Shown piece after piece: positions 1 to 64,000 of a stretch of DNA of 64,000 nt. The notes under the pieces are model-generated. The model was given only the letters and a program-made list of their open reading frames with translations, ran no database searches and had not been told where the DNA came from. A program made the translations under genes and the position numbers. Each line of letters begins with the position of its first letter. Position 1 is the first letter of the stretch. The stretch comes from Streptomyces sp. (lineage in GTDB: Bacteria > Actinomycetota > Actinomycetes > Streptomycetales > Streptomycetaceae), in assembly GCF_031181555.1 (NCBI RefSeq), contig NZ_JAPSKQ010000004.1, positions 1-64,000 on the forward strand. The letters run 5' to 3'.

Positions 1-85
1 GCAAGTGCTGGAGACGGGGTATCAACATATCTGGCGTTGACTTTTGGCACGCTGTTGAGTTCTCAAGGAACGGACGCTTCCTTCG
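1..85 (-). promoter_or_regulatory. Leader region of an rRNA operon, reading off the left edge
   Basis: Read on the minus strand, this stretch carries TTGAGAACTCAACAGCGTG (48-66) followed by an AT-rich segment and a run ending at base 1. It matches from memory the conserved leader found between the promoters and the 16S gene in Streptomyces rRNA operons. The 16S gene itself should start a little beyond the left edge and is not in the window. Confidence rests on recall of that leader, not on an alignment. Confidence 0.75.
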
Positions 86-448
86 TACTCACCCTCTCGG
101 GCTTTCCTCCGGGCGCTTCCCTTCGGTGTCTCCAACTCTACCAGTGTTTTCCCGGCCCTCCGACCACCGTCCCGCAGGCATGCAGGAGGCGACTCAGAGT
201 TAGGATCTGAACGAGTTGGGTTACTGCCGGGCGAGGGCGCTCAATGCGTCACTCAGCCTCAAGCAGGGGTACAACCCTACACGGGGTCGCGGACCGCATG
301 CAAATCCATTAGGCTGGGTGGTCTAGACCTCTGAACTGGACCTGTCGCCCGAACCGGTACGTCATATGACATACGCTGCTGAACAGCGCGCCGTCCGGGA
401 CGGAACAGTGACGGTGCCCCTATAGATCTCCACCCTGGGAGGCTTCCC
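86..448. promoter_or_regulatory. Divergent control region between the rRNA operon and crr
   Basis: No gene is seen in this stretch. On the minus strand a promoter-like pair TTGCAT (298-303) and TAGGGT (274-279) has an 18-base spacer and points toward the rRNA leader. A second -10-like TAGAGT lies at 135-140. Streptomyces rRNA operons usually carry several tandem promoters, so multiple starts are expected. For crr, a -10-like TATAGAT lies at 421-427, without a convincing -35. A perfect 10-base palindrome GTCATATGAC sits at 361-370. A DasR-type operator (listed separately) lies between the two transcription units. Confidence 0.6.
317..332. promoter_or_regulatory. DasR-type operator (dre site) upstream of crr
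   Basis: The sequence GGTGGTCTAGACCTCT has the palindromic core GGTCTAGACC and agrees with 14 of 16 positions of the published dre consensus A(G/C)TGGTCTAGACCA(G/C)T. DasR is the GntR-family regulator of N-acetylglucosamine and PTS genes in Streptomyces, and crr-ptsI is a known target. The site lies about 117 bases before the crr start codon and also just upstream of the putative rRNA promoter. Confidence 0.8.
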
Positions 449-898
449 ATGACCACCGTGACGTCCCCGCTTGCAGGACGGGCCATCGGACTGGCGTCCG
501 TGCCCGATCCGGTCTTCTCCGGGGCCATGGTCGGCCCGGGTACAGCGATCGATCCTGTACGGGAGCCCTCCGAGGCCGTCTCCCCTGTGGACGGCGTCAT
601 CGTCTCTCTGCATCCGCACGCGTTCGTCGTCGTCGACGAGAGCGGGCACGGTGTGCTCACCCACCTCGGTATCGACACCGTGCAGCTGAACGGCGAGGGC
701 TTCGAGCTGCTCGTCAACAAGGGCGACACCGTCACGCGCGGCCAGAGCATCGTGCGCTGGAACCCTGCTGCCGTCGAGGCTGCCGGAAAGTCCCCGGTGT
801 GCCCGGTCGTGGCCCTCGAAGCCACGGCGGACGCCCTCTCCGAGCTTCGTGACGACGGTGATGTGAAGGTCGGCGACAGTCTCTTCCTCTGGAAGTGA
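449..898 (+). CDS. crr: PTS glucose-family EIIA component (IIA-Crr)
   Basis: This is the phosphocarrier EIIA of the phosphoenolpyruvate:sugar phosphotransferase system. It accepts phosphate from HPr and passes it to membrane EIIB/EIIC permeases. The 149 residues have the single-domain IIA-Glc form. THLGIDTV contains the predicted phosphorylated His72 and HPHAF the supporting His57, matching E. coli His90 and His75. The ATG is preceded by GGGAGG at good spacing. No EIIB or EIIC is attached, so it should serve partners encoded elsewhere, such as NagE-type permeases. It lies 78 bases before ptsI on the same strand, and a dre site lies upstream, so DasR control is likely. Confidence 0.95.
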   Translation: MTTVTSPLAGRAIGLASVPDPVFSGAMVGPGTAIDPVREPSEAVSPVDGVIVSLHPHAFVVVDESGHGVLTHLGIDTVQLNGEGFELLVNKGDTVTRGQSIVRWNPAAVEAAGKSPVCPVVALEATADALSELRDDGDVKVGDSLFLWK

Positions 899-976
899 CA
901 CCGGTGCCGTCCCGGACGGCGAACAGGACGACCAACGCGGCGGCGGGAGCCGCCGCACTATTCGGAGACGGGTGAG

Positions 977-2647
977 ATGGAGACAACGCTGCGAGGCGTC
1001 GGTGTGAGCCACGGTGTGGCGATCGGCGAGGTTCGGCACATGGGGACGGCGGTGCTCGAACCGCCGGCCAAGCAGATTCCGGCGGAGGAGGCGGAGCGTG
1101 AACAGGGGCGCGCCCGCAAGGCCGTGGAGGCTGTGGCCGCCGATTTGATGGCACGCGGCAATCTGGCGGGGGGCGAGGCCCAGGCGGTGCTCGAGGCCCA
1201 GGCCATGATGGCCCAGGATCCCGAGCTGATGACGGACGTGGAGCGGCGTATCGCCGTCGGCAGCACCGCTGAGCGTGCCGTGTACGACGCGTTCGCCGCG
1301 TACCGCGAGCTGCTGGCGAGTGCCGGTGAATATCTGGCGGGCCGTGTGGCCGACCTCGACGACGTGCGGAACCGTATCGTCGCGCGGCTGCTCGGGGTGC
1401 CGATGCCCGGTGTGCCGGACAGCGACGAGCCGTACGTTCTCGTGGCCCGGGACCTCGCTCCCGCCGACACGGCACTGCTGGACCCGACTCTGGTGCTCGG
1501 TTTCGTGACCGAGGAAGGGGGGCCCACCAGTCACAGCGCGATCCTGGCACGTGCGCTCGGTGTTCCCGCCGTGGTCGCCCTGCCGGGTGCCGGCGAACTC
1601 GCCGAGGGCACCGTGATAGCGGTCGACGGCAGCACCGGCGAGATCTTCGTGAACCCGAGCGAGGAGAAGAAGTCGCAGCTCGAAGCGGCGGCGGCCGAGC
1701 GCAGGGCGGCGCTGGCGGCGTCGACCGGGCCTGGCGCGACCGCCGACGGCCACAAGGTGCCGCTGTTGGCCAACATAGGTGGTCCGGCGGACGTGGCGGC
1801 CGCTGTCGAGGCGGGTGCGGAGGGCGTGGGTCTCTTCCGTACGGAGTTCCTCTTCCTGGACGACGACAAGAACGCTCCTTCCGAGGAGAAGCAGGTCACG
1901 GCGTATCGGCAGGTGCTCGAGGCCTTCCCCGAGGGCCGTGTGGTGGTGCGTGTGCTGGACGCGGGTGCGGACAAGCCGCTGGACTTCCTCACTCCGGCCG
2001 ATGAGCCGAACCCGGCGCTGGGCGTGCGGGGTCTGCGAACGCTGCTCGACCACCCCGAGGTGCTGCGCACCCAGCTGACGGCGTTGGCGAAGGCCTCGGA
2101 GGGACTGCCCGTCTACCTCGAGGTCATGGCCCCGATGGTCGCGGACCGGGCCGATGCCAGGGCGTTCGCGGACGCGTGTCGTGCGGCGGGGCTGCGGGCG
2201 AAGTTCGGTGCGATGGTCGAGATTCCCTCGGCCGCGCTGCGGGCGCGCTCGATCCTGCAGGAGGTGGAGTTCCTGTCGCTGGGGACCAACGACCTCGCGC
2301 AGTACACATTCGCCGCCGACCGTCAGGTGGGGGCCGTCTCCCGGCTGCAGGACCCGTGGCAGCCCGCTCTGCTCGACCTGGTGGCGCTGTCCGCGGAAGC
2401 GGCGAAGGCCGAGGGCAAGAGCTGTGGTGTCTGCGGCGAGGCCGCGTCGGACCCGCTGCTCGCCTGTGTGCTGACCGGCCTGGGAGTCACTTCTCTCTCC
2501 ATGGGTGCGGCGTCCATTCCGTACGTCCGGGCGGCGCTGTCGAAGTTCACGCTGGCGCAGTGCGAGCGGGCCGCGGCGGCGGCCCGGGCGGCGGACAGTG
2601 CCGAGGAGGCCCGTACCGCCGCGCAGGCGGTGCTTTCGGGCGAGTAG
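977..2647 (+). CDS. ptsI: PTS enzyme I (phosphoenolpyruvate-protein phosphotransferase)
   Basis: Enzyme I takes phosphate from phosphoenolpyruvate and passes it to HPr, starting the PTS cascade in the cytoplasm. The protein has 556 residues, the usual length. The N-terminal domain carries GGPTSHSAI with phospho-accepting His186. The C-terminal PEP-binding barrel carries EFLSLGTNDLAQYTFAADR and the active-site cysteine region SCGVCGEAASDPLL. The start codon follows GGAGACGGGTGAG. It is co-directional with crr, and a strong hairpin follows the stop codon, so crr-ptsI looks like a two-gene unit. HPr is not encoded in this window. Confidence 0.97.
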   Translation: METTLRGVGVSHGVAIGEVRHMGTAVLEPPAKQIPAEEAEREQGRARKAVEAVAADLMARGNLAGGEAQAVLEAQAMMAQDPELMTDVERRIAVGSTAERAVYDAFAAYRELLASAGEYLAGRVADLDDVRNRIVARLLGVPMPGVPDSDEPYVLVARDLAPADTALLDPTLVLGFVTEEGGPTSHSAILARALGVPAVVALPGAGELAEGTVIAVDGSTGEIFVNPSEEKKSQLEAAAAERRAALAASTGPGATADGHKVPLLANIGGPADVAAAVEAGAEGVGLFRTEFLFLDDDKNAPSEEKQVTAYRQVLEAFPEGRVVVRVLDAGADKPLDFLTPADEPNPALGVRGLRTLLDHPEVLRTQLTALAKASEGLPVYLEVMAPMVADRADARAFADACRAAGLRAKFGAMVEIPSAALRARSILQEVEFLSLGTNDLAQYTFAADRQVGAVSRLQDPWQPALLDLVALSAEAAKAEGKSCGVCGEAASDPLLACVLTGLGVTSLSMGAASIPYVRAALSKFTLAQCERAAAAARAADSAEEARTAAQAVLSGE

Positions 2648-2680
2648 TCGCACGGGCCCGGTAGGCAGTCGGGTTTCCGG

Positions 2681-2711
2681 AGGGGCGTCCCACCCGCGGT
2701 GGGACGCCCCT
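2681..2711. terminator. Bidirectional terminator after ptsI
   Basis: A perfect 14-bp stem (2681-2694 with 2698-2711) encloses a 3-base loop. It lies between the stop codons of ptsI (plus) and the convergent 296-residue gene (minus), so it can end transcription from both sides. There is no long U tract, as is common in Streptomyces. Confidence 0.85.
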
Positions 2712-2726
2712 CTTCGGTTCCGCGGT

Positions 2727-3617
2727 TCAGTGACGGTGAGCCGGGCTCGGCCCCTCTTCCCCGAGATCGGGCGGCTCGCGGTAGTCGACGCCGGACTCCG
2801 GCGGGATGAGGTCTCCGGATGCGGCGTCGGTGCAGTAGGCGTCGAAGACCTCTCCGGCGGTGAGGGGTTCGAGACCGTGGGCGCGCAGGCGCCAGCCGTA
2901 GATGCGGTCGTGGGTGCCGGGTGCGCTGGTCCGCATGACCAGTCCGCCGGGACTCCCGGTGGCGAGACCGACGGCCAGGACAGTGGTGAACTCGAGGGCT
3001 TCGGTCTCGTCCGGTCGCGTGCGGCCGGCGACGTCGTCGGCGTGCAGGACGGCGATGAGGGTCTCGGGTGATCCGGAGACGCTGCACACGAGGTGCCGGT
3101 CTCCGGGTGGGGCCGTGTCGAGGATGCGGGCGAGGAGCTGGGACGCGCGGGTGAAGGCGGCACCTCCCAGGTCCTCGCCGCACGAGGCACAGGGGCCGAG
3201 GCCGACGAGGAACGTGGTCGCGTACTCCCAGGTCGCCTGGCGAACGGCCTCGTCGACGAGGTCGGGCAGCAGATCGGCCAGGGGCTGGCCCTCGTAGGGG
3301 ACCGTGGGGCCGGTGGCCGCGATCTCGGCCGTGAACCGTGTGCGGCTGGTCCGGCTGTCGGGGTCGAGGCCCGCTTTCCTGCAGAACTCGGAGTACTCCT
3401 CGGGGTCGAAGAGGGCCAATGTGGTGTGGCTTCCCTGCCGTGCGCGTGTCCTGAGGACGGCCTCCACGTGTTTGAGGTAGGTGGCGTGGTCGTCGAAGGC
3501 GAAGCTCCGGTAGTGCCGCATGGCTCGGAAGTCGTGCTCGTCGGTCAGCAGGCCGATGGTGCCTGCGATTTCGTGGTGCAGAACGCGTCGCAAGGTTCGG
3601 TGGTCGGTGTACCCCAT
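2727..3617 (-). CDS. Conserved actinobacterial protein of unknown function (296 aa)
   Basis: I do not recognise a named family. The predicted protein is soluble, acidic and 296 residues long, with no signal peptide or membrane segment. A CxxC pair near the middle (GPCASCGED) could bind metal or be redox-active, but it is the only such pair. The start at 3617 (MGYTDHRTL) is preferred over an in-frame start 33 bases upstream because GGAGGGGGAG lies just before it. It is a single gene, convergent with ptsI across a shared terminator, and lies upstream of an acetoacetyl-CoA synthetase gene on the same strand with about 150 bases between them. Confidence 0.8.
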   Translation of the reverse strand: MGYTDHRTLRRVLHHEIAGTIGLLTDEHDFRAMRHYRSFAFDDHATYLKHVEAVLRTRARQGSHTTLALFDPEEYSEFCRKAGLDPDSRTSRTRFTAEIAATGPTVPYEGQPLADLLPDLVDEAVRQATWEYATTFLVGLGPCASCGEDLGGAAFTRASQLLARILDTAPPGDRHLVCSVSGSPETLIAVLHADDVAGRTRPDETEALEFTTVLAVGLATGSPGGLVMRTSAPGTHDRIYGWRLRAHGLEPLTAGEVFDAYCTDAASGDLIPPESGVDYREPPDLGEEGPSPAHRH

Positions 3618-3770
3618 GTCTCCCCCTCCGCACAGTCGATCAATGCTCACTCACAGTAACCGGCGGCACTGACAACGGCGGTGGGGAAGGGCGGTGGTCG
3701 ACCGGGACCTCGGACCCGCCGGATCGGGTGTCCGAGGTCGTCCACGGGCCTGTTCGCCTGCGGCGGGCGG

Positions 3771-5738
3771 TCAGGCGCGCTTGCGGGCCAGGTCCTCGTA
3801 GAAGGCGAGCAGGTCGAGGTTGTCGATGGATCCCGGGTTGACCGCCTTCTGCAGGGGGGTGCCTTGGAGGAGCCGCTTGACCGGTACCTCGATGCGCTTG
3901 CCGGTGAGGGTGTGGGGGACTCCGGGCACCTCGATGATCTCGTCGGGGACGTGGCGGGGGGACAGCTGCTCGCGGATGGTCCGCTTGATGCGGTTCAGCA
4001 GGCCCTCGTCGAGGACGGCTCCCGGTGCCAGGTGCACGAACAGGGGCATCCAGTAGCCGCCGTCGGGCTGCTCGATGCCGAGGACGAGGGACTCCCTGAT
4101 CTCCGGGAGGCGTTCGACGACCTCGTAGATGTCGGCCGATCCCATGCGGACGCCCTGGCGGTTGAGCGTGGAGTCGGAGCGGCCGTGGATGACGACGGAG
4201 CCGCGGGAGGTCACGGTGATCCAGTCGCCGTGCCGCCACACACCGGGATAGGTGTCGAAGTAGCTGTCGTGGTAGCGGCTGCCGTCGGGGTCGTTCCAGA
4301 AGTGGACCGGCATGGACGGCATGGGGTTGGTGACGACGAGTTCGCCGACCTCGTCGATCAGGGGCTTTCCGCTCGGGTCCCAGGACTGCAGGTCGGTGCC
4401 CAGACAGGGCGCCTGGAGCTCGCCCACGTGGACGGGGAGGGTCGGCACGGCTCCGGCGAAGCAGGAGCACACGTCCGTGCCGCCGCTGACGGAGGCGATC
4501 CACAGGTCGTCGCGGACCTCGTCGTGCAGCCAGCGGAAGCCGTCGGGGGGCAGCGGTGAGCCGGTGGTGGCGACGCACTTCACCGCCGAGAGGTCGAAGT
4601 CGCGCGAGGGGTGCACGCCGGCCTTGCGGCAGGCCATGACGTAGGCGGCGGAGGTGCCGTAGAGGGTGGCGCCGGTGCGTTCGGCGATCCGCCACTGGGC
4701 GCCCGTGTCCGGGTGGCCGGGGCTGCCGTCGTACAGGACGATCGTCGTTCCGGTCAGCAGGCCGGAGACGAGGAAGTTCCACATCATCCAGCCGGTCGAG
4801 GTGTACCAGAAGAAGCGGTCCTCCGGGCCCAGGTCGCAGTGCAGGCCGAGCTGCTTGAGGTGTTCGACGAGGATGCCGCCCTGGGACTGGACGATCGCCT
4901 TGGGCAGTCCGGTGGTGCCGGAGGAGTAGAGCACCCACAGCGGGTGGTCGAAGGGCACCTGCTCGAAGACCGGTTCCGTGTCCGCGGAGGTGAGGGCCGA
5001 CCAGTCCAGGGCGCCTCGGGGGGCTTCGGTACCGAGCAGGGGGATGTGCACGACGGCGCGCAGGGTGGGCAGTTCACGGCGCAGTTCGGCGACGACGTCG
5101 CGGCGGTCGTGCTCCTTGCCGCCGTAGCGGTAGCCGTCGACGGTGAACAGGACGACCGGTTCGACCTGCTGGAAGCGGTCGAGGACGCTGCGGGCGCCGA
5201 AATCGGGCGCGCAGGAGGTCCACACGCCGCCCACGGCCGCGGTGGCGAGAAGGGCGACGACGGCCTGCGGGATGTTCGGGAGGTAGCCGCTGACACGGTC
5301 TCCGGGACGCACCCCGAGGGAGCGCAGCTCGGCCGCGAGGGAGCCGACCTGGCGGCGCAGCTCGGTCCAGGTGACGGAGCGCGGGTCATGGGTCTCGTCG
5401 ACGTACAGGAGGGCTGCCTCGTCCGCGCGGTACGCGGCCGCGCGCAGTGCGTGCTCGGCGTAGTTCAGGGTCGCTCCGGGGAACCACTGGGCGCCCGGCA
5501 TCGAGCGGTCGCCCAGCACGCGTGCGCAGGGGGTCGAGAAGCGGACGTCGAACCACTCCGTGACCGCTTTCCAGAAGGTGTCCAGCTCGTCCACGGACCA
5601 GCGGTGCAGCGCCGCGTAACCGCCGTCGGCGGGGGCGTCGTGGTGCTCGGCGGCCCATGCCTGGAACTGGGTGATCCGTGCCTGGGCGATACGTTCCGGA
5701 TCCGGTTGCCAGAGCGGCTGGGGGTTCACGGTCGACAT
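3771..5738 (-). CDS. Acetoacetyl-CoA synthetase (acetoacetate-CoA ligase)
   Basis: This is an AMP-forming acyl-CoA synthetase that activates acetoacetate using ATP. The 655 residues match the acetoacetyl-CoA synthetase subfamily, which is longer than acetyl-CoA synthetase orthologues in actinobacteria. Visible motifs are the phosphate loop YSSGTTGLPKAIV, GWMMWN, and the C-terminal hinge GRSDSTLNRQGVRMGS; the usual catalytic Lys region lies near LTGKRIEVPVKRLL. The start at 5738 (MSTVNPQPLW) follows GGGAGC; the longer in-frame version begins in the intergenic region. It is monocistronic and divergent from the glycosidase gene. Likely role: ketone-body or leucine-derived carbon use. Confidence 0.92.
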   Translation of the reverse strand: MSTVNPQPLWQPDPERIAQARITQFQAWAAEHHDAPADGGYAALHRWSVDELDTFWKAVTEWFDVRFSTPCARVLGDRSMPGAQWFPGATLNYAEHALRAAAYRADEAALLYVDETHDPRSVTWTELRRQVGSLAAELRSLGVRPGDRVSGYLPNIPQAVVALLATAAVGGVWTSCAPDFGARSVLDRFQQVEPVVLFTVDGYRYGGKEHDRRDVVAELRRELPTLRAVVHIPLLGTEAPRGALDWSALTSADTEPVFEQVPFDHPLWVLYSSGTTGLPKAIVQSQGGILVEHLKQLGLHCDLGPEDRFFWYTSTGWMMWNFLVSGLLTGTTIVLYDGSPGHPDTGAQWRIAERTGATLYGTSAAYVMACRKAGVHPSRDFDLSAVKCVATTGSPLPPDGFRWLHDEVRDDLWIASVSGGTDVCSCFAGAVPTLPVHVGELQAPCLGTDLQSWDPSGKPLIDEVGELVVTNPMPSMPVHFWNDPDGSRYHDSYFDTYPGVWRHGDWITVTSRGSVVIHGRSDSTLNRQGVRMGSADIYEVVERLPEIRESLVLGIEQPDGGYWMPLFVHLAPGAVLDEGLLNRIKRTIREQLSPRHVPDEIIEVPGVPHTLTGKRIEVPVKRLLQGTPLQKAVNPGSIDNLDLLAFYEDLARKRA

Positions 5739-5950
5739 GGGGCTGCTCCCGGACTGTGCGCGTCGTGTGCGTCTCCGCGCACGAGCTGGGTTGTGCGCGT
5801 GACGCGGCTGACAGGGACGATGCCACGTGATCGACTCCCACACCAGGGTGCCCCCCACATAGTCCCTGTCGTAGAGATGTGGCCCGATCACGGGTGAACG
5901 GCAGTTGAACGACACGCGTGCGGGGTGCGGTCAATGGCAGGGTGAGCGAC

Positions 5951-8329
5951 ATGGACGGTCGTGACCTGGTGCGTTCGGTGAAGTCGGTCGGTTCGGTGGG
6001 GGCGGTTCAGGGGTTGCGTACCGTACGGGCAGCGTGGCGCAGGAGACGGGCCGACGCCACCGGGCTGCCGCCGCGGGGGCCGGAGCGGGCACGGGTGCCC
6101 GGGACCGTGCGGGAGGTGGAGCCGGGGCCCGGGGGCGGCATCGTCCGGTTCGGCCGCTCGGAACTGCGGATCTTCGTCGCGGGGAACGGGGCCGTCTTCT
6201 GGGGCTGGGACGGAGCGGCTCCCGCACCGTCCTACGCGCTGGCCGACCGCTGCCCCGATCCGGATCCGCGGGTGGCGCTGGAGCCGGACAAGGACGGCGG
6301 CTGGCGGGTGGTGGCCGAGCGGGTGACGGTCGTCGTCTCACGGCACGGCGCGGTGGAGGTGCTCACCCCGGGGGGTGTGACACTGCGGCGTGATCTGCCG
6401 CCGCGGTGGTGGGAGCCGGTGGGCGGTGGCGCGGCGCGCTGGATGCAGCGGTCGGAGGTGCCGGCGGACGCCCGCTTCTTCGGGCTCGGGGGGCGCGCGG
6501 CGGGTCCCCGGCTGCGGGACGGCACGTACCGGTTGTGGAACACCGCCCCCGGTCGGGCCTTCGGGCCCGGCGACGGTCCGCTGAGCATCACGATGCCGGT
6601 ACAGCTGGTGGTGGCCGACGCGGGCACGCACCTGGTGTTCCACGACAACTCGTGGGACGGCACCGTGACGCTGCGGGAGGGGGAGGAGGGCGCCGGTTCC
6701 GGGCACGACCGGGCCGGGACGAGTGAGCTGCGGATGGACGGTGGCCCTCTGCGCTGCTGGGTGATGGCGGGTACTCCCGCGCGTGTGCTGCTCGCCTGGG
6801 CGTCGCTCACCGGTGCGCCCGCGCTTCCGCCCGCGTGGGCGCTCGGCCACCACCTCGCGGGAGAGCGCTTCGGCGGCGAGGAGGAGGTGCGGAGGATCGT
6901 CACGGACTACCAGGAGCACGGGCTGCCGGTCGACGCCGTGCACCTCGGCACCGGCCACTTCGACGCCCATCAGGTGTTCACCGTCGACCAGGAGCGGTTC
7001 CCCAAGCTGCCGGTCCTCGCCGACGAGCTGCGGCGCGACGGGATCCGGCTGGTGTCGGTCGTCGGCCCGGCGGTCGGGGCCGTGCCCGGCGACACCGTGT
7101 ACGACGAGGGGATGGCGCGGGACGCGTTCGTGCGGGACTCCTCCGGGGAGGTCGTGCGGGGAGTCGCGTGGCCCGGCGACGCGGTCTTCCCCGACTTCAC
7201 GCACGCGCGCGTGCGTGAGTGGTGGGGCGGGCTGTACGCGGAGGGCCTGGCGCAGGGGTTCGCCGGTTTCTGGCACGACATGAACGAGCCGACGTCGTTC
7301 ACGGCCTTCGGGGAGTCGACGCTCCCGCGCTCGGCCCGCCACGCTCTGGACGGACGGGCCGGTGACCATCGCGAGGCGCACAACGTGTACGCGCTGTGCA
7401 TGGCCCGAGCGGCGTTCGAGGGAGTGCGGAATCCGGCACCCCATGAGCGGCCGTTCGTGTTCTCGCGCTCCGGGTGGGCCGGTATGCAGCGTTACGGCGG
7501 GACGTGGTCGGGTGACGTGTCGGCGGGGTGGCCCGGGTTGCGTGCGTGGCTGGCGCTGGTCCTGGGGCTGGGACTGTGTGGTGTTCCCTGCTCGGGGCCG
7601 GACGTCGGCGGCTCCGGCGGGGAAGCCTCGCCCGAGCTGTATCTGCGCCGACTCCAACTGGGCGCCTACTTGCCGCTGTTCCGCACGCATACCGGTGCGC
7701 GTGCGGGACGCGGGGAGCCGTGGGAGTTCGGCACCGAGGTCCTGGAGCACGCGCGCGCGGCGCTCGTCGAACGCCGGCGGCTGCTGCCGTACTTCATGAC
7801 GCTGGCGCATCTGGCCCGGCGTACCGGAGCGCCCTATGTGCGGCCGCTGTGGTGGTCGGCTCCCGAGGATCGCGTTCTGCGCGACTGCGAGGACGCCTTC
7901 CTGCTGGGCGACTGTCTGCTGGTGGCGCCGGTACTCGATCCGGGTGCGGACCGGCGGGCCGTCCGTCTGCCCAGGGGGCGCTGGTACGACACGGTGACGG
8001 AACGGGCGTACGAGGGACCGGCCCAGGTGCTGGTCGAAGCGCCCTTGGAGCGGATTCCGGTGTTCGCGCGCGCGGGTGCGGTTCTTCCCGTGCGGGGGGA
8101 GGACGGCGGGCCGGAGCTGGAGGTGTGGGCGCCCGCGCGGGGGCGGACCGGGGGCGGGTTGGCCGTGCCGGACGCCGGTGACGGGTGGGAGGAGCCGGAG
8201 ATCGAGCGTTACACCGCCCGCTGGGCGGGTCCGCGGCTCGTCGTCGAGCGGGAGAGCGAGGACGGCGTCGGTGAGCCGGCCTGGCCGGTGCGCGTCCGCG
8301 GGCTCGGGCCGGAGCGAGGTCAGCTGTAG
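5951..8329 (+). CDS. Glycoside hydrolase family 31 (alpha-glucosidase-like)
   Basis: GH31 enzymes cleave alpha-linked glucose or xylose residues with retention of configuration. The protein has 792 residues. Its nucleophile motif GFWHDMNEPTSF is complete, with the nucleophile Asp at base 7277. The second conserved region RPFVFSRSGWAGMQRYGGTWSGD carries the probable acid/base Asp. The N-terminal beta-sandwich and C-terminal beta domains are present. No signal peptide is seen, so it is probably cytoplasmic. I chose the ATG at 5951 after AGGGTGAG; another start 33 bases upstream is possible. No transporter gene is adjacent, so the substrate cannot be read from context. Its 3' end overlaps the convergent Nudix gene by 10 bases. 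Confidence 0.9.
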   Translation: MDGRDLVRSVKSVGSVGAVQGLRTVRAAWRRRRADATGLPPRGPERARVPGTVREVEPGPGGGIVRFGRSELRIFVAGNGAVFWGWDGAAPAPSYALADRCPDPDPRVALEPDKDGGWRVVAERVTVVVSRHGAVEVLTPGGVTLRRDLPPRWWEPVGGGAARWMQRSEVPADARFFGLGGRAAGPRLRDGTYRLWNTAPGRAFGPGDGPLSITMPVQLVVADAGTHLVFHDNSWDGTVTLREGEEGAGSGHDRAGTSELRMDGGPLRCWVMAGTPARVLLAWASLTGAPALPPAWALGHHLAGERFGGEEEVRRIVTDYQEHGLPVDAVHLGTGHFDAHQVFTVDQERFPKLPVLADELRRDGIRLVSVVGPAVGAVPGDTVYDEGMARDAFVRDSSGEVVRGVAWPGDAVFPDFTHARVREWWGGLYAEGLAQGFAGFWHDMNEPTSFTAFGESTLPRSARHALDGRAGDHREAHNVYALCMARAAFEGVRNPAPHERPFVFSRSGWAGMQRYGGTWSGDVSAGWPGLRAWLALVLGLGLCGVPCSGPDVGGSGGEASPELYLRRLQLGAYLPLFRTHTGARAGRGEPWEFGTEVLEHARAALVERRRLLPYFMTLAHLARRTGAPYVRPLWWSAPEDRVLRDCEDAFLLGDCLLVAPVLDPGADRRAVRLPRGRWYDTVTERAYEGPAQVLVEAPLERIPVFARAGAVLPVRGEDGGPELEVWAPARGRTGGGLAVPDAGDGWEEPEIERYTARWAGPRLVVERESEDGVGEPAWPVRVRGLGPERGQL

Positions 8330-8856
8330 CGGCCCTCGAACCAGGCCCGCACGGCCAGGGTGTGCAGCGGAAAGGCGAGTTCCGCCGGGCGGCGCAGGAG
8401 GTGCCGGCCCTCCGTCTCGTCGGTGGCGGTGAAGGGCGGCAGGCCCTCGGCGGGGCGTTCCGGGAGGAGCCCGAACAGCAACAGGTGTCCGTCGGGCGAG
8501 CTCATGGCGTCGGCGAGCCGCACGTCGTGGCTCGCCGCGTCGATGCCGGTCTCCTCCCTGAGCTCGCGGACGACTGCCCGGCGCCAGTCCTCACGGTCGT
8601 CGATGTAGCCGCCGGGCAGAGCCGTGCCCCCGCGCGCGGGGGCGACGGTCCGGGTGATGACGACCAGGGCGGTGCCGTCCGTGTCGTACACGGGCTGGAG
8701 GGCCACCGCGACCGGCAGCGGATTGCGGTAGGCCACGGTGCCGCAGGCCGGACAGGTGCGGGGCCAGCCGGAGACGCCCTCTCCGAAGGGCGCGCCGCAG
8801 CTCGAACAGTGCGAGCCCGGCGTGGAGTCGGGGACGGAGGTCTGGGTGTCGGACAC
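8320..8856 (-). CDS. Nudix hydrolase with N-terminal zinc ribbon
   Basis: Nudix enzymes hydrolyse nucleoside diphosphates linked to another group. The 178-residue protein carries a complete Nudix box, with GYIDDRE followed by seven residues and RELREETGI. An N-terminal zinc ribbon is formed by CSSC and CPAC, resembling the ribbon of NudC-type NADH pyrophosphatases. The typical NudC Tyr motif after the box is not obvious, so the exact substrate is open. It starts with GTG at 8856. The stop codon overlaps the convergent GH31 gene, a tight end-to-end arrangement. Confidence 0.88.
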   Translation of the reverse strand: MSDTQTSVPDSTPGSHCSSCGAPFGEGVSGWPRTCPACGTVAYRNPLPVAVALQPVYDTDGTALVVITRTVAPARGGTALPGGYIDDREDWRRAVVRELREETGIDAASHDVRLADAMSSPDGHLLLFGLLPERPAEGLPPFTATDETEGRHLLRRPAELAFPLHTLAVRAWFEGRYS

Positions 8857-8902
8857 GCGCGGACTGTATCCGATCGCGGAAAGGGCGTCTCGGGGAGGTC
8901 GC

Positions 8903-9712
8903 TCAGTGGTGGCCGGTGAGCGACCTGCGGGACACCGGGAAGTCGAAGTAGGTGTCCGGGTGGGGTTCGGGCTTGAAGGTGTAGTGCCACCACTCCTCGG
9001 CGAGGTTCACGAATCCGAGGTCTTCCAGGGTGCCCTTGAGCAGCAGCCGGTTGGCGCGCTGTTCGCCCTGGACACGGGGGTCGAGGGTGTGGCTGAGGGT
9101 GTCGAAGCAGTCGTAGCCGGTGCCCATGTCGACGGAGTTGTCGGGGAATCGCTCGTCCTCGGGGGCGAAGCAGGGGGTCAGGGGCTGTCCGGGGTGGTAC
9201 GGCCGGGTCGGCCGCGCGGGGAGCTTCACGAGGGTGAGGTCCACCGTCGAGCCGCGGCTGTGTCCGGACTTCTCCGCGATGTAACCGTCGGCGAACAACC
9301 GGCTCTTGTCGACGTTCGGATAGAACTCGGCCTTCATCGCCTGGTCGTCGAGGTCCTTGGCCCAGCGCACGAAGTGGTCCACGGCCCGTTGTGGCCGGTA
9401 GCAGTCGTACACCTTGAGGGAGTAACCCTGGCGCAGCAGCTTCCGCTGAGCCGCGTGCAGGGCCTGTGCGGCGGGACGGGTGAGGATGCACAGGGGCTGC
9501 CGGTAGCCGTCGATGGGCTCGCCCACGAAGTTGTGCGGGGTGAAGTAACGCATCTCCTGAAGGATCGTCGGGTCCACGCTGCTCAGCGCCACGAAGTCGT
9601 TCGGCGCCTTGGGTTCTGTCTTCGCCTGGGCGGGGGCGGAGGCGGCGGTCGTGGTCAGCAGGGCGGCGACCGCGGTGACCAGGCCGCGTACCGCGATGGA
9701 GAGTCGTGTCAT
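8903..9712 (-). CDS. Secreted VanX-like D-alanyl-D-alanine dipeptidase (peptidase M15D)
   Basis: VanX-type zinc peptidases cut D-Ala-D-Ala. The 269-residue protein begins with a Sec-type signal (MTRLSIAVRG, a hydrophobic core, then an ASAPAQA-like cleavage region). The metal and catalytic motifs are intact: SGHSRGSTVDLTL supplies His and Asp, and EEWWHYTF supplies the catalytic Glu and the last His. Vancomycin-resistance VanX is cytoplasmic and linked to vanH/vanA. This one is exported and has no such neighbours, so a wall-recycling or nutritional role is more likely than resistance. The start at 9712 is preferred because it begins the signal peptide; an in-frame start 69 bases upstream is less likely. 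Confidence 0.88.
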   Translation of the reverse strand: MTRLSIAVRGLVTAVAALLTTTAASAPAQAKTEPKAPNDFVALSSVDPTILQEMRYFTPHNFVGEPIDGYRQPLCILTRPAAQALHAAQRKLLRQGYSLKVYDCYRPQRAVDHFVRWAKDLDDQAMKAEFYPNVDKSRLFADGYIAEKSGHSRGSTVDLTLVKLPARPTRPYHPGQPLTPCFAPEDERFPDNSVDMGTGYDCFDTLSHTLDPRVQGEQRANRLLLKGTLEDLGFVNLAEEWWHYTFKPEPHPDTYFDFPVSRRSLTGHH

Positions 9713-10145
9713 GTCCCATGCATCTACCAGGAGTCGCTCCGCTGGGGAAGCGCCCCGCCCTTCTCGGGCCCCCCACGGCACACTCCTGCCTCTCCGTCAC
9801 TTCTCGTGCCGGGAGGGGCCGTGACAGGTGCGCGCACGCCTGCGCCGCGGAGGACGTTCTTCCGGCCGCGGGGCCGACAGCCGTTCCGGTCGACGACCTT
9901 GACGCCCCTCGAGTGCCGGTGAACACTTCCGGTGTCAGCCGACATCGTCGTACATCTCGGTGCATTCCGGAACGCCGCCGCTGGGGTCCTCCTGCGACAC
10001 GGCCCACTCCCCCGCAGGCGGTTCGGCTGCGACGGCACGCTCGTCACGGATGCCGGGCGGGGTGCGGGATCTCCCTGCCTTCGGCTGAAGTCGCTGTGGG
10101 AAACGCACCCTGCACGTGAGGTCCGGGGCGGACGGTCCTGGGCCG
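9713..10145. other. Intergenic stretch without a recognisable gene
   Basis: This region of about 430 bases lies upstream of the VanX-like gene and before the glycerol kinase relic. Translations in all frames show no family that I recognise. It may contain the promoter of the VanX-like gene and decayed sequence from the former glycerol kinase locus, but I could not identify more of that gene here. Confidence 0.5.
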
Positions 10146-10340
10146 ACCTGCCTGGGCGCCGCCTACGCGGCCGGTCTCGCCACGGGCGTGTGGAACGACC
10201 TCGACGAGCTCGAGTCCCACTGGCGGAAGGACGCCGAGTGGACGCCGGGCATGGAGGCGTCCGTGCGCGACCGCGAGTACCGCAACTGGCGGAAGGCGGT
10301 GGAGAAGAGCTTCGGCTGGGTGGCGGACGGTGACGGCTGA
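10146..10340 (+). pseudogene. Relic of the C-terminal end of glycerol kinase (glpK)
   Basis: The frame ending at 10340 reads CLGAAYAAGLATGVW, then ESHWRKDAEWTP, then WRKAVEKSFGW. This is the characteristic C-terminal end of glycerol kinase GlpK (about 505 residues when complete). Only about 60 residues remain, the upstream frame diverges abruptly, and no ribosome binding site precedes it. I infer a deletion remnant. The conserved residues have not drifted far, so the loss may be fairly recent. The alternative is a small independent ORF, which I consider unlikely. Confidence 0.75.
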
Positions 10341-10355
10341 CCACGCGCGCGGAGC

Positions 10356-10391
10356 GCCGCTCCCCGGACCGCGGCCGCTCCCCGGACCGCG
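10356..10391. repeat. Two perfect tandem copies of an 18-bp sequence
   Basis: GCCGCTCCCCGGACCGCG occurs at 10356-10373 and again at 10374-10391 with no spacer. The second copy runs into the left arm of the following hairpin. It probably arose by replication slippage and has no clear function. Confidence 0.85.
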
Positions 10392-10424
10392 GCCCGTACT
10401 CCGGTCGGCGGGAGTACGGGCCGC
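10389..10424. terminator. Bidirectional terminator between the glpK relic and cvnD
   Basis: A 14-bp perfect stem (10389-10402 with 10411-10424) encloses an 8-base loop. It lies just after the stop of the relic (plus) and about 37 bases beyond the stop codon of cvnD (minus). Its likely current job is ending the conservon transcript. Confidence 0.8.
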
Positions 10425-10460
10425 GCCCGAAGCGGCGGGGTCCGGGCCGTGCCCGTGGCC

Positions 10461-11046
10461 TCAGGTGGTGACCGTCTGACGGTGCTGCGCGGCCTGTGCC
10501 ATGGCGTGCTGGACGACACCGACGAGGACCTCCTTGACCGACTCGCGGTCCCGGGCGTCGCACATCAGCAGGGGTACGTGGTCGTCGAGATCCAGCGCCT
10601 GGCGGATGTCGTCGACCGGATACCGCGCGGCGCCCTCGAAGCAGTTGACGCCGACGAGGAACGGTATGGAGCGCCGCTCGAAGTAGTCGATGGCCGCGAA
10701 GCAGTCCTCCAGGCGCCGGGTGTCGACGAGGACGACCGCGCCGAGCGCGCCCTCGGAGAGCTCGTCCCACATGAACCAGAACCGTTCCTGACCGGGCGTG
10801 CCGAAGAGGTACAGCACCAGGTCCTCGCGCAGCGTGATACGGCCGAAGTCCATGGCCACGGTGGTGGTGTTCTTGGCCTCCACGCCGCTGGTGTCGTCGA
10901 CCGGGCGCCCCGCCTCGGTGAGCAGTTCCTCGGTGCGCAGCGGCCTGATCTCACTGACCGCGCCGACGAGCGTGGTCTTGCCCACGCCGAAGCCGCCGGC
11001 CACCAGGATCTTGAGCGTGACGGGCTCGACCGGGGGCTTGCCGCGC

Positions 11047-11066
<20 letters not shown>
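10461..11066 (-). CDS. cvnD: Conservon small GTPase (CvnD family)
   Basis: CvnD is the Ras/MglA-like GTP-binding member of the actinobacterial conservon, a membrane-associated signalling module (CvnA-B-C-D). The 201-residue protein has a P-loop [10 protein letters not shown], a Thr-rich switch I ([11 protein letters not shown]) and switch [11 protein letters not shown]. The guanine-specificity motif is weakly conserved, as in the family. The ATG at 11066 lies 20 bases inside the 3' end of the preceding oxoprolinase gene, so translation is probably coupled to that gene rather than to cvnC. This is unusual for conservons, where D normally follows C directly. Confidence 0.92.
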
Positions 11067-14721
<3,655 letters not shown>

Positions 14722-14745
14722 GTCAGTACCCCGCTTCCGCGCCGG

Positions 14746-15141
14746 TCACAGCGCCCGGAGGCCGTTGATCACGTCGCGCAGAATACTCTCGTCCGGCAGT
14801 TCGGCCGGGGGTACGGGCCGGTTCACATGGACGAATTCGGTGTCGACGAGGTCTCCGACCAGGACCCGGACCACTCCGACCGGCAGGTCGAGTTCGGCGG
14901 CGAGTTCGACGACCGTCTGCGGAGTGTCACGGCACAGTTCGACGATGTCCACGTGCTCCGGGGAGAGCGTCGGGTCCGTCTCCGGATCGTCGGCGTGGGG
15001 CTCCGTGACGACGACCGCGATCAGATCGAGGCGGTGCTGGGCCGCACTGGTGGTGCGGCCCCGCGTCATGGCGTACGGACGGACGACCGGACCGGCCTCG
15101 TCGTCGAACCAGTGGCTTCTCTCCTGACCGTCAGCGCTCAT
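14746..15141 (-). CDS. cvnC: Conservon protein CvnC (DUF742)
   Basis: CvnC proteins are small DUF742 proteins of conservons, thought to take part in the signalling complex with CvnB and CvnD. The 131 residues show the family pattern: an N-terminal VRPYAMTRGRT segment and a C-terminal winged-helix-like part (PQTVVELAAELDLPVGVVRVLVGDL). The ATG at 15141 follows cvnB by 9 bases. The next gene is not cvnD but the 5-oxoprolinase gene, 24 bases downstream. Confidence 0.92.
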   Translation of the reverse strand: MSADGQERSHWFDDEAGPVVRPYAMTRGRTTSAAQHRLDLIAVVVTEPHADDPETDPTLSPEHVDIVELCRDTPQTVVELAAELDLPVGVVRVLVGDLVDTEFVHVNRPVPPAELPDESILRDVINGLRAL

Positions 15142-15150
15142 GTCATCCCA

Positions 15151-15585
15151 CTACCCGCCCGAGGGCAGGTCGGTGCGCGGGGCGGCGCCCAGATGCGCAC
15201 CGACCCGCTTCACGAGAAGCGTCATCTCGTAGGCGACCTGTCCGACGTCCGAGTCGGCGTCCGTGAGGACGGCGAGGCAGCTGCCGTCACCGGCGGCCGT
15301 GACGAACAGGAACGCCTCGTCGAGTTCGACGACGGTCTGTCGGACGTCGCCCGCCTCGAAATGGCGGCCCACGCCCTTGGCGAGGCTGTGGAACCCGGAG
15401 GCGACAGCGGCCAGGTGTTCGCTGTCCTCGCGGGTCAGGTCCCTCGAGGCCCCCGTGGGCAGGCCGTCGCCGGAGAGCACGACGGCCTTGCGGATGCTCG
15501 CGACACGGTCCACCAGGTCGTCGAGGAGCCAGTTCAGCTCCCCCTTGTCGGTCGCGGTGTGGCCGGTGGCCTTCGGTGCGGTCAT
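15151..15585 (-). CDS. cvnB: Conservon roadblock/LC7-domain protein (CvnB)
   Basis: CvnB is a roadblock/LC7 protein, the class that typically regulates small GTPases such as CvnD. The 144-residue protein contains WLLDDLVDRVASIRKAVVLSGDGLP and a C-terminal EMTLLVKRVG segment, both typical of the family. Its ATG overlaps the cvnA stop codon by four bases (ATGA), a sign of translational coupling within the conservon. Confidence 0.93.
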   Translation of the reverse strand: MTAPKATGHTATDKGELNWLLDDLVDRVASIRKAVVLSGDGLPTGASRDLTREDSEHLAAVASGFHSLAKGVGRHFEAGDVRQTVVELDEAFLFVTAAGDGSCLAVLTDADSDVGQVAYEMTLLVKRVGAHLGAAPRTDLPSGG

Positions 15586-18500
15586 CGACCGTCCCCCTTA
15601 GTCGTTCGTCGTGGTGCTGTGCCGCTGCCGGCGTCGTCGCCCGCGGCGTTCTCCTCACGGCCGCGTTGCCAGCCCCGCTGGAGCGAAGCCATGCGGCTGC
15701 GTACCTCTTCCGCGTCCCGTTCGACGGGCTGGGACCTTTCCTCGTTCCGCCGTTCGGCGCCGCGCTTCAGCTGCGGGGCGAGGCTGGCCTGCCGTTTGCG
15801 CCGGGGCAGCGATCCGGCGTCGGGCCGCGCGGCGCCGGTGTCCTGTGCCGTGCCGCCGGATCCGGCCTCCGCTGTCGCGCCCGCGGCCGGTGTGGAGCCG
15901 TCCGGGCCGCTGGAGGCGATCGCGGGGCGGCGCGTACGCCCGGGAAGGAGCGCAGGGGGCTCCGGCGGAGCGTCGTGCTCTCGGCCGGAGGGCGCCGGGG
16001 TCTCGCTCGGTTCTCCGGCGCGACCACCGGCCCCGGGGCGGGCAGGGTCCGCGCCCCGTCTGCGGGTGGGGAGGGCCGGCAGCGTCTCCGTGTCCGGTTG
16101 TCCCTGCTCACGGTCCGCGGAGAGCCGTTCGGCCCGGCGGGCGGGGAGCGGGGAGGCGGGCTCCGGGCCCGTACGGCCGGTGCCCCGGCGTCCCGCCGGG
16201 CCCTCACCGCGGCTGCGGGTCGGAAGCGGCGGTGCCTCCGTTCCCGGGCGGTCCGACGAGGTGGTCGTGTCCCCGCCCGTCCGTTCCCGGCGGGGGCGCC
16301 GGTCTCCGACCGGGCGTCCGTGGGAGCTGACCAGCTTGGGTGCCCCCCGGCGGGGCAGCGGGACCGGGGCGCCCGTCCGGTCGTCCGCGTCCCGCTCTCG
16401 CCCCTCACGGGCACCGGGGGCCTGCTGATGCTGCTCGCGGCGCCGACCGGGCCACTCGTCCTCGGTGCGGGTGAGGGAGCGACGGGAGCGGAAGAGACCG
16501 CCGCGCTCGCTGTCCTCGTCGCCCAGCGCGCCGGGGAAGTCGGCGAGGGTGTCCAGATCGACCGGGGCTTCCAGTTCCACCGGTCCGTCCAGCAGCGAGG
16601 CGGGCAGCTCGGGCAACTGCACGGGCGTCTGGGAGAGCGCGGCGTGGCGGCTTCCCTCCGCTTCCCTGTCCTTGGCGCGCTGGGGCCGGTCGAGGCGGAA
16701 GCCGACGCCGTTGGTGTCCGGCACGTCGTCCGTCAGCAGCGCGTCGGGGATGAGGACGACTGCCGTGGTACCGCCGTACGGGGAGGGCTGGAGGGAGACC
16801 CGGATGTTCTGACGCTGGGCGAGGCGGCTGACCACGAAGAGCCCGAGCCGGTCGGTGTCGGTGAGCTCGAACTCGGGTGTCTCGGCGAGCCGGAGGTTGG
16901 CGTCCAGGAGCGCGTCGGCCGTCATGCCGAGCCCGCGGTCGTGGATCTCCAGGGTGAAACCGTTGGCCACGCGCTCGCCCAGGACCTGGACGGCGGTGTG
17001 CGGCGGCGAGAACACCGTGGCGTTCTCCAGGAGTTCGGCCACGAGGTGGGTGAGGTCGGCGACGGCCGGTCCGGTGACGGCGATCCTCGGCAGGCGGCGG
17101 ACCTCGATGCGTTCGTAGTCCTCGACCTCGGCGACGGCGGCGCGGACGACGTCCATGAGCTGCACGGGCTTGCGCCACTGCCGGGAGGGCGCGGCGCCGG
17201 AGAGGATGACGAGGCCCTCGGCGTGCCGGCGCATGCGGGTGGTCAGGTGGTCGAGGCGGAACAGGTCGGCGAGTTCCTCGGTGTCCTCGGTCCTGCGCTC
17301 CATGGTGTCCAGCAGGGTGAGCTGCTTGTGGAGCAGGACCTGGCTGCGGCGGGCGAGGTTGACGAACACCTCGGAGACGCCGGCGCGCAGTTCGGCCTGC
17401 TTGACGGCGGCCTCCACGGCGGCGCGCTGGAGGGTGTTGAGGGCCTGGCCGACCTCGCCCATCTCGTTCTTGTCGTACTCCAGCCGCGGGACTTCGGTCT
17501 CGACGTCGACCTGTTCGCCGGCCGACAGACGGCGCATCACACTGGGCAGCCGGACGCCGGACGCCTCGTGCGCCTCGAGACGCAGCTGCCGCAGGTCCCG
17601 GATGAGGCCGCGGCCGATGCGTACGGAGAGGAAGAGGGAGAGCAGGAGGGCGACCAGTCCGAGGGTGCTGGCGATGACGGCCCGGGCGATGACGCCCATG
17701 GCAACGGGACGGACACGGTCCTGGTAGCGGTCGGTGGCCTGGTCGTTGAGAGTGCCGAGCTCGGCGAGCACATGGCCGGCGGCGGTGTCCCAGCTCTTCG
17801 CGGTGATCCCGCGGGGCGGCCCGGCGCCGGAGGAGACGGCCGCCTCCTCACCCACGCGCAGCGGAGCGGACGCGGCGTTCTTCCAGAAGGACTCGTAGCG
17901 ATCGCGCTCGGACGCGGGCAGCAGCGGCAGGCCGGCGTCGTACATCAGCGTGCGCTGGGCCACGAGATCGGAGATGTCCCGCACTTCGGCGCGGGACAGT
18001 TCACCGACGATCAGGGCGGAGCCGAGCAGGGCGTCCTCCCGGGCGAGCAGTTCACGGGCGCGGGCCAGGTTGACGAGGGCCCGGTACTGCTTGTCCAGTT
18101 CGACGTCCTCGACCACGTGCAGATTGGCCAGCAGGGCGTAACACGGGTCGACCAGCCGGTTGTAGAGGTCGAGTGCCTGGGAGCGGTTGACGGTGCCGTC
18201 CTCGACGCTGCGGCGCAGGGACTCGATGCCGTCGAAGGAGTCCAGCACCGCGCTCAGTTCGCCGGAGCCCCCGTGCATGGCCTCGCGCACATCGGGGTCC
18301 GCCGCGCTCTCGCGGACACGGTCGACGGCCTTGTCGGTGGCGGCGCGGCTGCGCCGGAGGGCGGCGAGTCCGTCGGAGGCACGGGGGTCCGCGAGGTGAA
18401 CGAGGGTCTGCCGACGCTCCTGCTGGAGGACGCGGACGGTGTCCTCGACGGGGTAGCCGACCTCCTCCATCACCGACGACACATCGAACAGGTGGCTCGC

Positions 18501-18611
18501 TTCGCGACCGGTGAGGACCGTGGCGAAGGCCCAGATCGCCGTCAGGGACACCAACGGTACGAGAAGCAGCGCCACGATCTTCCGGCGGATGGACTTCCCG
18601 CGAAAGCGCAT
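15582..18611 (-). CDS. cvnA: Conservon membrane sensor histidine-kinase-like protein (CvnA)
   Basis: CvnA is the membrane sensor of the conservon. The protein has 1009 residues from the ATG at 18611, which follows GGGGGAGG. A transmembrane helix lies near residues 11-30 and a second near 305-328, enclosing an extracytoplasmic nitrate/nitrite-sensor-like helical domain. A HAMP-like segment follows, then an HATPase domain (about 490-640) with N-box LVAELLENATVFSPP and DRGLGM. No DHp phospho-acceptor is obvious, as usual for CvnA. The last 360 or so residues are Pro/Arg/Gly-rich and probably disordered. An in-frame upstream extension of 40 residues lies in intergenic sequence and is unlikely. 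It heads the leftward operon. Confidence 0.92.
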   Translation of the reverse strand: MRFRGKSIRRKIVALLLVPLVSLTAIWAFATVLTGREASHLFDVSSVMEEVGYPVEDTVRVLQQERRQTLVHLADPRASDGLAALRRSRAATDKAVDRVRESAADPDVREAMHGGSGELSAVLDSFDGIESLRRSVEDGTVNRSQALDLYNRLVDPCYALLANLHVVEDVELDKQYRALVNLARARELLAREDALLGSALIVGELSRAEVRDISDLVAQRTLMYDAGLPLLPASERDRYESFWKNAASAPLRVGEEAAVSSGAGPPRGITAKSWDTAAGHVLAELGTLNDQATDRYQDRVRPVAMGVIARAVIASTLGLVALLLSLFLSVRIGRGLIRDLRQLRLEAHEASGVRLPSVMRRLSAGEQVDVETEVPRLEYDKNEMGEVGQALNTLQRAAVEAAVKQAELRAGVSEVFVNLARRSQVLLHKQLTLLDTMERRTEDTEELADLFRLDHLTTRMRRHAEGLVILSGAAPSRQWRKPVQLMDVVRAAVAEVEDYERIEVRRLPRIAVTGPAVADLTHLVAELLENATVFSPPHTAVQVLGERVANGFTLEIHDRGLGMTADALLDANLRLAETPEFELTDTDRLGLFVVSRLAQRQNIRVSLQPSPYGGTTAVVLIPDALLTDDVPDTNGVGFRLDRPQRAKDREAEGSRHAALSQTPVQLPELPASLLDGPVELEAPVDLDTLADFPGALGDEDSERGGLFRSRRSLTRTEDEWPGRRREQHQQAPGAREGRERDADDRTGAPVPLPRRGAPKLVSSHGRPVGDRRPRRERTGGDTTTSSDRPGTEAPPLPTRSRGEGPAGRRGTGRTGPEPASPLPARRAERLSADREQGQPDTETLPALPTRRRGADPARPGAGGRAGEPSETPAPSGREHDAPPEPPALLPGRTRRPAIASSGPDGSTPAAGATAEAGSGGTAQDTGAARPDAGSLPRRKRQASLAPQLKRGAERRNEERSQPVERDAEEVRSRMASLQRGWQRGREENAAGDDAGSGTAPRRTTKGDGR

Positions 18612-19028
18612 GGCCTCCCCCAGCTCGCCCCCCGACCGGTCGGGGGCACACATGTGCGTCAACAAACGGCGCGAGCCTACTACCGAGCCACGGACAACTC
18701 GAAGAACTGTCCGGAGGTTGAAGTTCCGCACCGGCGGCGAGACATGGGGAGTTGTCCGGCCATTGCGGGAGATTGCCGCCCGCGATCAGGGGTGTTCCGC
18801 AGGCCGGCACCCCGGGCCCTGGAAGACGGTTGGCCGAATTCTTTCCTTGCCCGGGAATCTTCGTGACGTTCCGTTCGTCCTTCTCTGTGGGATATGGGGG
18901 CGGAATCGGCCACAGGAGCCGTGTCCCGCACCCGGGCGGCGTAAAACAGCGCAAGCCGGGCAGCCACTGGGAAACCGGGTCTTCGGACACGAGCGAGCGG
19001 TCTGCTGGCGGTGGGGAGTGACACGTTG
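18612..19028. promoter_or_regulatory. Divergent intergenic region between cvnA and a membrane-protein gene
   Basis: About 417 bases carry no recognisable gene and must contain the promoters for cvnA (minus) and the 168-residue membrane protein (plus). A GGGAAT element near 18861 resembles a sigma-R -35 box, but the -10 position reads GTC rather than GTT at the expected 18-base spacing, so I do not call it. No strong hairpin or known operator was found. Confidence 0.45.
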
Positions 19029-19535
19029 ATGGGCACGGCGGAGCGGCGCGAGGCGCCCGAGGACGGCGCGGCGGCGCAGGTGACGATTCGGTCGGATGCC
19101 GAGGCACCGGAACGCGGCACGTCCGGCGTCCCCGGGCAGGCGTACCACCGGCCCCTGTGGGTCGAGGAGCCGGCGCGGCGGCGCCGGCTGCCGGACCCGG
19201 TGCGGACGGCGGCCGTACGGGCGGTGCTCGTCATCGCCGTGACACTGATTCAGGCCATGGTGGCCTTCCTGTGCACACTGGCCGGGTCGTGGCTGGCCTT
19301 CCCCATGGTCATCAGCAGCGTCGTCAGCACGATCCTGGCCACGTGGGCGGTCCTGGACGTGTGGGTGACCCGCCAGGTCTGGAACCAGCGCCACGGCGTG
19401 GTGTCCGTCCCCAGCAGCACCGCGCGGGCCCTGCGGCGTGAGCGGCGCCGCGCCCGGCGTCAGGAGCGGTCCGCAGAGCGGGCGCAGTCGCGAATACGCC
19501 GACGGGGCGGAGCCGGGCAGCTGTCGCACTCCTGA
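19029..19535 (+). CDS. Small membrane protein of unknown function (168 aa)
   Basis: The protein has a charged, probably disordered N-terminus (about 55 residues), two hydrophobic helices in the middle (AVLVIAVTLIQAMVAFLCTL and FPMVISSVVSTILATWAVL) and an Arg-rich cytoplasmic tail. No family is recognised. The ATG at 19029 is preferred; GGGGAG lies 10 bases before it. A GTG 18 bases upstream is also in frame. It is divergent from the conservon and followed by an IclR regulator gene after about 210 bases. Confidence 0.7.
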   Translation: MGTAERREAPEDGAAAQVTIRSDAEAPERGTSGVPGQAYHRPLWVEEPARRRRLPDPVRTAAVRAVLVIAVTLIQAMVAFLCTLAGSWLAFPMVISSVVSTILATWAVLDVWVTRQVWNQRHGVVSVPSSTARALRRERRRARRQERSAERAQSRIRRRGGAGQLSHS

Positions 19536-19627
19536 CACCGGCACCCGCACACGTTCCGCCCTCCGGTACCGGGGAGTGCGGGCGTACGGCACCGCCCCCC
19601 GGGGCTCCGGCCACCCGGTGGCATGAT

Positions 19628-19663
19628 GTTCCACAGGGCGCACGAGCGAGCGTCCCGTGCAAC
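19628..19663. promoter_or_regulatory. Imperfect inverted repeat upstream of the IclR regulator gene
   Basis: Two 14-base arms, GTTCCACAGGGCGC (19628-19641) and GCGTCCCGTGCAAC (19650-19663), match at 11 of 14 paired positions across an 8-base spacer. The site lies about 80 bases before the IclR gene. IclR-family regulators often bind such sites and control themselves, so this is a candidate autoregulatory operator. It is an inference from symmetry and position only. Confidence 0.4.
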
Positions 19664-19744
19664 AGGATCCGGGCGGGCGACCGCTGCATCAGGGGACCTC
19701 CGGATGCGGTCCGCACCGGGGCGACAGGTGGTGAGGGCCGAGCC

Positions 19745-20575
19745 ATGACCGGCGCGCGCAAGCAGTCCGGACGCCGTGAGGAGCACGCGGCGGACCCGGC
19801 GAGGCGGAGCGGGAGGAGCGCGGCGAGCGCCGTCCAGTCGGTGGACCGTGCCGTGAGCGTGCTGGAGATACTCGCCCGGAACGGTGAGGCGGGCGTCACC
19901 GAGATCGCGGACGCGCTGGAGGTGCACAAGTCCACGGCTTTCCGGCTGCTCGGCGTCCTGGAGAACCGCGGTCTGGTGGCCCAGGCCAAGGACCGCGGCA
20001 AGTACTACCTCGGGGCCGGCGTACTGCGTCTCGCCGGGGCGGCGGCCGTGCGGCTGGACATCTCGCAGGAAGGCGTCCCGGTCTGCCGGAAACTGGCCGA
20101 CGAACTGGGCGAGACGGTGAACATCGCGGTCCTGGACGACGACGCCGCCGTCAACATCATGCAGGCCCGCGGCACGGCATCCGTCACGGCACAGAACTGG
20201 CTCGGCAGGCGCACCCCGCTGCATGCCACCTCCAGCGGCAAGGTGTTCCTGGCGCACATGCCGCCCTCCTCGCGCGAAGCCGTTCTCGGCGGCCCGCTGC
20301 ACCGGTTCACGGAGCGCACGATCACCGGGGCATCCGTTCTGCGCGGCGAGCTGGAGACGGTGATCCCCCAGGGGTACGCCGCCACGCTCGAGGAGCTGGA
20401 GCTGGGACTCGCGGCCGTCGCCGCACCGGTCCGCTCGCACGACGGCGAGGTGATCGGGGCGATCAGTGTCTCCGGACCGGTGTACCGGCTGACCCCGGAC
20501 CGCCTGCCCGAGCTGGGCAGGCGGACGGCGGCAGCGGCGGCCGAGCTGTCCCGGCGCATGGGCTACGGCTTCTGA
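19745..20575 (+). CDS. IclR-family transcriptional regulator
   Basis: The 276-residue protein has an N-terminal winged helix (SVDRAVSVLEILARNGEAGVTEIADALEVHKSTAFRLL by position 45-85) and a C-terminal IclR ligand-binding domain. The latter has the characteristic YAATLEELELGLAAVAAPV and ISVSGPVYRL stretches. A Lys/Arg/Ser-rich leader of about 30 residues precedes the DNA-binding domain. No catabolic gene is adjacent on either side, so its targets are not evident from context. The closest candidate binding site is the inverted repeat upstream of its own gene. Confidence 0.9.
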   Translation: MTGARKQSGRREEHAADPARRSGRSAASAVQSVDRAVSVLEILARNGEAGVTEIADALEVHKSTAFRLLGVLENRGLVAQAKDRGKYYLGAGVLRLAGAAAVRLDISQEGVPVCRKLADELGETVNIAVLDDDAAVNIMQARGTASVTAQNWLGRRTPLHATSSGKVFLAHMPPSSREAVLGGPLHRFTERTITGASVLRGELETVIPQGYAATLEELELGLAAVAAPVRSHDGEVIGAISVSGPVYRLTPDRLPELGRRTAAAAAELSRRMGYGF

Positions 20576-20614
20576 ACCACGTGTCCGAGCCGTGCCAGGA
20601 AGGGGGACGCGTGG

Positions 20615-23600
20615 TCACCCGCTCGCCGGCGCGGGCCGCTTGAACATGCGTGTCGCCGTGATCTCGCTGTGCGCCTCCACCGCCGGGTCCTGCTGGGGCA
20701 GGCCGGGCCGGAGGTGTTCCTCCACGCTGATGTACTTCAGGCCGGCCCGGAGATCGGCGTCGTTGCGCAGCCGGATGACCAGGGGGAACTCCGCGAGCGC
20801 CGTCGTGTCGAACAGGCCCGTGGTGTACAGCAGTTGCACACCGAGCGCGTCGGCGACCGCCCGCTGGAGCTCCAGCAGATAGGTGGCGTTGGCGCGGCCG
20901 ATGGGGTTGTCGAGGAACAGGGTGCCCGCGTGCCGGTGCTTGTCCCGGCCCCGGTCGTTGGACCGCAGGGCGGCCATCGTGCAGTACAGGGCGATGGCCG
21001 CGGTGAGCAGCTGACCGCCGGAGAACACGTCGCCCATCTGCCCCACGGGGACGCGCTCGGCGCGCAGCACCGCATCGGGCTTGAGGATCTCCACGGCGAC
21101 GCCCTTCGGCTGGAGGGCGGCGGCCACGCCGCGCAGCAGCAGGGACATGCCGTCGCGCCGCAGGTCGGAGTTCTTCTTGACGGCCGACCTGGTCGCCTCG
21201 TCGATGACCTCGCCGAGCCGCTCGGTGAGCGTGGCCTGGTCGGGCTCCTCGAAACGGATGCGCAGGAACTCCTGCCCGGACCACTCGCCGAGCCCCTCGG
21301 GCAGCCGGGAGAGCCGCTGGGCGGAGCGCAGGGTGGCGAGGGCCGACTCCACGAGTCCTCTGAGCCGGTCCACGATGGAGTCGCGGTTCCGTTCCAGTTG
21401 CTCCAGCTCGTCGGTGAGGACGCGCAGCCGGGGCGCGAAGGCGTCCGCCCACTTCTGGGCGTGCTCGGGCAGTGCGGAGGCGGGCAGCTCGCGGATCTGC
21501 TGCCGCGCGGGGGTGCGGACCTGCTCGTAGCGCGTGGAGTTGGCGTGCCGGACGAGGACGTCGCTCGCCTCGCGCACGGCGGACTCGGCGGCGGACAGGT
21601 CCGCGGCGCAGCCGCGCAGCGAGCGGCGGGCCTCGGCGGCGGACTGCCGGGCCTCCTCCAGGCTGCCCGGGTAGGTCTCGGGCTGCTCCCGTTCCTCCTC
21701 GGGGGCGTGCTCGCGCAGCAGGTCACGGAGCATGGCCGCGATCTCGTCGAAGCCGCCGGCCGCGTCCTCGGCGGCGCGGTGCGCCTCGAGCAGTTCGGCG
21801 TGGGCCTCCCGGGCCTGGCTCAACGCCTCGCTGCGGGAGGCGAGTTCGGCCGTGGCGGTGCGCAGGAGGGCCTGTGCGTGCTCGGCGTCGCGCGGCACCA
21901 GCTCGTCGGGCAGCTCGGTGTGCGCCTCGCCGTTCTCGGGCGCGAGCCGCTCGGCCTCGCCGCGCAGCCGTCCGAGCTGCTCGCTCGCGCTGGACATGCG
22001 CGTCTCCAGGAGCTGCACCAGCTCCTCGGCGCGGGCGGCAGCGGCCTGGCGACTGGGCCCGTCGGAGCCGTCGGGCGACTGGAGCAACTGCTCCGCGCGG
22101 GTACGGACCTTGTTGCTGAGCCGGTCCAGTTCGGCGCGGGCCGCGCTCTCGTCGCTCTCCGCGCGGGCCTGTTCGGCGCGCAGATCGGCGCCGACACCGA
22201 CCTTCTCGTACACCTGGGACGCGGCCCGGTACGCCTCGCGCAGGGCGGGCAGCGACGCCTGCGGCGCCTCGGCGCCGTCCTCGGGCACGTCGTCGGGGGC
22301 ACCCGCGATCTCGGAGCGCTCGGCGCGCAGCGCACGCGCGGTGCGCCGGGCGTCGTCGGCGGCGCGCTGGGCACCGCGCCGGTCCTCGTCCGCGGCACGC
22401 GCGCGTTCCAGGCAGGCCTGGGCACGGGCCTCCGCCTCGGCCGCGTCGTCGGCCAGTTCGCGCAGTTTGACCTGCCAGCCGGCCCGTTCGCGCAGCCGGA
22501 ACGCGAGTCCGGCGAGGGCGTCGGCGGCGCGCCGGGCCTTCTGCGCGGCCTCCTGCCGCTCGTCACGGACCCGGGCGGCCTCGGCGGCGGCCTCCTCGGC
22601 CTCCGCGCGTACGGTGCGCGCCTCGGCCAGCTCGGCCTCCGCCTCCTCGGCGAACAGCCGCGCCTCGTGCGCCGCCCGCGCCAGCTCGGTGAGCCGGCCG
22701 GCCGGGCAGCCGGTGCGCCAGGAGGCGAGCCGCGCCGCGAGTTCGCGGTCCTTGCCGAGCCGGGCGGCGAGCGCCCGGATCTCCTCGTCCCGCGCGGTCG
22801 CCCGCGCGCGCAGCGCCTGCCGTTCTTCGTCGGCCGCGTGCTCGTCGTGCATGGCCGGGTTCGGCGGGACGAGGAAGACGTCCCCGGTGTCCGCGTCCGG
22901 CGCCGGGGTCGGGGCGAGCAGGGCGGCGGCCGTGCCGACGGCGACGGCGGACCGGGGCAGCAGGGCGGCGTCGCTCAGCGCCTCGCGGGCGCGGACGTGG
23001 GAGTCCGGGTCGGTGATGATGACGCCGTCGACGAGCTCGGGCCGGGCGGCCAGCACACGCGCGTGGTCGGCGGGGTCGACGGCCTGGGCGAGGTAGCGCC
23101 AGCCGGGCAGGGCCGGGATGCCGTGCTCGCCGAGGAACTCGACGGTCGCCAGCACGTCCGGGCCGGGCGGCAGCAGCCCGCCGTCACCGAGGGCGCCGAG
23201 GATGCGGGCGTCGTCGGCGGCGGCGGTGCGCAGCTCGAACAGCTGCCGCTCGGCGGAGGAGACCGCGTCGTCGAGCAGTTCGCGCAGGTCGTCGGCGAAG
23301 CGGTCGAGTTCCTCGGCGGTGAGGACGCCGTCGGCCGGGGTGCCGCTCGGTCCGGCGTCCGTGTCGTCCGTGCCGTGCCGGGGCCGCGGGACCGACGGTC
23401 GTGGAGCGGTGCCGGTCAGGCTCAGCAGCTCCGCCAGCCGCTCCTCGGCGGCGAGGGACTCGGCGGTGCGGCGCTCGCCCTCGTGGGCGCGCTCGGCAGC
23501 CGTGGCCGCGTCCGCCGCGCGGGCCGCGGTCAGCTCCGCGCGGCTCTCGGCGGCGGCCGCCTCGCGCGCGTGCTCACCGGCCCGGTGGGACGCCTCGCGG

Positions 23601-25255
23601 GCGAAGTCCCAGGCCGCGACCGCGGTCTTCTCGGCGTCGCTGGCCGCGAGGGCGGCCCGGGCGGGGTCGGCGTCGGGAGCACTGTCGTCGAGCCAGCCGG
23701 CCCGGACCGCCTCGGCGGTCTCCTGCTCGACCTCGGTGAGGCGCTGTCGCAGGTGCCCGATCTCGCTGCGGGCCCGCTGCGCCTCGGTGGCGGCGGCGGT
23801 GGAGTCGCGGTAGGCGGCGTCGCTGACCTCCTGGAGGGCGGCGGACCGCTCCTCCTCCTCGTTGGCGAGGCTCTCTGCGTTCTGCGCGGCGGCGTGCAGG
23901 GCGCGGACGAGGTCGACGGCGGCCTGGGCGCGCGCGGCCAGCGCGGGCGCCGCGTCCCGCTCGGCCTCCTGGATCGCGGCGGACACGCGCGCGACGCGGT
24001 CGGCGGCGGCGCGGTGGCGCAGCACGGCCTCGGCGGCCTGCCAGGCCGCGTACAGCGTGCGCGCGTCGGCGAGTTCGCGCTTCTGGGCGGCGGCGGACTT
24101 CTCGGCGGCGGCGAGCGCCAGGGAGGCGTGCCGGTAGGCGAGTTCCGCGGAGATCAGGGCGCTGCGCTCACGGGCCGCCTCGGCATGGGTGACGGCGTAC
24201 GCGGCGGCGGTGACCCGCTGCGCCAGGTCGGCCGCGCGGACGCGTTCCTGGGCGCCGCGCGCGGAGAGCCGGCGGGCCAGGGTGCGGGTGCGGCGCTCGG
24301 CGGCGGTGTGGATCTCCCGTGCGCGGGTGCGGGCGTCGGCGGCCTCGACGATCCGGCCGAGGAGGTCGACGGATCCCGCGGTGAAGTCCCGTTCGGCGAT
24401 CAGCTCGGCGCGTCGGCCCAGCTTGTTGCCGAAACCGCTGACCAGGTCGGCGAGCCCGTCGGTGTCCCGGGTGTCGGTGACGGCGCGCAGCAGCAGGTCG
24501 GTGAAGTCGGAGTCCTTCTTGACGGCGAAGAGACCGGCGGCCTCGCCCTCGTCGGCGTTCATCTCCCGCTGGTAGCGGAAGAGTTCGGGGTCGAGTCCCA
24601 GCTCGCCGAGGTGTTCGGTCCAGCGCTCGTGGATCTCCTCCCAGTGCACCTCGAGGTGCGGGTAGGTCCTGCCCGCCTCGGTGAGGGCGTCCCGGAAGCC
24701 CTTCATGGTGCGGCGCCGTCCCCGCGCGCCCGACTGGCCCTCGACGGGCGGCCGTACGGCCGTGGACTCGGCGACGGGCAGGTTGTCGAGGCTGAGGCCG
24801 GGACCGGGGCGGAAGGAGTACCAGGCCTCGGCGAACTTCCGCGGGTCGTTGGAGACCTGGCGGCCCCGCCACTCGCTGACCTTGCCGACGACGACGCACT
24901 CGCCGGTCTGTACGTGCTGCCACTCCAGCGCCACATGGCCGCAGTCGTCGGCGAGCAGGAACTTGCGCAGGACGCCGGAGCTGGCACCGCCGAGGGTGTT
25001 GCGGTGGCCCGGGAGCATCACGGAGAAGATCAGCTTCAGCAGGACGGACTTGCCGCCGCCGTTCTCCAGGAAGAGCACGCCGGCGGGCGCGGGCCGGCGC
25101 GGCGGGCCGACGGGCTCCTCCTCGAAGAACTCCGCCTGCGTCGGCGCGGGGTCGGGCACGGCCTCGCCCACACCGCGCAGGTCAAGCACGGTGTCGGCGT
25201 AGCGCGCACCGGCGGGCCCGATGGAGTAGAGGCGGACCCGGGACAGCTCGTACAT
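20615..25255 (-). CDS. SMC-like ATPase of a MukB/MksB/JetC-type condensin complex
   Basis: The 1546-residue protein has the SMC layout: an N-terminal ATPase half, a long Ala/Glu/Arg-rich coiled coil (about 300-650), a central folded hinge region (about 680-840, containing LPGWRYLAQAVDPADH), a second coiled coil (about 860-1330), and a C-terminal ATPase half. The ABC signature VFSGGQ lies at 1410-1415. The P-loop reads LENGGGKS (63-70), lacking the usual first Gly. Walker B reads LFLDNP, with Asn1450 where the catalytic Glu is normally found. The gene follows two smaller genes with 36- and 133-base gaps. Family-level call: MukBEF/MksBEF/Wadjet superfamily. Likely roles are chromosome organisation or defence against plasmids, but the role is not established here. 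Confidence 0.8.
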   Translation of the reverse strand: MYELSRVRLYSIGPAGARYADTVLDLRGVGEAVPDPAPTQAEFFEEEPVGPPRRPAPAGVLFLENGGGKSVLLKLIFSVMLPGHRNTLGGASSGVLRKFLLADDCGHVALEWQHVQTGECVVVGKVSEWRGRQVSNDPRKFAEAWYSFRPGPGLSLDNLPVAESTAVRPPVEGQSGARGRRRTMKGFRDALTEAGRTYPHLEVHWEEIHERWTEHLGELGLDPELFRYQREMNADEGEAAGLFAVKKDSDFTDLLLRAVTDTRDTDGLADLVSGFGNKLGRRAELIAERDFTAGSVDLLGRIVEAADARTRAREIHTAAERRTRTLARRLSARGAQERVRAADLAQRVTAAAYAVTHAEAARERSALISAELAYRHASLALAAAEKSAAAQKRELADARTLYAAWQAAEAVLRHRAAADRVARVSAAIQEAERDAAPALAARAQAAVDLVRALHAAAQNAESLANEEEERSAALQEVSDAAYRDSTAAATEAQRARSEIGHLRQRLTEVEQETAEAVRAGWLDDSAPDADPARAALAASDAEKTAVAAWDFAREASHRAGEHAREAAAAESRAELTAARAADAATAAERAHEGERRTAESLAAEERLAELLSLTGTAPRPSVPRPRHGTDDTDAGPSGTPADGVLTAEELDRFADDLRELLDDAVSSAERQLFELRTAAADDARILGALGDGGLLPPGPDVLATVEFLGEHGIPALPGWRYLAQAVDPADHARVLAARPELVDGVIITDPDSHVRAREALSDAALLPRSAVAVGTAAALLAPTPAPDADTGDVFLVPPNPAMHDEHAADEERQALRARATARDEEIRALAARLGKDRELAARLASWRTGCPAGRLTELARAAHEARLFAEEAEAELAEARTVRAEAEEAAAEAARVRDERQEAAQKARRAADALAGLAFRLRERAGWQVKLRELADDAAEAEARAQACLERARAADEDRRGAQRAADDARRTARALRAERSEIAGAPDDVPEDGAEAPQASLPALREAYRAASQVYEKVGVGADLRAEQARAESDESAARAELDRLSNKVRTRAEQLLQSPDGSDGPSRQAAAARAEELVQLLETRMSSASEQLGRLRGEAERLAPENGEAHTELPDELVPRDAEHAQALLRTATAELASRSEALSQAREAHAELLEAHRAAEDAAGGFDEIAAMLRDLLREHAPEEEREQPETYPGSLEEARQSAAEARRSLRGCAADLSAAESAVREASDVLVRHANSTRYEQVRTPARQQIRELPASALPEHAQKWADAFAPRLRVLTDELEQLERNRDSIVDRLRGLVESALATLRSAQRLSRLPEGLGEWSGQEFLRIRFEEPDQATLTERLGEVIDEATRSAVKKNSDLRRDGMSLLLRGVAAALQPKGVAVEILKPDAVLRAERVPVGQMGDVFSGGQLLTAAIALYCTMAALRSNDRGRDKHRHAGTLFLDNPIGRANATYLLELQRAVADALGVQLLYTTGLFDTTALAEFPLVIRLRNDADLRAGLKYISVEEHLRPGLPQQDPAVEAHSEITATRMFKRPAPASG

Positions 25256-25291
25256 GGCGGACTCTCGTAAGGCTTCGTGAAACGGCGGAGT

Positions 25292-26173
25292 TCAGGAGGA
25301 GTGGAACGGCAGGCCGGCGTCGGCGACGAGCTCCAGGGCGTCGGCGTCCTCGGGGGGCAGCAGGGTGGGCGTGCCGTCGGTGACCGGGACGACGCCCAGT
25401 TCCAGCAGCTCGGCCATGGCGGCGCTGCCCGCCATGTCGCGCACCTGGAGCTGGTAGCGGGCCGTGGTGCGGTACGTGCCGCCGTTGTCGTCGCCGGTGC
25501 GCTGCAGGAAGCCGGAGTCGGTGAGGAAGGCGACGGCCTTGGCGACGATGCCGGTGGTCGATCCCGCGAGCCGGCGCGCGTCCTTGGTGGCTCCGGTCGC
25601 GCTGCGTCTGGCCCAGATCCGCCAGGCGGCCTCCAGGCCGGGGGCGTCGCTGACCGGGTCGGTGTTCTCGCCCTGTTCCGCGGCCCGCTCCTCCAGCCGG
25701 TGGCAGGCCTGGCGCACGAAGGCGTCGACGCCGTTGACCGTGACGCGCCCGATGTAGCCGTCGTCGGCGAGGTCCTCCGGGCGCGGGAAGGCCATGGCGG
25801 CGACGGCGAGATGGGCGAGTCCGTGCAGGAACCGGTCACTGCCGTCGGCGGAGGCGCGCCGCGCGTAGTCGCCCATGCGCACCGCGAACACGGAGTCCTC
25901 GGCGGCGGTCACGGCCATCCCCGCGCGCGGGGACACCTCCAGCACGATCAGTCCGAGGCCGGTGGCCACGGCGTCGGCGAGCCGCGCGAACGGCGGGTCC
26001 TCGCGGTAGCGGCGCAGCAGGTCCGCGTACTCCTGGTCGCGGGCCGGCTGGAGCTTGGGCTGGAGGCCGAAGGCGACGAGCCGCGCCGCGTCGGCGGCGT
26101 CGGCGGGCGTGACGGCGGCACCGGCCGGTGTGGCTCCGGCCTCCGGCTCACTCCACTCGACGTGCTCGGTCAC
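25292..26173 (-). CDS. Probable MksE/JetB-like subunit of the SMC complex (293 aa)
   Basis: A soluble 293-residue protein encoded between the kleisin-like and SMC-like genes, where MukE/MksE/JetB subunits sit in related operons. Such winged-helix (KITE-type) dimers bind the kleisin and DNA. A helix-rich C-terminal part (TTGIVAKAVAFLTDSGFL followed by a short strand region) is compatible with a winged helix. I base the assignment mainly on gene order and size, because the family diverges strongly in sequence. The start is GTG at 26173 after AAGGAG. Confidence 0.6.
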   Translation of the reverse strand: MTEHVEWSEPEAGATPAGAAVTPADAADAARLVAFGLQPKLQPARDQEYADLLRRYREDPPFARLADAVATGLGLIVLEVSPRAGMAVTAAEDSVFAVRMGDYARRASADGSDRFLHGLAHLAVAAMAFPRPEDLADDGYIGRVTVNGVDAFVRQACHRLEERAAEQGENTDPVSDAPGLEAAWRIWARRSATGATKDARRLAGSTTGIVAKAVAFLTDSGFLQRTGDDNGGTYRTTARYQLQVRDMAGSAAMAELLELGVVPVTDGTPTLLPPEDADALELVADAGLPFHSS

Positions 26174-26306
26174 GGTTTCGGCTCCTTGCTCTTGAAAACA
26201 ACGGTGCGGTCGGCTCCTCCGGGGGCGCGGGGCGGGGTCGATCGCGGCCCCGCCGCGTGGGCCCGGCCGGCCCCCGCGGACTCGCGGCCGTCCTTCTGCG
26301 GAACCA

Positions 26307-27833
26307 TCACGCCGCCTCCGTCCGGTCCGCCGCCATCCCCGCCGCGTCCAGCAGCGCCGTGCCGACGATGAGGTCGGCCCCGCCGAACTCGGGGTCGTCG
26401 AGTTCGGTGCCGTCGTCCACGGCGAACAGCAGCTTCCGCTCGCCCTGGCGGTAGGCGGTGCCGACCGGCGGGCTGGCGGCGTGGATCGCCAGCAGGGCGA
26501 CCAGATAAGGCAGTTCGGGGTCCTGGCGGCGCGCGTCGGCGAGCAGTCCGGACAGCCGGCGCGGTGCGTCGGCCGGCAGGTCCAGCAGCGCCGTGGCGGC
26601 CGCCAGCTGCTCCTCGCTGAAGCGGCTGTCGTCCGGTGTGGCGATGAGGTCGGGCTCCGGCATCTCGGCGCCGAGGTGCTCCCGCTCCACGGGCGGCGTC
26701 AGCAGGATCTCGACGAGGTCGGCGACCCGGACGGACACCGGGGTGCGCAGTCCGGTGCCGTGGGCGAAGAAGGCGCCGGTGACCCGGGCCGCCTGCTCCA
26801 CGGGCAGCGGCAGCAGGGGCGCCAGGAGATGGCCGTACAGGTCCGTGCCCGATGCGGCCGTGGGGGTGGCGAAGGCCTGCCGGTCCTGCTCGGCGCGGAA
26901 CAGCGGGCCGGCCTCCAGCAGCCGGGACTGCAGCTGCGTGTGCCGCCGGATGCAGTCCTTGACGATGTCCACCAGCTCGGCGGCCCGCCGCTTGTGCTCG
27001 GGGTCCTCGGACTCGTCGCGGGCCTTGCGGATGTTGGTGAGGATCGCGTTCTCGTGGCGGTACCGGTCCGCCACGTGCTCCAGGGCCTCGGCGATCATGT
27101 CGGGTACGGCGCTCAGCCAGTCCACCGCGCGCACGTTGCGCCGGGTGGCCTCCAGCGCCCGGCGCAGGGTCTCGGAGTACTGCACGGTCCGGTAGCGGGC
27201 CTGTTCCGCGGCGAGCTGGGCGTCGGCGAGCCGGCCGCGGCTGATCAGCACCTCCAGCTTGACCTCGGCGGCGATCTGCGCGCTGGTGACGTCGGTGTCC
27301 AGGGCGCCGACCAGGACGTTGACGGCCTCGTCGGTGGTCCGCAGGTACACCGTGCCGCCGGGGCCGGGGACCTCCTCGATCAGCTTGAAGTCGTAGTCGC
27401 GGCGCACATAGGTGCCGTCCGCTTCGAACACGCCGTACACCGCGCGGAAGCCGCGGTCGACGCTGCCGACGTTGATCAGGTTCTCCAGGACCCAGCGGGC
27501 CACCCGCTCGTGCTCGGCGGCGGAACGGCGCGGGGCCTGGGCGGCGATGCGCGGGACGAGCCGGGCGACGATCTGGTCGTGGTCCGCGCCCGTGTCGAAG
27601 TCCATGTTCAGCGTGACGAGGTCGATGGCGGCCAGGGCGATCTCCGCCATGCCGTACACCGAGTACTCACCGGCCAGGTTGGCCTTGCGCGCGTCCAGGT
27701 CGTGCAGCGGCGCGGTGCAGGCGAGCGCGCGCAGCCGACGTGCCAGCCCTTCGTCGGCGGCCGGGCCCGGCGCGGGCCGCGGCCCCGCGCTGAGCTGGGG
27801 CGGAGCACTGTCCGTCGATGCAGGCGAAGTCAC
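26307..27833 (-). CDS. Probable MksF/JetA-like kleisin subunit of the SMC complex (508 aa)
   Basis: The first gene of the three-gene SMC operon. The 508-residue protein is largely helical and predicted soluble. It has a disordered Pro/Ala-rich start, an N-terminal helical domain (ANLAGEYSVYGMAEIALAAI), and a long helical middle (RYRTVQYSETLRRALEATRR to NAILTNIRKARDE) of the kind that forms the kleisin four-helix contact with an SMC neck. A C-terminal winged-helix-like part follows. Position, size and architecture fit MukF/MksF/JetA; direct sequence identity to a named family is not something I can confirm by eye. The start is GTG at 27833. Confidence 0.6.
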   Translation of the reverse strand: MTSPASTDSAPPQLSAGPRPAPGPAADEGLARRLRALACTAPLHDLDARKANLAGEYSVYGMAEIALAAIDLVTLNMDFDTGADHDQIVARLVPRIAAQAPRRSAAEHERVARWVLENLINVGSVDRGFRAVYGVFEADGTYVRRDYDFKLIEEVPGPGGTVYLRTTDEAVNVLVGALDTDVTSAQIAAEVKLEVLISRGRLADAQLAAEQARYRTVQYSETLRRALEATRRNVRAVDWLSAVPDMIAEALEHVADRYRHENAILTNIRKARDESEDPEHKRRAAELVDIVKDCIRRHTQLQSRLLEAGPLFRAEQDRQAFATPTAASGTDLYGHLLAPLLPLPVEQAARVTGAFFAHGTGLRTPVSVRVADLVEILLTPPVEREHLGAEMPEPDLIATPDDSRFSEEQLAAATALLDLPADAPRRLSGLLADARRQDPELPYLVALLAIHAASPPVGTAYRQGERKLLFAVDDGTELDDPEFGGADLIVGTALLDAAGMAADRTEAA

Positions 27834-27938
27834 GGTTCACAGACTAGGTCCTCGGTCTGACAACGGCCCAAACGAGGCAGGTGCGCCCCGGCGGCACGGT
27901 TGTCACACCCGTGTTCCGCCGCCGCGGACCGCCGTGGC

Positions 27939-28643
27939 TCAGCCGCCCTGCCCGTCCTCCCCGACCCGGCGCCGGTACACCTCCACCACCCGCTCCAGCG
28001 AGACGTCGAGGTACGCCGCGAGCAGTTGCTCGGCCTTCTCCCGGTCACCGGCCTGCAGCGCCTGGAGGATCTCGGCGTTCCGCGCGATGTACGGCTCGTG
28101 CAGCCGCCTGGGCTCGTCCACCACGTGGAAGGCGAGCCGCAGTTCGGCGAAGACGCTGCGCATCAGTTCGTCGGTGCGTTCGCTGGCGGCGAGGGCCACC
28201 AGCTCCCGGTGGAAGTGGATGTTGGCCGTACCCACACCTTTCCAGTCACCTTCGCGCGCCGCCCGGCGGCCCTCCTCCACCACCTCGGCGAGCGCGTCCA
28301 GTCCGTACGGAGGCTCGCCGAGGCCGCGCACGACGGCGCACTCGACGAGCCGCCGGGTGCGGTAGATGTCCTCGACGTCCTCGACGGTCAGCACCCGGAC
28401 GAACACGCCCCGGTTCAACTCGTGGACGAGCAGCCGCTCGTGCGTGAGCAGCCGGAACGCCTCGCGCAGCGTGTTGCGGGAAACCCCCAGCGCCCCGCCG
28501 ATGCTGTCCTCCGACAGCCGTGTCCCGGGCGGGAAGTACCCCTCGGCGATCCGGCTCCTGAGGATGTCCGAGACCCGCTCGGCCGTGCTGGTACGGCCCA
28601 GCAGGGCACGGTCGTCGGCCAGTCCCCTCAGCTCCTCTGCCAT
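27939..28643 (-). CDS. GntR-family regulator, FadR/FCD subfamily
   Basis: The 234-residue protein has an N-terminal winged helix ([40 protein letters not shown]) and a C-terminal all-helical FCD ligand-binding domain. Metal-ligand-type residues are visible in [10 protein letters not shown] and the [11 protein letters not shown] region. It is divergent from the MFS/D-glutamate-cyclase/pxpABC operon, with a perfect palindrome in the shared region. It most likely represses that operon and responds to a pathway acid such as 5-oxoproline or glutamate (inference). It lies 105 bases upstream of the SMC operon on the same strand, so read-through is possible. Confidence 0.9.
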
Positions 28644-28691
28644 GCCCGGAATTCAATCGCACACGGAAGGACGTGACAACACGGGTATTGA

Positions 28692-28710
28692 AGGATCGTT
28701 CAACGATCCT
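28692..28710. promoter_or_regulatory. Perfect palindromic operator of the divergent GntR/FCD regulator
   Basis: AGGATCGTT-C-AACGATCCT is a perfect 9-1-9 inverted repeat. It contains TCGTTCAACGA, matching the FadR-subfamily pattern TNGT-N3-ACNA. It sits in the spacer between a promoter-like TTGAAG (28688-28693) and TACCGT (28712-28717), 18 bases apart and directed to the MFS/pxp operon. Binding there would block polymerase. Confidence 0.75.
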
Positions 28711-28826
28711 CTACCGTGCTCGGCACGGCGTCGCCTCCCGGCCTCGGGGCGCCGACCGCTTCCGCACCACGGCACGGCACGGCTCATCTCTTCCCGCACC
28801 CTCCGTCCTCCCACTGCGAGGTGCCC

Positions 28827-30146
28827 ATGAGCACGACCCCTCCACCGCAGGCCCTGACCGACCGACCACGCCCCGCGCGGACCGGACGCGCCGGCGACGA
28901 CGGAGCGTTCGGCTGGCTGCGTGCGCTGGGACCGCGCGGCCGGCGCGCCTTCGGCGGCGCGTTCGGCGGTTACGCCCTGGACTCGTACGACTACTTCACG
29001 CTGCCGCTGACCATGGTCGCGCTGTCCGCGTACTTCGGTCTGAACAGCGGCCAGACCGGCCTGCTCACGACCGTCACGCTGGTGGTCTCCGCGGTCGGCG
29101 GTGCCCTCGCCGGCGTGCTGGCGGACCGCGTCGGCCGGGTGAAGGCGCTGCTGCTGACGGTGATCACGTACGCGGTGTTCACCGTGGCCTGCGGCTTCGC
29201 GCCCAACTACGAGACGCTGCTGGTGTTCCGGGCCCTCCAGGGCCTCGGCTTCGGCGGCGAGTGGGCGGTCGGCGCCATCCTGGTCGCCGAGTACGCGAGC
29301 GCCAGGCACCGGGGCCGCACCCTCGGCGCGGTCCAGAGCTCCTGGGCCGTGGGCTGGGCGCTGGCCGTGATCGTGTACACGATGATCTTCTCGTTCGTCG
29401 ACGACGATCTGGCCTGGCGCGTGATGTTCTGGACCGGTGCGCTGCCGGCGCTGCTCGTCGTGTGGGTGCGGCGCAGTGTGCGGGACGCGCCCGAGGCGGC
29501 CGCCGCGCGGGAGAAGAGCGCCCACCGGGGCTCGTTCGCGGCGATCTTCCGGCCGGGCCGGGAGGGAGCGCCGGGGCTGCTGCGCACCACGCTCTTCGCC
29601 GTGCTGCTCTCCACCGGCGTGCAGGGCGGTTACTACACCCTGGCCACCTGGGTTCCGACCTATCTGAAGACGGAGCGCGACCTGTCGGTCGTCGGCACCG
29701 GCGGCTATCTGACGTTCCTGATCTCGGGTGCCTTCATCGGCTACCTGACCGGCGGCCACCTCACCGACCGGCTGGGCCGCCGGCGCAACATCTGGCTCTT
29801 CGCCCTGCTGTCGGCGATCTGCATCGTCGCGTACACGAACATCCCGAGCGGTGCGAACACCCTGGTGCTCGTGCTCGGGTTCCCGCTCGGGTTCTGCATG
29901 TCGGCGATCTTCAGCGGCTTCGGCTCCTATCTGAGCGAGCTGTACCCGACGGCGGTGCGCGGCACGGGACAGGGCTTCACGTACAACACCGGACGTGCCG
30001 TGGGCGCCGTCTTCCCCACGACCGTGGGCTTCCTCGCCGGCAGCTGGGGCGTGGGCGGGGCGCTGGTCTTCGGCGCGATCGGCTACGGCCTGGCGGCCCT
30101 GGCGCTGCTGGGGCTGCCGGAGACGCGCGGAAAGGAACTGGAGTGA
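28827..30146 (+). CDS. MFS transporter, metabolite:H+ symporter type
   Basis: The 439-residue protein has about 12 membrane segments and the MFS motif A-like [14 protein letters not shown] plus [13 protein letters not shown] in the second half. The [14 protein letters not shown] segment resembles organic-acid symporters of the SHS/AAHS/MHS groups. The ATG at 28827 follows GAGGTG. As first gene of an operon with a D-glutamate-cyclase-like gene and pxpABC, a good guess is uptake of 5-oxoproline or a related acid. Bacillus uses a different (NRAMP-like) transporter at the matching place. Its stop codon overlaps the next start by four bases. Confidence 0.88.
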
Positions 30147-30988
30147 ACCACACCGACGACCGCCCGCCGACCGACGTGGGCGACCGCCCCGTGGCCCTCG
30201 TCGACGAGCACGCGCACGCGTGGACCCCTCGAACGGCACGGGCCCGCTTCCGGGAGGGACTGGCCGGCCCCACGGCAGGCGTGGCCGCGGGCCACACCCA
30301 GGCCAACCTGATCTCGGTGCCCGCCGACTGGGCGTACGACATGCTGCTGTTCTGCCAGCGCAACCCCAAGCCCTGCCCGGTCCTCGACGTCACCGACGCC
30401 GGATCCGTCACCACCGTCCTCGCCGAGGGCGCGGACCTGCGCACCGACCTGCCGCGCTACCGGGTCTGGGAGAACGGCGAGCTGGTGGACGAGCCGACGG
30501 ACGTACGGGCGCACTGGCGCGGCGACCTGGTGTCGTTCCTGATCGGCTGCAGCTTCACCTTCGAGTGGGCCCTGACGGCGGCCGGTGTTCCGGTCCGGCA
30601 CGTCGAGCAGGGGCGCAACGTTCCCATGTACGTGACGAGTTGGCAGTGCCGTCCGGCGGGGCGGCTGCGCGGGCCGCTGGTGGTGTCCATGCGGCCGGTG
30701 CCGCCCGCCCACCTCTCGGCGGCGATCCGGGAGAGCAGCCTGCTGCCGGCGGTGCACGGCGGTCCCGTGCACTGCGGTGATCCCGCGGCGCTCGGCATCG
30801 ACGACCTCGGCCGCCCCGGCTTCGGCGACCCGGTGGACTCCGAGCCGGACGACATCCCGGTGTTCTGGGCCTGCGGGGTGACCCCGCAGGCCGCGGTCAT
30901 GGCCTCGCGTCCGCCGTTCGCCATCACCCACGCACCGGGGCAGATGTTCCTCAGCGACGCCCGCGACGAGCAGTTCCGCGTGGCCTGA
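30143..30988 (+). CDS. D-glutamate cyclase-like protein (DUF1445, YcsI family)
   Basis: DUF1445 proteins include the C-terminal half of the mammalian D-glutamate cyclase (D-glutamate to 5-oxo-D-proline) and Bacillus YcsI, which is encoded with kipI/kipA/ycsF. The 281-residue protein shows the family sequences [49 protein letters not shown] and [12 protein letters not shown] by eye. It starts with GTG, overlapping the MFS stop codon (GTGA). Its place directly before pxpA suggests that it feeds or edits 5-oxoproline metabolism. Confidence 0.88.
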
Positions 30989-31026
30989 CGGTCCCGCGCG
31001 GCCCGAGAAGGAGAAACGAGGGTTCC

Positions 31027-31785
31027 ATGACCTCCATCGATCTGAACGCCGACCTCGGCGAGGGTTTCGGCCGCTGGCGGCTCACCGACGACGAACGGCT
31101 GCTGTCCGTCGTCACCAGCGCCAACGTGGCCTGCGGTTTCCACGCGGGGGACGCAACCACCATGCGCCGGGTGTGCGAGCTCGCGGCCGAGCGCGGGGTG
31201 CGCATCGGCGCCCAGGTCTCCTACCGGGACCTGGCGGGGTTCGGGCGGCGCGCGATGGAGGTGCCGCCGGCCGAACTGGCGGCCGAAGTGGCCTACCAGA
31301 TCGGTGCCCTGGAGGTGTTCGCCCGCGCGGCGGGCGCCCGCGTGGCGTACGTCAAACCGCACGGGGCGCTGTACAACCGGGTCGTCCGCGACGAGGAGCA
31401 GGCCGGCGCGGTCGTCGACGGGGTGGTCCTCGCGGACGCCACGCTGCCCGTGCTCGGCCTGCCCGGCTCGCGGCTGCTGGAACTGGCCGGGAAGGCGGGG
31501 CTGCCGGTGGTCACGGAGGCGTTCGCCGACCGCGCGTACACCGACGAGGGCACCCTGGTGCCGCGCCGCCAGGAAGGTGCCGTGGTCACCGACCCCGAGT
31601 CCGTCGTGGCCCGTTCGGTGGGCCTGGCCCGCTCCGGCGAGGTCGAGGCGCACTCGGGACGACGGATCCGGGTGCGGGCGCGTTCCCTGTGCCTGCACGG
31701 CGACACGCCCGGCGCGGTGGACCTGGCGCGTCGGGTGCGTGGCGGCCTGGAGGCGTCGGGGGTCCGGGTGGAGGCCTTCGCATGA
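31027..31785 (+). CDS. pxpA: 5-oxoprolinase subunit A (LamB/YcsF family)
   Basis: PxpA, with PxpB and PxpC, forms the prokaryotic ATP-dependent 5-oxoprolinase that converts 5-oxoproline to glutamate. The 252-residue protein has the family N-terminus IDLNADLGEGFGRW and ANVACGFHAGDATTM. It also has YVKPHGALYNR and LCLHGDTPGAV, which hold the conserved His and Asp residues. The ATG follows AAGGAG and a second GAGGG. Its stop codon overlaps the pxpB start by four bases. Confidence 0.95.
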   Translation: MTSIDLNADLGEGFGRWRLTDDERLLSVVTSANVACGFHAGDATTMRRVCELAAERGVRIGAQVSYRDLAGFGRRAMEVPPAELAAEVAYQIGALEVFARAAGARVAYVKPHGALYNRVVRDEEQAGAVVDGVVLADATLPVLGLPGSRLLELAGKAGLPVVTEAFADRAYTDEGTLVPRRQEGAVVTDPESVVARSVGLARSGEVEAHSGRRIRVRARSLCLHGDTPGAVDLARRVRGGLEASGVRVEAFA

Positions 31786-32411
31786 GGGTGCTGCCCGTCG
31801 GCGAGGACGCCCTGCTCGTCGAGGTCTCCTCGGGCGACGAGGCCCGGGCGCTCCACGCGGAGCTGCTGCGGCGCCGCGCGGAGGGCTCGTTGCCGGTCGG
31901 CGAGATCGTGCCGGCCGCGCGCACGGTCCTGCTCGACGGCCTGTCCGACCCCGCCCGGCTGGCCGCCGAGCTCACCGCCCGCGCACTGCCGCCCGCGCCC
32001 CCGGGCGCGCCGGAGACGGTCGAGATCCCGGTGCGCTACGACGGCCCGGACCTCGCCGACGTCGCCGCGCACTGGGGCGTTCCCGCGCGGGAGGTGGCAC
32101 GTATCCACGCGGGCACCGAGTTCCGCGTCGCCTTCTGCGGTTTCGCGCCCGGCTTCGGCTACCTCACGGGGCTGCCGCCGCGCTACGACGTGCCCCGCAG
32201 GCCGACTCCGCGCACGGCCGTGCCGGCCGGTTCGGTGGCGCTGGCGGGGCCGTACACGGGGGTGTACCCGCGGTCCTCGCCGGGCGGCTGGCAGCTGATC
32301 GGCACGACCGACCTCGTGCTGTGGGACCACGCGCGCGTGCCGGCCGCGCTGCTCTCCCCCGGTACGCGCGTGCGGTTCGTACCCGTGGCCGCGACGGAGC
32401 CGGCGGCATGA
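31782..32411 (+). CDS. pxpB: 5-oxoprolinase subunit B (KipI/AHS1 family)
   Basis: The 209-residue protein is an allophanate-hydrolase-subunit-1-type domain. It carries the signature HAGTEFRVAFCGFAPGFGYL and the GVYPRSSPGGWQLIG loop. It pairs with PxpC in the 5-oxoprolinase complex; the Bacillus relative KipI also inhibits the sporulation kinase KinA. ATGA overlaps couple it to both pxpA and pxpC. Confidence 0.95.
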   Translation: MRVLPVGEDALLVEVSSGDEARALHAELLRRRAEGSLPVGEIVPAARTVLLDGLSDPARLAAELTARALPPAPPGAPETVEIPVRYDGPDLADVAAHWGVPAREVARIHAGTEFRVAFCGFAPGFGYLTGLPPRYDVPRRPTPRTAVPAGSVALAGPYTGVYPRSSPGGWQLIGTTDLVLWDHARVPAALLSPGTRVRFVPVAATEPAA

Positions 32412-33277
32412 CGGACCGTGCGCTCGCCGTCGTCCGAGCGGGAGCCCTGACCACCGTGCAGGACCGGGGCCGCCCGGGACACGCTCACCTGGGCGTGCCC
32501 CGTTCCGGGGCGCTGGACGGGCCCGCGGCGGCGCTCGCCAACCGGCTGGCCGGCAACCCGCCGGACGCCGCCGTCCTGGAGACGACCCTCAACGGCTGTT
32601 CGCTGCGCCCGCGTTCGACGGTCACCGTGGCGGTCACCGGTGCTCCCTGCCCCGTCACGGTGGACGGACGCCCGGCCGCCTGGGGCGCCCCGGTACGCGT
32701 GCGTGCCGGGGCGGTCCTGGACGTCGGAACGGTGACGGCGGGTGTGCGCGCCTATGTCGCCGTCTCCGGTGGGATCGCCGTCGAGCCGGTGCTCGGCAGC
32801 CGCTCCACCGATCTGCTCTCGGGTCTGGGCCCGGCCCCCCTCACGGACGGCGCCGTCCTCCCTCTCGGGGTGCCGCGAGGACAGCACGCGCGCGTGGACG
32901 TCGCCCCGCAGCCGGCGCCCCCGGACGAACTCGTCCTGCGCGTGACACCGGGCCCGCGCGACGACTGGTTCACCCCGGCGGCGGTCCGGGTCCTCACGTC
33001 CCGCGCGTACCACGTGTCCCCCGCGAGCAACCGCATCGGGCTGCGCACGACCGGGCCGGCCCTGGAGCGGGCCCGGCCGGACGAACTCCCCAGCGAGGGC
33101 ATGGTGCTGGGGGCGGTCCAGGTGCCGCCCGACGGCAGGCCGGTGGTGTTCCTGGCCGACCACCCGACCACCGGGGGCTACCCCGTGATCGCGGTCGTCC
33201 GCCCCGCCGACCTCCCGGCCGCCGCCCAGGCGGCACCCGGCACCCCGGTCCGCTTCGTCGCCGTACGCCGCCGCTGA
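32408..33277 (+). CDS. pxpC: 5-oxoprolinase subunit C (KipA/AHS2 family)
   Basis: The 289-residue protein belongs to the allophanate-hydrolase-subunit-2 group. It has VQDRGRPGHAHLGVPRSGALDG at the N-terminus, ISGGIAV-type YVAVSGGIAV, and GAVQVPPDGRPVVFLADHPTTGGYPVI near the C-terminus. It completes the PxpABC enzyme and is the last gene of the five-gene operon. The convergent SGNH hydrolase gene ends only four bases beyond its stop codon. Confidence 0.95.
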   Translation: MTDRALAVVRAGALTTVQDRGRPGHAHLGVPRSGALDGPAAALANRLAGNPPDAAVLETTLNGCSLRPRSTVTVAVTGAPCPVTVDGRPAAWGAPVRVRAGAVLDVGTVTAGVRAYVAVSGGIAVEPVLGSRSTDLLSGLGPAPLTDGAVLPLGVPRGQHARVDVAPQPAPPDELVLRVTPGPRDDWFTPAAVRVLTSRAYHVSPASNRIGLRTTGPALERARPDELPSEGMVLGAVQVPPDGRPVVFLADHPTTGGYPVIAVVRPADLPAAAQAAPGTPVRFVAVRRR

Positions 33278-33281
33278 ACGC

Positions 33282-34133
33282 TCAGGCGGTGTCCGGCCGT
33301 TGCTCCCCGGGGGACAGCGCGGCCAGTGCCGCCGACACGGCGGCACCGGCCCGCAGGTCCAGCCGGATGCTCGTGCCCCGCGCGCGGTGCCGCATCTCGT
33401 CGGCGGCGAGCGAGAGCAGCTGCGGCAGCAGGTCGGTGCACCGACGGGCCACCCAGCCGGTGCCGGCCGTGGCCAGCCACCACAGGCTCGCCGTCGGGGT
33501 GGGCGCCGGGGACTCGGGCTCGGGCGACGGCGCGGGGCCGGTCGCGACCCCGCGTGCCGCCAGCAGCGCGTGGAACCGCAGGGCCAGCTGCCGGTGCCCC
33601 GGCTCACCGGGGTGCAGCCGGTCCGCGCTCCACATCGCGCGGTCGGTGATCCAGTCGCCCTCGCACGCGTGCAGGTGTACCGCGCCGTACCGGTCGGACA
33701 GCGCGTGGACCACGGTGTTCACCGCCCGCTGCCGACGGGCCAGCGGGCGGGCCAGCGCCCCGGGCAGTCCCAGCACGGCGCCGGGGTCGGGCAGGCACGC
33801 GGTGAGCAGGACGGCGCCCTGCCCCGTGCAGGCCGCGTACACCTGGTCGAGCCGTGCGGCCACGGCGCGGATGTCGAAGGTGCGGCGCAGGGTGTCGTTG
33901 ACGCCGACGACGACGGACACGAGGTCGGGCCGCAGCGCCAGCGCGGCGGGCAGCTGGCCCTCGAGCACGTCGCGCGTCTGCGCCCCGCTCACCGCGAGGT
34001 TGGTGAACCACGCGGGCTCCGGGCCCAGCGACTCGGCGAGCAGCGCCGCCCAGCCCCGCCACCCACCGCCGACGCGGTCCCCGACGCCCTCGGTCAGCGA
34101 GTCCCCGAGGGCCACGAATCGCGGGGATCTCAT
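33282..34133 (-). CDS. SGNH/GDSL-type hydrolase
   Basis: SGNH hydrolases remove acyl or acetyl groups from lipids or carbohydrates. The 283-residue protein starts FVALGDSLTEG (block I, nucleophile Ser), has VVGVNDTL (block III, Asn) and ends the catalytic part with DRLHPGEPGH (block V, Asp and His). A C-terminal extension of about 80 residues, partly Pro/Ser-rich, follows. No signal peptide is seen. It is the third gene of an operon with two GT4 glycosyltransferases, joined by a four-base overlap, so its substrate may be the glycan or glycolipid they make. Confidence 0.88.
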   Translation of the reverse strand: MRSPRFVALGDSLTEGVGDRVGGGWRGWAALLAESLGPEPAWFTNLAVSGAQTRDVLEGQLPAALALRPDLVSVVVGVNDTLRRTFDIRAVAARLDQVYAACTGQGAVLLTACLPDPGAVLGLPGALARPLARRQRAVNTVVHALSDRYGAVHLHACEGDWITDRAMWSADRLHPGEPGHRQLALRFHALLAARGVATGPAPSPEPESPAPTPTASLWWLATAGTGWVARRCTDLLPQLLSLAADEMRHRARGTSIRLDLRAGAAVSAALAALSPGEQRPDTA

Positions 34134-35437
34134 GAGAGCCCCCCGGATACGGCGGGCCGTACGGCGGACCGCACCGGAGCCGCGCCTTCCTGCTCGCCCG
34201 GTGCCGCGGGCCGGACCGGGCCCGCCGCCTGCCGCACGGTGACCGGCGCGTCATGGGCCGTGAGGAACGCCGCCACGGAGATGTCCCACCCGAAACGCTC
34301 CGCACGCGCGCGGGCCGCCGCGCGCCGGTCCGGCCCCGGCCGTTCCAGGAGCAGTTCGACGGCCTCCGCGAAGGCCTCGCCCCGGTCCTCCGCGACCGCG
34401 CCCGACGCGCCGATCACCTCCGGCAGGGCCGACGACGCACTCGCCACGACGGGCGTGCCGCACGCCATCGCCTCCAGCGCGGCGAGCCCGAAGGTCTCGG
34501 CGGGCCCCGGTGCCAGGCACACGTCGGCGGAGGCCTGGAGCGCGCCGAGGAACGCCCGGTCGCGGACGTGGCCCAGGAAGGTCACCGGCAGCCGGCGCTC
34601 CCGCGCGCGCTGTGCGAGCCGCGCCCGCAGCGGCCCGTCGCCGGCCACCACCAGCACCGCCCGCCGCCCGCGCCGCCGCAGTGCCTCCAGCGCGTCCAGC
34701 GCCGTGCCCGGCCGCTTCTCCGGGGACAGCCGGGAGCACATCACCAGCAGCGTCTCCGCCGCGCGCGCGTACCGGGCCCGCAGTCCCGGGTCGCGCAGGG
34801 CGGGGTGCCGCTCCACCAGGTCGACGCCCAGCGGGGCGCGGACGACGTTGCGGGCCCCTACCCGGACGAACTCCCGCTCGGCGAACTCGGTGGTGCACAC
34901 CACACGCGCGTACGTGTGGGCCGTACGGATGTTGAGGGCGTCGGCGGTGCGCCGGGCGGCGCCCTCCGGCAGTCCCCAGGTGCGCAGCACTCCGTCGGCG
35001 GTCTCGTGGGAGACCATGACCGCCGGGACCCGGGCCCGCCGGGCCCACTTGCCGGTCCAGCGCAGGGTCGTACGGTCGGACACCTCGAGGCGGTCGGGGG
35101 CCAGTTCCTGGAGCAGGCCGGTGATCCGTGCCCTGTCGGTGAGGACGCGGTAGCCGCCGGTGCCGGGCAGCAGCGGGCCCGGCAGCGTGATCACCCTCCC
35201 CTGCTCGGTCTCGCGGTCGCTCTCCCGCTCACCGGGGACGACGAGCACGGGCTGGTGCCCTGCCGCACGGTAGCCCTTGCCGAGCTCCCTCAGCGCGGTG
35301 CGCAGCCCGCCGGAGGCGGGTGCGACGAAGTTCGCCAGGCGCACGATCCGCAGCGGCCCGTCGGTCCGCGCCCGACCGCCGGGGTGCACCGGACCGGTGG
35401 TCCACGGCGAACGGCCGTCCGCCGGCATCCCGTTCAT
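34130..35437 (-). CDS. GT4-family glycosyltransferase (second of pair)
   Basis: The 435-residue protein has a GT-B fold pattern. The N-terminal part has ANFVAPASGGLRTAL, and the C-terminal donor site has VMCSRLSPEKRPGTALDALEAL and the E-x7-E-like segment FGLAALEAMACGTPVVASASSALPE. The ATG at 35437 overlaps the stop codon of the preceding glycosyltransferase by four bases. The last 40 or so residues are low-complexity Pro/Ala. The donor is probably a nucleotide sugar such as GDP-mannose, by resemblance to mannosyltransferases of this family (inference). Confidence 0.88.
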   Translation of the reverse strand: MNGMPADGRSPWTTGPVHPGGRARTDGPLRIVRLANFVAPASGGLRTALRELGKGYRAAGHQPVLVVPGERESDRETEQGRVITLPGPLLPGTGGYRVLTDRARITGLLQELAPDRLEVSDRTTLRWTGKWARRARVPAVMVSHETADGVLRTWGLPEGAARRTADALNIRTAHTYARVVCTTEFAEREFVRVGARNVVRAPLGVDLVERHPALRDPGLRARYARAAETLLVMCSRLSPEKRPGTALDALEALRRRGRRAVLVVAGDGPLRARLAQRARERRLPVTFLGHVRDRAFLGALQASADVCLAPGPAETFGLAALEAMACGTPVVASASSALPEVIGASGAVAEDRGEAFAEAVELLLERPGPDRRAAARARAERFGWDISVAAFLTAHDAPVTVRQAAGPVRPAAPGEQEGAAPVRSAVRPAVSGGLS

Positions 35438-36558
35438 GCCGCCACCGCCGTCCTGCGTCCGGCGAGCACATCCGCGTAGTGTCCGATCAGCTGATCCCCG
35501 ACGGCGGCCCAGGTGCGCCCCTCGACCATCGCGCGTCCGGTCGCGCCGTATGCGGCCCGCCGCCCGGGATCGGCGGCCAGGGCCCGCACCGCGTCGCGTA
35601 CGGCGGTGGCGTCGCGCGGTGGTACGAGCAGTCCGGTGCGCCCGTGCGCGACCAGGTCCAGCGGGCCGCCCACCGCGGGCGCCACCACGGGCACACCGCT
35701 CGCCATCGCCTCCTGCACGGTCTGGCAGAAGGTCTCGAACGGTCCGGTGTGCACGAAGACGTCCAGCGAGGCGAAGAGCCGGGCGAGTTCGTCGCCGGTG
35801 CGGCGCCCCAGGAAGACCGCGCCGGGCAGCGCCTGCTCCAGTCCCGGCCGGCTGGGCCCGTCGCCGACGACCACGACCCGCACCCCGGGCAGGGCGCACG
35901 CCCCGGCCAGCAGCTCGACCTGCTTCTCGGGGGCGAGCCGGCCGACGTAGCCGACGACGAGTTCGCCGTTCGGGGCGAGCGCGCGGCGCAGCGCCGCGTC
36001 GCGGAGGCCGGGCCGGAAACGGGCGGTGTCCACACCGCGCGGCCACAGCTTGACCCTGGGTACGCCGTGCGCCTCCAGGTCGCGCAGGGCGGCGCCGGAC
36101 GGAGCCAGGGTGAGGTCGGCGGCTGCGTGCACGGAACGGAGGCGCCGCCAGGCCGCCGCCTCGCCCGCGCCCATGTACGTACGGGCGTATCCGGCGAGGT
36201 CGGTCTGGTAGACGGCGACGGCGGGCAGGCCGAGGCGGGCGGCGGCCGCCATGCCGCGCACGCCGAGGACGAAGGGGCCGGCCAGGTGGACGATGTCGGC
36301 CCGGTGCCCGGCGATCGCGGCGGCGAGACGGCGGCTGGGGAGGGCGACGCGGACCTGGGGGTAGCCGGGGAGCGGGAGGGAGGGGACACGGACGACGGGG
36401 CACGGTGCCCGGTCGTCGGGCGCGTTGCCGACGGGGGCGGGGGCGACGACGACGGGAGTGTGACCGCGGTCGACGAGGTGCCGGGCGGTCTGGAGCGCGC
36501 AGTGGGCCACGCCGTTCACATCGGGAGGGAAGGATTCGGTCACGATGACGACACGCAT
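35434..36558 (-). CDS. GT4-family glycosyltransferase (MgtA/PimB-like)
   Basis: The first gene of the operon. The 374-residue protein shows MRVVIVTESFPPDVNGVAHC at its start, typical of GDP-mannose-dependent mannosyltransferases such as mycobacterial MgtA and of related SQD2-like enzymes. The donor-binding half has VGYVGRLAPEKQVELLAGA and FVHTGPFETFCQTVQEAMASG. It probably glycosylates a membrane lipid or polyprenyl acceptor at the inner face of the membrane. It is coupled to the following glycosyltransferase and SGNH hydrolase by ATGA overlaps. Confidence 0.88.
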   Translation of the reverse strand: MRVVIVTESFPPDVNGVAHCALQTARHLVDRGHTPVVVAPAPVGNAPDDRAPCPVVRVPSLPLPGYPQVRVALPSRRLAAAIAGHRADIVHLAGPFVLGVRGMAAAARLGLPAVAVYQTDLAGYARTYMGAGEAAAWRRLRSVHAAADLTLAPSGAALRDLEAHGVPRVKLWPRGVDTARFRPGLRDAALRRALAPNGELVVGYVGRLAPEKQVELLAGACALPGVRVVVVGDGPSRPGLEQALPGAVFLGRRTGDELARLFASLDVFVHTGPFETFCQTVQEAMASGVPVVAPAVGGPLDLVAHGRTGLLVPPRDATAVRDAVRALAADPGRRAAYGATGRAMVEGRTWAAVGDQLIGHYADVLAGRRTAVAA

Positions 36559-36721
36559 ACCGGTGTTGTCGCCGCACCGGACGTGGTCACGTCAACGTGG
36601 ATCTTTCCGCGCGGGGAACGCGCCATGAGCGTTGCACCGCGCACCCGGGCAGGCCGGACGGCATGCACGCGCACCTGACCCGCGGGTCATCCCCCGTTCA
36701 CCCTGCGCGCGTCCGGGCGGG

Positions 36722-38140
36722 TCACACGGCGGTCTCCTCGGGGCCGATCCGGCTGCGCACGGCGGTCTGCACCTCGGCCTCCTCGGCCGGGTCGGCGGCG
36801 AGCCGGCGCAGGCGCTCGACGACCCGGGTGTCCCCGGTCTCGGCGTGCCGGGCGGCGATCTCGCGGGTGGACTCCTCGCAGTCCCACAGGCACTCGACGG
36901 CGAAGCCGGTGCCGAAGGAGGGGTCGGTGGCGGCGAGGGCGCGCGCGGCCCGGCCCCGCAGATGGGACGAGGCGGTCTCGCGGTAGACGTGCCGGAGCAC
37001 GGGGGCGGCGCAGGTGATGCCGAGGCGTCCGGCGCCGTCGACGAGGGTCCACAGGGTGGGCGCGTCGGGCCCCTCCCCCCGCACCGCCTCGCGGAGCGCC
37101 GCGAGGACCGGGTCACGGTCCTGGATCCCGCCCCGGCAGGCGAGGACGCGGCCGGCGGCGGCGCCCAGCGCGTCGGGTCGGCGGGCCCAGCCGCGCGCCC
37201 GGTCGACGGCCGTGAGACTGCGCATGCGCTCGAAGGCGTCGACGGCGGCCTCCACGACGGCCGGCGAGCCCGTGGCCACGGCGCCCTCGATCAGCTCGAG
37301 GGCGTCGGGATCATTGCTGTCGGCGAGGTACCGCAGGGCGGTGCACCGGGCTCCCTCGGTGCCGTCCTTGGCGGCCTGGACGATCTCGGGCCGGTCCTCG
37401 GGGCCCGCCACGGCGGTGAGACAGCGGGCGGCCGGGACATGGAGCGCGGCGCCGCGTTCGACGCCTTGCTGGGCCCACTCGAACACGGCTCGCACGCTCC
37501 ACCCGGGGCGGGGCCCGGTGGGGCGCATCTGCCGCTGCCAGCGGTCGAAACAGCCGGCCTCCCGGGCGGCACGCACGCGCGCGGCGATGGATGCGCGCGG
37601 ATCGTCGGCCCACAGGCGCCATGGCCGCGGCTCGAAGGCGTCGCGGACGGTGGCGGCCAGTTCCGCTTCGCCCTCGGCGTCGGTGGCGAACCGCGCCAGC
37701 ACCGGGGCGGCGAGGGCGCGCAGGCCCGCGTCGTCGTCCCTGAGGGCGAGTTCGTCCAGGGCCCAGGCCCAGTTGGTGCCGTGGGCGGCGTACCTGCGCA
37801 ACAGCGCGAGCGCGTCCCGCCTGCCGTAGGAGGCGAGGTGCCCGAGGACCGCGAGGGCGAGTCCGGTGCGCGACTCGTCGGTGTCGAGGACGTCCTCGGG
37901 GTCGAAGAGATGGGCCTCGATCGCGTCCAGTTCGCCGTGCAGATCGAGGTAGAGGCGGGCGTAGTAGAGGGAGCGGTTCTCCACCTGCCAGTCGTGGCGC
38001 GGGTCGCGCAGCACGCAGTGGTTCAGCGCCGCGAGCGCTTCGGCGCGCGGAGCGGTGAGCGCGTGCAGCGTGCCGTCGCCACGACCCCGCTGAAGCAGGC
38101 CGAGCAGCGTACCGCTGGGCGCTATGACCGGATCGAACAT
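36722..38140 (-). CDS. HEAT-repeat-like protein of unknown function (472 aa)
   Basis: A soluble, acidic, Ala/Leu/Arg-rich helical protein. Repeating pairs of helices such as GAVATGSPAVVEAAVDAFERM and LRGRAARALAATDP are consistent with HEAT/armadillo repeats used for protein contacts. No catalytic motif is seen. The ATG at 38140 after GTGAGG is preferred over an in-frame GTG five codons earlier. The gene stands alone, downstream (minus strand) of the ankyrin-repeat gene with 300 bases between them. Confidence 0.8.
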   Translation of the reverse strand: MFDPVIAPSGTLLGLLQRGRGDGTLHALTAPRAEALAALNHCVLRDPRHDWQVENRSLYYARLYLDLHGELDAIEAHLFDPEDVLDTDESRTGLALAVLGHLASYGRRDALALLRRYAAHGTNWAWALDELALRDDDAGLRALAAPVLARFATDAEGEAELAATVRDAFEPRPWRLWADDPRASIAARVRAAREAGCFDRWQRQMRPTGPRPGWSVRAVFEWAQQGVERGAALHVPAARCLTAVAGPEDRPEIVQAAKDGTEGARCTALRYLADSNDPDALELIEGAVATGSPAVVEAAVDAFERMRSLTAVDRARGWARRPDALGAAAGRVLACRGGIQDRDPVLAALREAVRGEGPDAPTLWTLVDGAGRLGITCAAPVLRHVYRETASSHLRGRAARALAATDPSFGTGFAVECLWDCEESTREIAARHAETGDTRVVERLRRLAADPAEEAEVQTAVRSRIGPEETAV

Positions 38141-38440
38141 GGGAAACAGCCTCACATCAAGCGTCGACGCGACCGGGGACGTGCATTACCTGGCCGCGTG
38201 ACAACGCGTCGGGGCGCCCGCCGTTTCCTGCTTGCTGTAGACCATCTCTCTCTGCCTCTCGTCGGTGGCCCATGCGGACCGCATCACGGCCCGCGCGGTG
38301 CGGCAACACCTGCCCAGCCATCGCGTCCGTGAATCACGTCGTCATGATGACCCGGCGGTCACATCTCCCGCGACCGAAATTTCGGCGGCCCTGTACCGCC
38401 TCCCCCGTTTTCCGTGTCTTCGCTGGTCAGAGCGTGTCGC
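38141..38440. other. Intergenic region between the ankyrin and HEAT-like genes
   Basis: Three hundred bases without a recognisable gene. A perfect 12-base palindrome CCGAAATTTCGG lies at 38374-38385, close to the stop codon of the ankyrin gene. It is unusually AT-rich for this genome and could be a protein-binding site. No strong terminator stem or promoter pair was identified. Confidence 0.4.
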
Positions 38441-38833
38441 TCAGTGCTCGCCGAACAGGTCGAGCAGTTCCGTCCGACCGAACATCCGGGCCGTGTCGAC
38501 GGCCGAGGGGGTGCCGGCGGACGGGTCGGCGCCGCCCTTCAGAAGGGCCTCGACCACCTCGGCCTCCCCCTTGAAGACCGCCCCCGCGAGGGGGGTCTGG
38601 CCCCGGTCGTTGACGCGGTCGGCGTCGGCACCGCGCTCCAGCAGCGCGCGCACCGTCCCGGCGTGGCCGTGGTAGGCGGCGAGCATCACGAGCGAGTCGC
38701 CCCGGTCGTTGGTGAGATCGGCCGGCACTCCCGCGTCGACGTAGGCCACCAGTTCCTCGGTACGGCCACGCCGGGCCAGATCGAAGATCTTGGTCGCCAG
38801 CTCCACGACCTCGGGGTCGGGGGCTTCAGTCAT
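38441..38833 (-). CDS. Ankyrin-repeat protein (130 aa)
   Basis: Three ankyrin-type repeats can be seen: DLTNDRGDSLVMLAAYHGHAGTVRALLERGAD, then RVNDRGQTPLAGAVFKGEAEVVEALLKGGAD, then a shorter last unit ending TARMFGRTELLDLF. There is no signal or membrane segment. Such small ankyrin proteins are common in Streptomyces and presumably bind a protein partner. The ATG at 38833 is divergent from smeA-sffA across 322 bases. Confidence 0.88.
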   Translation of the reverse strand: MTEAPDPEVVELATKIFDLARRGRTEELVAYVDAGVPADLTNDRGDSLVMLAAYHGHAGTVRALLERGADADRVNDRGQTPLAGAVFKGEAEVVEALLKGGADPSAGTPSAVDTARMFGRTELLDLFGEH

Positions 38834-39155
38834 CGGCCGGACCGCCTCTCACTACGCAGCACTTCGTGCATCGGGGACAGGACGTACGTCTGCGAGCGGT
38901 GCAGAGCCGTACGGGTGAATCGCCAGGGTACTGGCTCGCGCGGCACATGACCCGATGTGCCCGAGGTAAAGATCACGGCAGACCCGCCCGGACGCAAGGG
39001 CACCGGCCCGCGGGCCGGACGAGCAGCCCCAGGACATTACCCCAATCGGGGGAAAACATCAGAAATCCACCCAGTTGCACCTTTTATCCTATAGACACAT
39101 CCTGTGATCCTGGAAGTACTCATGGTGACTGTCCCCGTGAACCAGGAGAACTCAC
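38834..39155 (+). promoter_or_regulatory. Region upstream of smeA with -10-like element and GACAC (WhiA-type) motif
   Basis: Mostly the smeA promoter region. An AT-rich patch at 39060-39100 holds a -10-like TATAGA (39090-39095) overlapping GACAC (39094-39098). GACAC is the core of the WhiA binding sequence, and smeA-sffA is a sporulation locus expressed in aerial hyphae, so WhiA/WhiB control is plausible. I found no convincing -35. GC is notably low here compared with the flanks. Confidence 0.45.
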
Positions 39156-39350
39156 ATGATCGTCTCGATCTCATGCGTGGTCCTGCTCGGCATCGTCGTC
39201 TTCATCTTCTTCCGCAAGGACGGGTTGAAGGCGTCGCACGCCCTGGTGGCGATGCTGTTCGGCTTCTATCTGGCCAGTACGGCCATCGCCCCCAGCATCA
39301 AGGCCGGCGGCGAAAGCCTGGCCAGCCTCCTGGGCGGATTCAAGTTCTGA
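39156..39350 (+). CDS. smeA: Small sporulation membrane protein SmeA
   Basis: A 64-residue protein with two hydrophobic helices (VSISCVVLLGIVVFIFF and ALVAMLFGFYLASTAIA) and a Lys-containing loop. It matches from memory the Streptomyces SmeA family: small membrane proteins paired with an FtsK/SpoIIIE-like or Tra-like gene on chromosomes and plasmids. In S. coelicolor SmeA is made in sporulating aerial hyphae and is needed to bring SffA to division septa. The ATG follows AGGAG. sffA begins 45 bases downstream. Confidence 0.88.
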   Translation: MIVSISCVVLLGIVVFIFFRKDGLKASHALVAMLFGFYLASTAIAPSIKAGGESLASLLGGFKF

Positions 39351-39395
39351 TCCGTCTCTCCACGCCCCGCCCGTACCCACCTTCTGGAGGCAGCA

Positions 39396-41192
39396 GTGGC
39401 CCGGCGCCCCCTCCCCCACATTCTGAGCAACGGCAGCGCACAGCTCGCCCGGAGCCGGGAGCTGGTCAGGACGGCGGCCGACAGCGCCACGGACGTCCTC
39501 CACCCGCTGATCACCATCGCGCGCGGTCTGCGCCGGCTGGCCTCGGCCGGGCGGCGCAGGTGGGCCGACACGCCCAAGGACAGGCGCGGCGCGCTGCTCT
39601 TCCTGGTGGCGTCGGTCGTGCTGGTCGTGGCGCTCGCGCCGTACGGCCCGCTGCTCGCCGTCATCACCCTGATGGCCGTGGCGGCCTGGCAGGGCCGGGA
39701 CCGCGCCCCGGTGGCGCCCGATGGACCCGACGAGGCCCAGATCCGGCGCCTGAAGTCGCTGTACGAGGCCCTGGTGCCGTACTTCTCGGTCGCCGAGGAC
39801 CCGGAACCGCTCTACGCCCACGGCGGCGACTGGGGGAAGGCCTTCCCCGAGTACGAGTTCGACGACACCGGCCGCATCACGCACCTGGTGATCAGCTATC
39901 CCGCCTACTTCACCGACGGCGAGCCGGAGTCCCGGGCGCGGATCGAGCACCTGCTCAGCGCCAAGTCGGGGCGCGGTCGCGAGTACCACTTCGCGTGGGA
40001 CGAGGAGGGCAACCAGCTCACGGTCCGCGTCCTCGCGCCCCTGCCCACCGACATCGCCGCCCAGCCCTTCGTCACGTCCCCCGGCGAGACGGTCCTCGGC
40101 TTCACCGACCCCATCCGGGTGCGGCGGACGCTGCCGCTCACCCACGGCGAGGAGCAGCGCGACGTTCCACCGGTCGTCTGGCGCACCGGCATCCGCTCCA
40201 CCGAGCCCCATCTGCTCGCGCTCGGCCAGCCGGGCAGCGGCACCTCGACCCTGCTGCGCTCCATCGCCCTCCAGGCCCTCCACCACGGTGACGTGGTGAT
40301 CGTCGACGGCGGTGGCACCGGTGAGTACGCCTGCCTGACCGGCCGGGACGGCGTGCTCGCCGTCGAGTGCGGGCTGACGGGGGCGCTGGCGAGCCTGGAG
40401 TGGGCCGCGCACGAGACGGAGCGCCGGCTGAGCGCCGCGAACCGTGCCCATCAGGCGGGCGATCCGCCGCCCGAGGACACCAGGCGGCCCCTGTGGATCC
40501 TGCTGGACCGGCCGAGCGCGTTCACGCACCTGGCCGCCGCGGAGGGCCGTGAGGATCCCCAGTCGCTGCTCCACGTCCCGCTGCGGCACGGCCGCCCGGC
40601 GAACGTCACCGTGGTCGTCGCGGATCAGCTGGACAGCCTGGAGACCCTCAGCGCCCCGGTACGGCAGCACACGCGCGCGCGTGTCGTCCTCGGCCCCGCG
40701 ACGGCGGAGCAGCTGGAGGCCGTCCTGGGCGCGCCCCCGCACACCACCCCCGTCGACCAGGTCCCCGCGGGCCGCGGTTACGCCCGCCTGGGCGTGGGAC
40801 CGGTCCACCGCCTCCAGGTACCGGCCACGCCGGACCCGTACGACGACGCCACCAGCGACGCCCACCGGCAGGCCGTACTGGACCTGTTGCCGCCGCGCAC
40901 GGCTCCGGCGGAGGACGCGGCCCCGTCATGGCCGTTCCCGGAGCGGGCGGACCCGGAAGCGGTCCCGGTGGGGGCGGTGCTCCCGGACAAGCTGCCCGCG
41001 GAGCCCGTGCCTCTGGAGAAGGAACCGGTGGAGAAGGAGCCGGTGGAGAAGGCGCTGCCCGGGAAGGCGCTCCCCGACGAGCCGTCCCCCGTGGAGGTCG
41101 CCTCGGAGAAGGTGCCTGCCGAGGCCGCCGTCCCGGAGGACGTCGCCACGGCAGCGGTCCCCAAGGAGGCGGCGGTCGCGGAGTCCTCCTAG
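39396..41192 (+). CDS. sffA: FtsK/SpoIIIE-family septal protein SffA
   Basis: The 598-residue protein has a hydrophobic pair near residues 66-95 (membrane anchor), then a degenerate FtsK-type ATPase region. The P-loop reads GQPGSGTSTLL, with Thr283 where the Walker A Lys is expected. The Walker-B-like strand reads VVIVDGGG, without a clear catalytic Glu. A repetitive Glu/Lys/Pro tail (EKEPVEKEPVEKALPGKALP) ends the protein. In S. coelicolor SffA localises to sporulation septa in a SmeA-dependent way and does not replace FtsK as a DNA pump; the degenerate motif fits that. The start is GTG after GGAGG. It forms an operon with smeA. Confidence 0.88.
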   Translation: MARRPLPHILSNGSAQLARSRELVRTAADSATDVLHPLITIARGLRRLASAGRRRWADTPKDRRGALLFLVASVVLVVALAPYGPLLAVITLMAVAAWQGRDRAPVAPDGPDEAQIRRLKSLYEALVPYFSVAEDPEPLYAHGGDWGKAFPEYEFDDTGRITHLVISYPAYFTDGEPESRARIEHLLSAKSGRGREYHFAWDEEGNQLTVRVLAPLPTDIAAQPFVTSPGETVLGFTDPIRVRRTLPLTHGEEQRDVPPVVWRTGIRSTEPHLLALGQPGSGTSTLLRSIALQALHHGDVVIVDGGGTGEYACLTGRDGVLAVECGLTGALASLEWAAHETERRLSAANRAHQAGDPPPEDTRRPLWILLDRPSAFTHLAAAEGREDPQSLLHVPLRHGRPANVTVVVADQLDSLETLSAPVRQHTRARVVLGPATAEQLEAVLGAPPHTTPVDQVPAGRGYARLGVGPVHRLQVPATPDPYDDATSDAHRQAVLDLLPPRTAPAEDAAPSWPFPERADPEAVPVGAVLPDKLPAEPVPLEKEPVEKEPVEKALPGKALPDEPSPVEVASEKVPAEAAVPEDVATAAVPKEAAVAESS

Positions 41193-41205
41193 CACGCGCC
41201 GCCGG

Positions 41206-42705
41206 CTACGCCACGAACGTGCGCGGCGCCTCCGCCCCCGAGGTCCCGCCGGTCTCCACCACCCGTGCCGCCGCGGCCAGCCGCACCGCGGCCTCCTCCG
41301 CCACCGCGCCGCCCACGGTGAACGGCAGCCGCACGTATCCCTCGAACGCCCCGTCGACCCCGAAGCGCGGCCCGGACGGCACCCGCACCCCGACCCGCTC
41401 CCCCGCCTCGGCCAGCCGTGAGCCCGAGAGCCCGCCGGTGCGCACCCACAGCGTGAGCCCGCCCCGCGGGACCTCGAACTCCCAGCCGGGCAGCTTCCGC
41501 CGCACCGCCGCGACCAGCGCGTCCCGGTTCTCCCGGGCCTGCGCGCGCCGCGCCTCGACGGCCTGTTCCCAGCCGCCCGTGCCGAACAGCCAGTTCACCG
41601 CCAGCTGCTCCAGCACGGGTGTGCCCAGGTCGGCGTACGCGCGCGCGGCGACCAGGCTGCGGACCACGTCGGGGGCCGCGCGCACCCAGCCGATGCGCAT
41701 CCCGGCCCAGAAGGCCTTGCTCGCCGAACCGACCGTGATCACCGTGGACCCGGCCGGGTCGAAGGCGCACACCGGGCGCGGCATCTCCACATCGGGGTCG
41801 AGCCACAGCTCGCTCATCGTCTCGTCGGCGACCAGCACCGTCCCCGCCGACCGCGCCGCGTCCACCAGCCGGCGCCGCTGGTCCTCGTCGGCGAGCGCAC
41901 CGGTCGGGTTGTGGAAGTCGGCGACGACGTACGCGATCCGGGGCGCCGCCTCCCGCAGCACCTGCCGCCAGCGGTCCAGGTCCCAGCCGTCGAGCCCTTC
42001 GGCCATGGCCACGGGGACGAGCCGGGCGCCGGCCTCCCGCATCAGCTGGAGGATGTTGGCGTAGGACGGCGACTCGACGGCGATGCGCTCGCCGCGCCCG
42101 CCGAAGAGGTGGCAGATGGCGTCGATGGCGCCCATCGCCCCGGTCGTCACCATGATCTGCTCGGGCATGGTCGGGATGCCCCGCGCGGTGTAGCGGTCGG
42201 CGATCATCGAGCGCAGCGCGGGCAGCCCGGCGGGATAGTCGCCGTGGGTGTGCGCGTACGGCGGCAGCTCCTCCAGGGCGCCCTGCACGGCACGCGTGAG
42301 CCACGGTTCGGGTGCGGGCAGCGCGGCGCAGCCGAGGTCGATCATCGAGCCGAGGGCCTCGGGCGGCAGCGGTTCGAGGCCCCGCGCGGGCACCGGGTTG
42401 CCGGCCGGGACGGCGGTCCAGCTGCCCGCGCCGCGCCGTGACTCCAGGAATCCCTCGGTGCGCAGTGCCTCGTAGGCGGCGGCGACGGTGGTGCGGCTGA
42501 CGGACAGGGCGAGGGCGAGTTCCCGTTCGGCGGGCAGCCGCGCGGCGACCGGTACCCGCCCTTCGAGCACCAGCAGCCGGATGCCGTCGGCGAGCGCGCG
42601 GTAGGCGGGCGGGCGGCGGGTTCCGGGGCCGGCCGGACGGTCCTGCTGGGAGTTGAGCAGCCGGGCGAGCTGTGCGGCACCCACCGCCGAGGTCCACTGC
42701 GCCAT
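41206..42705 (-). CDS. MocR/PdxR-type regulator (GntR helix-turn-helix fused to aminotransferase domain)
   Basis: The 499-residue protein joins an N-terminal GntR winged helix (LPAERELALALSVSRTTVAAAYEAL) to a type-I aminotransferase-like domain. The domain carries DFHNPTGALAD and the PLP-binding lysine in TVGSASKAFWAGMRIGW. MocR/PdxR regulators sense pyridoxal phosphate or amines and often control a divergent gene. The ATG at 42705 follows GGTGGA. The divergent neighbour encodes a YczE-like membrane protein, a common pairing, so control of it is likely. Confidence 0.9.
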   Translation of the reverse strand: MAQWTSAVGAAQLARLLNSQQDRPAGPGTRRPPAYRALADGIRLLVLEGRVPVAARLPAERELALALSVSRTTVAAAYEALRTEGFLESRRGAGSWTAVPAGNPVPARGLEPLPPEALGSMIDLGCAALPAPEPWLTRAVQGALEELPPYAHTHGDYPAGLPALRSMIADRYTARGIPTMPEQIMVTTGAMGAIDAICHLFGGRGERIAVESPSYANILQLMREAGARLVPVAMAEGLDGWDLDRWRQVLREAAPRIAYVVADFHNPTGALADEDQRRRLVDAARSAGTVLVADETMSELWLDPDVEMPRPVCAFDPAGSTVITVGSASKAFWAGMRIGWVRAAPDVVRSLVAARAYADLGTPVLEQLAVNWLFGTGGWEQAVEARRAQARENRDALVAAVRRKLPGWEFEVPRGGLTLWVRTGGLSGSRLAEAGERVGVRVPSGPRFGVDGAFEGYVRLPFTVGGAVAEEAAVRLAAAARVVETGGTSGAEAPRTFVA

Positions 42706-42750
42706 GAGAATCAGTCCACCTTCCCCGAATTGGCCCTGGATGACGTCCCC

Positions 42751-42796
42751 GTCCACGCCACAGGGTGTCATGCATCGGTCCACTTCCACCACAGGG
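42751..42796. promoter_or_regulatory. Direct repeats in the MocR/YczE divergent region
   Basis: CCACAGGG occurs at 42758-42765 and again at 42789-42796, exactly 31 bases apart (about three helical turns). Each is preceded by GTCCAC (42751-42756 and 42778-42783). MocR regulators such as GabR and PdxR bind direct repeats on one DNA face. This is a candidate operator, inferred from repeat spacing and location. Confidence 0.5.
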
Positions 42797-42805
42797 GGGC
42801 ATACC

Positions 42806-43471
42806 TTGTCCAGCCAGTCGTCCCGGCACGGGCATCTCGCACGCCGGCTGTTCCAGCTGTACGCCGGACTGGCGCTGTACGGCGCGAGTTCGGCGCTGCT
42901 CGTGCGGTCGGGGCTCGGCCTGGAGCCGTGGAACGTGCTGCACCAGGGCCTGTCCGAGCGGACGGGGCTGTCGATGGGCGTGGTGCTGACCGTCGTGGGC
43001 GCGGTGGTGCTGCTGCTGTGGATCCCGCTGCGTCAGCGGCCGGGTCTGGGCACGGTCTCCAACGTCCTGGTGATCGGCGCGGTGATGGACGCGACGCTGG
43101 CCGTGGTGCCGGACGCGCACGGCCTCGCCGCCCGCGCGACGCTGATGGCGGCGGGCATCGTGCTGAACGGCGCGGCGACCGGGTCGTACATCGCGGCGCG
43201 CTTCGGCCCGGGCCCGCGCGACGGGCTGATGACGGGGCTGCACCAGCGCACGGGGGTGTCGGTCCGCCTGGTCCGCACGGCCATCGAGATCACGGTGGTG
43301 GCCACCGGCTTCGTCCTCGGCGGCACCGTCGGCGTCGGCACCCTGCTGTACGCGGTGACCATCGGTCCGCTCGCCCAGCTGTTCCTGCGCGTGTTCGCCG
43401 TCCCCTCGGCATCCGGCGGCGGCACGGTCGTTGCCACGGGTCAACCACGGCGGGCGATACTGCGTCCGTGA
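42806..43471 (+). CDS. YczE/YitT-like integral membrane protein
   Basis: A membrane protein of about 221 residues with five or six hydrophobic helices and the family-like segments GLGLEPWNVLHQGLSERTG and ARFGPGPRDGLMTGLHQRTG. The family is often encoded next to MocR regulators; transport of a vitamin B6-related compound has been suggested for some, but is unproven. I prefer a TTG start at 42806 because GGGGGG lies six bases upstream; an ATG at 42770 is also in frame. Its stop codon overlaps the following GTG start by four bases. Confidence 0.8.
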   Translation: MSSQSSRHGHLARRLFQLYAGLALYGASSALLVRSGLGLEPWNVLHQGLSERTGLSMGVVLTVVGAVVLLLWIPLRQRPGLGTVSNVLVIGAVMDATLAVVPDAHGLAARATLMAAGIVLNGAATGSYIAARFGPGPRDGLMTGLHQRTGVSVRLVRTAIEITVVATGFVLGGTVGVGTLLYAVTIGPLAQLFLRVFAVPSASGGGTVVATGQPRRAILRP

Positions 43472-44235
43472 CCCCGCGGATACGCCACCCCTACCTCGAC
43501 CACCCCGGCCCGATCGCCTTCGCCCACCGGGGCGGGGCGGCGGACGGCCTGGAGAACACCGTGCGCCAGTTCCGACGCGCCGTCGAGGCGGGCTACCGGT
43601 ACATCGAGACCGACGTGCACGCCACGCGCGACGGCCGGCTCGTCGCCTTCCACGACGCGACCCTGGACCGGGTGACGGACGGCGCGGGCCGGATCGCCGA
43701 CCTGCCGTGGCGGGACGTGCGCCGCGCGCGCGTGGCGGGCGAGGAACCGGTGCCCCTGTTCGAGGAACTCCTGGAGGCCTTCCCCGGGGTGCGCTGGAAC
43801 GTCGACGTCAAGGCCGAAGCGGCCCTCCTGCCCTTCCTGGAACTGGTCGAGCGCGCGAACGCCTGGGACCGGATCTGCCTCGGCTCGTTCTCCGAGGCCC
43901 GCGTGGTGCGCGCCCAGCGGCTGGCCGGTCCGCGGCTGGCCACGTCGTACGGGACGCGGGGCGTGCTGAACCTGCGGCTGCGGTCGTGGGGGCTGCCGGC
44001 CGCGGTGCGCCGGTCGGCCGTGGCCGCCCAGGTTCCCGAGATGCAGTCGGGCATCCAGGTGGTGGACCACCGCTTCGTGCGCGCGGCCCACGCGCGCGGG
44101 CTGCAGGTGCACGTGTGGACGGTCAACGAACCCGACCGGATGCACCGGCTCCTGGACCTCGGAGTGGATGGCATCATGACCGATCACATCGGCACACTGC
44201 GCAAGGTCATGGAGGACCGCGGCGTCTGGGTCTGA
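43468..44235 (+). CDS. Glycerophosphodiester phosphodiesterase family protein
   Basis: Hydrolyses glycerophosphodiesters to glycerol 3-phosphate and an alcohol. The 255-residue protein has the metal and catalytic pattern AFAHRGG, LENT, YIETDVHATRDGRLVAFHD and DVKAE at the usual spacing, and ends with VNEPDRMHRLLDLGVDGIMTDH. There is no signal peptide, so it is cytoplasmic. The GTG start overlaps the preceding membrane-protein stop codon. Confidence 0.93.
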   Translation: MTPRIRHPYLDHPGPIAFAHRGGAADGLENTVRQFRRAVEAGYRYIETDVHATRDGRLVAFHDATLDRVTDGAGRIADLPWRDVRRARVAGEEPVPLFEELLEAFPGVRWNVDVKAEAALLPFLELVERANAWDRICLGSFSEARVVRAQRLAGPRLATSYGTRGVLNLRLRSWGLPAAVRRSAVAAQVPEMQSGIQVVDHRFVRAAHARGLQVHVWTVNEPDRMHRLLDLGVDGIMTDHIGTLRKVMEDRGVWV

Positions 44236-44285
44236 GACCCGGTCCCCGACGGCTCCGCGCGTTCACGGGGAAGCGAGGGGCACGG

Positions 44286-45635
44286 GTGGGCACCGACACC
44301 GTGCGGTCACCGGCGGCGGACGAGGCCGCCGACCGGCGGCGCGAGCAACGCGGCTGGTACTTCTACGACTGGGCGTGCTCCGTGTACTCCACGAGCGTGC
44401 TCACCGTGTTCCTCGGCCCCTATCTGACGTCGGTGGCCGAGTCGGCCGCGGACGCGGAGGGGTTCGTCCATCCGCTGGGCGTCCCGGTGCGCGCGGGCTC
44501 CTTCTTCGCGTACGCGGTGTCCCTGTCGGTGATCCTGGCCGTGCTGGTGATGCCGCTGGTGGGCGCCGCCGCCGACCGCACCGGCCGCAAGAAGCCGCTC
44601 CTCGCGGCCGCCGCCTACACGGGTGCCGCGGCGACGGCGGGCATGTTCTTCCTCGACGGTGAGCGCTATCTGCTCGGTGGGGCGCTGCTGATCGTGGCGA
44701 ACGCGGCGCAGTCCGTGGCGATGATGCTCTACAACTCGTACCTGCCGCAGATCGCCCCGCCGGAGGAGCGGGACGCGGTCTCCTCCCGCGGCTGGGCCTT
44801 CGGATACGCGGCCGGGGCCCTGGTCCTCGTCGCGAACCTCGTCCTCTACACCGGCCACGACGCCTTCGGGGTCTCCGAGGGCACGGCGGTCCGCATCTGT
44901 CTGGCGTCGGCCGGTCTGTGGTGGGGCGCCTTCGCTCTGATACCGCTGCGCCGGCTGCGCGACCGCCGTGCCCCCGCGCGGGAGGCGGCCGCCCTGCCGG
45001 GCTTCCGGCAGCTCGCGGCGACCGTCCGCGACATGCGCCGCCACCCGCTGACGCTCTCCTTCCTGCTGGCCTACCTGGTCTACAACGACGGCATCCAGAC
45101 GGTGATCTCGCAGGCCTCGGTCTACGGCTCGAAGGAGCTGGGGCTCGGGCAGTCGACGCTCATCGTCGCCGTGCTGCTGGTCCAGGTGCTGGCCGTGGCC
45201 GGCGCGCTGGCGCTGGGCCGGCTGGCCCGGCGGTACGGGGCGAAGCGCACGATCCTCGGCTCGCTGGTCGCCTGGACGCTGACGCTGGCCGCCGGGTACT
45301 TCCTGCCCGCGGGGGCCCCGGTGTGGTTCTTCGTCCTGGCCGCGGGGATCGGGCTGGTCCTCGGCGGCAGCCAGGCGCTGTCCCGGTCCCTGTTCTCCCA
45401 CCTCGTACCGCCCGGCAAGGAGGCCGAGTACTTCTCGGCGTACGAGATGAGCGACCGCGGGATGAGCTGGCTCGGGCCGCTGCTGTTCGGGCTCACCTAC
45501 CAGCTGACGGGCAGTTACCGGGACGCGATCATCTCGCTGGTGGGCTTCTTCGTGCTCGGGTTCGTGCTGCTCGCGCGGGTTCCGGTGCGGCGGGCGATCA
45601 CCGACGCGGGCAATCCGGTCCCCAAGAGGATTTAG
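44286..45635 (+). CDS. MFS permease, UMF1/Atg22-like
   Basis: The 449-residue protein has about 12 membrane segments. WYFYDWACSVYSTSVLTVFLGPYL at the N-terminus and the GAAADRTGRKKPLL loop are typical of the UMF1 family of unknown substrate (related to the yeast vacuolar amino-acid exporter Atg22). The start is GTG at 44286 after GAGGGG, 50 bases after the glycerophosphodiesterase gene, with which it may be co-transcribed. Confidence 0.88.
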   Translation: MGTDTVRSPAADEAADRRREQRGWYFYDWACSVYSTSVLTVFLGPYLTSVAESAADAEGFVHPLGVPVRAGSFFAYAVSLSVILAVLVMPLVGAAADRTGRKKPLLAAAAYTGAAATAGMFFLDGERYLLGGALLIVANAAQSVAMMLYNSYLPQIAPPEERDAVSSRGWAFGYAAGALVLVANLVLYTGHDAFGVSEGTAVRICLASAGLWWGAFALIPLRRLRDRRAPAREAAALPGFRQLAATVRDMRRHPLTLSFLLAYLVYNDGIQTVISQASVYGSKELGLGQSTLIVAVLLVQVLAVAGALALGRLARRYGAKRTILGSLVAWTLTLAAGYFLPAGAPVWFFVLAAGIGLVLGGSQALSRSLFSHLVPPGKEAEYFSAYEMSDRGMSWLGPLLFGLTYQLTGSYRDAIISLVGFFVLGFVLLARVPVRRAITDAGNPVPKRI

Positions 45636-45718
45636 CGCTGGACGCGAAAGGGCGGTAGTGTACGCGTTTGGCCTACCAGGCGTACCGTTACTGCGCGTCA
45701 AAGATGCCGAAACGCGGT

Positions 45719-45742
45719 GTCACATCTGCTAGCAGACGTGAC
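45719..45742. promoter_or_regulatory. 24-bp near-perfect palindrome upstream of rbpA
   Basis: GTCACATCTGCTAGCAGACGTGAC has 11 of 12 matching paired positions with no spacer. It lies about 160 bases before rbpA and 84 bases after the MFS stop codon. A spacerless palindrome suggests a dimeric protein's operator rather than a terminator. The cognate regulator is unknown. Confidence 0.5.
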
Positions 45743-45814
45743 AAACCGGGCGCCGGTGGGTACTGCACTGGTTGACAAGGCTGCGGCTACGACGGCGACG
45801 CATGACCCGGAACG

Positions 45815-45840
45815 GGAATCTTTACCGCCGACCGGACGTT
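45815..45840 (+). promoter_or_regulatory. Sigma-R type promoter of rbpA
   Basis: GGAAT (45815-45819) and GTT (45838-45840) are separated by exactly 18 bases, a perfect match to the Streptomyces sigma-R (thiol-oxidative stress) consensus GGAAT-N18-GTT. From memory, rbpA belongs to the sigma-R regulon in S. coelicolor. The expected start of transcription lies about 50 bases before the rbpA start codon. Confidence 0.85.
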
Positions 45841-45901
45841 GACCGGATGACGACGACAGCGACACCTGTCCTGTGGGCGACCAGCCCGGGAGGCACGATT
45901 C

Positions 45902-46276
45902 ATGAGTGAGCGAGCTCTTCGCGGCACGCGCCTCGTGGTGACCAGCTACGAGACGGACCGCGGCATCGACCTGGCCCCGCGCCAGGCCGTGGAGTACGCA
46001 TGCGAGAAGGGGCACCGCTTCGAGATGCCCTTCTCGGTCGAGGCGGAGATCCCGCCGGAGTGGGAGTGCAAGGTCTGCGGTGCCCAGGCACTCCTGGTGG
46101 ACGGCGACGGCCCCGAGGAGAAGAAGGCCAAGCCCGCGCGTACGCATTGGGACATGCTGATGGAGCGGCGCACCCGAGAGGAGCTCGAAGAGGTCCTCGA
46201 GGAGCGTCTCGCCGTTCTGCGTTCCGGTGCGATGAACATCGCGGTTCACCCCCGGGACAGCCGCAAGTCGGCTTGA
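45902..46276 (+). CDS. rbpA: RNA polymerase-binding protein RbpA
   Basis: RbpA binds RNA polymerase and the principal sigma factor, stabilises the open promoter complex, and affects rifampicin sensitivity. The 124-residue protein has the whole family layout: an N-terminal tail, a zinc-binding core with Cys34, His38, Cys56 and Cys59 (YACEKGHRFEMPF, WECKVCG), a basic linker (KKAKPARTHWDMLMERR) and the C-terminal sigma-interaction helices (REELEEVLEERLAVLR). It has its own promoter of sigma-R type and is followed by a strong terminator. Confidence 0.97.
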   Translation: MSERALRGTRLVVTSYETDRGIDLAPRQAVEYACEKGHRFEMPFSVEAEIPPEWECKVCGAQALLVDGDGPEEKKAKPARTHWDMLMERRTREELEEVLEERLAVLRSGAMNIAVHPRDSRKSA

Positions 46277-46329
46277 TCCCGACGGCTTGATCCCGACAGG
46301 GCTCGGGCGGAATCACAGCGCACATCGGT

Positions 46330-46377
46330 ACAGGACCGCGGGCGCCGTACTCTCTCGTACGGCGCCCGCGGTCCTGT
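46330..46377. terminator. Strong bidirectional terminator between rbpA and fxsA
   Basis: A 21-bp perfect stem (46330-46350 with 46357-46377) has a six-base loop TCTCTC. It lies between the stop codons of rbpA (plus) and fxsA (minus) and is the strongest hairpin noticed in the window. Confidence 0.93.
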
Positions 46378-46437
46378 CCGTCTGCCGGTCCTGTCGGTCT
46401 GTTCGCCGCTCGAGGCGCGTTCGTCGCTCGGGCGCCC

Positions 46438-47019
46438 TCAGCGCGAGAGGGGCGGGCGCTGTCCCTGCGGAGCGTCCCCCGGTGCGTGTCCCGGCTCGTC
46501 CCGGACGACCTCGCCCTGGACGACCTTGCCGTCGGGGCGGTGGATACGGGCCTGCTGGAAGGCGTCGCCCAGGGACCCCTGCGCCGCCTCGCGCAGCCTG
46601 CGCTCGAAGGTGCGCTCGGCGTAGCGGCTCACGGCCTTCTGGACCGGCGGCACCAGCAGGAGCAGTCCCAGCGCGTCCGAGACGGGCCCCGGGATGATCA
46701 GCAGCAGACCGCCCAGCATCATCAGGCCGTTGCCCTCGCTGTTCGGCCGGGACGCGGGAGTCACCCCGCTCTGCTGCTGCTGCAGCGTCTCCGTGAGGCT
46801 CTGGAAGGCCCGTCGGCCGGCCCGCTTGATGACGACGGAGCCGAGGACCAGGCCGGCCACCAGGAGCAGGAAGACCACCAGCCCGTTCGACGCCCCGGCG
46901 ATCAGCGTGAGCAGCCAGACCTCCAGCACGAGCCACGCGGCGGCGGCCAGCGGCAGGAACGTGCGCAGCCGGGAGCGCCGGGGCCGGGCGGGATACGGGG
47001 TCTGAGCGCCAGTCGTCAT
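46438..47019 (-). CDS. fxsA: FxsA-family membrane protein
   Basis: FxsA is a small inner-membrane protein; E. coli FxsA relieves exclusion of phage T7 by the F plasmid when overproduced. The 193-residue protein has hydrophobic helices at about 21-62 and 105-125, with the family core GNGLMMLGGLLLIIPGPVSDALGLLLLVPPVQ. The C-terminal tail is hydrophilic. Its physiological role in actinobacteria is unknown. It is convergent with rbpA and followed upstream by dpm1 on the same strand. Confidence 0.9.
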   Translation of the reverse strand: MTTGAQTPYPARPRRSRLRTFLPLAAAAWLVLEVWLLTLIAGASNGLVVFLLLVAGLVLGSVVIKRAGRRAFQSLTETLQQQQSGVTPASRPNSEGNGLMMLGGLLLIIPGPVSDALGLLLLVPPVQKAVSRYAERTFERRLREAAQGSLGDAFQQARIHRPDGKVVQGEVVRDEPGHAPGDAPQGQRPPLSR

Positions 47020-47125
47020 GCTCCCAGTGTGCCTGGGCCGGGCTCAGCGCGGGATAAGGGGACGGCCGGGCGCTTCGCGCCGGTCCGCCGTTTCCGCGCG
47101 TGCGCCCGGTGCCGCGGTCGTACGC

Positions 47126-47932
47126 CTACGGTTTGGGGTGCTTCTCGTCGCCGTGCCCCAGGACCTTGCCGACCCGCTCCCCCACGCCCCACGCCGTGAC
47201 CCGCCACAGCGCCTCGACGAGGATGTCGCGGCTCATCTTGGAGTCGCCGAGTTCACGCTCGACGAAGGTGATGGGCACCTCGACGACGTGGTAGCCGGCC
47301 TTGACCGCGCGGCGGGCGAGGTCGACCTGGAAGCAGTAGCCCTGGGAGGCCACGTCGTCGAGGCCGAGTCCCTCCAGGGTCTCGCGGCGGAAGGCGCGGA
47401 ATCCGCCGGTGATGTCGCGCAGCGGCAGATCGAGCGCCATGCGCGAGTAGAGGCTGCCCCCGCGCGAGATGAACTCGCGGGACTTCGGCCAGTTCACCAC
47501 CCGGCCGCCCGGCACCCAGCGCGAACCGAGCACCAGGTCGGCGCCCTTGAGGGCGGTCAGCAGGCGGGGCAGTTCCTCGGGCTGGTGGGAACCGTCGGCG
47601 TCCATCTCGATCAGTACGCCGTAGCCGTGCTCCATGCCCCAGCGGAAGCCCGCGAGGTAGGCGGCGCCCAGGCCCTCCTTGCCCTTGCGGTGCAGCACCT
47701 GGACCCGGTCGTCCTCGGCGGCCAGTTCGTCGGCCAGCTTGCCGGTGCCGTCGGGGCTGTTGTCGTCGGCCACGAGAACGTGCGCCTCGGGAACGGCCTT
47801 GCGCACCCGGCCGACGATCGCCTTGATGTTCTCCGCCTCGTTGTAGGTAGGAATGATCACCAAAGCCGTGCCGAGCGGGCCGAAGCTCCTCCCCTGGGCT
47901 CCTGCCGCGAGGGTCCCGTCGCCGTCGTTCAC
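47126..47932 (-). CDS. dpm1: Polyprenyl-phosphate mannose synthase (dolichol-phosphate mannosyltransferase-like)
   Basis: This GT2 enzyme transfers mannose from GDP-mannose to polyprenyl phosphate, giving the donor for O-mannosylation of secreted proteins. The 268-residue protein shows VIIPTYNEAENI, VLVADDNSPDGTG, the metal-binding IEMDADGSHQPEEL, and GGFRAFRRETLEGLGL. There is no C-terminal membrane domain, as in the single-domain Dpm1 type. In S. coelicolor the orthologue is needed for phage phiC31 infection. The start is GTG at 47932 after AAGGGG. A promoter-like element lies about 400 bases upstream. Confidence 0.94.
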   Translation of the reverse strand: MNDGDGTLAAGAQGRSFGPLGTALVIIPTYNEAENIKAIVGRVRKAVPEAHVLVADDNSPDGTGKLADELAAEDDRVQVLHRKGKEGLGAAYLAGFRWGMEHGYGVLIEMDADGSHQPEELPRLLTALKGADLVLGSRWVPGGRVVNWPKSREFISRGGSLYSRMALDLPLRDITGGFRAFRRETLEGLGLDDVASQGYCFQVDLARRAVKAGYHVVEVPITFVERELGDSKMSRDILVEALWRVTAWGVGERVGKVLGHGDEKHPKP

Positions 47933-48478
47933 TGCTGCCCCTTCATCTCCTGTGCGCAGGGTCCCACCATAGTGCTCACGGTCTGCGCCGACGTGACAGG
48001 ACGTTCGTATGGTGGTGTCGTCTGCCGAGGATCGGGTAGGAGCGGTCCCTCGGTGTGCGGGAGGGTACGGCGTACGGCAGCGGATGGGGGCCCGGCGCCC
48101 TTCGGGCCGGCCCCGGACCCGCCGGCTGCGGGTCGGCTGAGGCCGTTGTCTACTGAGCGCCCGGGCCCCACCCGGGTCCCACCTCCCCGACCGGCCGGAA
48201 TGTTCCCTCGGCGCGGCGCCGACGCTGGGCCTGGCTCCCAGTGACGGTGCCCCGGTGCGGCACACCGTCCCTGACCCAGCGGCGCTGACGCGCGTGGCCG
48301 GAAGCTCCCCGGTCGGGCGTCCGGTGGTGGACCCGGCCGAACCTACCGGCCCCCTGCGGCCGTCTGTCAACAGTCGTCCGACCTGCGTAATGTGGTTCAA
48401 ATGCCTGGTCAGCGGGTGGATGCGCAGGTCGTGTGACAGGGGTGCGGCGCATGCCCGCCACCGTGCCACCCGCGCAGA
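47933..48478 (-). promoter_or_regulatory. Long region upstream of dpm1 with a distant promoter
   Basis: No gene is recognised in 546 bases. On the minus strand TTGACA (48365-48370) and TAGGTT (48340-48345), spaced 19, form the best promoter in the region; it would give dpm1 a leader of about 400 nt. A GC-rich hairpin around 48088-48115, with CCCTTCGGG at its loop, sits within this leader. The leader could be regulatory, or closer promoters may exist that I cannot see. Confidence 0.4.
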
Positions 48479-50083
48479 TCACTCGCCCGGCCGTACGAAG
48501 ACCGTGCGCCCGCCGACCACGGTGCGCAGGCAGACGGGCAGGTCGCGCCCCGGAGTGAGGTCGGGCAGGCCGGGGGTGCCGGAGCGGGGGTCGGTGGACC
48601 AGCGCGCCACCCGGTCGTCGGGCGCCTGGACGACGAGCGGTCCGGTACGCCAGACGGCGTAGTCGGCGGGCGCCCCCGGCACCAGAACGCCCGCGTCGTC
48701 GCGTCCGACGGCACGCCAGCCACCGCGCGTGTGCGCGGTGAACGCGGCGCGCACGGAGACGCGGTGCTCCGGTGTGCGGTGGAAGGCGGCGGCCCGGACC
48801 GTGCCCCAGGGGTCCAGGGGCGTGACCGGGCTGTCGGACCCGAAGGCGAGCGGGACACCGGCGCGCAGCAGCGCGGCGAACGGATTCAGGGAGCGGGCCC
48901 GCTCCGGGCCGAGACGCCGGGCGTACATCCCGTCCTCGCCGCCCCAGAGGGCGTCGAAGGCGGGCTGGACGGAGGCGGTCAGGCCGAGTTCGGCGAAGGC
49001 GGCGACGGTCTCGGGGGTGAGCATCTCGGCGTGCTCGACGCGGTGGCGGGCGGCCCGGACGCGGGCGAGGCCGAGCTTCTCGGCGGCGGCGCGCACCCCG
49101 TCGACGACGGCGCTCACCGCGGCGTCGCCGATGGCGTGGAAGCCCGCCTGGAGACCGGCCTCGGTGCAGTCCACGACATGGGCGGCGACGGCGGCGGCGT
49201 CCAGGTGGGCGGTGCCGGTGTGGTCGGCGTCGGCGTACGGCTCGTGCAGGCAGGCGGTGTGCGAGCCGAGGGCGCCGTCGGCGAACAGGTCCCCCGCGGC
49301 GCCGACCGCGCCCAGCTCCCGGGCCTTGGCCACGTCCCGTTCGGCCCAGTAGCCGACCACGCGCGGGCCGGATTCCGCGGCGGCGAGCCGCAGCAGCCCG
49401 GTGAAGTCGTCCTCGGAGGAGATCTCCGGGCCGCCGCACTCGTGGACCGTGCCGATGCCGAGCGAGGCGGCGTGGGTGAGGGCGGCGCGCTGGGCCTCGG
49501 TGCGCTGGGCCGGTGTGACGGCGGCCAGGGCGGCGGCACGGACGGCGTGGTGGGCGTCCCCGGTGAGCGGGCGGTCCTCGCGGGGGACCTCGCCCGGGAC
49601 GAGGTCGAGCAGCGCGGTGGTGACGACCGCGGAGTGGACGTCGATCCGGCTCAGGTAGAGGGGACGGCCGCCGGTGGCTTCGTCGAGTTCGGCACGGGTC
49701 GGGGGCCGGCCGCCGGGCCAGCGGGCGGCGTCCCAGCCGTGGCCGAGCAGCACCCGGTCGTCCGGGCGGGCGGCGGCGAACTCCCGTACGCGGACCAGCG
49801 CGGCCTCGAGCGAGGAGGCGGTGGACAGGTCGAGGCCGGTGAGGGCGAGACCCGTGGCCGTGGTGTGGACGTGCGCGTCCGTGAACGCCGGGGTGACCAG
49901 CGCCCCGTCGAGGTCGATCACCTCGTCGACGCCGTCCGCGAAGGCGTCGGCGGCGCCCTCGGAGCCGACCCAGGCGACCTGGCCGCGCTCGACGACCATC
50001 GCGGTCGCGAAGGGATCGGCGGGGCTGTGGACCTCTCCGCGGCGGAGCAGGACGGTGTGCGGCGGGGCGGTGCGTTCACTCAT
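48479..50083 (-). CDS. Amidohydrolase, YtcJ-like subfamily
   Basis: A metal-dependent hydrolase of the amidohydrolase superfamily, 534 residues. It has the HxH motif in TDAHVHTTATG, RHRVEHAEML for a downstream metal His, and FGSDSPVTPLDPW for the catalytic Asp. The mid-region AIGDAAVSAVVDGV is typical of YtcJ-type enzymes (imidazolonepropionase/exoenzyme-regulatory-like group) whose substrates are mostly unknown. It lies between dpm1 and an Lrp-type regulator, all leftward, but with sizeable gaps. Confidence 0.9.
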   Translation of the reverse strand: MSERTAPPHTVLLRRGEVHSPADPFATAMVVERGQVAWVGSEGAADAFADGVDEVIDLDGALVTPAFTDAHVHTTATGLALTGLDLSTASSLEAALVRVREFAAARPDDRVLLGHGWDAARWPGGRPPTRAELDEATGGRPLYLSRIDVHSAVVTTALLDLVPGEVPREDRPLTGDAHHAVRAAALAAVTPAQRTEAQRAALTHAASLGIGTVHECGGPEISSEDDFTGLLRLAAAESGPRVVGYWAERDVAKARELGAVGAAGDLFADGALGSHTACLHEPYADADHTGTAHLDAAAVAAHVVDCTEAGLQAGFHAIGDAAVSAVVDGVRAAAEKLGLARVRAARHRVEHAEMLTPETVAAFAELGLTASVQPAFDALWGGEDGMYARRLGPERARSLNPFAALLRAGVPLAFGSDSPVTPLDPWGTVRAAAFHRTPEHRVSVRAAFTAHTRGGWRAVGRDDAGVLVPGAPADYAVWRTGPLVVQAPDDRVARWSTDPRSGTPGLPDLTPGRDLPVCLRTVVGGRTVFVRPGE

Positions 50084-50287
50084 GCCCCACAGTCTCGCGC
50101 GCCGGACGGGCCGGGCCGCACGCAGGTCCGGCTCACCGCGGCCGAACCGGCACGCGCGTCCGTCATGCGCCGCCCCTCGCGGGCCGCCGCCGGCGCACGA
50201 TCCCTCCGCTCCGGGCCGGGATCGCCGTCAGGCCGGCGGCATCCGGAACCGCCGGCACGCGGGCCCGCCGGCGCCGCCGTGCCCGTC

Positions 50288-50728
50288 TCAGATGCGCGGC
50301 GGCCGGGCCTCGTACGGCGTGGACAGGACGACCGTCGTCCGGGTCGAGACACCCGCCAGCGAGCGCACGCGCGCGAGGAGTTCCTCCAGTTCGTGCGGTG
50401 TGGACACGCGCACCTTGAGGATGTAGTTCTCGTCGCCCGCGACGCTGTGGCAGGCCTCGATCTCGGGGACACCGGCGAGGCGGTCCGCGATGTCGTCGGG
50501 GGCGCTGGGGTCGAACGGTTTGACCGAGATGAAGGCGGTCATGGGCAGGCCGACGGCCTCCGGGTCGACGACCGCGGCATAGCCGCGGATGACGCCACGC
50601 TGTTCCAGCCGGCGCACCCGCTGGTGCACGGCCGACGTGGACAGGCCCGTGGCCTTGCCCAGGTCTGTGTAGCTCATCCGCCCGTCCTTGACGAGCAGCT
50701 GCACGATCTGTCGGTCCAGCTCCTCCAT
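50288..50728 (-). CDS. Lrp/AsnC-family transcriptional regulator
   Basis: The 146-residue protein has an N-terminal helix-turn-helix (LDRQIVQLLVKDGRMSYTDLGKATGLSTSAVHQRVRRLEQRG) covering about residues 3-45 and a C-terminal RAM ligand-binding domain (IEACHSVAGDENYILKVRV). The ATG at 50728 (MEELDRQIV) is the natural start for the family, although the ribosome binding site is weak and longer in-frame extensions exist. Targets and ligand, probably an amino acid, are unknown. Confidence 0.92.
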   Translation of the reverse strand: MEELDRQIVQLLVKDGRMSYTDLGKATGLSTSAVHQRVRRLEQRGVIRGYAAVVDPEAVGLPMTAFISVKPFDPSAPDDIADRLAGVPEIEACHSVAGDENYILKVRVSTPHELEELLARVRSLAGVSTRTTVVLSTPYEARPPRI

Positions 50729-50998
50729 GGCGCAAGAACCTACAGTGCCCTTGATCTCCGCGGATACCCGAGCAGTCCGGGTCATACCCGGTTCGTGATG
50801 TGCCGACGGCCCGACGCGAGCTGCCGGAGGGGACAAAACCGCCGCACGGGGCACCTGCGAGCGGCATGTGACGAACGACACAGCCCTGGCCCGGTCTCCG
50901 TGATGTTCTCGTGATTACCCCGCGGAGACGGTGGGAAGTGCTTGCTGTGGTCGAGGCCGCAGTGCCTTTCACGGCCCAGCCCGAGGGGGAGAAAACCC

Positions 50999-51433
50999 AT
51001 GCAGAGTCTCAAGCGCCTTGGTCGCACCACGTCCAAGCGGCAGCAGCCGGTCGTCGAGCCCGAGCCGGAGTGCGTCGAACCCGACGCCCTCGACGACGAA
51101 CTCGACGCGTACGACACCTTCGAGATGTACCGGGTCGTCTGCCCGGACTGTGCGCAGCCCATCGCCCTGCTGGCGGACGAGGAGGTCCTGCCGGAGCACG
51201 CGCTGTGCGCTTCGCCGTGGAACCCGTTCGGACTCACGGTCTGCGCCGGTACCGGTCGCCGTGCCTCCGAGGCGCGGCCGGCGGACGAGTCCTTCGCCCC
51301 CCAGGAGCAGGACACCGCCCTGCTGTTGACGCTGCCTCAGGGACTCGACTGGCGCACCCAGCCCTTCTCGCACGTCGGCGGTCCGGGCTCGCGTCCGATC
51401 AGGGTGCCGTCGATGCGGCGCCACGCCGCCTGA
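50999..51433 (+). CDS. Conserved Streptomyces protein with a CxxC pair (144 aa)
   Basis: No named family is recognised. The acidic N-terminal half leads into VVCPDCAQPIALLADEEVLPEHALCASPW, with a second cysteine pair in TVCAG further on. The arrangement of four cysteines suggests a small zinc-binding fold. The ATG at 50999 follows GGGGGAGAAAA. The gene is divergent from the Lrp-type regulator, which could control it. Confidence 0.75.
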   Translation: MQSLKRLGRTTSKRQQPVVEPEPECVEPDALDDELDAYDTFEMYRVVCPDCAQPIALLADEEVLPEHALCASPWNPFGLTVCAGTGRRASEARPADESFAPQEQDTALLLTLPQGLDWRTQPFSHVGGPGSRPIRVPSMRRHAA

Positions 51434-51632
51434 GCGCACGCCGCAGCGGGGGCGGCGCGGTCCCGCCCGCCCTCGTCCACCGGGCGCACCGGTGCCCCGC
51501 CCACCGGTGGCGGGGCGCGCCGAAGGACTCCCGGCCCACGGCCACCACCGGTCCGCCGTACGGGGCGGTCGCGAACGCACGCCCTATTCCGGCGGTCGGT
51601 GACCCGCCCGGTCGCTCCTGCGTTGCCCAGGT

Positions 51633-51884
51633 ATGACGGCCCCCACGCACTCGACGACCGGGCGTCAACGCCGTGTCTTCGTGCCACCGCCCACGGAGGC
51701 GGCCACGCTCGCCCCGTCCCAGGTCCCGGACCCGCCCATCTACCGCGATCTGATGCGGGCCTGGGCGGGCCGGGGCCGCACCCTGCCCGGAAGGTACGAC
51801 CCGGAGTGGACGCGGCTCGCGGCGCCCTGGCGGGGACTCGGGCAGGTCAGCGCGACTCCGGACCCGCGAGGTGGCGGGCGATGA
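51633..51884 (+). CDS. Short conserved hypothetical protein (83 aa)
   Basis: A small Pro/Arg-rich protein with the motif PDPPIYRDLMRAWAGRGRTLPGRYDPEWTRL. I recall similar short proteins in other Streptomyces genomes, but no function. Its last 38 bases overlap the end of the convergent acyl-CoA dehydrogenase gene. The ribosome binding site is weak, so it may be a misread frame; confidence is moderate. Confidence 0.5.
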   Translation: MTAPTHSTTGRQRRVFVPPPTEAATLAPSQVPDPPIYRDLMRAWAGRGRTLPGRYDPEWTRLAAPWRGLGQVSATPDPRGGGR

Positions 51885-53019
51885 CCATGCGCTGGATCTG
51901 GTTCGTGCCCTCGACGATCTGCAGGACCTTGGCCTCGCGCATGTAGCGCTCGGCCGGGAAGTCCGCGGTGTAGCCGTAGCCACCGAGGATCTGGACGGCG
52001 TCGGTGGTGACCCGCATCGCCGTGTCGGTGCAGTGCAGCTTGGCCATGGCCGCCTGCTTGGCGAACGGCCGCCCGGCGTCGCGCAGCCGGGCCGCCGCGA
52101 GGTACAGCGCCCGCCCCGCCTCTATCTGCGTGGCCATGTCGGCGAGCATGAAGCGCAGCCCCTGGAAGTCGGCGATCGGCTTGCCGAACTGCCGTCGCTC
52201 GGCCGCGTACCCGAGCGCCTCGTCGAGCGCCGCCTGGGCCAGGCCGATCGCGCAGGCCGCGATGCCGAGCCGGCCGCCGTCCAGTGCCGACAGGGCGATC
52301 GCGAAGCCCTGGCCCTCCTCCCCGATGCGCCGGCTGTCGGGGACCCGTACGCCGTCGAGGTGGACCTGGGCGGTGGGCGATCCCTTCATGCCCATCTTCT
52401 TCTCCGGCGCGGCGGCGCTCAGCCCCTCGGCGTCGCCGGGCACCAGGAAGGCGGTGATCCCGCGCGGGCCCTCCTCGCCGGTGCGGGCCATGACGGTGTA
52501 GAAGTCGGCGATGCCGCCGTGCGTGATCCACGCCTTGGTACCGGTGATCACCCAGTCGTCGCCGTCGCGCACCGCCTTGGTGCGCAGGGAGGCCGCGTCC
52601 GAGCCGGAGGCGGGCTCGGAGAGGCAGTAGGCGCCGAGCAGACCGCCGCCGAGCATCGCGGGCAGGTGCTCGGCCTGCTGTTCCTTGGCGCCGTAGGCGG
52701 CGAGCGCGTAGGAGGCCAGGGTGTGCACGCTGACGCCGAGGCCGACCGTCAGACGGGCCGTGGAGAGCTCTTCGAGCACCTGGAGGTAGACCTCGTACGG
52801 CTGGTCGCCGCCACCGTACTCGGCGTCGTAGGGCAGGCCGAGCAGGCCGGACTCGGAGAGCAGGGTGAAGAGCTCGCGCGGGAAGCGCCCGGCGTCCTCC
52901 TCCTCGGCCGCCCCGGGAGCGATCTCGCGCTGCGCGATGTCGCGGACGAGCGAGATCAGGTCCCGGGCCTCGTCCGTGGGCAGTTGTCGGTCAACCGGCT
53001 GCGGGGCGCGGTCGGGCAT
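51847..53019 (-). CDS. Acyl-CoA dehydrogenase
   Basis: A flavoprotein that introduces an alpha-beta double bond into acyl-CoA thioesters. The 390 residues include CLSEPASGSDAASLRTKA and the GYGYTADFPAERYMREAKVLQIVEGTNQIQR C-terminal signature, with the catalytic Glu in QIVEGTNQ. This is the short/branched-chain type layout, and the exact acyl specificity is unknown. The ATG at 53019 follows GGAGGAG. A TetR regulator lies upstream on the same strand, about 310 bases away, and may control it. Confidence 0.93.
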   Translation of the reverse strand: MPDRAPQPVDRQLPTDEARDLISLVRDIAQREIAPGAAEEEDAGRFPRELFTLLSESGLLGLPYDAEYGGGDQPYEVYLQVLEELSTARLTVGLGVSVHTLASYALAAYGAKEQQAEHLPAMLGGGLLGAYCLSEPASGSDAASLRTKAVRDGDDWVITGTKAWITHGGIADFYTVMARTGEEGPRGITAFLVPGDAEGLSAAAPEKKMGMKGSPTAQVHLDGVRVPDSRRIGEEGQGFAIALSALDGGRLGIAACAIGLAQAALDEALGYAAERRQFGKPIADFQGLRFMLADMATQIEAGRALYLAAARLRDAGRPFAKQAAMAKLHCTDTAMRVTTDAVQILGGYGYTADFPAERYMREAKVLQIVEGTNQIQRMVIARHLAGPESR

Positions 53020-53286
53020 GGCGACGCTCTCCTCCCTGTTCGGGCACATCGGCGGACGTGCGCCTTGGGTGGGAGCGACTCCGCCGGGGGTCTTTCTGGG
53101 ACCTGGCCGATGCTCGCACTCCCGGGTCTCGGAAGCTGCTGACCAGCGGCTGTGCGCTGTGAGTATGCCCGATCGGCGGCACCGAGTCACCGGTTAACGA
53201 CCGCTTACTTCAAGAAACCGCCGCCGCTCCGGATTGGTCCGCACCATTGCCCCCAGGCCCGGTGCTCCTGCCCGGACGGCCGGGCA

Positions 53287-53333
53287 CAGACGCCGGGCGC
53301 CGGACGCCGGATGTCGGGCGCCGGGCGTCTCAG
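53287..53333 (-). terminator. Possible GC-rich hairpin at the end of the TetR gene
   Basis: Near-symmetric GACGCCGGGCGCC and GGCGCCGGGCGTC elements flank a short centre, overlapping the stop codon of the TetR gene. Pairing is imperfect and the stretch is also repetitive, so a terminator function is only possible. Confidence 0.35.
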
Positions 53334-53986
53334 GTGTCGCGGCGGGCGGGCCGCGGGGCCGGATGGGCGGGGTCCAGTTCCTCGATGGCGCGCAGGGCTC
53401 CGCCGAGCGTCTTCACCAGCAGCTCGCGCATGGTCTCGCGGGACAGTTCGGGACGGTCGATCCAGTCGAGCGCGGCACCCTCCACGCTGCACACCCAGGA
53501 CAGCAGCCCCATCCGCGCCAGCGGGGCGATGTCGGTGCGACCGTAGGCGCCCTCGGCGATGGTCGCGACGATCGCCTCGCGCACCCCGTCCCGGATCGCG
53601 TGCACCTCGGCGTCGAAGCCGACACCGCCGCTGACGATGGTGCGGTAGGCGGCCTGATGGTGCTCGGCGTACCGCAGATAGCTGTCGATGGTGCGGTGCA
53701 CCCGCTCCACGGGCGGCAGTTCGACCCCGCTCGCCGCGAAGGCGACCAGGTCGGCCACCGAGTCCTGGACGATCGCCAGGTAGTAGCCCCGCTTGGAGTG
53801 GAAGTAGTAGTAGATCAGCCCCTTGGCGACATGCGCCTGGCGCGCGATGTCGTCCATGGAAAGCGCGTCGTAGGGCGTGTCGGCGAACAGCCTCCGCCCG
53901 ATGGCGATGAGTTCGGCGCGGCGCGCCAGCGAGCGCTCGGTGCCGCGCACCCCCGGGCGCACGGCAGGCGGTTGGCTGACATCCAA
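53330..53986 (-). CDS. TetR-family transcriptional regulator
   Basis: The 218-residue protein has the TetR DNA-binding region (RRAELIAIGRRLFADTPYDALSMDDIARQAHVAKGLIYYYFHSKRGYYLAIVQ) at about 20-70 and a helical ligand domain after it. The likely start is TTG at 53986, with a modest ribosome binding site. The next gene on the same strand is an acyl-CoA dehydrogenase, suggesting that it senses an acyl-CoA or fatty acid (inference). Confidence 0.9.
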   Translation of the reverse strand: MDVSQPPAVRPGVRGTERSLARRAELIAIGRRLFADTPYDALSMDDIARQAHVAKGLIYYYFHSKRGYYLAIVQDSVADLVAFAASGVELPPVERVHRTIDSYLRYAEHHQAAYRTIVSGGVGFDAEVHAIRDGVREAIVATIAEGAYGRTDIAPLARMGLLSWVCSVEGAALDWIDRPELSRETMRELLVKTLGGALRAIEELDPAHPAPRPARRDT

Positions 53987-54058
53987 TTTCGACCCTGGTC
54001 TCCTGCGGGGGGCGGGACACCCGCAGTATGGCAGGTCACAGCAGCGCGACGCCGCAGG

Positions 54059-54199
54059 TCACAGCAGTCCGAGCTGGGTCACGAGCATCGCGACGACCAC
54101 GACGAGGGTCCATCCCATGACGTGCTCGAGGATCTTCGGGCCGTCCTCCTGGGGACCGCCGGTACGGACACGGGTGACAGTGGCTGCGTTCGCGGTCAT
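54059..54199 (-). CDS. Small single-span membrane protein (46 aa)
   Basis: MTANAATVTRVRTGG, then a short acidic stretch, then one hydrophobic helix MGWTLVVVVAMLVTQLGLL. No family is recognised. An upstream CGAGAAG could serve as ribosome binding site. The layout looks like other short conserved actinobacterial membrane proteins. It lies on the minus strand between the C39-like gene upstream and the TetR gene downstream. Confidence 0.6.
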   Translation of the reverse strand: MTANAATVTRVRTGGPQEDGPKILEHVMGWTLVVVVAMLVTQLGLL

Positions 54200-54338
54200 G
54201 GCTTCTCGCTGGTCTCGGTGGTGGGGGGCTCCCCCGGGGGCCCTGTCCACCTTGCCACCGTCGGCGGCTCTCGCGGCCGAGACGTTGGTCACACGGGCAG
54301 CGGGCCCCGGTCGCACGGGGCCCGTCGGCCGAGTCGGC

Positions 54339-55688
54339 TCAGCGCACTCCCACCGCCGCGAGCGCCTTGCGCTGACGCGGGGTCGGGTGCGCCGGGAAGT
54401 ACAGGTAGCAGACCCCTCCGGTGCCGGAGACAACCTTGCCCGAGGCGTTGTACCGCTTGGTCCTGAGCCAGATGTTCTCCCACTCGCGCCGCTTGTAGAC
54501 ACGGCGCACGGCCTCGTTGTCGTCCGAGGCGGGGTCATTGGCGATCACGTCGCCGTCGGCGGTGAACCCGATCACGGTCATCAGGTGCCCGGAGGTGCCG
54601 TACCCCGCCCCGGTCAGCTCCTCCTCGCGGAAGGACTGGGACGTGATGGCCGGGATGCCGGCCGCGATCAGCGTCTCCAGGTCGGCGAGGGAGCCGAGGC
54701 GCGTCACCACGCCCTGCAGTCCCTCGAAGGTGGCCGCGTAGGCGGCGTTGAACGGCCAGTTGCCGCAGCCCGCGTACTGGTAGTCGTAGGTGTACCGGGC
54801 GGCGTGGCACACCTGCGGGTCGGTGTAAGAGGGGTCCACCCAGGCCAGCTGCTCCGCCGTGAGCCGGCCGCCCCAGTACTCGATGATCATCTGCGAGGAG
54901 GTCGGACTGCACCAGGCCTCGCCGCCGTTGTCGTACTCGGGGTACCGGCCCTTGTGGATCTCCTGCGAGTAGCGCGGAACGATCAGCTCCTTGGCCAGGC
55001 GGGGCCGGGAGGCGGGAACGGTGAACCGGTCGGGGATGTCGGATCCCATCGCGCCGAGCCGCCACACGGTCGGGGTGAGCCTCGTGCCGGGGCGGCGGTA
55101 CAGGGTCAGCCGCAGCCGGTAGGAGACGACACGCAGGCCGGAGGCCGGGGCGTCGACGGCGAGGGTGTCGGTCCAGACGCTGCTCCTGCCGTCGCCCTGG
55201 TCGTCCACCGAGGTGCGCCGGATGTCCCGGTCACCGGCCGCCCAGCGGCCCATGACGTACCAGGGTGTGTCCGTGCCGTCGGAGTACGTGCCCTTCAGCT
55301 CGACCTGGAGCCAGGTGCCGGCGGGGGTGTGCGCGTTCCAGGAGGCGATCGCCTCCGTCGCCGGGACGGTGAGCCGGTGGACGGGCGAGGTCCACGTCGC
55401 GTACTCCCAGGCGGCCGTGGTACCGGTGTGCGGGTCGGTGTAGTCCGTGGTGCCGGCGGGTTTCGCGATCACGAGACCGGGGCGGGCGCCGGCGACGGCG
55501 CGGGTCCCGTCGGCGCTGCCCGTGCGCCAGTCGCTGTACGAGACCCAGGCCCGGTTGTCCACGGGGCGGGCGGCGGTCCGGCCGCCGGTCGCGGTGGCGG
55601 CGGACGCCGGGGCCACGGATCCGGCGACGGCGGTGACGACCGCGGCGGCCAGGAGGGTTCTGCGGGACGGCAGTTCGGCTGCGCTCAT
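54339..55688 (-). CDS. Exported C39-like cysteine peptidase family protein (Tat signal)
   Basis: The 449-residue protein starts with a twin-arginine type signal (PSRRTLLAAAVVTAVAGSV, then ASA). The middle holds beta-rich sequence. The C-terminal C39-like papain fold carries WCSPTSSQM (catalytic Cys), SGHLMTVIGF (His) and VIANDPAS (Asp). Such proteins cleave peptides or act on wall material outside the cell; the substrate is unknown. The ATG at 55688 is chosen because it directly precedes the signal; a longer in-frame version reads into intergenic sequence. It is divergent from the P-loop kinase-like gene. Confidence 0.88.
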   Translation of the reverse strand: MSAAELPSRRTLLAAAVVTAVAGSVAPASAATATGGRTAARPVDNRAWVSYSDWRTGSADGTRAVAGARPGLVIAKPAGTTDYTDPHTGTTAAWEYATWTSPVHRLTVPATEAIASWNAHTPAGTWLQVELKGTYSDGTDTPWYVMGRWAAGDRDIRRTSVDDQGDGRSSVWTDTLAVDAPASGLRVVSYRLRLTLYRRPGTRLTPTVWRLGAMGSDIPDRFTVPASRPRLAKELIVPRYSQEIHKGRYPEYDNGGEAWCSPTSSQMIIEYWGGRLTAEQLAWVDPSYTDPQVCHAARYTYDYQYAGCGNWPFNAAYAATFEGLQGVVTRLGSLADLETLIAAGIPAITSQSFREEELTGAGYGTSGHLMTVIGFTADGDVIANDPASDDNEAVRRVYKRREWENIWLRTKRYNASGKVVSGTGGVCYLYFPAHPTPRQRKALAAVGVR

Positions 55689-55854
55689 GGGTGGAGGTCC
55701 CCCAGGTGTCGGAGTCGGGACAGGTCCGGTGCACGGCCGGCCGGACGGCGTGCGTCCGCCGGATGGAGCGGGTGTGCGCCAACTATGGACACAGGGGGGC
55801 GGATCCTGCCAGCACCCCGGGCCGTGCCGCACCGGTCAACATGGGACTCGACCA

Positions 55855-56568
55855 ATGACAGGACCTGCGGCGGCCCCTTCCGGGCAGCGCCCTAGAGTGC
55901 TCCCGTCAGCCCTTTCCGCCCACCCCCGGGAACCAGCCATTCACGCTCTCGCCTCCCGCATCCGCCGGCTCGCCCCCTCGTGCGGCCCGGTCCGGCTCGT
56001 CGGTGTCGACGGGCACGCCGGCTCCGGGAAGTCCACGTTCGCCGGGCGGTTGGCCGAGGCGCTGGACGGGGCCCCGGTGCTGCGACTCGACGACATCGCG
56101 AGCCACGAGGAACTGTTCGGCTGGACCGGCCGGCTGCTGAGCCAGGTGATCGAGCCGCTCGGCCGCGGCGAGACCGCGCACTACTCCCCCTACGACTGGC
56201 GGGCCCGTCGCTTCGGACCGCCCCGCCCGCTGCCGCCCGCACCCGTGATCGTCGTGGAGGGCGTCGGGGCCGGGCGCCGGGCGCTGCGCCCGCATCTGGC
56301 GCTGCTGCTGTGGATGGACCTGCCCCGGGAGGAGTCGTGGTCCCGGGGACGGGCGCGGGACGGCGAGGAGCAGCGGGAGTTCTGGGACGGATGGGTCGGG
56401 GCGGAGCGCGAGCACTTCGCCGGCGACCCCTCGCGGCCCTTCGCCGACCTTCTGGTGCGGCAGCGCGACGGGGGACACGAGGGATACGAGGTGTTTCCCG
56501 GGCCTGCCGGGACCGCTGGATCCGGCCGTCCGCTCACGCACGGTGACGGGTCGTCCGCCGTGTGGTGA
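55855..56568 (+). CDS. P-loop kinase-like protein (uridine kinase-like)
   Basis: About 237 residues with an early Walker A motif VDGHAGSGKSTFAGRL, a Walker B-like VIVVEGVGAG, and the LRLDDI / ELFGWTG region seen in uridine-kinase-like proteins. The C-terminus is Gly/Ser-rich. Substrate is uncertain; nucleoside or another small alcohol is plausible. The ATG at 55855 has a weak ribosome binding site, and the first 20 residues could be untranslated, so the true start may lie a little downstream. Confidence 0.82.
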   Translation: MTGPAAAPSGQRPRVLPSALSAHPREPAIHALASRIRRLAPSCGPVRLVGVDGHAGSGKSTFAGRLAEALDGAPVLRLDDIASHEELFGWTGRLLSQVIEPLGRGETAHYSPYDWRARRFGPPRPLPPAPVIVVEGVGAGRRALRPHLALLLWMDLPREESWSRGRARDGEEQREFWDGWVGAEREHFAGDPSRPFADLLVRQRDGGHEGYEVFPGPAGTAGSGRPLTHGDGSSAVW

Positions 56569-56998
56569 TCCTGTGAAGAACGGTGTCGGACAAGTTGCCG
56601 GAGTACCCCAACGCGGCTTGACCGGGGAGCCGTACAGGACTTACGTTCTCCACGTGCGGCCATTCGGAGCCGCCGACAGACGCGAAGCCCCCGGTTGTTC
56701 CCCCGTGATCGGGGGCTTCGTTCTGCCCTTCGGGTGTTCTGCGGGCGCTCAGCGGCATATGACGATCACCCTCGGTCACCGTACCCGCCCCGCTCCCTCC
56801 CCTCTCCCCGACCCCCGTGGCGTGCGCGGCACCCTACGGAGGTGACGCCGCCGCAGGTACGATGCCCTCGGTGCGACCTACGGACGCTGCTTCGCGCACC
56901 TTGCAACTCCGGTCCGCGGCACAGCGGTTCGACCAAAGGGAGCCGACGGGCGAGGGCCGGCCGGCACACCGACGGGGGCACGGTTTGTGGGGGACGTG
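56569..56998. other. Intergenic region with a hairpin before the AAA ATPase gene
   Basis: No protein gene is recognised. A hairpin is listed separately. The stretch 56580-56680 is transcribable and shows no coding-like bias; it could belong to an untranslated tail or to a small RNA. The later part, 56840-56998, should hold the promoter of the AAA ATPase gene. Confidence 0.4.
56684..56719 (+). terminator. Hairpin with 10-bp stem, probable terminator
   Basis: GAAGCCCCCG (56684-56693) pairs perfectly with CGGGGGCTTC (56710-56719) across a 16-base loop. A T-containing stretch (GTTCTG) follows on the plus strand. It lies about 115 bases after the kinase-like gene and likely ends that transcript or a short RNA. 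Confidence 0.65.
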
Positions 56999-58861
56999 AT
57001 GGACTTCGGCACGCAGGGCCCGCAGGCCCCGGCCGACCTCGCCTGGCTGCGAGGCGTCGACGCCTACACGATGGGCGCCTATCCGCAGGCGGAGGAGGAG
57101 TTCCGGGCCGCGGTGAGAATCGACCCGGGGATGGCCGACGGCTGGCTCGGACTGCACGCGCTGCGCGTCGACACGACGGCCGCGCTGCTGAGGATGTTCC
57201 GGCACCGGGACCGCTTCGGCGAACAGCGCGCCCGGCACCGGCGCACCCTCAACTCCTGGTACTGGCTGGGCTGGTGGGTGCAGCCGGTGCTGGAGAGCCC
57301 CCGCGACCTGCTGCTGGCGCACGCCTCCCACTGGCTGGACGGACGCCATGTCCCCGAACTGGACCGGGCGCTCGCCGGGCTTCCCCCGGTGGACAGCGAT
57401 CCGCAGGTCCGCTTCCTGCACGCCTGCCGTGCCTACCTGGTCAAGGACTGGGAACAGCTCGTCCGGCACACCGATCCGCTGGTCGAGGACCCGGTGCTCG
57501 GCATCGAGGCGGGCCTGTTCGGCGGCATGGCCCGGGTCCGCCTGGAGATGTACGGGCAGGCCGAACCGCTGCTGTCGACGGCTCTGATGCGGTGCCGCAG
57601 CGAACAGCCTCAGCGCAAGGAACTGCGCTACTGGCTGGCGCGCGCCCGCGAGGGGACGGGACGCAGCGCCGCGGCGCTCCCGCTGTACCGGGCCGTGCAC
57701 CGGGTCGACCCGGCCTTCATGGACACCTCGGCCCGGCTCGCCGCGATCACCGAGGGCGACGGGTACGACGACTCCGCCGACCTCGCCGCGATCACGCTCA
57801 CCGGCACGGGCCAGGACGCGATGGACGGCCCGGACACGCTCGACCCGCTCTTCGGCACCGAGGGCCGCGATCTCAGGCTCTCCGATCCCGAGCCGCCGCC
57901 CGTTCCCCTCCCGTCGGCCATCGGCCCGGCGGTGCGCGAGAAGGCGGGCGCCGCGGCGTCGCCCCTGCCGACGGGACCCACCGACCCCGCGTTACTGGAG
58001 GAGGCGCTCGCCGAACTGGAGCGCATGGTGGGCCTGGAACCGGTGAAACGCCAGGTCAAGGCGTTGTCCGCGCAGCTGAACATGGCCCGGCTGCGAGCCG
58101 GGCAGGGGCTGCCGGTGCAGCCGCCGAAACGCCACTTCGTCTTCTCCGGCCCCTCCGGCACCGGCAAGACCACGGTGGCCCGCATCCTGGGCCGCGTCTT
58201 CTACGCCCTCGGCCTGCTCGGCGGCGACCACCTGGTGGAGGCCCAGCGGGCGGATCTGGTCGGCGAGTACCTCGGGCAGACGGCCGTGAAGGCCAACGAG
58301 CTGATCGACTCCGCGCTCGGCGGGGTGCTGTTCGTCGACGAGGCCTACGCGCTCTCCAACTCCGGTTACGGCAAGGGCGACGCGTACGGCGACGAGGCGC
58401 TCCAGGTGCTGCTGAAGCGGGCCGAGGACAACCGCGACCACCTGGTGGTGATCCTGGCCGGCTATCCGGAGGGCATGGACCGGCTGCTGGCCGCCAACCC
58501 CGGGCTGTCCTCGCGCTTCACCACCCGCGTCGACTTCCCCTCCTACCGTCCCCTCGAACTCACCGAGATCGGCAAGGTGCTCGCCGCCGAGAACGGCGAC
58601 CTGTGGGACGAGGAGGCACTGGACGAGCTGCGTTCGATCGCCGGGCACGTGGTGGACCAGGGCTGGATCGACGAGCTGGGCAACGGGCGTTTCCTGCGGA
58701 CGCTGTACGAGAAGAGCTGCGCGTACCGGGACCTGCGGTTGTCGGTGTACCCGGGGACGCTGACGCGGGAGGACCTGGCGACACTGCGGCTGCCGGATCT
58801 GATGCAGGCGTACGGGGAGGTGCTGTCGGGCAGGGGGCCGCAGGACCCGCCGTCGATGTGA
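56999..58861 (+). CDS. EccA/CbbX-like AAA+ ATPase with N-terminal TPR region
   Basis: The 620-residue protein has a helical, TPR-like N-terminal domain (about 1-280) and a C-terminal AAA+ domain. The AAA+ domain has Walker A FSGPSGTGKTTVARILG, Walker B GGVLFVDEAYAL, an Arg-finger region (SSRFTTRVDFPSY) and the pore-loop segment GEYLGQTAVKANEL. This is the architecture of EccA1 of type VII secretion, also related to CbbX and SpoVK. No ESX genes are seen nearby in this window. The ATG at 56999 is preceded by GGGGG; an in-frame GTG at 56987 is also possible. Confidence 0.88.
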   Translation: MDFGTQGPQAPADLAWLRGVDAYTMGAYPQAEEEFRAAVRIDPGMADGWLGLHALRVDTTAALLRMFRHRDRFGEQRARHRRTLNSWYWLGWWVQPVLESPRDLLLAHASHWLDGRHVPELDRALAGLPPVDSDPQVRFLHACRAYLVKDWEQLVRHTDPLVEDPVLGIEAGLFGGMARVRLEMYGQAEPLLSTALMRCRSEQPQRKELRYWLARAREGTGRSAAALPLYRAVHRVDPAFMDTSARLAAITEGDGYDDSADLAAITLTGTGQDAMDGPDTLDPLFGTEGRDLRLSDPEPPPVPLPSAIGPAVREKAGAAASPLPTGPTDPALLEEALAELERMVGLEPVKRQVKALSAQLNMARLRAGQGLPVQPPKRHFVFSGPSGTGKTTVARILGRVFYALGLLGGDHLVEAQRADLVGEYLGQTAVKANELIDSALGGVLFVDEAYALSNSGYGKGDAYGDEALQVLLKRAEDNRDHLVVILAGYPEGMDRLLAANPGLSSRFTTRVDFPSYRPLELTEIGKVLAAENGDLWDEEALDELRSIAGHVVDQGWIDELGNGRFLRTLYEKSCAYRDLRLSVYPGTLTREDLATLRLPDLMQAYGEVLSGRGPQDPPSM

Positions 58862-58909
58862 CGCCGGCGGATCCCGCGGCCCGGGGCACGGATCGGATCG
58901 CGGCTCGGG

Positions 58910-60052
58910 TCAGCCGGTGAGCGCCCCCTCCTGGGCACCGGCCCTGGGCTCGGTCAGCCTGCCGCCGGCCGTGCCGCCCGCGGTGCCGTCCGCCCCGGTC
59001 CCCGGCTCGGTGTCCGGCGTCGCCCCGGGCCCCTCGCGGTGCGCGGGATCGCGGACCTCGCCCACCAGGAGCTCCAGTACGTCCTCCAGGGCGACCAGGC
59101 CCAGCACCCTGCCGGACGCGTCGGCCACCTGGGCGAGGTGGGTCGCGGCGCGGCGCATCACGGTGAGGGCGTCGTCCAGCGGGAGTTCGGGCCTCAGGGT
59201 CGTCATGGGCCGCCAGAGCCGCTGCGGCACGGCCCGGTCGGTGTCCTCCAGGTCCAGTACGTCCTTCACGTGCAGATAGCCCATGAAGGCGCCGCCGGCC
59301 CCGGCCACCGGGAAGCGGGAGTACCCCGTGCGGGCGGTGAGCTCCACGATCCGCGCCGGGGTGACCGCCGGGTCGACCGTCACCAGCGACTCACGCCCCA
59401 GCAGCACGTCCGTGACCGGACGGGAGCCCAACTCCAGGGCGTCCTCGAGACGTTCGGCCTCCTCGGGGTCGAGGAGGCCCGCCTGGCCGGCGTCCTCCAC
59501 GAGCCGGTTGAGCTGCTCGCTGGTGAAGACGGCCTCCACCTCGTCCTTCGGCTCCACGTGGAAGAGCCGCAGGACGGCCCGGGCGCAGGCGCCGAGCGCG
59601 AGGGTGACCGGCCCGCACAGGCGGGCGAACCAGACCAGGCCGGGGCTCAGCCACAGCGCGGCCTTCTCGGGCGCCGCCATCGCGAGGTTCTTCGGGACCA
59701 TCTCGCCGATGACGAGGTGGAAGAAGACCACGACGGCGAGCGCGATGACGTAGCCGAGCGGGTGGATCATGCCGTGCGGCAGGTGGATCCACTCGAAGAC
59801 CGGCTCCAGCAGGTGGGCGACCGTCGGTTCGGCGACCGCGCCGAGCGTCAGCGAGCAGACGGTGATGCCGAACTGCGCCGCCGCCATCATCTGCGGCAGA
59901 TGCTCCAGGCCGTACAGGACCTGGCGGGCGCGGGCGGTGCCGAGCGGTTCGATCTGGCTGCGGCGGACCGACACGAGCGCGAACTCGGCGCCGACGAAGA
60001 AGCCGTTGGCGAGCACGAGCAGGGCCGCGAACAGCAGTTGGAGCACGCTCAT
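58910..60052 (-). CDS. DUF21/CBS-domain membrane protein, short form
   Basis: The 380-residue protein has an N-terminal DUF21 membrane domain (LQLLFAALLVLANGFFVGAEFALVSVRRS) and two CBS domains (GYSRFPVAG and ALEDVLELLVGEV regions). Relatives include the CorC/TlyC (HlyC) group linked to Mg/Co resistance. The C-terminal CorC_HlyC domain is missing; instead there is a Gly/Thr-rich tail of about 50 residues. It overlaps the longer paralogue's stop codon by four bases (ATGA), forming a pair. Confidence 0.9.
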   Translation of the reverse strand: MSVLQLLFAALLVLANGFFVGAEFALVSVRRSQIEPLGTARARQVLYGLEHLPQMMAAAQFGITVCSLTLGAVAEPTVAHLLEPVFEWIHLPHGMIHPLGYVIALAVVVFFHLVIGEMVPKNLAMAAPEKAALWLSPGLVWFARLCGPVTLALGACARAVLRLFHVEPKDEVEAVFTSEQLNRLVEDAGQAGLLDPEEAERLEDALELGSRPVTDVLLGRESLVTVDPAVTPARIVELTARTGYSRFPVAGAGGAFMGYLHVKDVLDLEDTDRAVPQRLWRPMTTLRPELPLDDALTVMRRAATHLAQVADASGRVLGLVALEDVLELLVGEVRDPAHREGPGATPDTEPGTGADGTAGGTAGGRLTEPRAGAQEGALTG

Positions 60053-61413
60053 CGGACGGCCTCCACGGCGACGCCCCCCGTGGCCGGGCTGTCGCCGGGT
60101 GCGGCCAGGGGGGCCGTCCTGACCAGGCGGACCCGTTCGGCGCGGTAGTGGCCGACCTGCCGTACGGTCAGCCGCCAGCCGGGCAGTTCGGCGCGGTCGC
60201 CGACGGCCGGGATGCGGCCGAGCAGGCCGGCGACCAGGCCGGCGACCGTCTCGTAGGGCCCCTCGGGCACGTCGAGGCCGATGCGGCCGAGGAGGTCGAC
60301 GCGGCAGGCGCCGTCGGCGTCCCAGGCGGGCCGGCCGTCCTCGGGCGGGGCCGCGGCGAGTTCGGGCAGGTCGTGCCCGTCGTGCTCGTCGCGGACCTCG
60401 CCGACGATCTCCTCGACGATGTCCTCCAGCGTGACGACGCCGGCGGTGCCGCCGTACTCGTCGACGACGACCGCGATGGGCTGCTCGCTGCGCAGCCGTT
60501 TCAGCAGCGGGCGCACCGGCAGGGTCTCGGGGACGAGCAGCGCCGGGCGGGCGATGCGGTCGACCGGGGTGCGCAGCCGTTCCCGCGCGGGCACCGCGAG
60601 GGCGTCCTTGAGGTGGACCATGCCGACGATCTCGTCGATCTTCTCCCGGTAGACGGGGAAACGGGACAGCCCGGTGGCGCGGGTGAGGTTGACGACGTCC
60701 TCGGCGGTGGCCGAGGACTGCAGGGCGCTGACCTTCACGCGCGGGGTCATCACGTGCTGCGCGGTCAGCTCGCCCAGGGACAGGGTGCGGACGAACAGGT
60801 CGGCGGTGTCCTGTTCCAGGGCGCCGGCCCGGGCGGAGTGCCGGGCCAGGGAGACCAGTTCGCCCGGGGTGCGGGCGGAGGCCAGTTCGTCGGCGGGTTC
60901 GAGGCCGAGGGCGCGCACGAGCCGGTTCGCGACGGCGTTCAGCCCGGCGATCACCGGGCGGAACAGGCGGGCGAAGAGGTGCTGCGGGCCGGCGACGAAG
61001 CGCGCGACCTGCAGGGGGCGGGACACGGCCCAGTTCTTGGGGACGAGTTCGCCGATCACCATCTGCACGGCCGAGGCCAGCAGCATGCCGACGACCACCG
61101 AGACGCCGGGCACGGCGCCCCCGGGGATCCCGATCGCCGTGAACGGGCCGCCCAGCAGCCGGGCGAGCGCCGGTTCGGCGAGCATGCCGACGACCAGGGA
61201 GGTGAGGGTGATGCCGAGCTGGGTGCCGGAGAGCTGGAAGGAGAGTTCCTTCAGCGACTCGACGACGCGGCGGGCGCGCCGGTCGCCGTCGGCGGCGGCC
61301 CGTTCGGCGTCCGCGCGCTCGACGGTGACGAGGCCGAACTCGGCGGCCACGAAGAATCCGTTGGCGAGAATCAGCAGGAACGCGGCTGCCAGGAGCAGCA
61401 GGGGGATGGTCAT
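60049..61413 (-). CDS. DUF21/CBS/CorC_HlyC-domain membrane protein, long form
   Basis: The 454-residue protein is the full-length version of the family: DUF21 membrane domain (about 1-190), CBS pair (about 205-330, with YGGTAGVVTLEDIVEEIVGEV) and C-terminal CorC_HlyC transporter-associated domain (about 345-430, with GLVAGLLGRIPAVGDRAEL). The family is thought to take part in magnesium or other cation handling. It is followed by the short paralogue in the same operon, so a hetero-oligomer is plausible. Confidence 0.9.
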   Translation of the reverse strand: MTIPLLLLAAAFLLILANGFFVAAEFGLVTVERADAERAAADGDRRARRVVESLKELSFQLSGTQLGITLTSLVVGMLAEPALARLLGGPFTAIGIPGGAVPGVSVVVGMLLASAVQMVIGELVPKNWAVSRPLQVARFVAGPQHLFARLFRPVIAGLNAVANRLVRALGLEPADELASARTPGELVSLARHSARAGALEQDTADLFVRTLSLGELTAQHVMTPRVKVSALQSSATAEDVVNLTRATGLSRFPVYREKIDEIVGMVHLKDALAVPARERLRTPVDRIARPALLVPETLPVRPLLKRLRSEQPIAVVVDEYGGTAGVVTLEDIVEEIVGEVRDEHDGHDLPELAAAPPEDGRPAWDADGACRVDLLGRIGLDVPEGPYETVAGLVAGLLGRIPAVGDRAELPGWRLTVRQVGHYRAERVRLVRTAPLAAPGDSPATGGVAVEAVR

Positions 61414-61661
61414 GGTGCCGCCGCCTCCGCGTGGGCGCGGGCCTCGGCGGCTCGTTCCGCGCTATGTCGGCAGGGGGCGGCGCAGGTACTGCAGGACGAT
61501 CCGTCCATCGCCGGAGAGGGTCACTCCTCGGGTAGCAGGAACCCCTGGCGCACCGGGCGGGGCGGCAGGGGCGGAGGCGCTGTCGTCGCGCCTCCGCCCA
61601 CCAGATTAATCACGACAGGGGCGACCGCGGCAGGGTGGACGGCCCCGACGCGTTCCGCGCG

Positions 61662-62132
61662 TCAACCCCGGGGCGACTCGGGGCCGGCCGTGGAACGGGC
61701 CTCGACGAGCGCCCGCAGGGCCCGCGCGTCGGCGATGGCGCGCTGCTTGGCGATGCCCGGCTGGATGCCGAGCGTGGGCAGGCTGGTGCCGTCGCTGAGG
61801 TCGAGGAAGACCCAGGGATCACCCGGCCGGAGGTTCACCTGAAGGATCTCCGCCCATTCCAGACGGCGCCTGCTCGTGATGTTGACGACGGTGACGCCCG
61901 TCTCGTCGGCGACGACCTTCGGCCGGGCCAGCAGATACAGCACGCCGGCCAGCAGTGCGGCGGTGAACACGAAGCTGATCCGCTCGCCCGGGCCGAGCTG
62001 CTTCAGCAGCAGGGCGATCAGGGTGATGACCACGAAGATCGAGGCGGCGGCCGTGAGCAGCACCGCACGGGTGCGTCCCGGCCGGAAGGTGACGGGCAGG
62101 GCGGGCGGCCCGCCCGGGCTGGCGTCCGACAT
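61662..62132 (-). CDS. PH-domain-like membrane protein (156 aa)
   Basis: Two hydrophobic helices (VLLTAAASIFVVITLIALLL and ISFVFTAALLAGVLYLLA) are followed by a soluble part of the bacterial PH (bPH) type, with ADETGVTVVNITSRRRLEWAEILQV and PWVFLDLSDG. The family is widespread in actinobacteria next to histidine and riboflavin genes; its role is unknown. It starts 20 bases after hisG on the same strand and is probably the end of that operon. Confidence 0.88.
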   Translation of the reverse strand: MSDASPGGPPALPVTFRPGRTRAVLLTAAASIFVVITLIALLLKQLGPGERISFVFTAALLAGVLYLLARPKVVADETGVTVVNITSRRRLEWAEILQVNLRPGDPWVFLDLSDGTSLPTLGIQPGIAKQRAIADARALRALVEARSTAGPESPRG

Positions 62133-62152
62133 GGTGGTGCTCCGGGTCCCGG

Positions 62153-63016
62153 TCAGAGGCGGCAGGCGTGGATGGCCGTGGTGAGGATGGCGCGGGCGCC
62201 GATGTCGTACAGGTCGTCCATGACCCGCTGCGCCTCCTTGGACGGGACCATCGCGCGGACGGCGACCCAGCCCTCGTTGTGCAGCGGGGACACGGTCGGG
62301 GACTCCAGGCCCGGGGTCAGCGCGACGGCCTTCTCCAGCTGCTCGACCCGGCAGTCGTAGTCCATCATCACGTACGTCCGCGCGACCAGGACGCCCTGGA
62401 GGCGGCGCAGGAACTGCTGCACCTTGGGCTCGACGGCCTCGTCGGCGTCGGCGTCCGCGCCGGTGCGGCGGATGACGACCGCCTCGGACTTCATGATCGG
62501 CTCGCCGATGACCTCCAGGCCCGCGTTGCGCAGGGAGGTGCCGGTCTCCACGACGTCGGCGATGACCTCGGCGACGCCCAGCTCGATGGCGGTCTCGACG
62601 GCGCCGTCGAGGTGGACGACGGAGGCGTCGATGCCGTGGTCGGCCAGGTGCCCCGCGACGATGCCCTCGTAGGAGGTGGCGACCGTCATGCCGTTCAGGT
62701 CCGCCACCGAGTGCGCCGTGCCGGGCTTGGTGGCGTAGCGGAAGGTGGAGCGGGCGAAGCCCAGCGGCAGGATCTCCTCGGCCCTGGCGCCGGAGTCGAC
62801 GAGCAGGTCGCGGCCGGTGATGCCGATGTCGAGGCGGCCGGAGGAGACGTAGATCGCGATGTCGCGGGGGCGGAGGTAGAAGAACTCGACCTCGTTCTCC
62901 GGGTCGACGATCCGCAGTTCCTTGGACTCGCGGCGCTGCTGGTAGCCGGCCTCATGCAGCATCTCCGCCGCAGGGCCGGACAGTGAACCCTTGTTGGGGA
63001 CGGCGATGCGCAGCAT
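62153..63016 (-). CDS. hisG: ATP phosphoribosyltransferase
   Basis: Catalyses the first step of histidine synthesis, joining ATP and PRPP. The 287 residues correspond to the long form (HisGL) with a C-terminal regulatory domain that binds histidine (the last 90 or so residues, including TVSPLHNEGWVAVRAMV). MLRIAVPNKGSLSGPAAEML, the PRPP-loop region EVIADVVETGTSLRNAGL and DIGITGRDLL are visible. It follows hisE after 46 bases, as usual in actinobacteria. Confidence 0.96.
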   Translation of the reverse strand: MLRIAVPNKGSLSGPAAEMLHEAGYQQRRESKELRIVDPENEVEFFYLRPRDIAIYVSSGRLDIGITGRDLLVDSGARAEEILPLGFARSTFRYATKPGTAHSVADLNGMTVATSYEGIVAGHLADHGIDASVVHLDGAVETAIELGVAEVIADVVETGTSLRNAGLEVIGEPIMKSEAVVIRRTGADADADEAVEPKVQQFLRRLQGVLVARTYVMMDYDCRVEQLEKAVALTPGLESPTVSPLHNEGWVAVRAMVPSKEAQRVMDDLYDIGARAILTTAIHACRL

Positions 63017-63062
63017 GAGGTCGGCTTCCTTTGTGTGAAGGGGTGTTTCGCGGGCTTCGGGT

Positions 63063-63335
63063 TTACAGGTGGGCGTAGACGTCGTCGAGGGAGATGCCGC
63101 GGGCGACCATCATCACCTGGACGTGGTACAGCAGCTGCGAGATCTCCTCGGCGGCCGCCTCCTTGCCCTCGTACTCGGCGGCCATCCAGACCTCGGCGGC
63201 CTCCTCGACGACCTTCTTGCCGATGGCGTGGACGCCCTTGTCCACCAGCTCGGCGGTGCGGGAGGTGGCGGGGTCGCCGTGGGCGGCCTTGTGCTGGAGC
63301 TCGGTGAAGAGCTCCTCGAACGTCTTCTTGGACAT
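63063..63335 (-). CDS. hisE: Phosphoribosyl-ATP pyrophosphatase
   Basis: Removes pyrophosphate from phosphoribosyl-ATP, the second step of histidine synthesis. The 90-residue protein is the single-domain MazG-fold type with the metal-binding [14 protein letters not shown] and [14 protein letters not shown]. The ATG at 63335 gives [10 protein letters not shown], the family's normal start. It sits between ribH and hisG, all leftward. Confidence 0.96.
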
Positions 63336-63369
63336 GGTGGTCCTAACCCTACGCGGTGACGGGGGCTCC

Positions 63370-64000
<631 letters not shown>

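What the first reader, a model, noticed from the sequence alone, without database searches (positions are those of the whole stretch)
20615..27833. Three-gene SMC (MukBEF/MksBEF/Wadjet-like) operon without an adjacent nuclease and with altered ATPase motifs
Seen: three leftward genes of 508, 293 and 1546 residues. The last has SMC-type head halves, long coiled coils and an FSGGQ signature. Its P-loop reads LENGGGKS, without the usual first Gly, and its Walker B strand ends LDNP, with Asn1450 in place of the catalytic Glu. Known: Wadjet (JetABCD/MksBEFG) systems pair kleisin, MksE and SMC subunits with a topoisomerase-VI-like nuclease JetD. Here nothing JetD-like lies next to the operon; the flanks are IclR and GntR regulators. 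Inference: this is either a chromosome-organising condensin of Streptomyces or a defence complex whose cutting subunit is lost or encoded elsewhere, with unusual ATP hydrolysis.
Basis: partly seen in the sequence, partly recalled or inferred. Interest (0 to 1): 0.8.

Follow-up and report, generated by a model that had tools for sequence, protein, structure and literature searches.

The report
Nuclease-free Wadjet under DNA-damage promoter
Nearly every Streptomyces genome sampled carries, at a similar chromosomal place, a DNA-handling ring complex that descends from an anti-plasmid weapon but lacks its cutting part, and its promoter looks like the one that turns on DNA repair genes, so it may help these bacteria cope with DNA damage.

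Summary
The three genes are real: JetA (kleisin, 508 aa), JetB (MukE-like, 293 aa) and JetC (SMC, 1546 aa) of the type III Wadjet family. No JetD nuclease is adjacent or detected in this (86.8% complete) genome. This is no local loss. JetA is in 193 of 199 genus genomes and in all 278 family genomes of an order-wide sample, while 169 of the 199 have no detectable JetD of any type. The operon keeps its surroundings, is under purifying selection, and its JetC forms one clade among JetD-bearing type III JetCs.

New: a RecA-NDp element (TTGTCRGTG-N8-TAnnnT, the motif of the ssDNA-sensing damage activator PafBC) ends 7 nt before the jetA start. It is present in 20 of 20 freshly fetched orthologues (shuffles: 6 of 10,000). 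The same pattern precedes recA, uvrA, radA, ruvC, ligA, xseA and ogt in this genome.

The altered ATPase motifs are real but shared by JetD-bearing relatives.

Best reading: a Wadjet domesticated in Streptomycetaceae into a DNA-damage-inducible SMC complex that handles DNA without cutting it. Function is inferred; induction and phenotype are untested. At least three JetD-bearing systems share the promoter, so a non-cutting defence role stays open.

The parts
26307..27833 (-). jetA: type III Wadjet kleisin subunit (JetA3), 508 aa, GTG start
   Evidence: PADLOC PDLC00567, 620.8 bits; model best matches a MukBEF entry, 9gm7_C, E 6.2e-4
25292..26173 (-). jetB: MukE/JetB-like subunit, 293 aa
   Evidence: No PADLOC/Pfam model; homologous to the JetB beside JetD in L026 and L024; the 12 best Foldseek matches are MukEF, MukBEF or Wadjet JetABC entries, best E 0.02
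20615..25255 (-). jetC: SMC subunit (JetC3), 1546 aa
   Evidence: PADLOC PDLC00588, 1417.8 bits
25046..25069 (-). JetC P-loop codons, LENGGGKS (residues 63-70)
21011..21025 (-). JetC signature motif codons, FSGGQ (residues 1411-1415)
20903..20914 (-). JetC Walker B codons, LDNP (residues 1448-1451; Asn1450 where Glu is usual)
27841..27863 (-). RecA-NDp (PafBC-type) promoter element TTGTCAGAC-N8-TAGTCT; its -10 box (27841-27846) ends 7 nt before the jetA GTG
   Evidence: 62-locus alignment, own-genome pattern search, 20 further orthologues and shuffles, window shuffles, element alignment
27939..28643 (-). Conserved upstream neighbour: GntR/FCD regulator (context, not a subunit)
   Evidence: found upstream in 7 of 8 genus loci

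Best explanation
A type III Wadjet complex that lost (or never had) its JetD nuclease in an ancestor of Streptomycetaceae and was kept as a core chromosomal gene set. Shown by sequence: JetA-JetB-JetC are kleisin, MukE-like and SMC subunits; JetD is absent across the clade; the operon starts from a RecA-NDp (PafBC-type) DNA-damage promoter pattern shared with recA, uvrA, radA, ruvC and ligA. Inferred: single-stranded DNA at damage activates PafBC, which directs RNA polymerase to the jetA promoter; JetABC then loads on DNA and uses its ATPase cycle to entrap, tether or loop-extrude it; without JetD it does not cut, so it compacts or holds the damaged chromosome during repair, working like MksBEF/MukBEF or Smc5/6.
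For: Core status and absence of JetD. JetC clade of 14 core rows, support 100/100, among 16 JetD-bearing rows. Conserved context and position 8-20% from a contig end in 20 long contigs. dN/dS 0.07-0.29. RecA-NDp element in 13 of 14 representative core loci in relaxed form, 8 of 14 exact, and in 20 of 20 further orthologues, 19 exact, against 6 of 10,000 shuffles. Same pattern before RecA, UvrA, RadA, RuvC, LigA, Ogt, XseA and others: 11 of 29 sites precede repair, recombination or helicase families; reversed pattern 0. Precedent: MksBEF of P. [quoted passage not shown]
Against: No expression, binding or phenotype data. One core locus of another genus (L271) has no recognisable TGTCRG box. Three JetD-bearing systems (L026, L254, L257) carry the same promoter, a fourth (L262) a relaxed match further upstream, of 15 tested, so the promoter alone does not prove a repair role. 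PMC9380542 says an initial search did not find the M. smegmatis PafBC motif conserved in S. venezuelae (passages). JetC lacks the usual Walker B Glu, so its motor activity is itself unproven. Published S. venezuelae Hi-C work with smc does not mention such a complex under the terms searched (PMC8410768).
Confidence: 0.58

Rival explanations
1. Nuclease-free defence: JetABC still targets plasmids or phages but compacts or silences them instead of cutting, as Smc5/6 does with extrachromosomal circles, and is induced when invader ssDNA activates PafBC.
For: Family origin in defence; JetD-bearing L026, L254 and L257 share the promoter; Smc5/6 restricts extrachromosomal circles (PMC10586767, passages).
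Against: Core, vertically kept locus in a fixed position, unlike the JetD-bearing copies found in only 14 of 199 genomes at strong scores; repair-gene regulon.
Confidence: 0.2
2. Housekeeping condensin (MksBEF-like) that organises the linear chromosome at all times; the damage promoter only raises its level.
For: Core status; MksBEF precedent.
Against: The promoter found is the damage type, placed for a leaderless start; no second promoter was looked for by experiment.
Confidence: 0.12
3. The complex still cuts, with an unrelated nuclease or a rare JetD supplied in trans.
For: Not every gene of the predicted regulon has a known family; JetA shows no clear loss of a JetD contact surface (inconclusive).
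Against: No JetD of any type in 169 of 199 genus genomes, though JetA is in 193; in the loci read, JetD3 sits beside its own JetABC; no conserved fourth gene in the core operon.
Confidence: 0.08
4. A decaying remnant of a Wadjet system.
For: JetD is missing.
Against: Near-universal retention and open frames in nearly all listed hits, dN/dS well below 1, kept motifs and promoter.
Confidence: 0.02

Closest known systems
Wadjet type III (JetABCD; JetC3/DUF3584 in PADLOC)
   Same: JetA3 and JetC3 profiles, JetB homologue, gene order A-B-C, same P-loop and Walker B variants
   Different: No JetD; core to a family rather than scattered; RecA-NDp promoter in nearly all core loci, against 3-4 of 15 JetD-bearing ones
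MksBEF / MukBEF condensins
   Same: Three subunits without nuclease; JetA and JetB models match MukBEF/MukEF entries
   Different: No sequence-level match to solved structures; different lineage (type III Wadjet); damage-type promoter
RecA-NDp / PafBC DNA-damage regulon of Actinobacteria
   Same: Promoter pattern and target genes such as recA, uvrA, ruvC (regulon in PMC8223512, passages)
   Different: An SMC complex was not named as a member in the passages read; PafBC control in Streptomyces is unproven (PMC9380542)
Smc5/6
   Same: Analogy only: an SMC complex linked to DNA damage and to extrachromosomal DNA
   Different: No homology tested; recalled, plus PMC10586767 passages

Membership tests
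Wadjet type III | JetC3-type SMC subunit | tested here: met
   PDLC00588, 1417.8 bits
Wadjet type III | JetA3-type kleisin | tested here: met
   PDLC00567, 620.8 bits; MukF-like model
Wadjet type III | JetB (MukE/KITE-like) subunit | tested here: met
   36-45% identity to JetB of JetD-bearing relatives in 4 of the loci; weak but consistent MukE/JetB fold matches
Wadjet type III | JetD nuclease in the operon | tested here: not met
   so not filed as a complete Wadjet system
Wadjet type III | Restriction of circular plasmids | not testable with these tools
   needs transformation assays
MksBEF/MukBEF condensin | Kleisin, MukE-like and SMC subunits, no nuclease | tested here: met
MksBEF/MukBEF condensin | Sequence-level membership of MukB/MksB | tested here: not met
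   profiles of JetA, JetB and two JetC head regions matched no MukBEF chain; PADLOC places JetC in JetC3
MksBEF/MukBEF condensin | Organises the chromosome | not testable with these tools
   needs deletion mutants and Hi-C
PafBC/RecA-NDp regulon | TTGTCRG...TAnnnT element with the regulon's spacing before the gene | tested here: met
   (consensus itself recalled)
PafBC/RecA-NDp regulon | PafBC-dependent induction by DNA damage | not testable with these tools
   needs RNA-seq or ChIP-seq with a pafBC mutant

The most novel reading that the evidence does not exclude
Streptomycetaceae turned an anti-plasmid Wadjet into a DNA-damage-inducible, non-cutting SMC complex that protects their linear chromosome: a bacterial functional counterpart of Smc5/6, running on an ATPase without the usual Walker B glutamate and controlled by a PafBC-type regulon not yet established in Streptomyces.
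Probability: 0.4. Interest if true: 0.87.

Novelty: new variant of a known kind. Interest (0 to 1): 0.73.

Why it matters
It is a genus-wide SMC complex that I did not find described in one of the best studied bacterial genera, and an apparently independent case (type III lineage) of a defence SMC without its nuclease becoming fixed. It bears on how defence and chromosome SMC complexes interconvert. It makes two open questions directly testable: whether Streptomyces has a LexA-independent, PafBC-type damage response, and what JetABC does to DNA without JetD.

Tried and rejected
JetD in trans: searched with JetD3 (PDLC00594) and JetD_C (PF09983) over the same 199 genus genomes; a hit in 30 only. 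Local or assembly loss: rejected, since no JetD lies beside JetABC in 8 further genus loci or 5 loci of other genera of the family (L016 ends soon after jetC). ATPase motifs as a mark of this operon: rejected, family-wide.

The 44-codon ORF between jetA and jetB (26175-26308) has no Pfam match and the gap varies from about 30 nt (L015) to about 310 nt (L016), so it is not taken as a part. Sequence profiles of JetA, JetB and two JetC head regions found no meaningful solved structure. A search of JetA for core-specific changes in a possible JetD contact surface gave 7 scattered mild substitutions, inconclusive. Papers: PafBC with Wadjet gave one paper, on WYL regulators near defence islands (listing only); DUF3584 with Streptomyces gave none; the Actinobacteria defence survey PMC10482375 does not mention a core JetD-less operon in the passages shown. 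The library holds open-licence papers only, so 'not found described' rests.

Full report
WHAT IS THERE. Three minus-strand genes at 27833-26307, 26173-25292 and 25255-20615 encode 508, 293 and 1546 residues. PADLOC identifies the first as JetA3 (620.8 bits) and the third as JetC3 (1417.8 bits). The second has no PADLOC model, but neither have the JetB proteins of two JetD-bearing relatives, L026 and L024. Pfam and NCBIfam give nothing above their cut-offs. AlphaFold models (mean pLDDT 75 and 74) match, for JetA, a MukBEF entry (9gm7_C, E 6.2e-4; that this chain is MukF is my inference) and, for JetB, MukEF, MukBEF and Wadjet JetABC entries as its 12 best matches (best 3rpu_D, E 0.02; none reaches 0.001). 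Scores are weak but the direction is consistent.

NO JETD, ACROSS THE CLADE. The window's genome has no JetD hit, but it is incomplete. In 199 genomes of the genus JetA is found in 193 (191 of 193 of high quality); three of the six without it were searched again and stayed without. In an order-wide sample of 293, all 278 genomes of the family have JetA, against 2 of 15 outside it. In a phylum-wide sample JetA is in 13 of 296 genomes. JetD3 is found in 20 of the 199 genus genomes at E<=1e-5, 14 of them strongly (E<=1e-49); JetD_C in 24 at E<=1e-3; together 30, which leaves 169 with neither. In each of the 14 strong genomes one JetD3 gene was read in its surroundings and lies beside a divergent JetABC (in L259 jetA is cut off by the contig end); second copies in G380 and G438 were not read. 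Five genomes of other genera of the family have JetABC without JetD3. Outside the family, 4 of 6 JetA-bearing genomes searched have JetD3 (in G504 and G086 it is on another contig than JetA); the other two are G279, whose jetC looks broken in L023, and G497, where no JetB or JetC was found near JetA.

HISTORY. The JetC tree of 30 rows puts the 14 core rows in one clade (100/100), with JetD-bearing lineages around it; the nearest sister is only moderately supported (93/88), the root is the midpoint, and the program warns of long branches. The operon keeps its neighbours (GntR in 7 of 8, MFS in 6 of 8 genus loci) and lies 8-20% from the nearer end of 20 long contigs. dN/dS against the window is 0.07-0.29 over 8 orthologues of each gene, like the neighbouring GntR gene, 0.17-0.22 over 4. 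The simplest history is one loss of JetD in a family ancestor, then selection to keep JetABC.

THE PROMOTER. Aligning 62 upstream regions showed a nearly invariant block before the jetA GTG. Here it reads TTGTCAGAC-N8-TAGTCT; in many less close species TTGTCRGTG-N8-TAATCT. This is the RecA-NDp pattern (consensus recalled; this promoter type is described for S. coelicolor SCO6735, with S. rimosus recA cited, in PMC5087735, passages). The -10 box ends 7 nt before GTG, as for a leaderless transcript (inference). The element is present in relaxed form in 13 of 14 representative core loci, exactly in 8; the miss is L271, of another genus. In 20 further orthologues fetched as a test, 20 carry the relaxed and 19 the exact form, against 6 of 10,000 shuffled regions. 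Thirty distinct elements keep both boxes; the spacer is conserved in closer species and differs in the more distant ones. In the window the pattern occurs twice, and in 100 shuffles never.

THE PATTERN MARKS A REPAIR REGULON. In the whole genome it has 29 sites, and none when read backwards. Downstream of 11 of the 29 are RecA, UvrA, RadA, RuvC, LigA (start 186 nt away), Ogt, XseA, an AlkZ-like glycosylase, a protein with the RecD2 HHH domain, an SNF2 protein and a DEAD-box helicase. One site is jetA's own. The others include a sigma factor, MoaA, YjbR, a hydrolase, a SUKH-4 protein, a MarR-like regulator, DUF2797, a SWIM protein, proteins without a family hit, and a few that I did not scan; some TTGTCGG sites may be chance. 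This bears on PMC9380542, which says that an initial motif search did not find the M. smegmatis PafBC motif conserved in S. venezuelae and leaves open whether such a response exists (passages).

ATPASE MOTIFS. Walker B is DNP in 14 of 14 core and 16 of 16 JetD-bearing rows. The P-loop is LENGGGKS in all 14 core rows and [ER]NGGGK[ST] in 12 of 16 JetD-bearing rows; one reads DNGTGKT (L266) and three read QNGGGKG (L026, L254, L257; in L257 it lies in a different frame from the rest of jetC). How type III JetC hydrolyses ATP is a question for the whole family; no solved relative was found by sequence.

MECHANISM. Shown: subunits, absence of JetD, conservation, promoter pattern. Inferred from PafBC biochemistry (PMC11804915, passages) and from Wadjet and MksBEF work (PMC10586767, passages): ssDNA activates PafBC, jetABC is transcribed, and JetABC entraps or extrudes DNA without cutting, helping repair or segregation of the linear chromosome. 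Against it: no experiment, and 3 of 15 JetD-bearing systems (L026, L254, L257) share the promoter, with a fourth relaxed match in L262. So a non-cutting defence role stays open. Membership: works like a nuclease-free Wadjet/MksBEF; not filed as a complete Wadjet system because JetD, a defining part, was tested and not found.

Noticed in passing
window 3653-3675 (-), ORF 2730-3617 (-): A second RecA-NDp match lies 35 nt upstream of a 296-aa ORF without a Pfam family: another predicted damage-regulated gene in the window.
   Followed up: partly
G000, 29 sites (L094-L122): A PafBC-type regulon appears to exist in Streptomyces, although PMC9380542 reported the mycobacterial motif as not conserved in S. 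venezuelae.
   Followed up: partly
L026:5918-5940; L254 and L257 upstream of jetA: JetD-bearing type III Wadjet systems of one subclade also carry the RecA-NDp element, so some complete Wadjets may be damage-inducible.
   Followed up: partly
L026 and L254 jetC P-loop; L257: P-loop reads QNGGGKG, without the Ser/Thr after Lys, in a JetD-bearing subclade; in L257 it lies in another frame than the rest of jetC.
   Followed up: partly
G438:C1 66624 and 8038764; G380:C1 15696 and 9222617: JetD3 copies near both ends of linear chromosomes, in G438 with equal scores, as if in terminal inverted repeats.
   Followed up: no
about 8-12 nt upstream of the RecA-NDp element of core jetA: A CGTTT block is invariant in all 30 distinct elements, outside the known boxes; it may be a further regulatory contact.
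   Followed up: no
L023: A type III locus outside the family in which jetC looks broken and no JetD was found.
   Followed up: no
window 15582-18731 (-): Downstream of jetC lies a NIT-domain histidine kinase; the same N-terminal sequence recurs near jetC in most of the other genus loci.
   Followed up: partly
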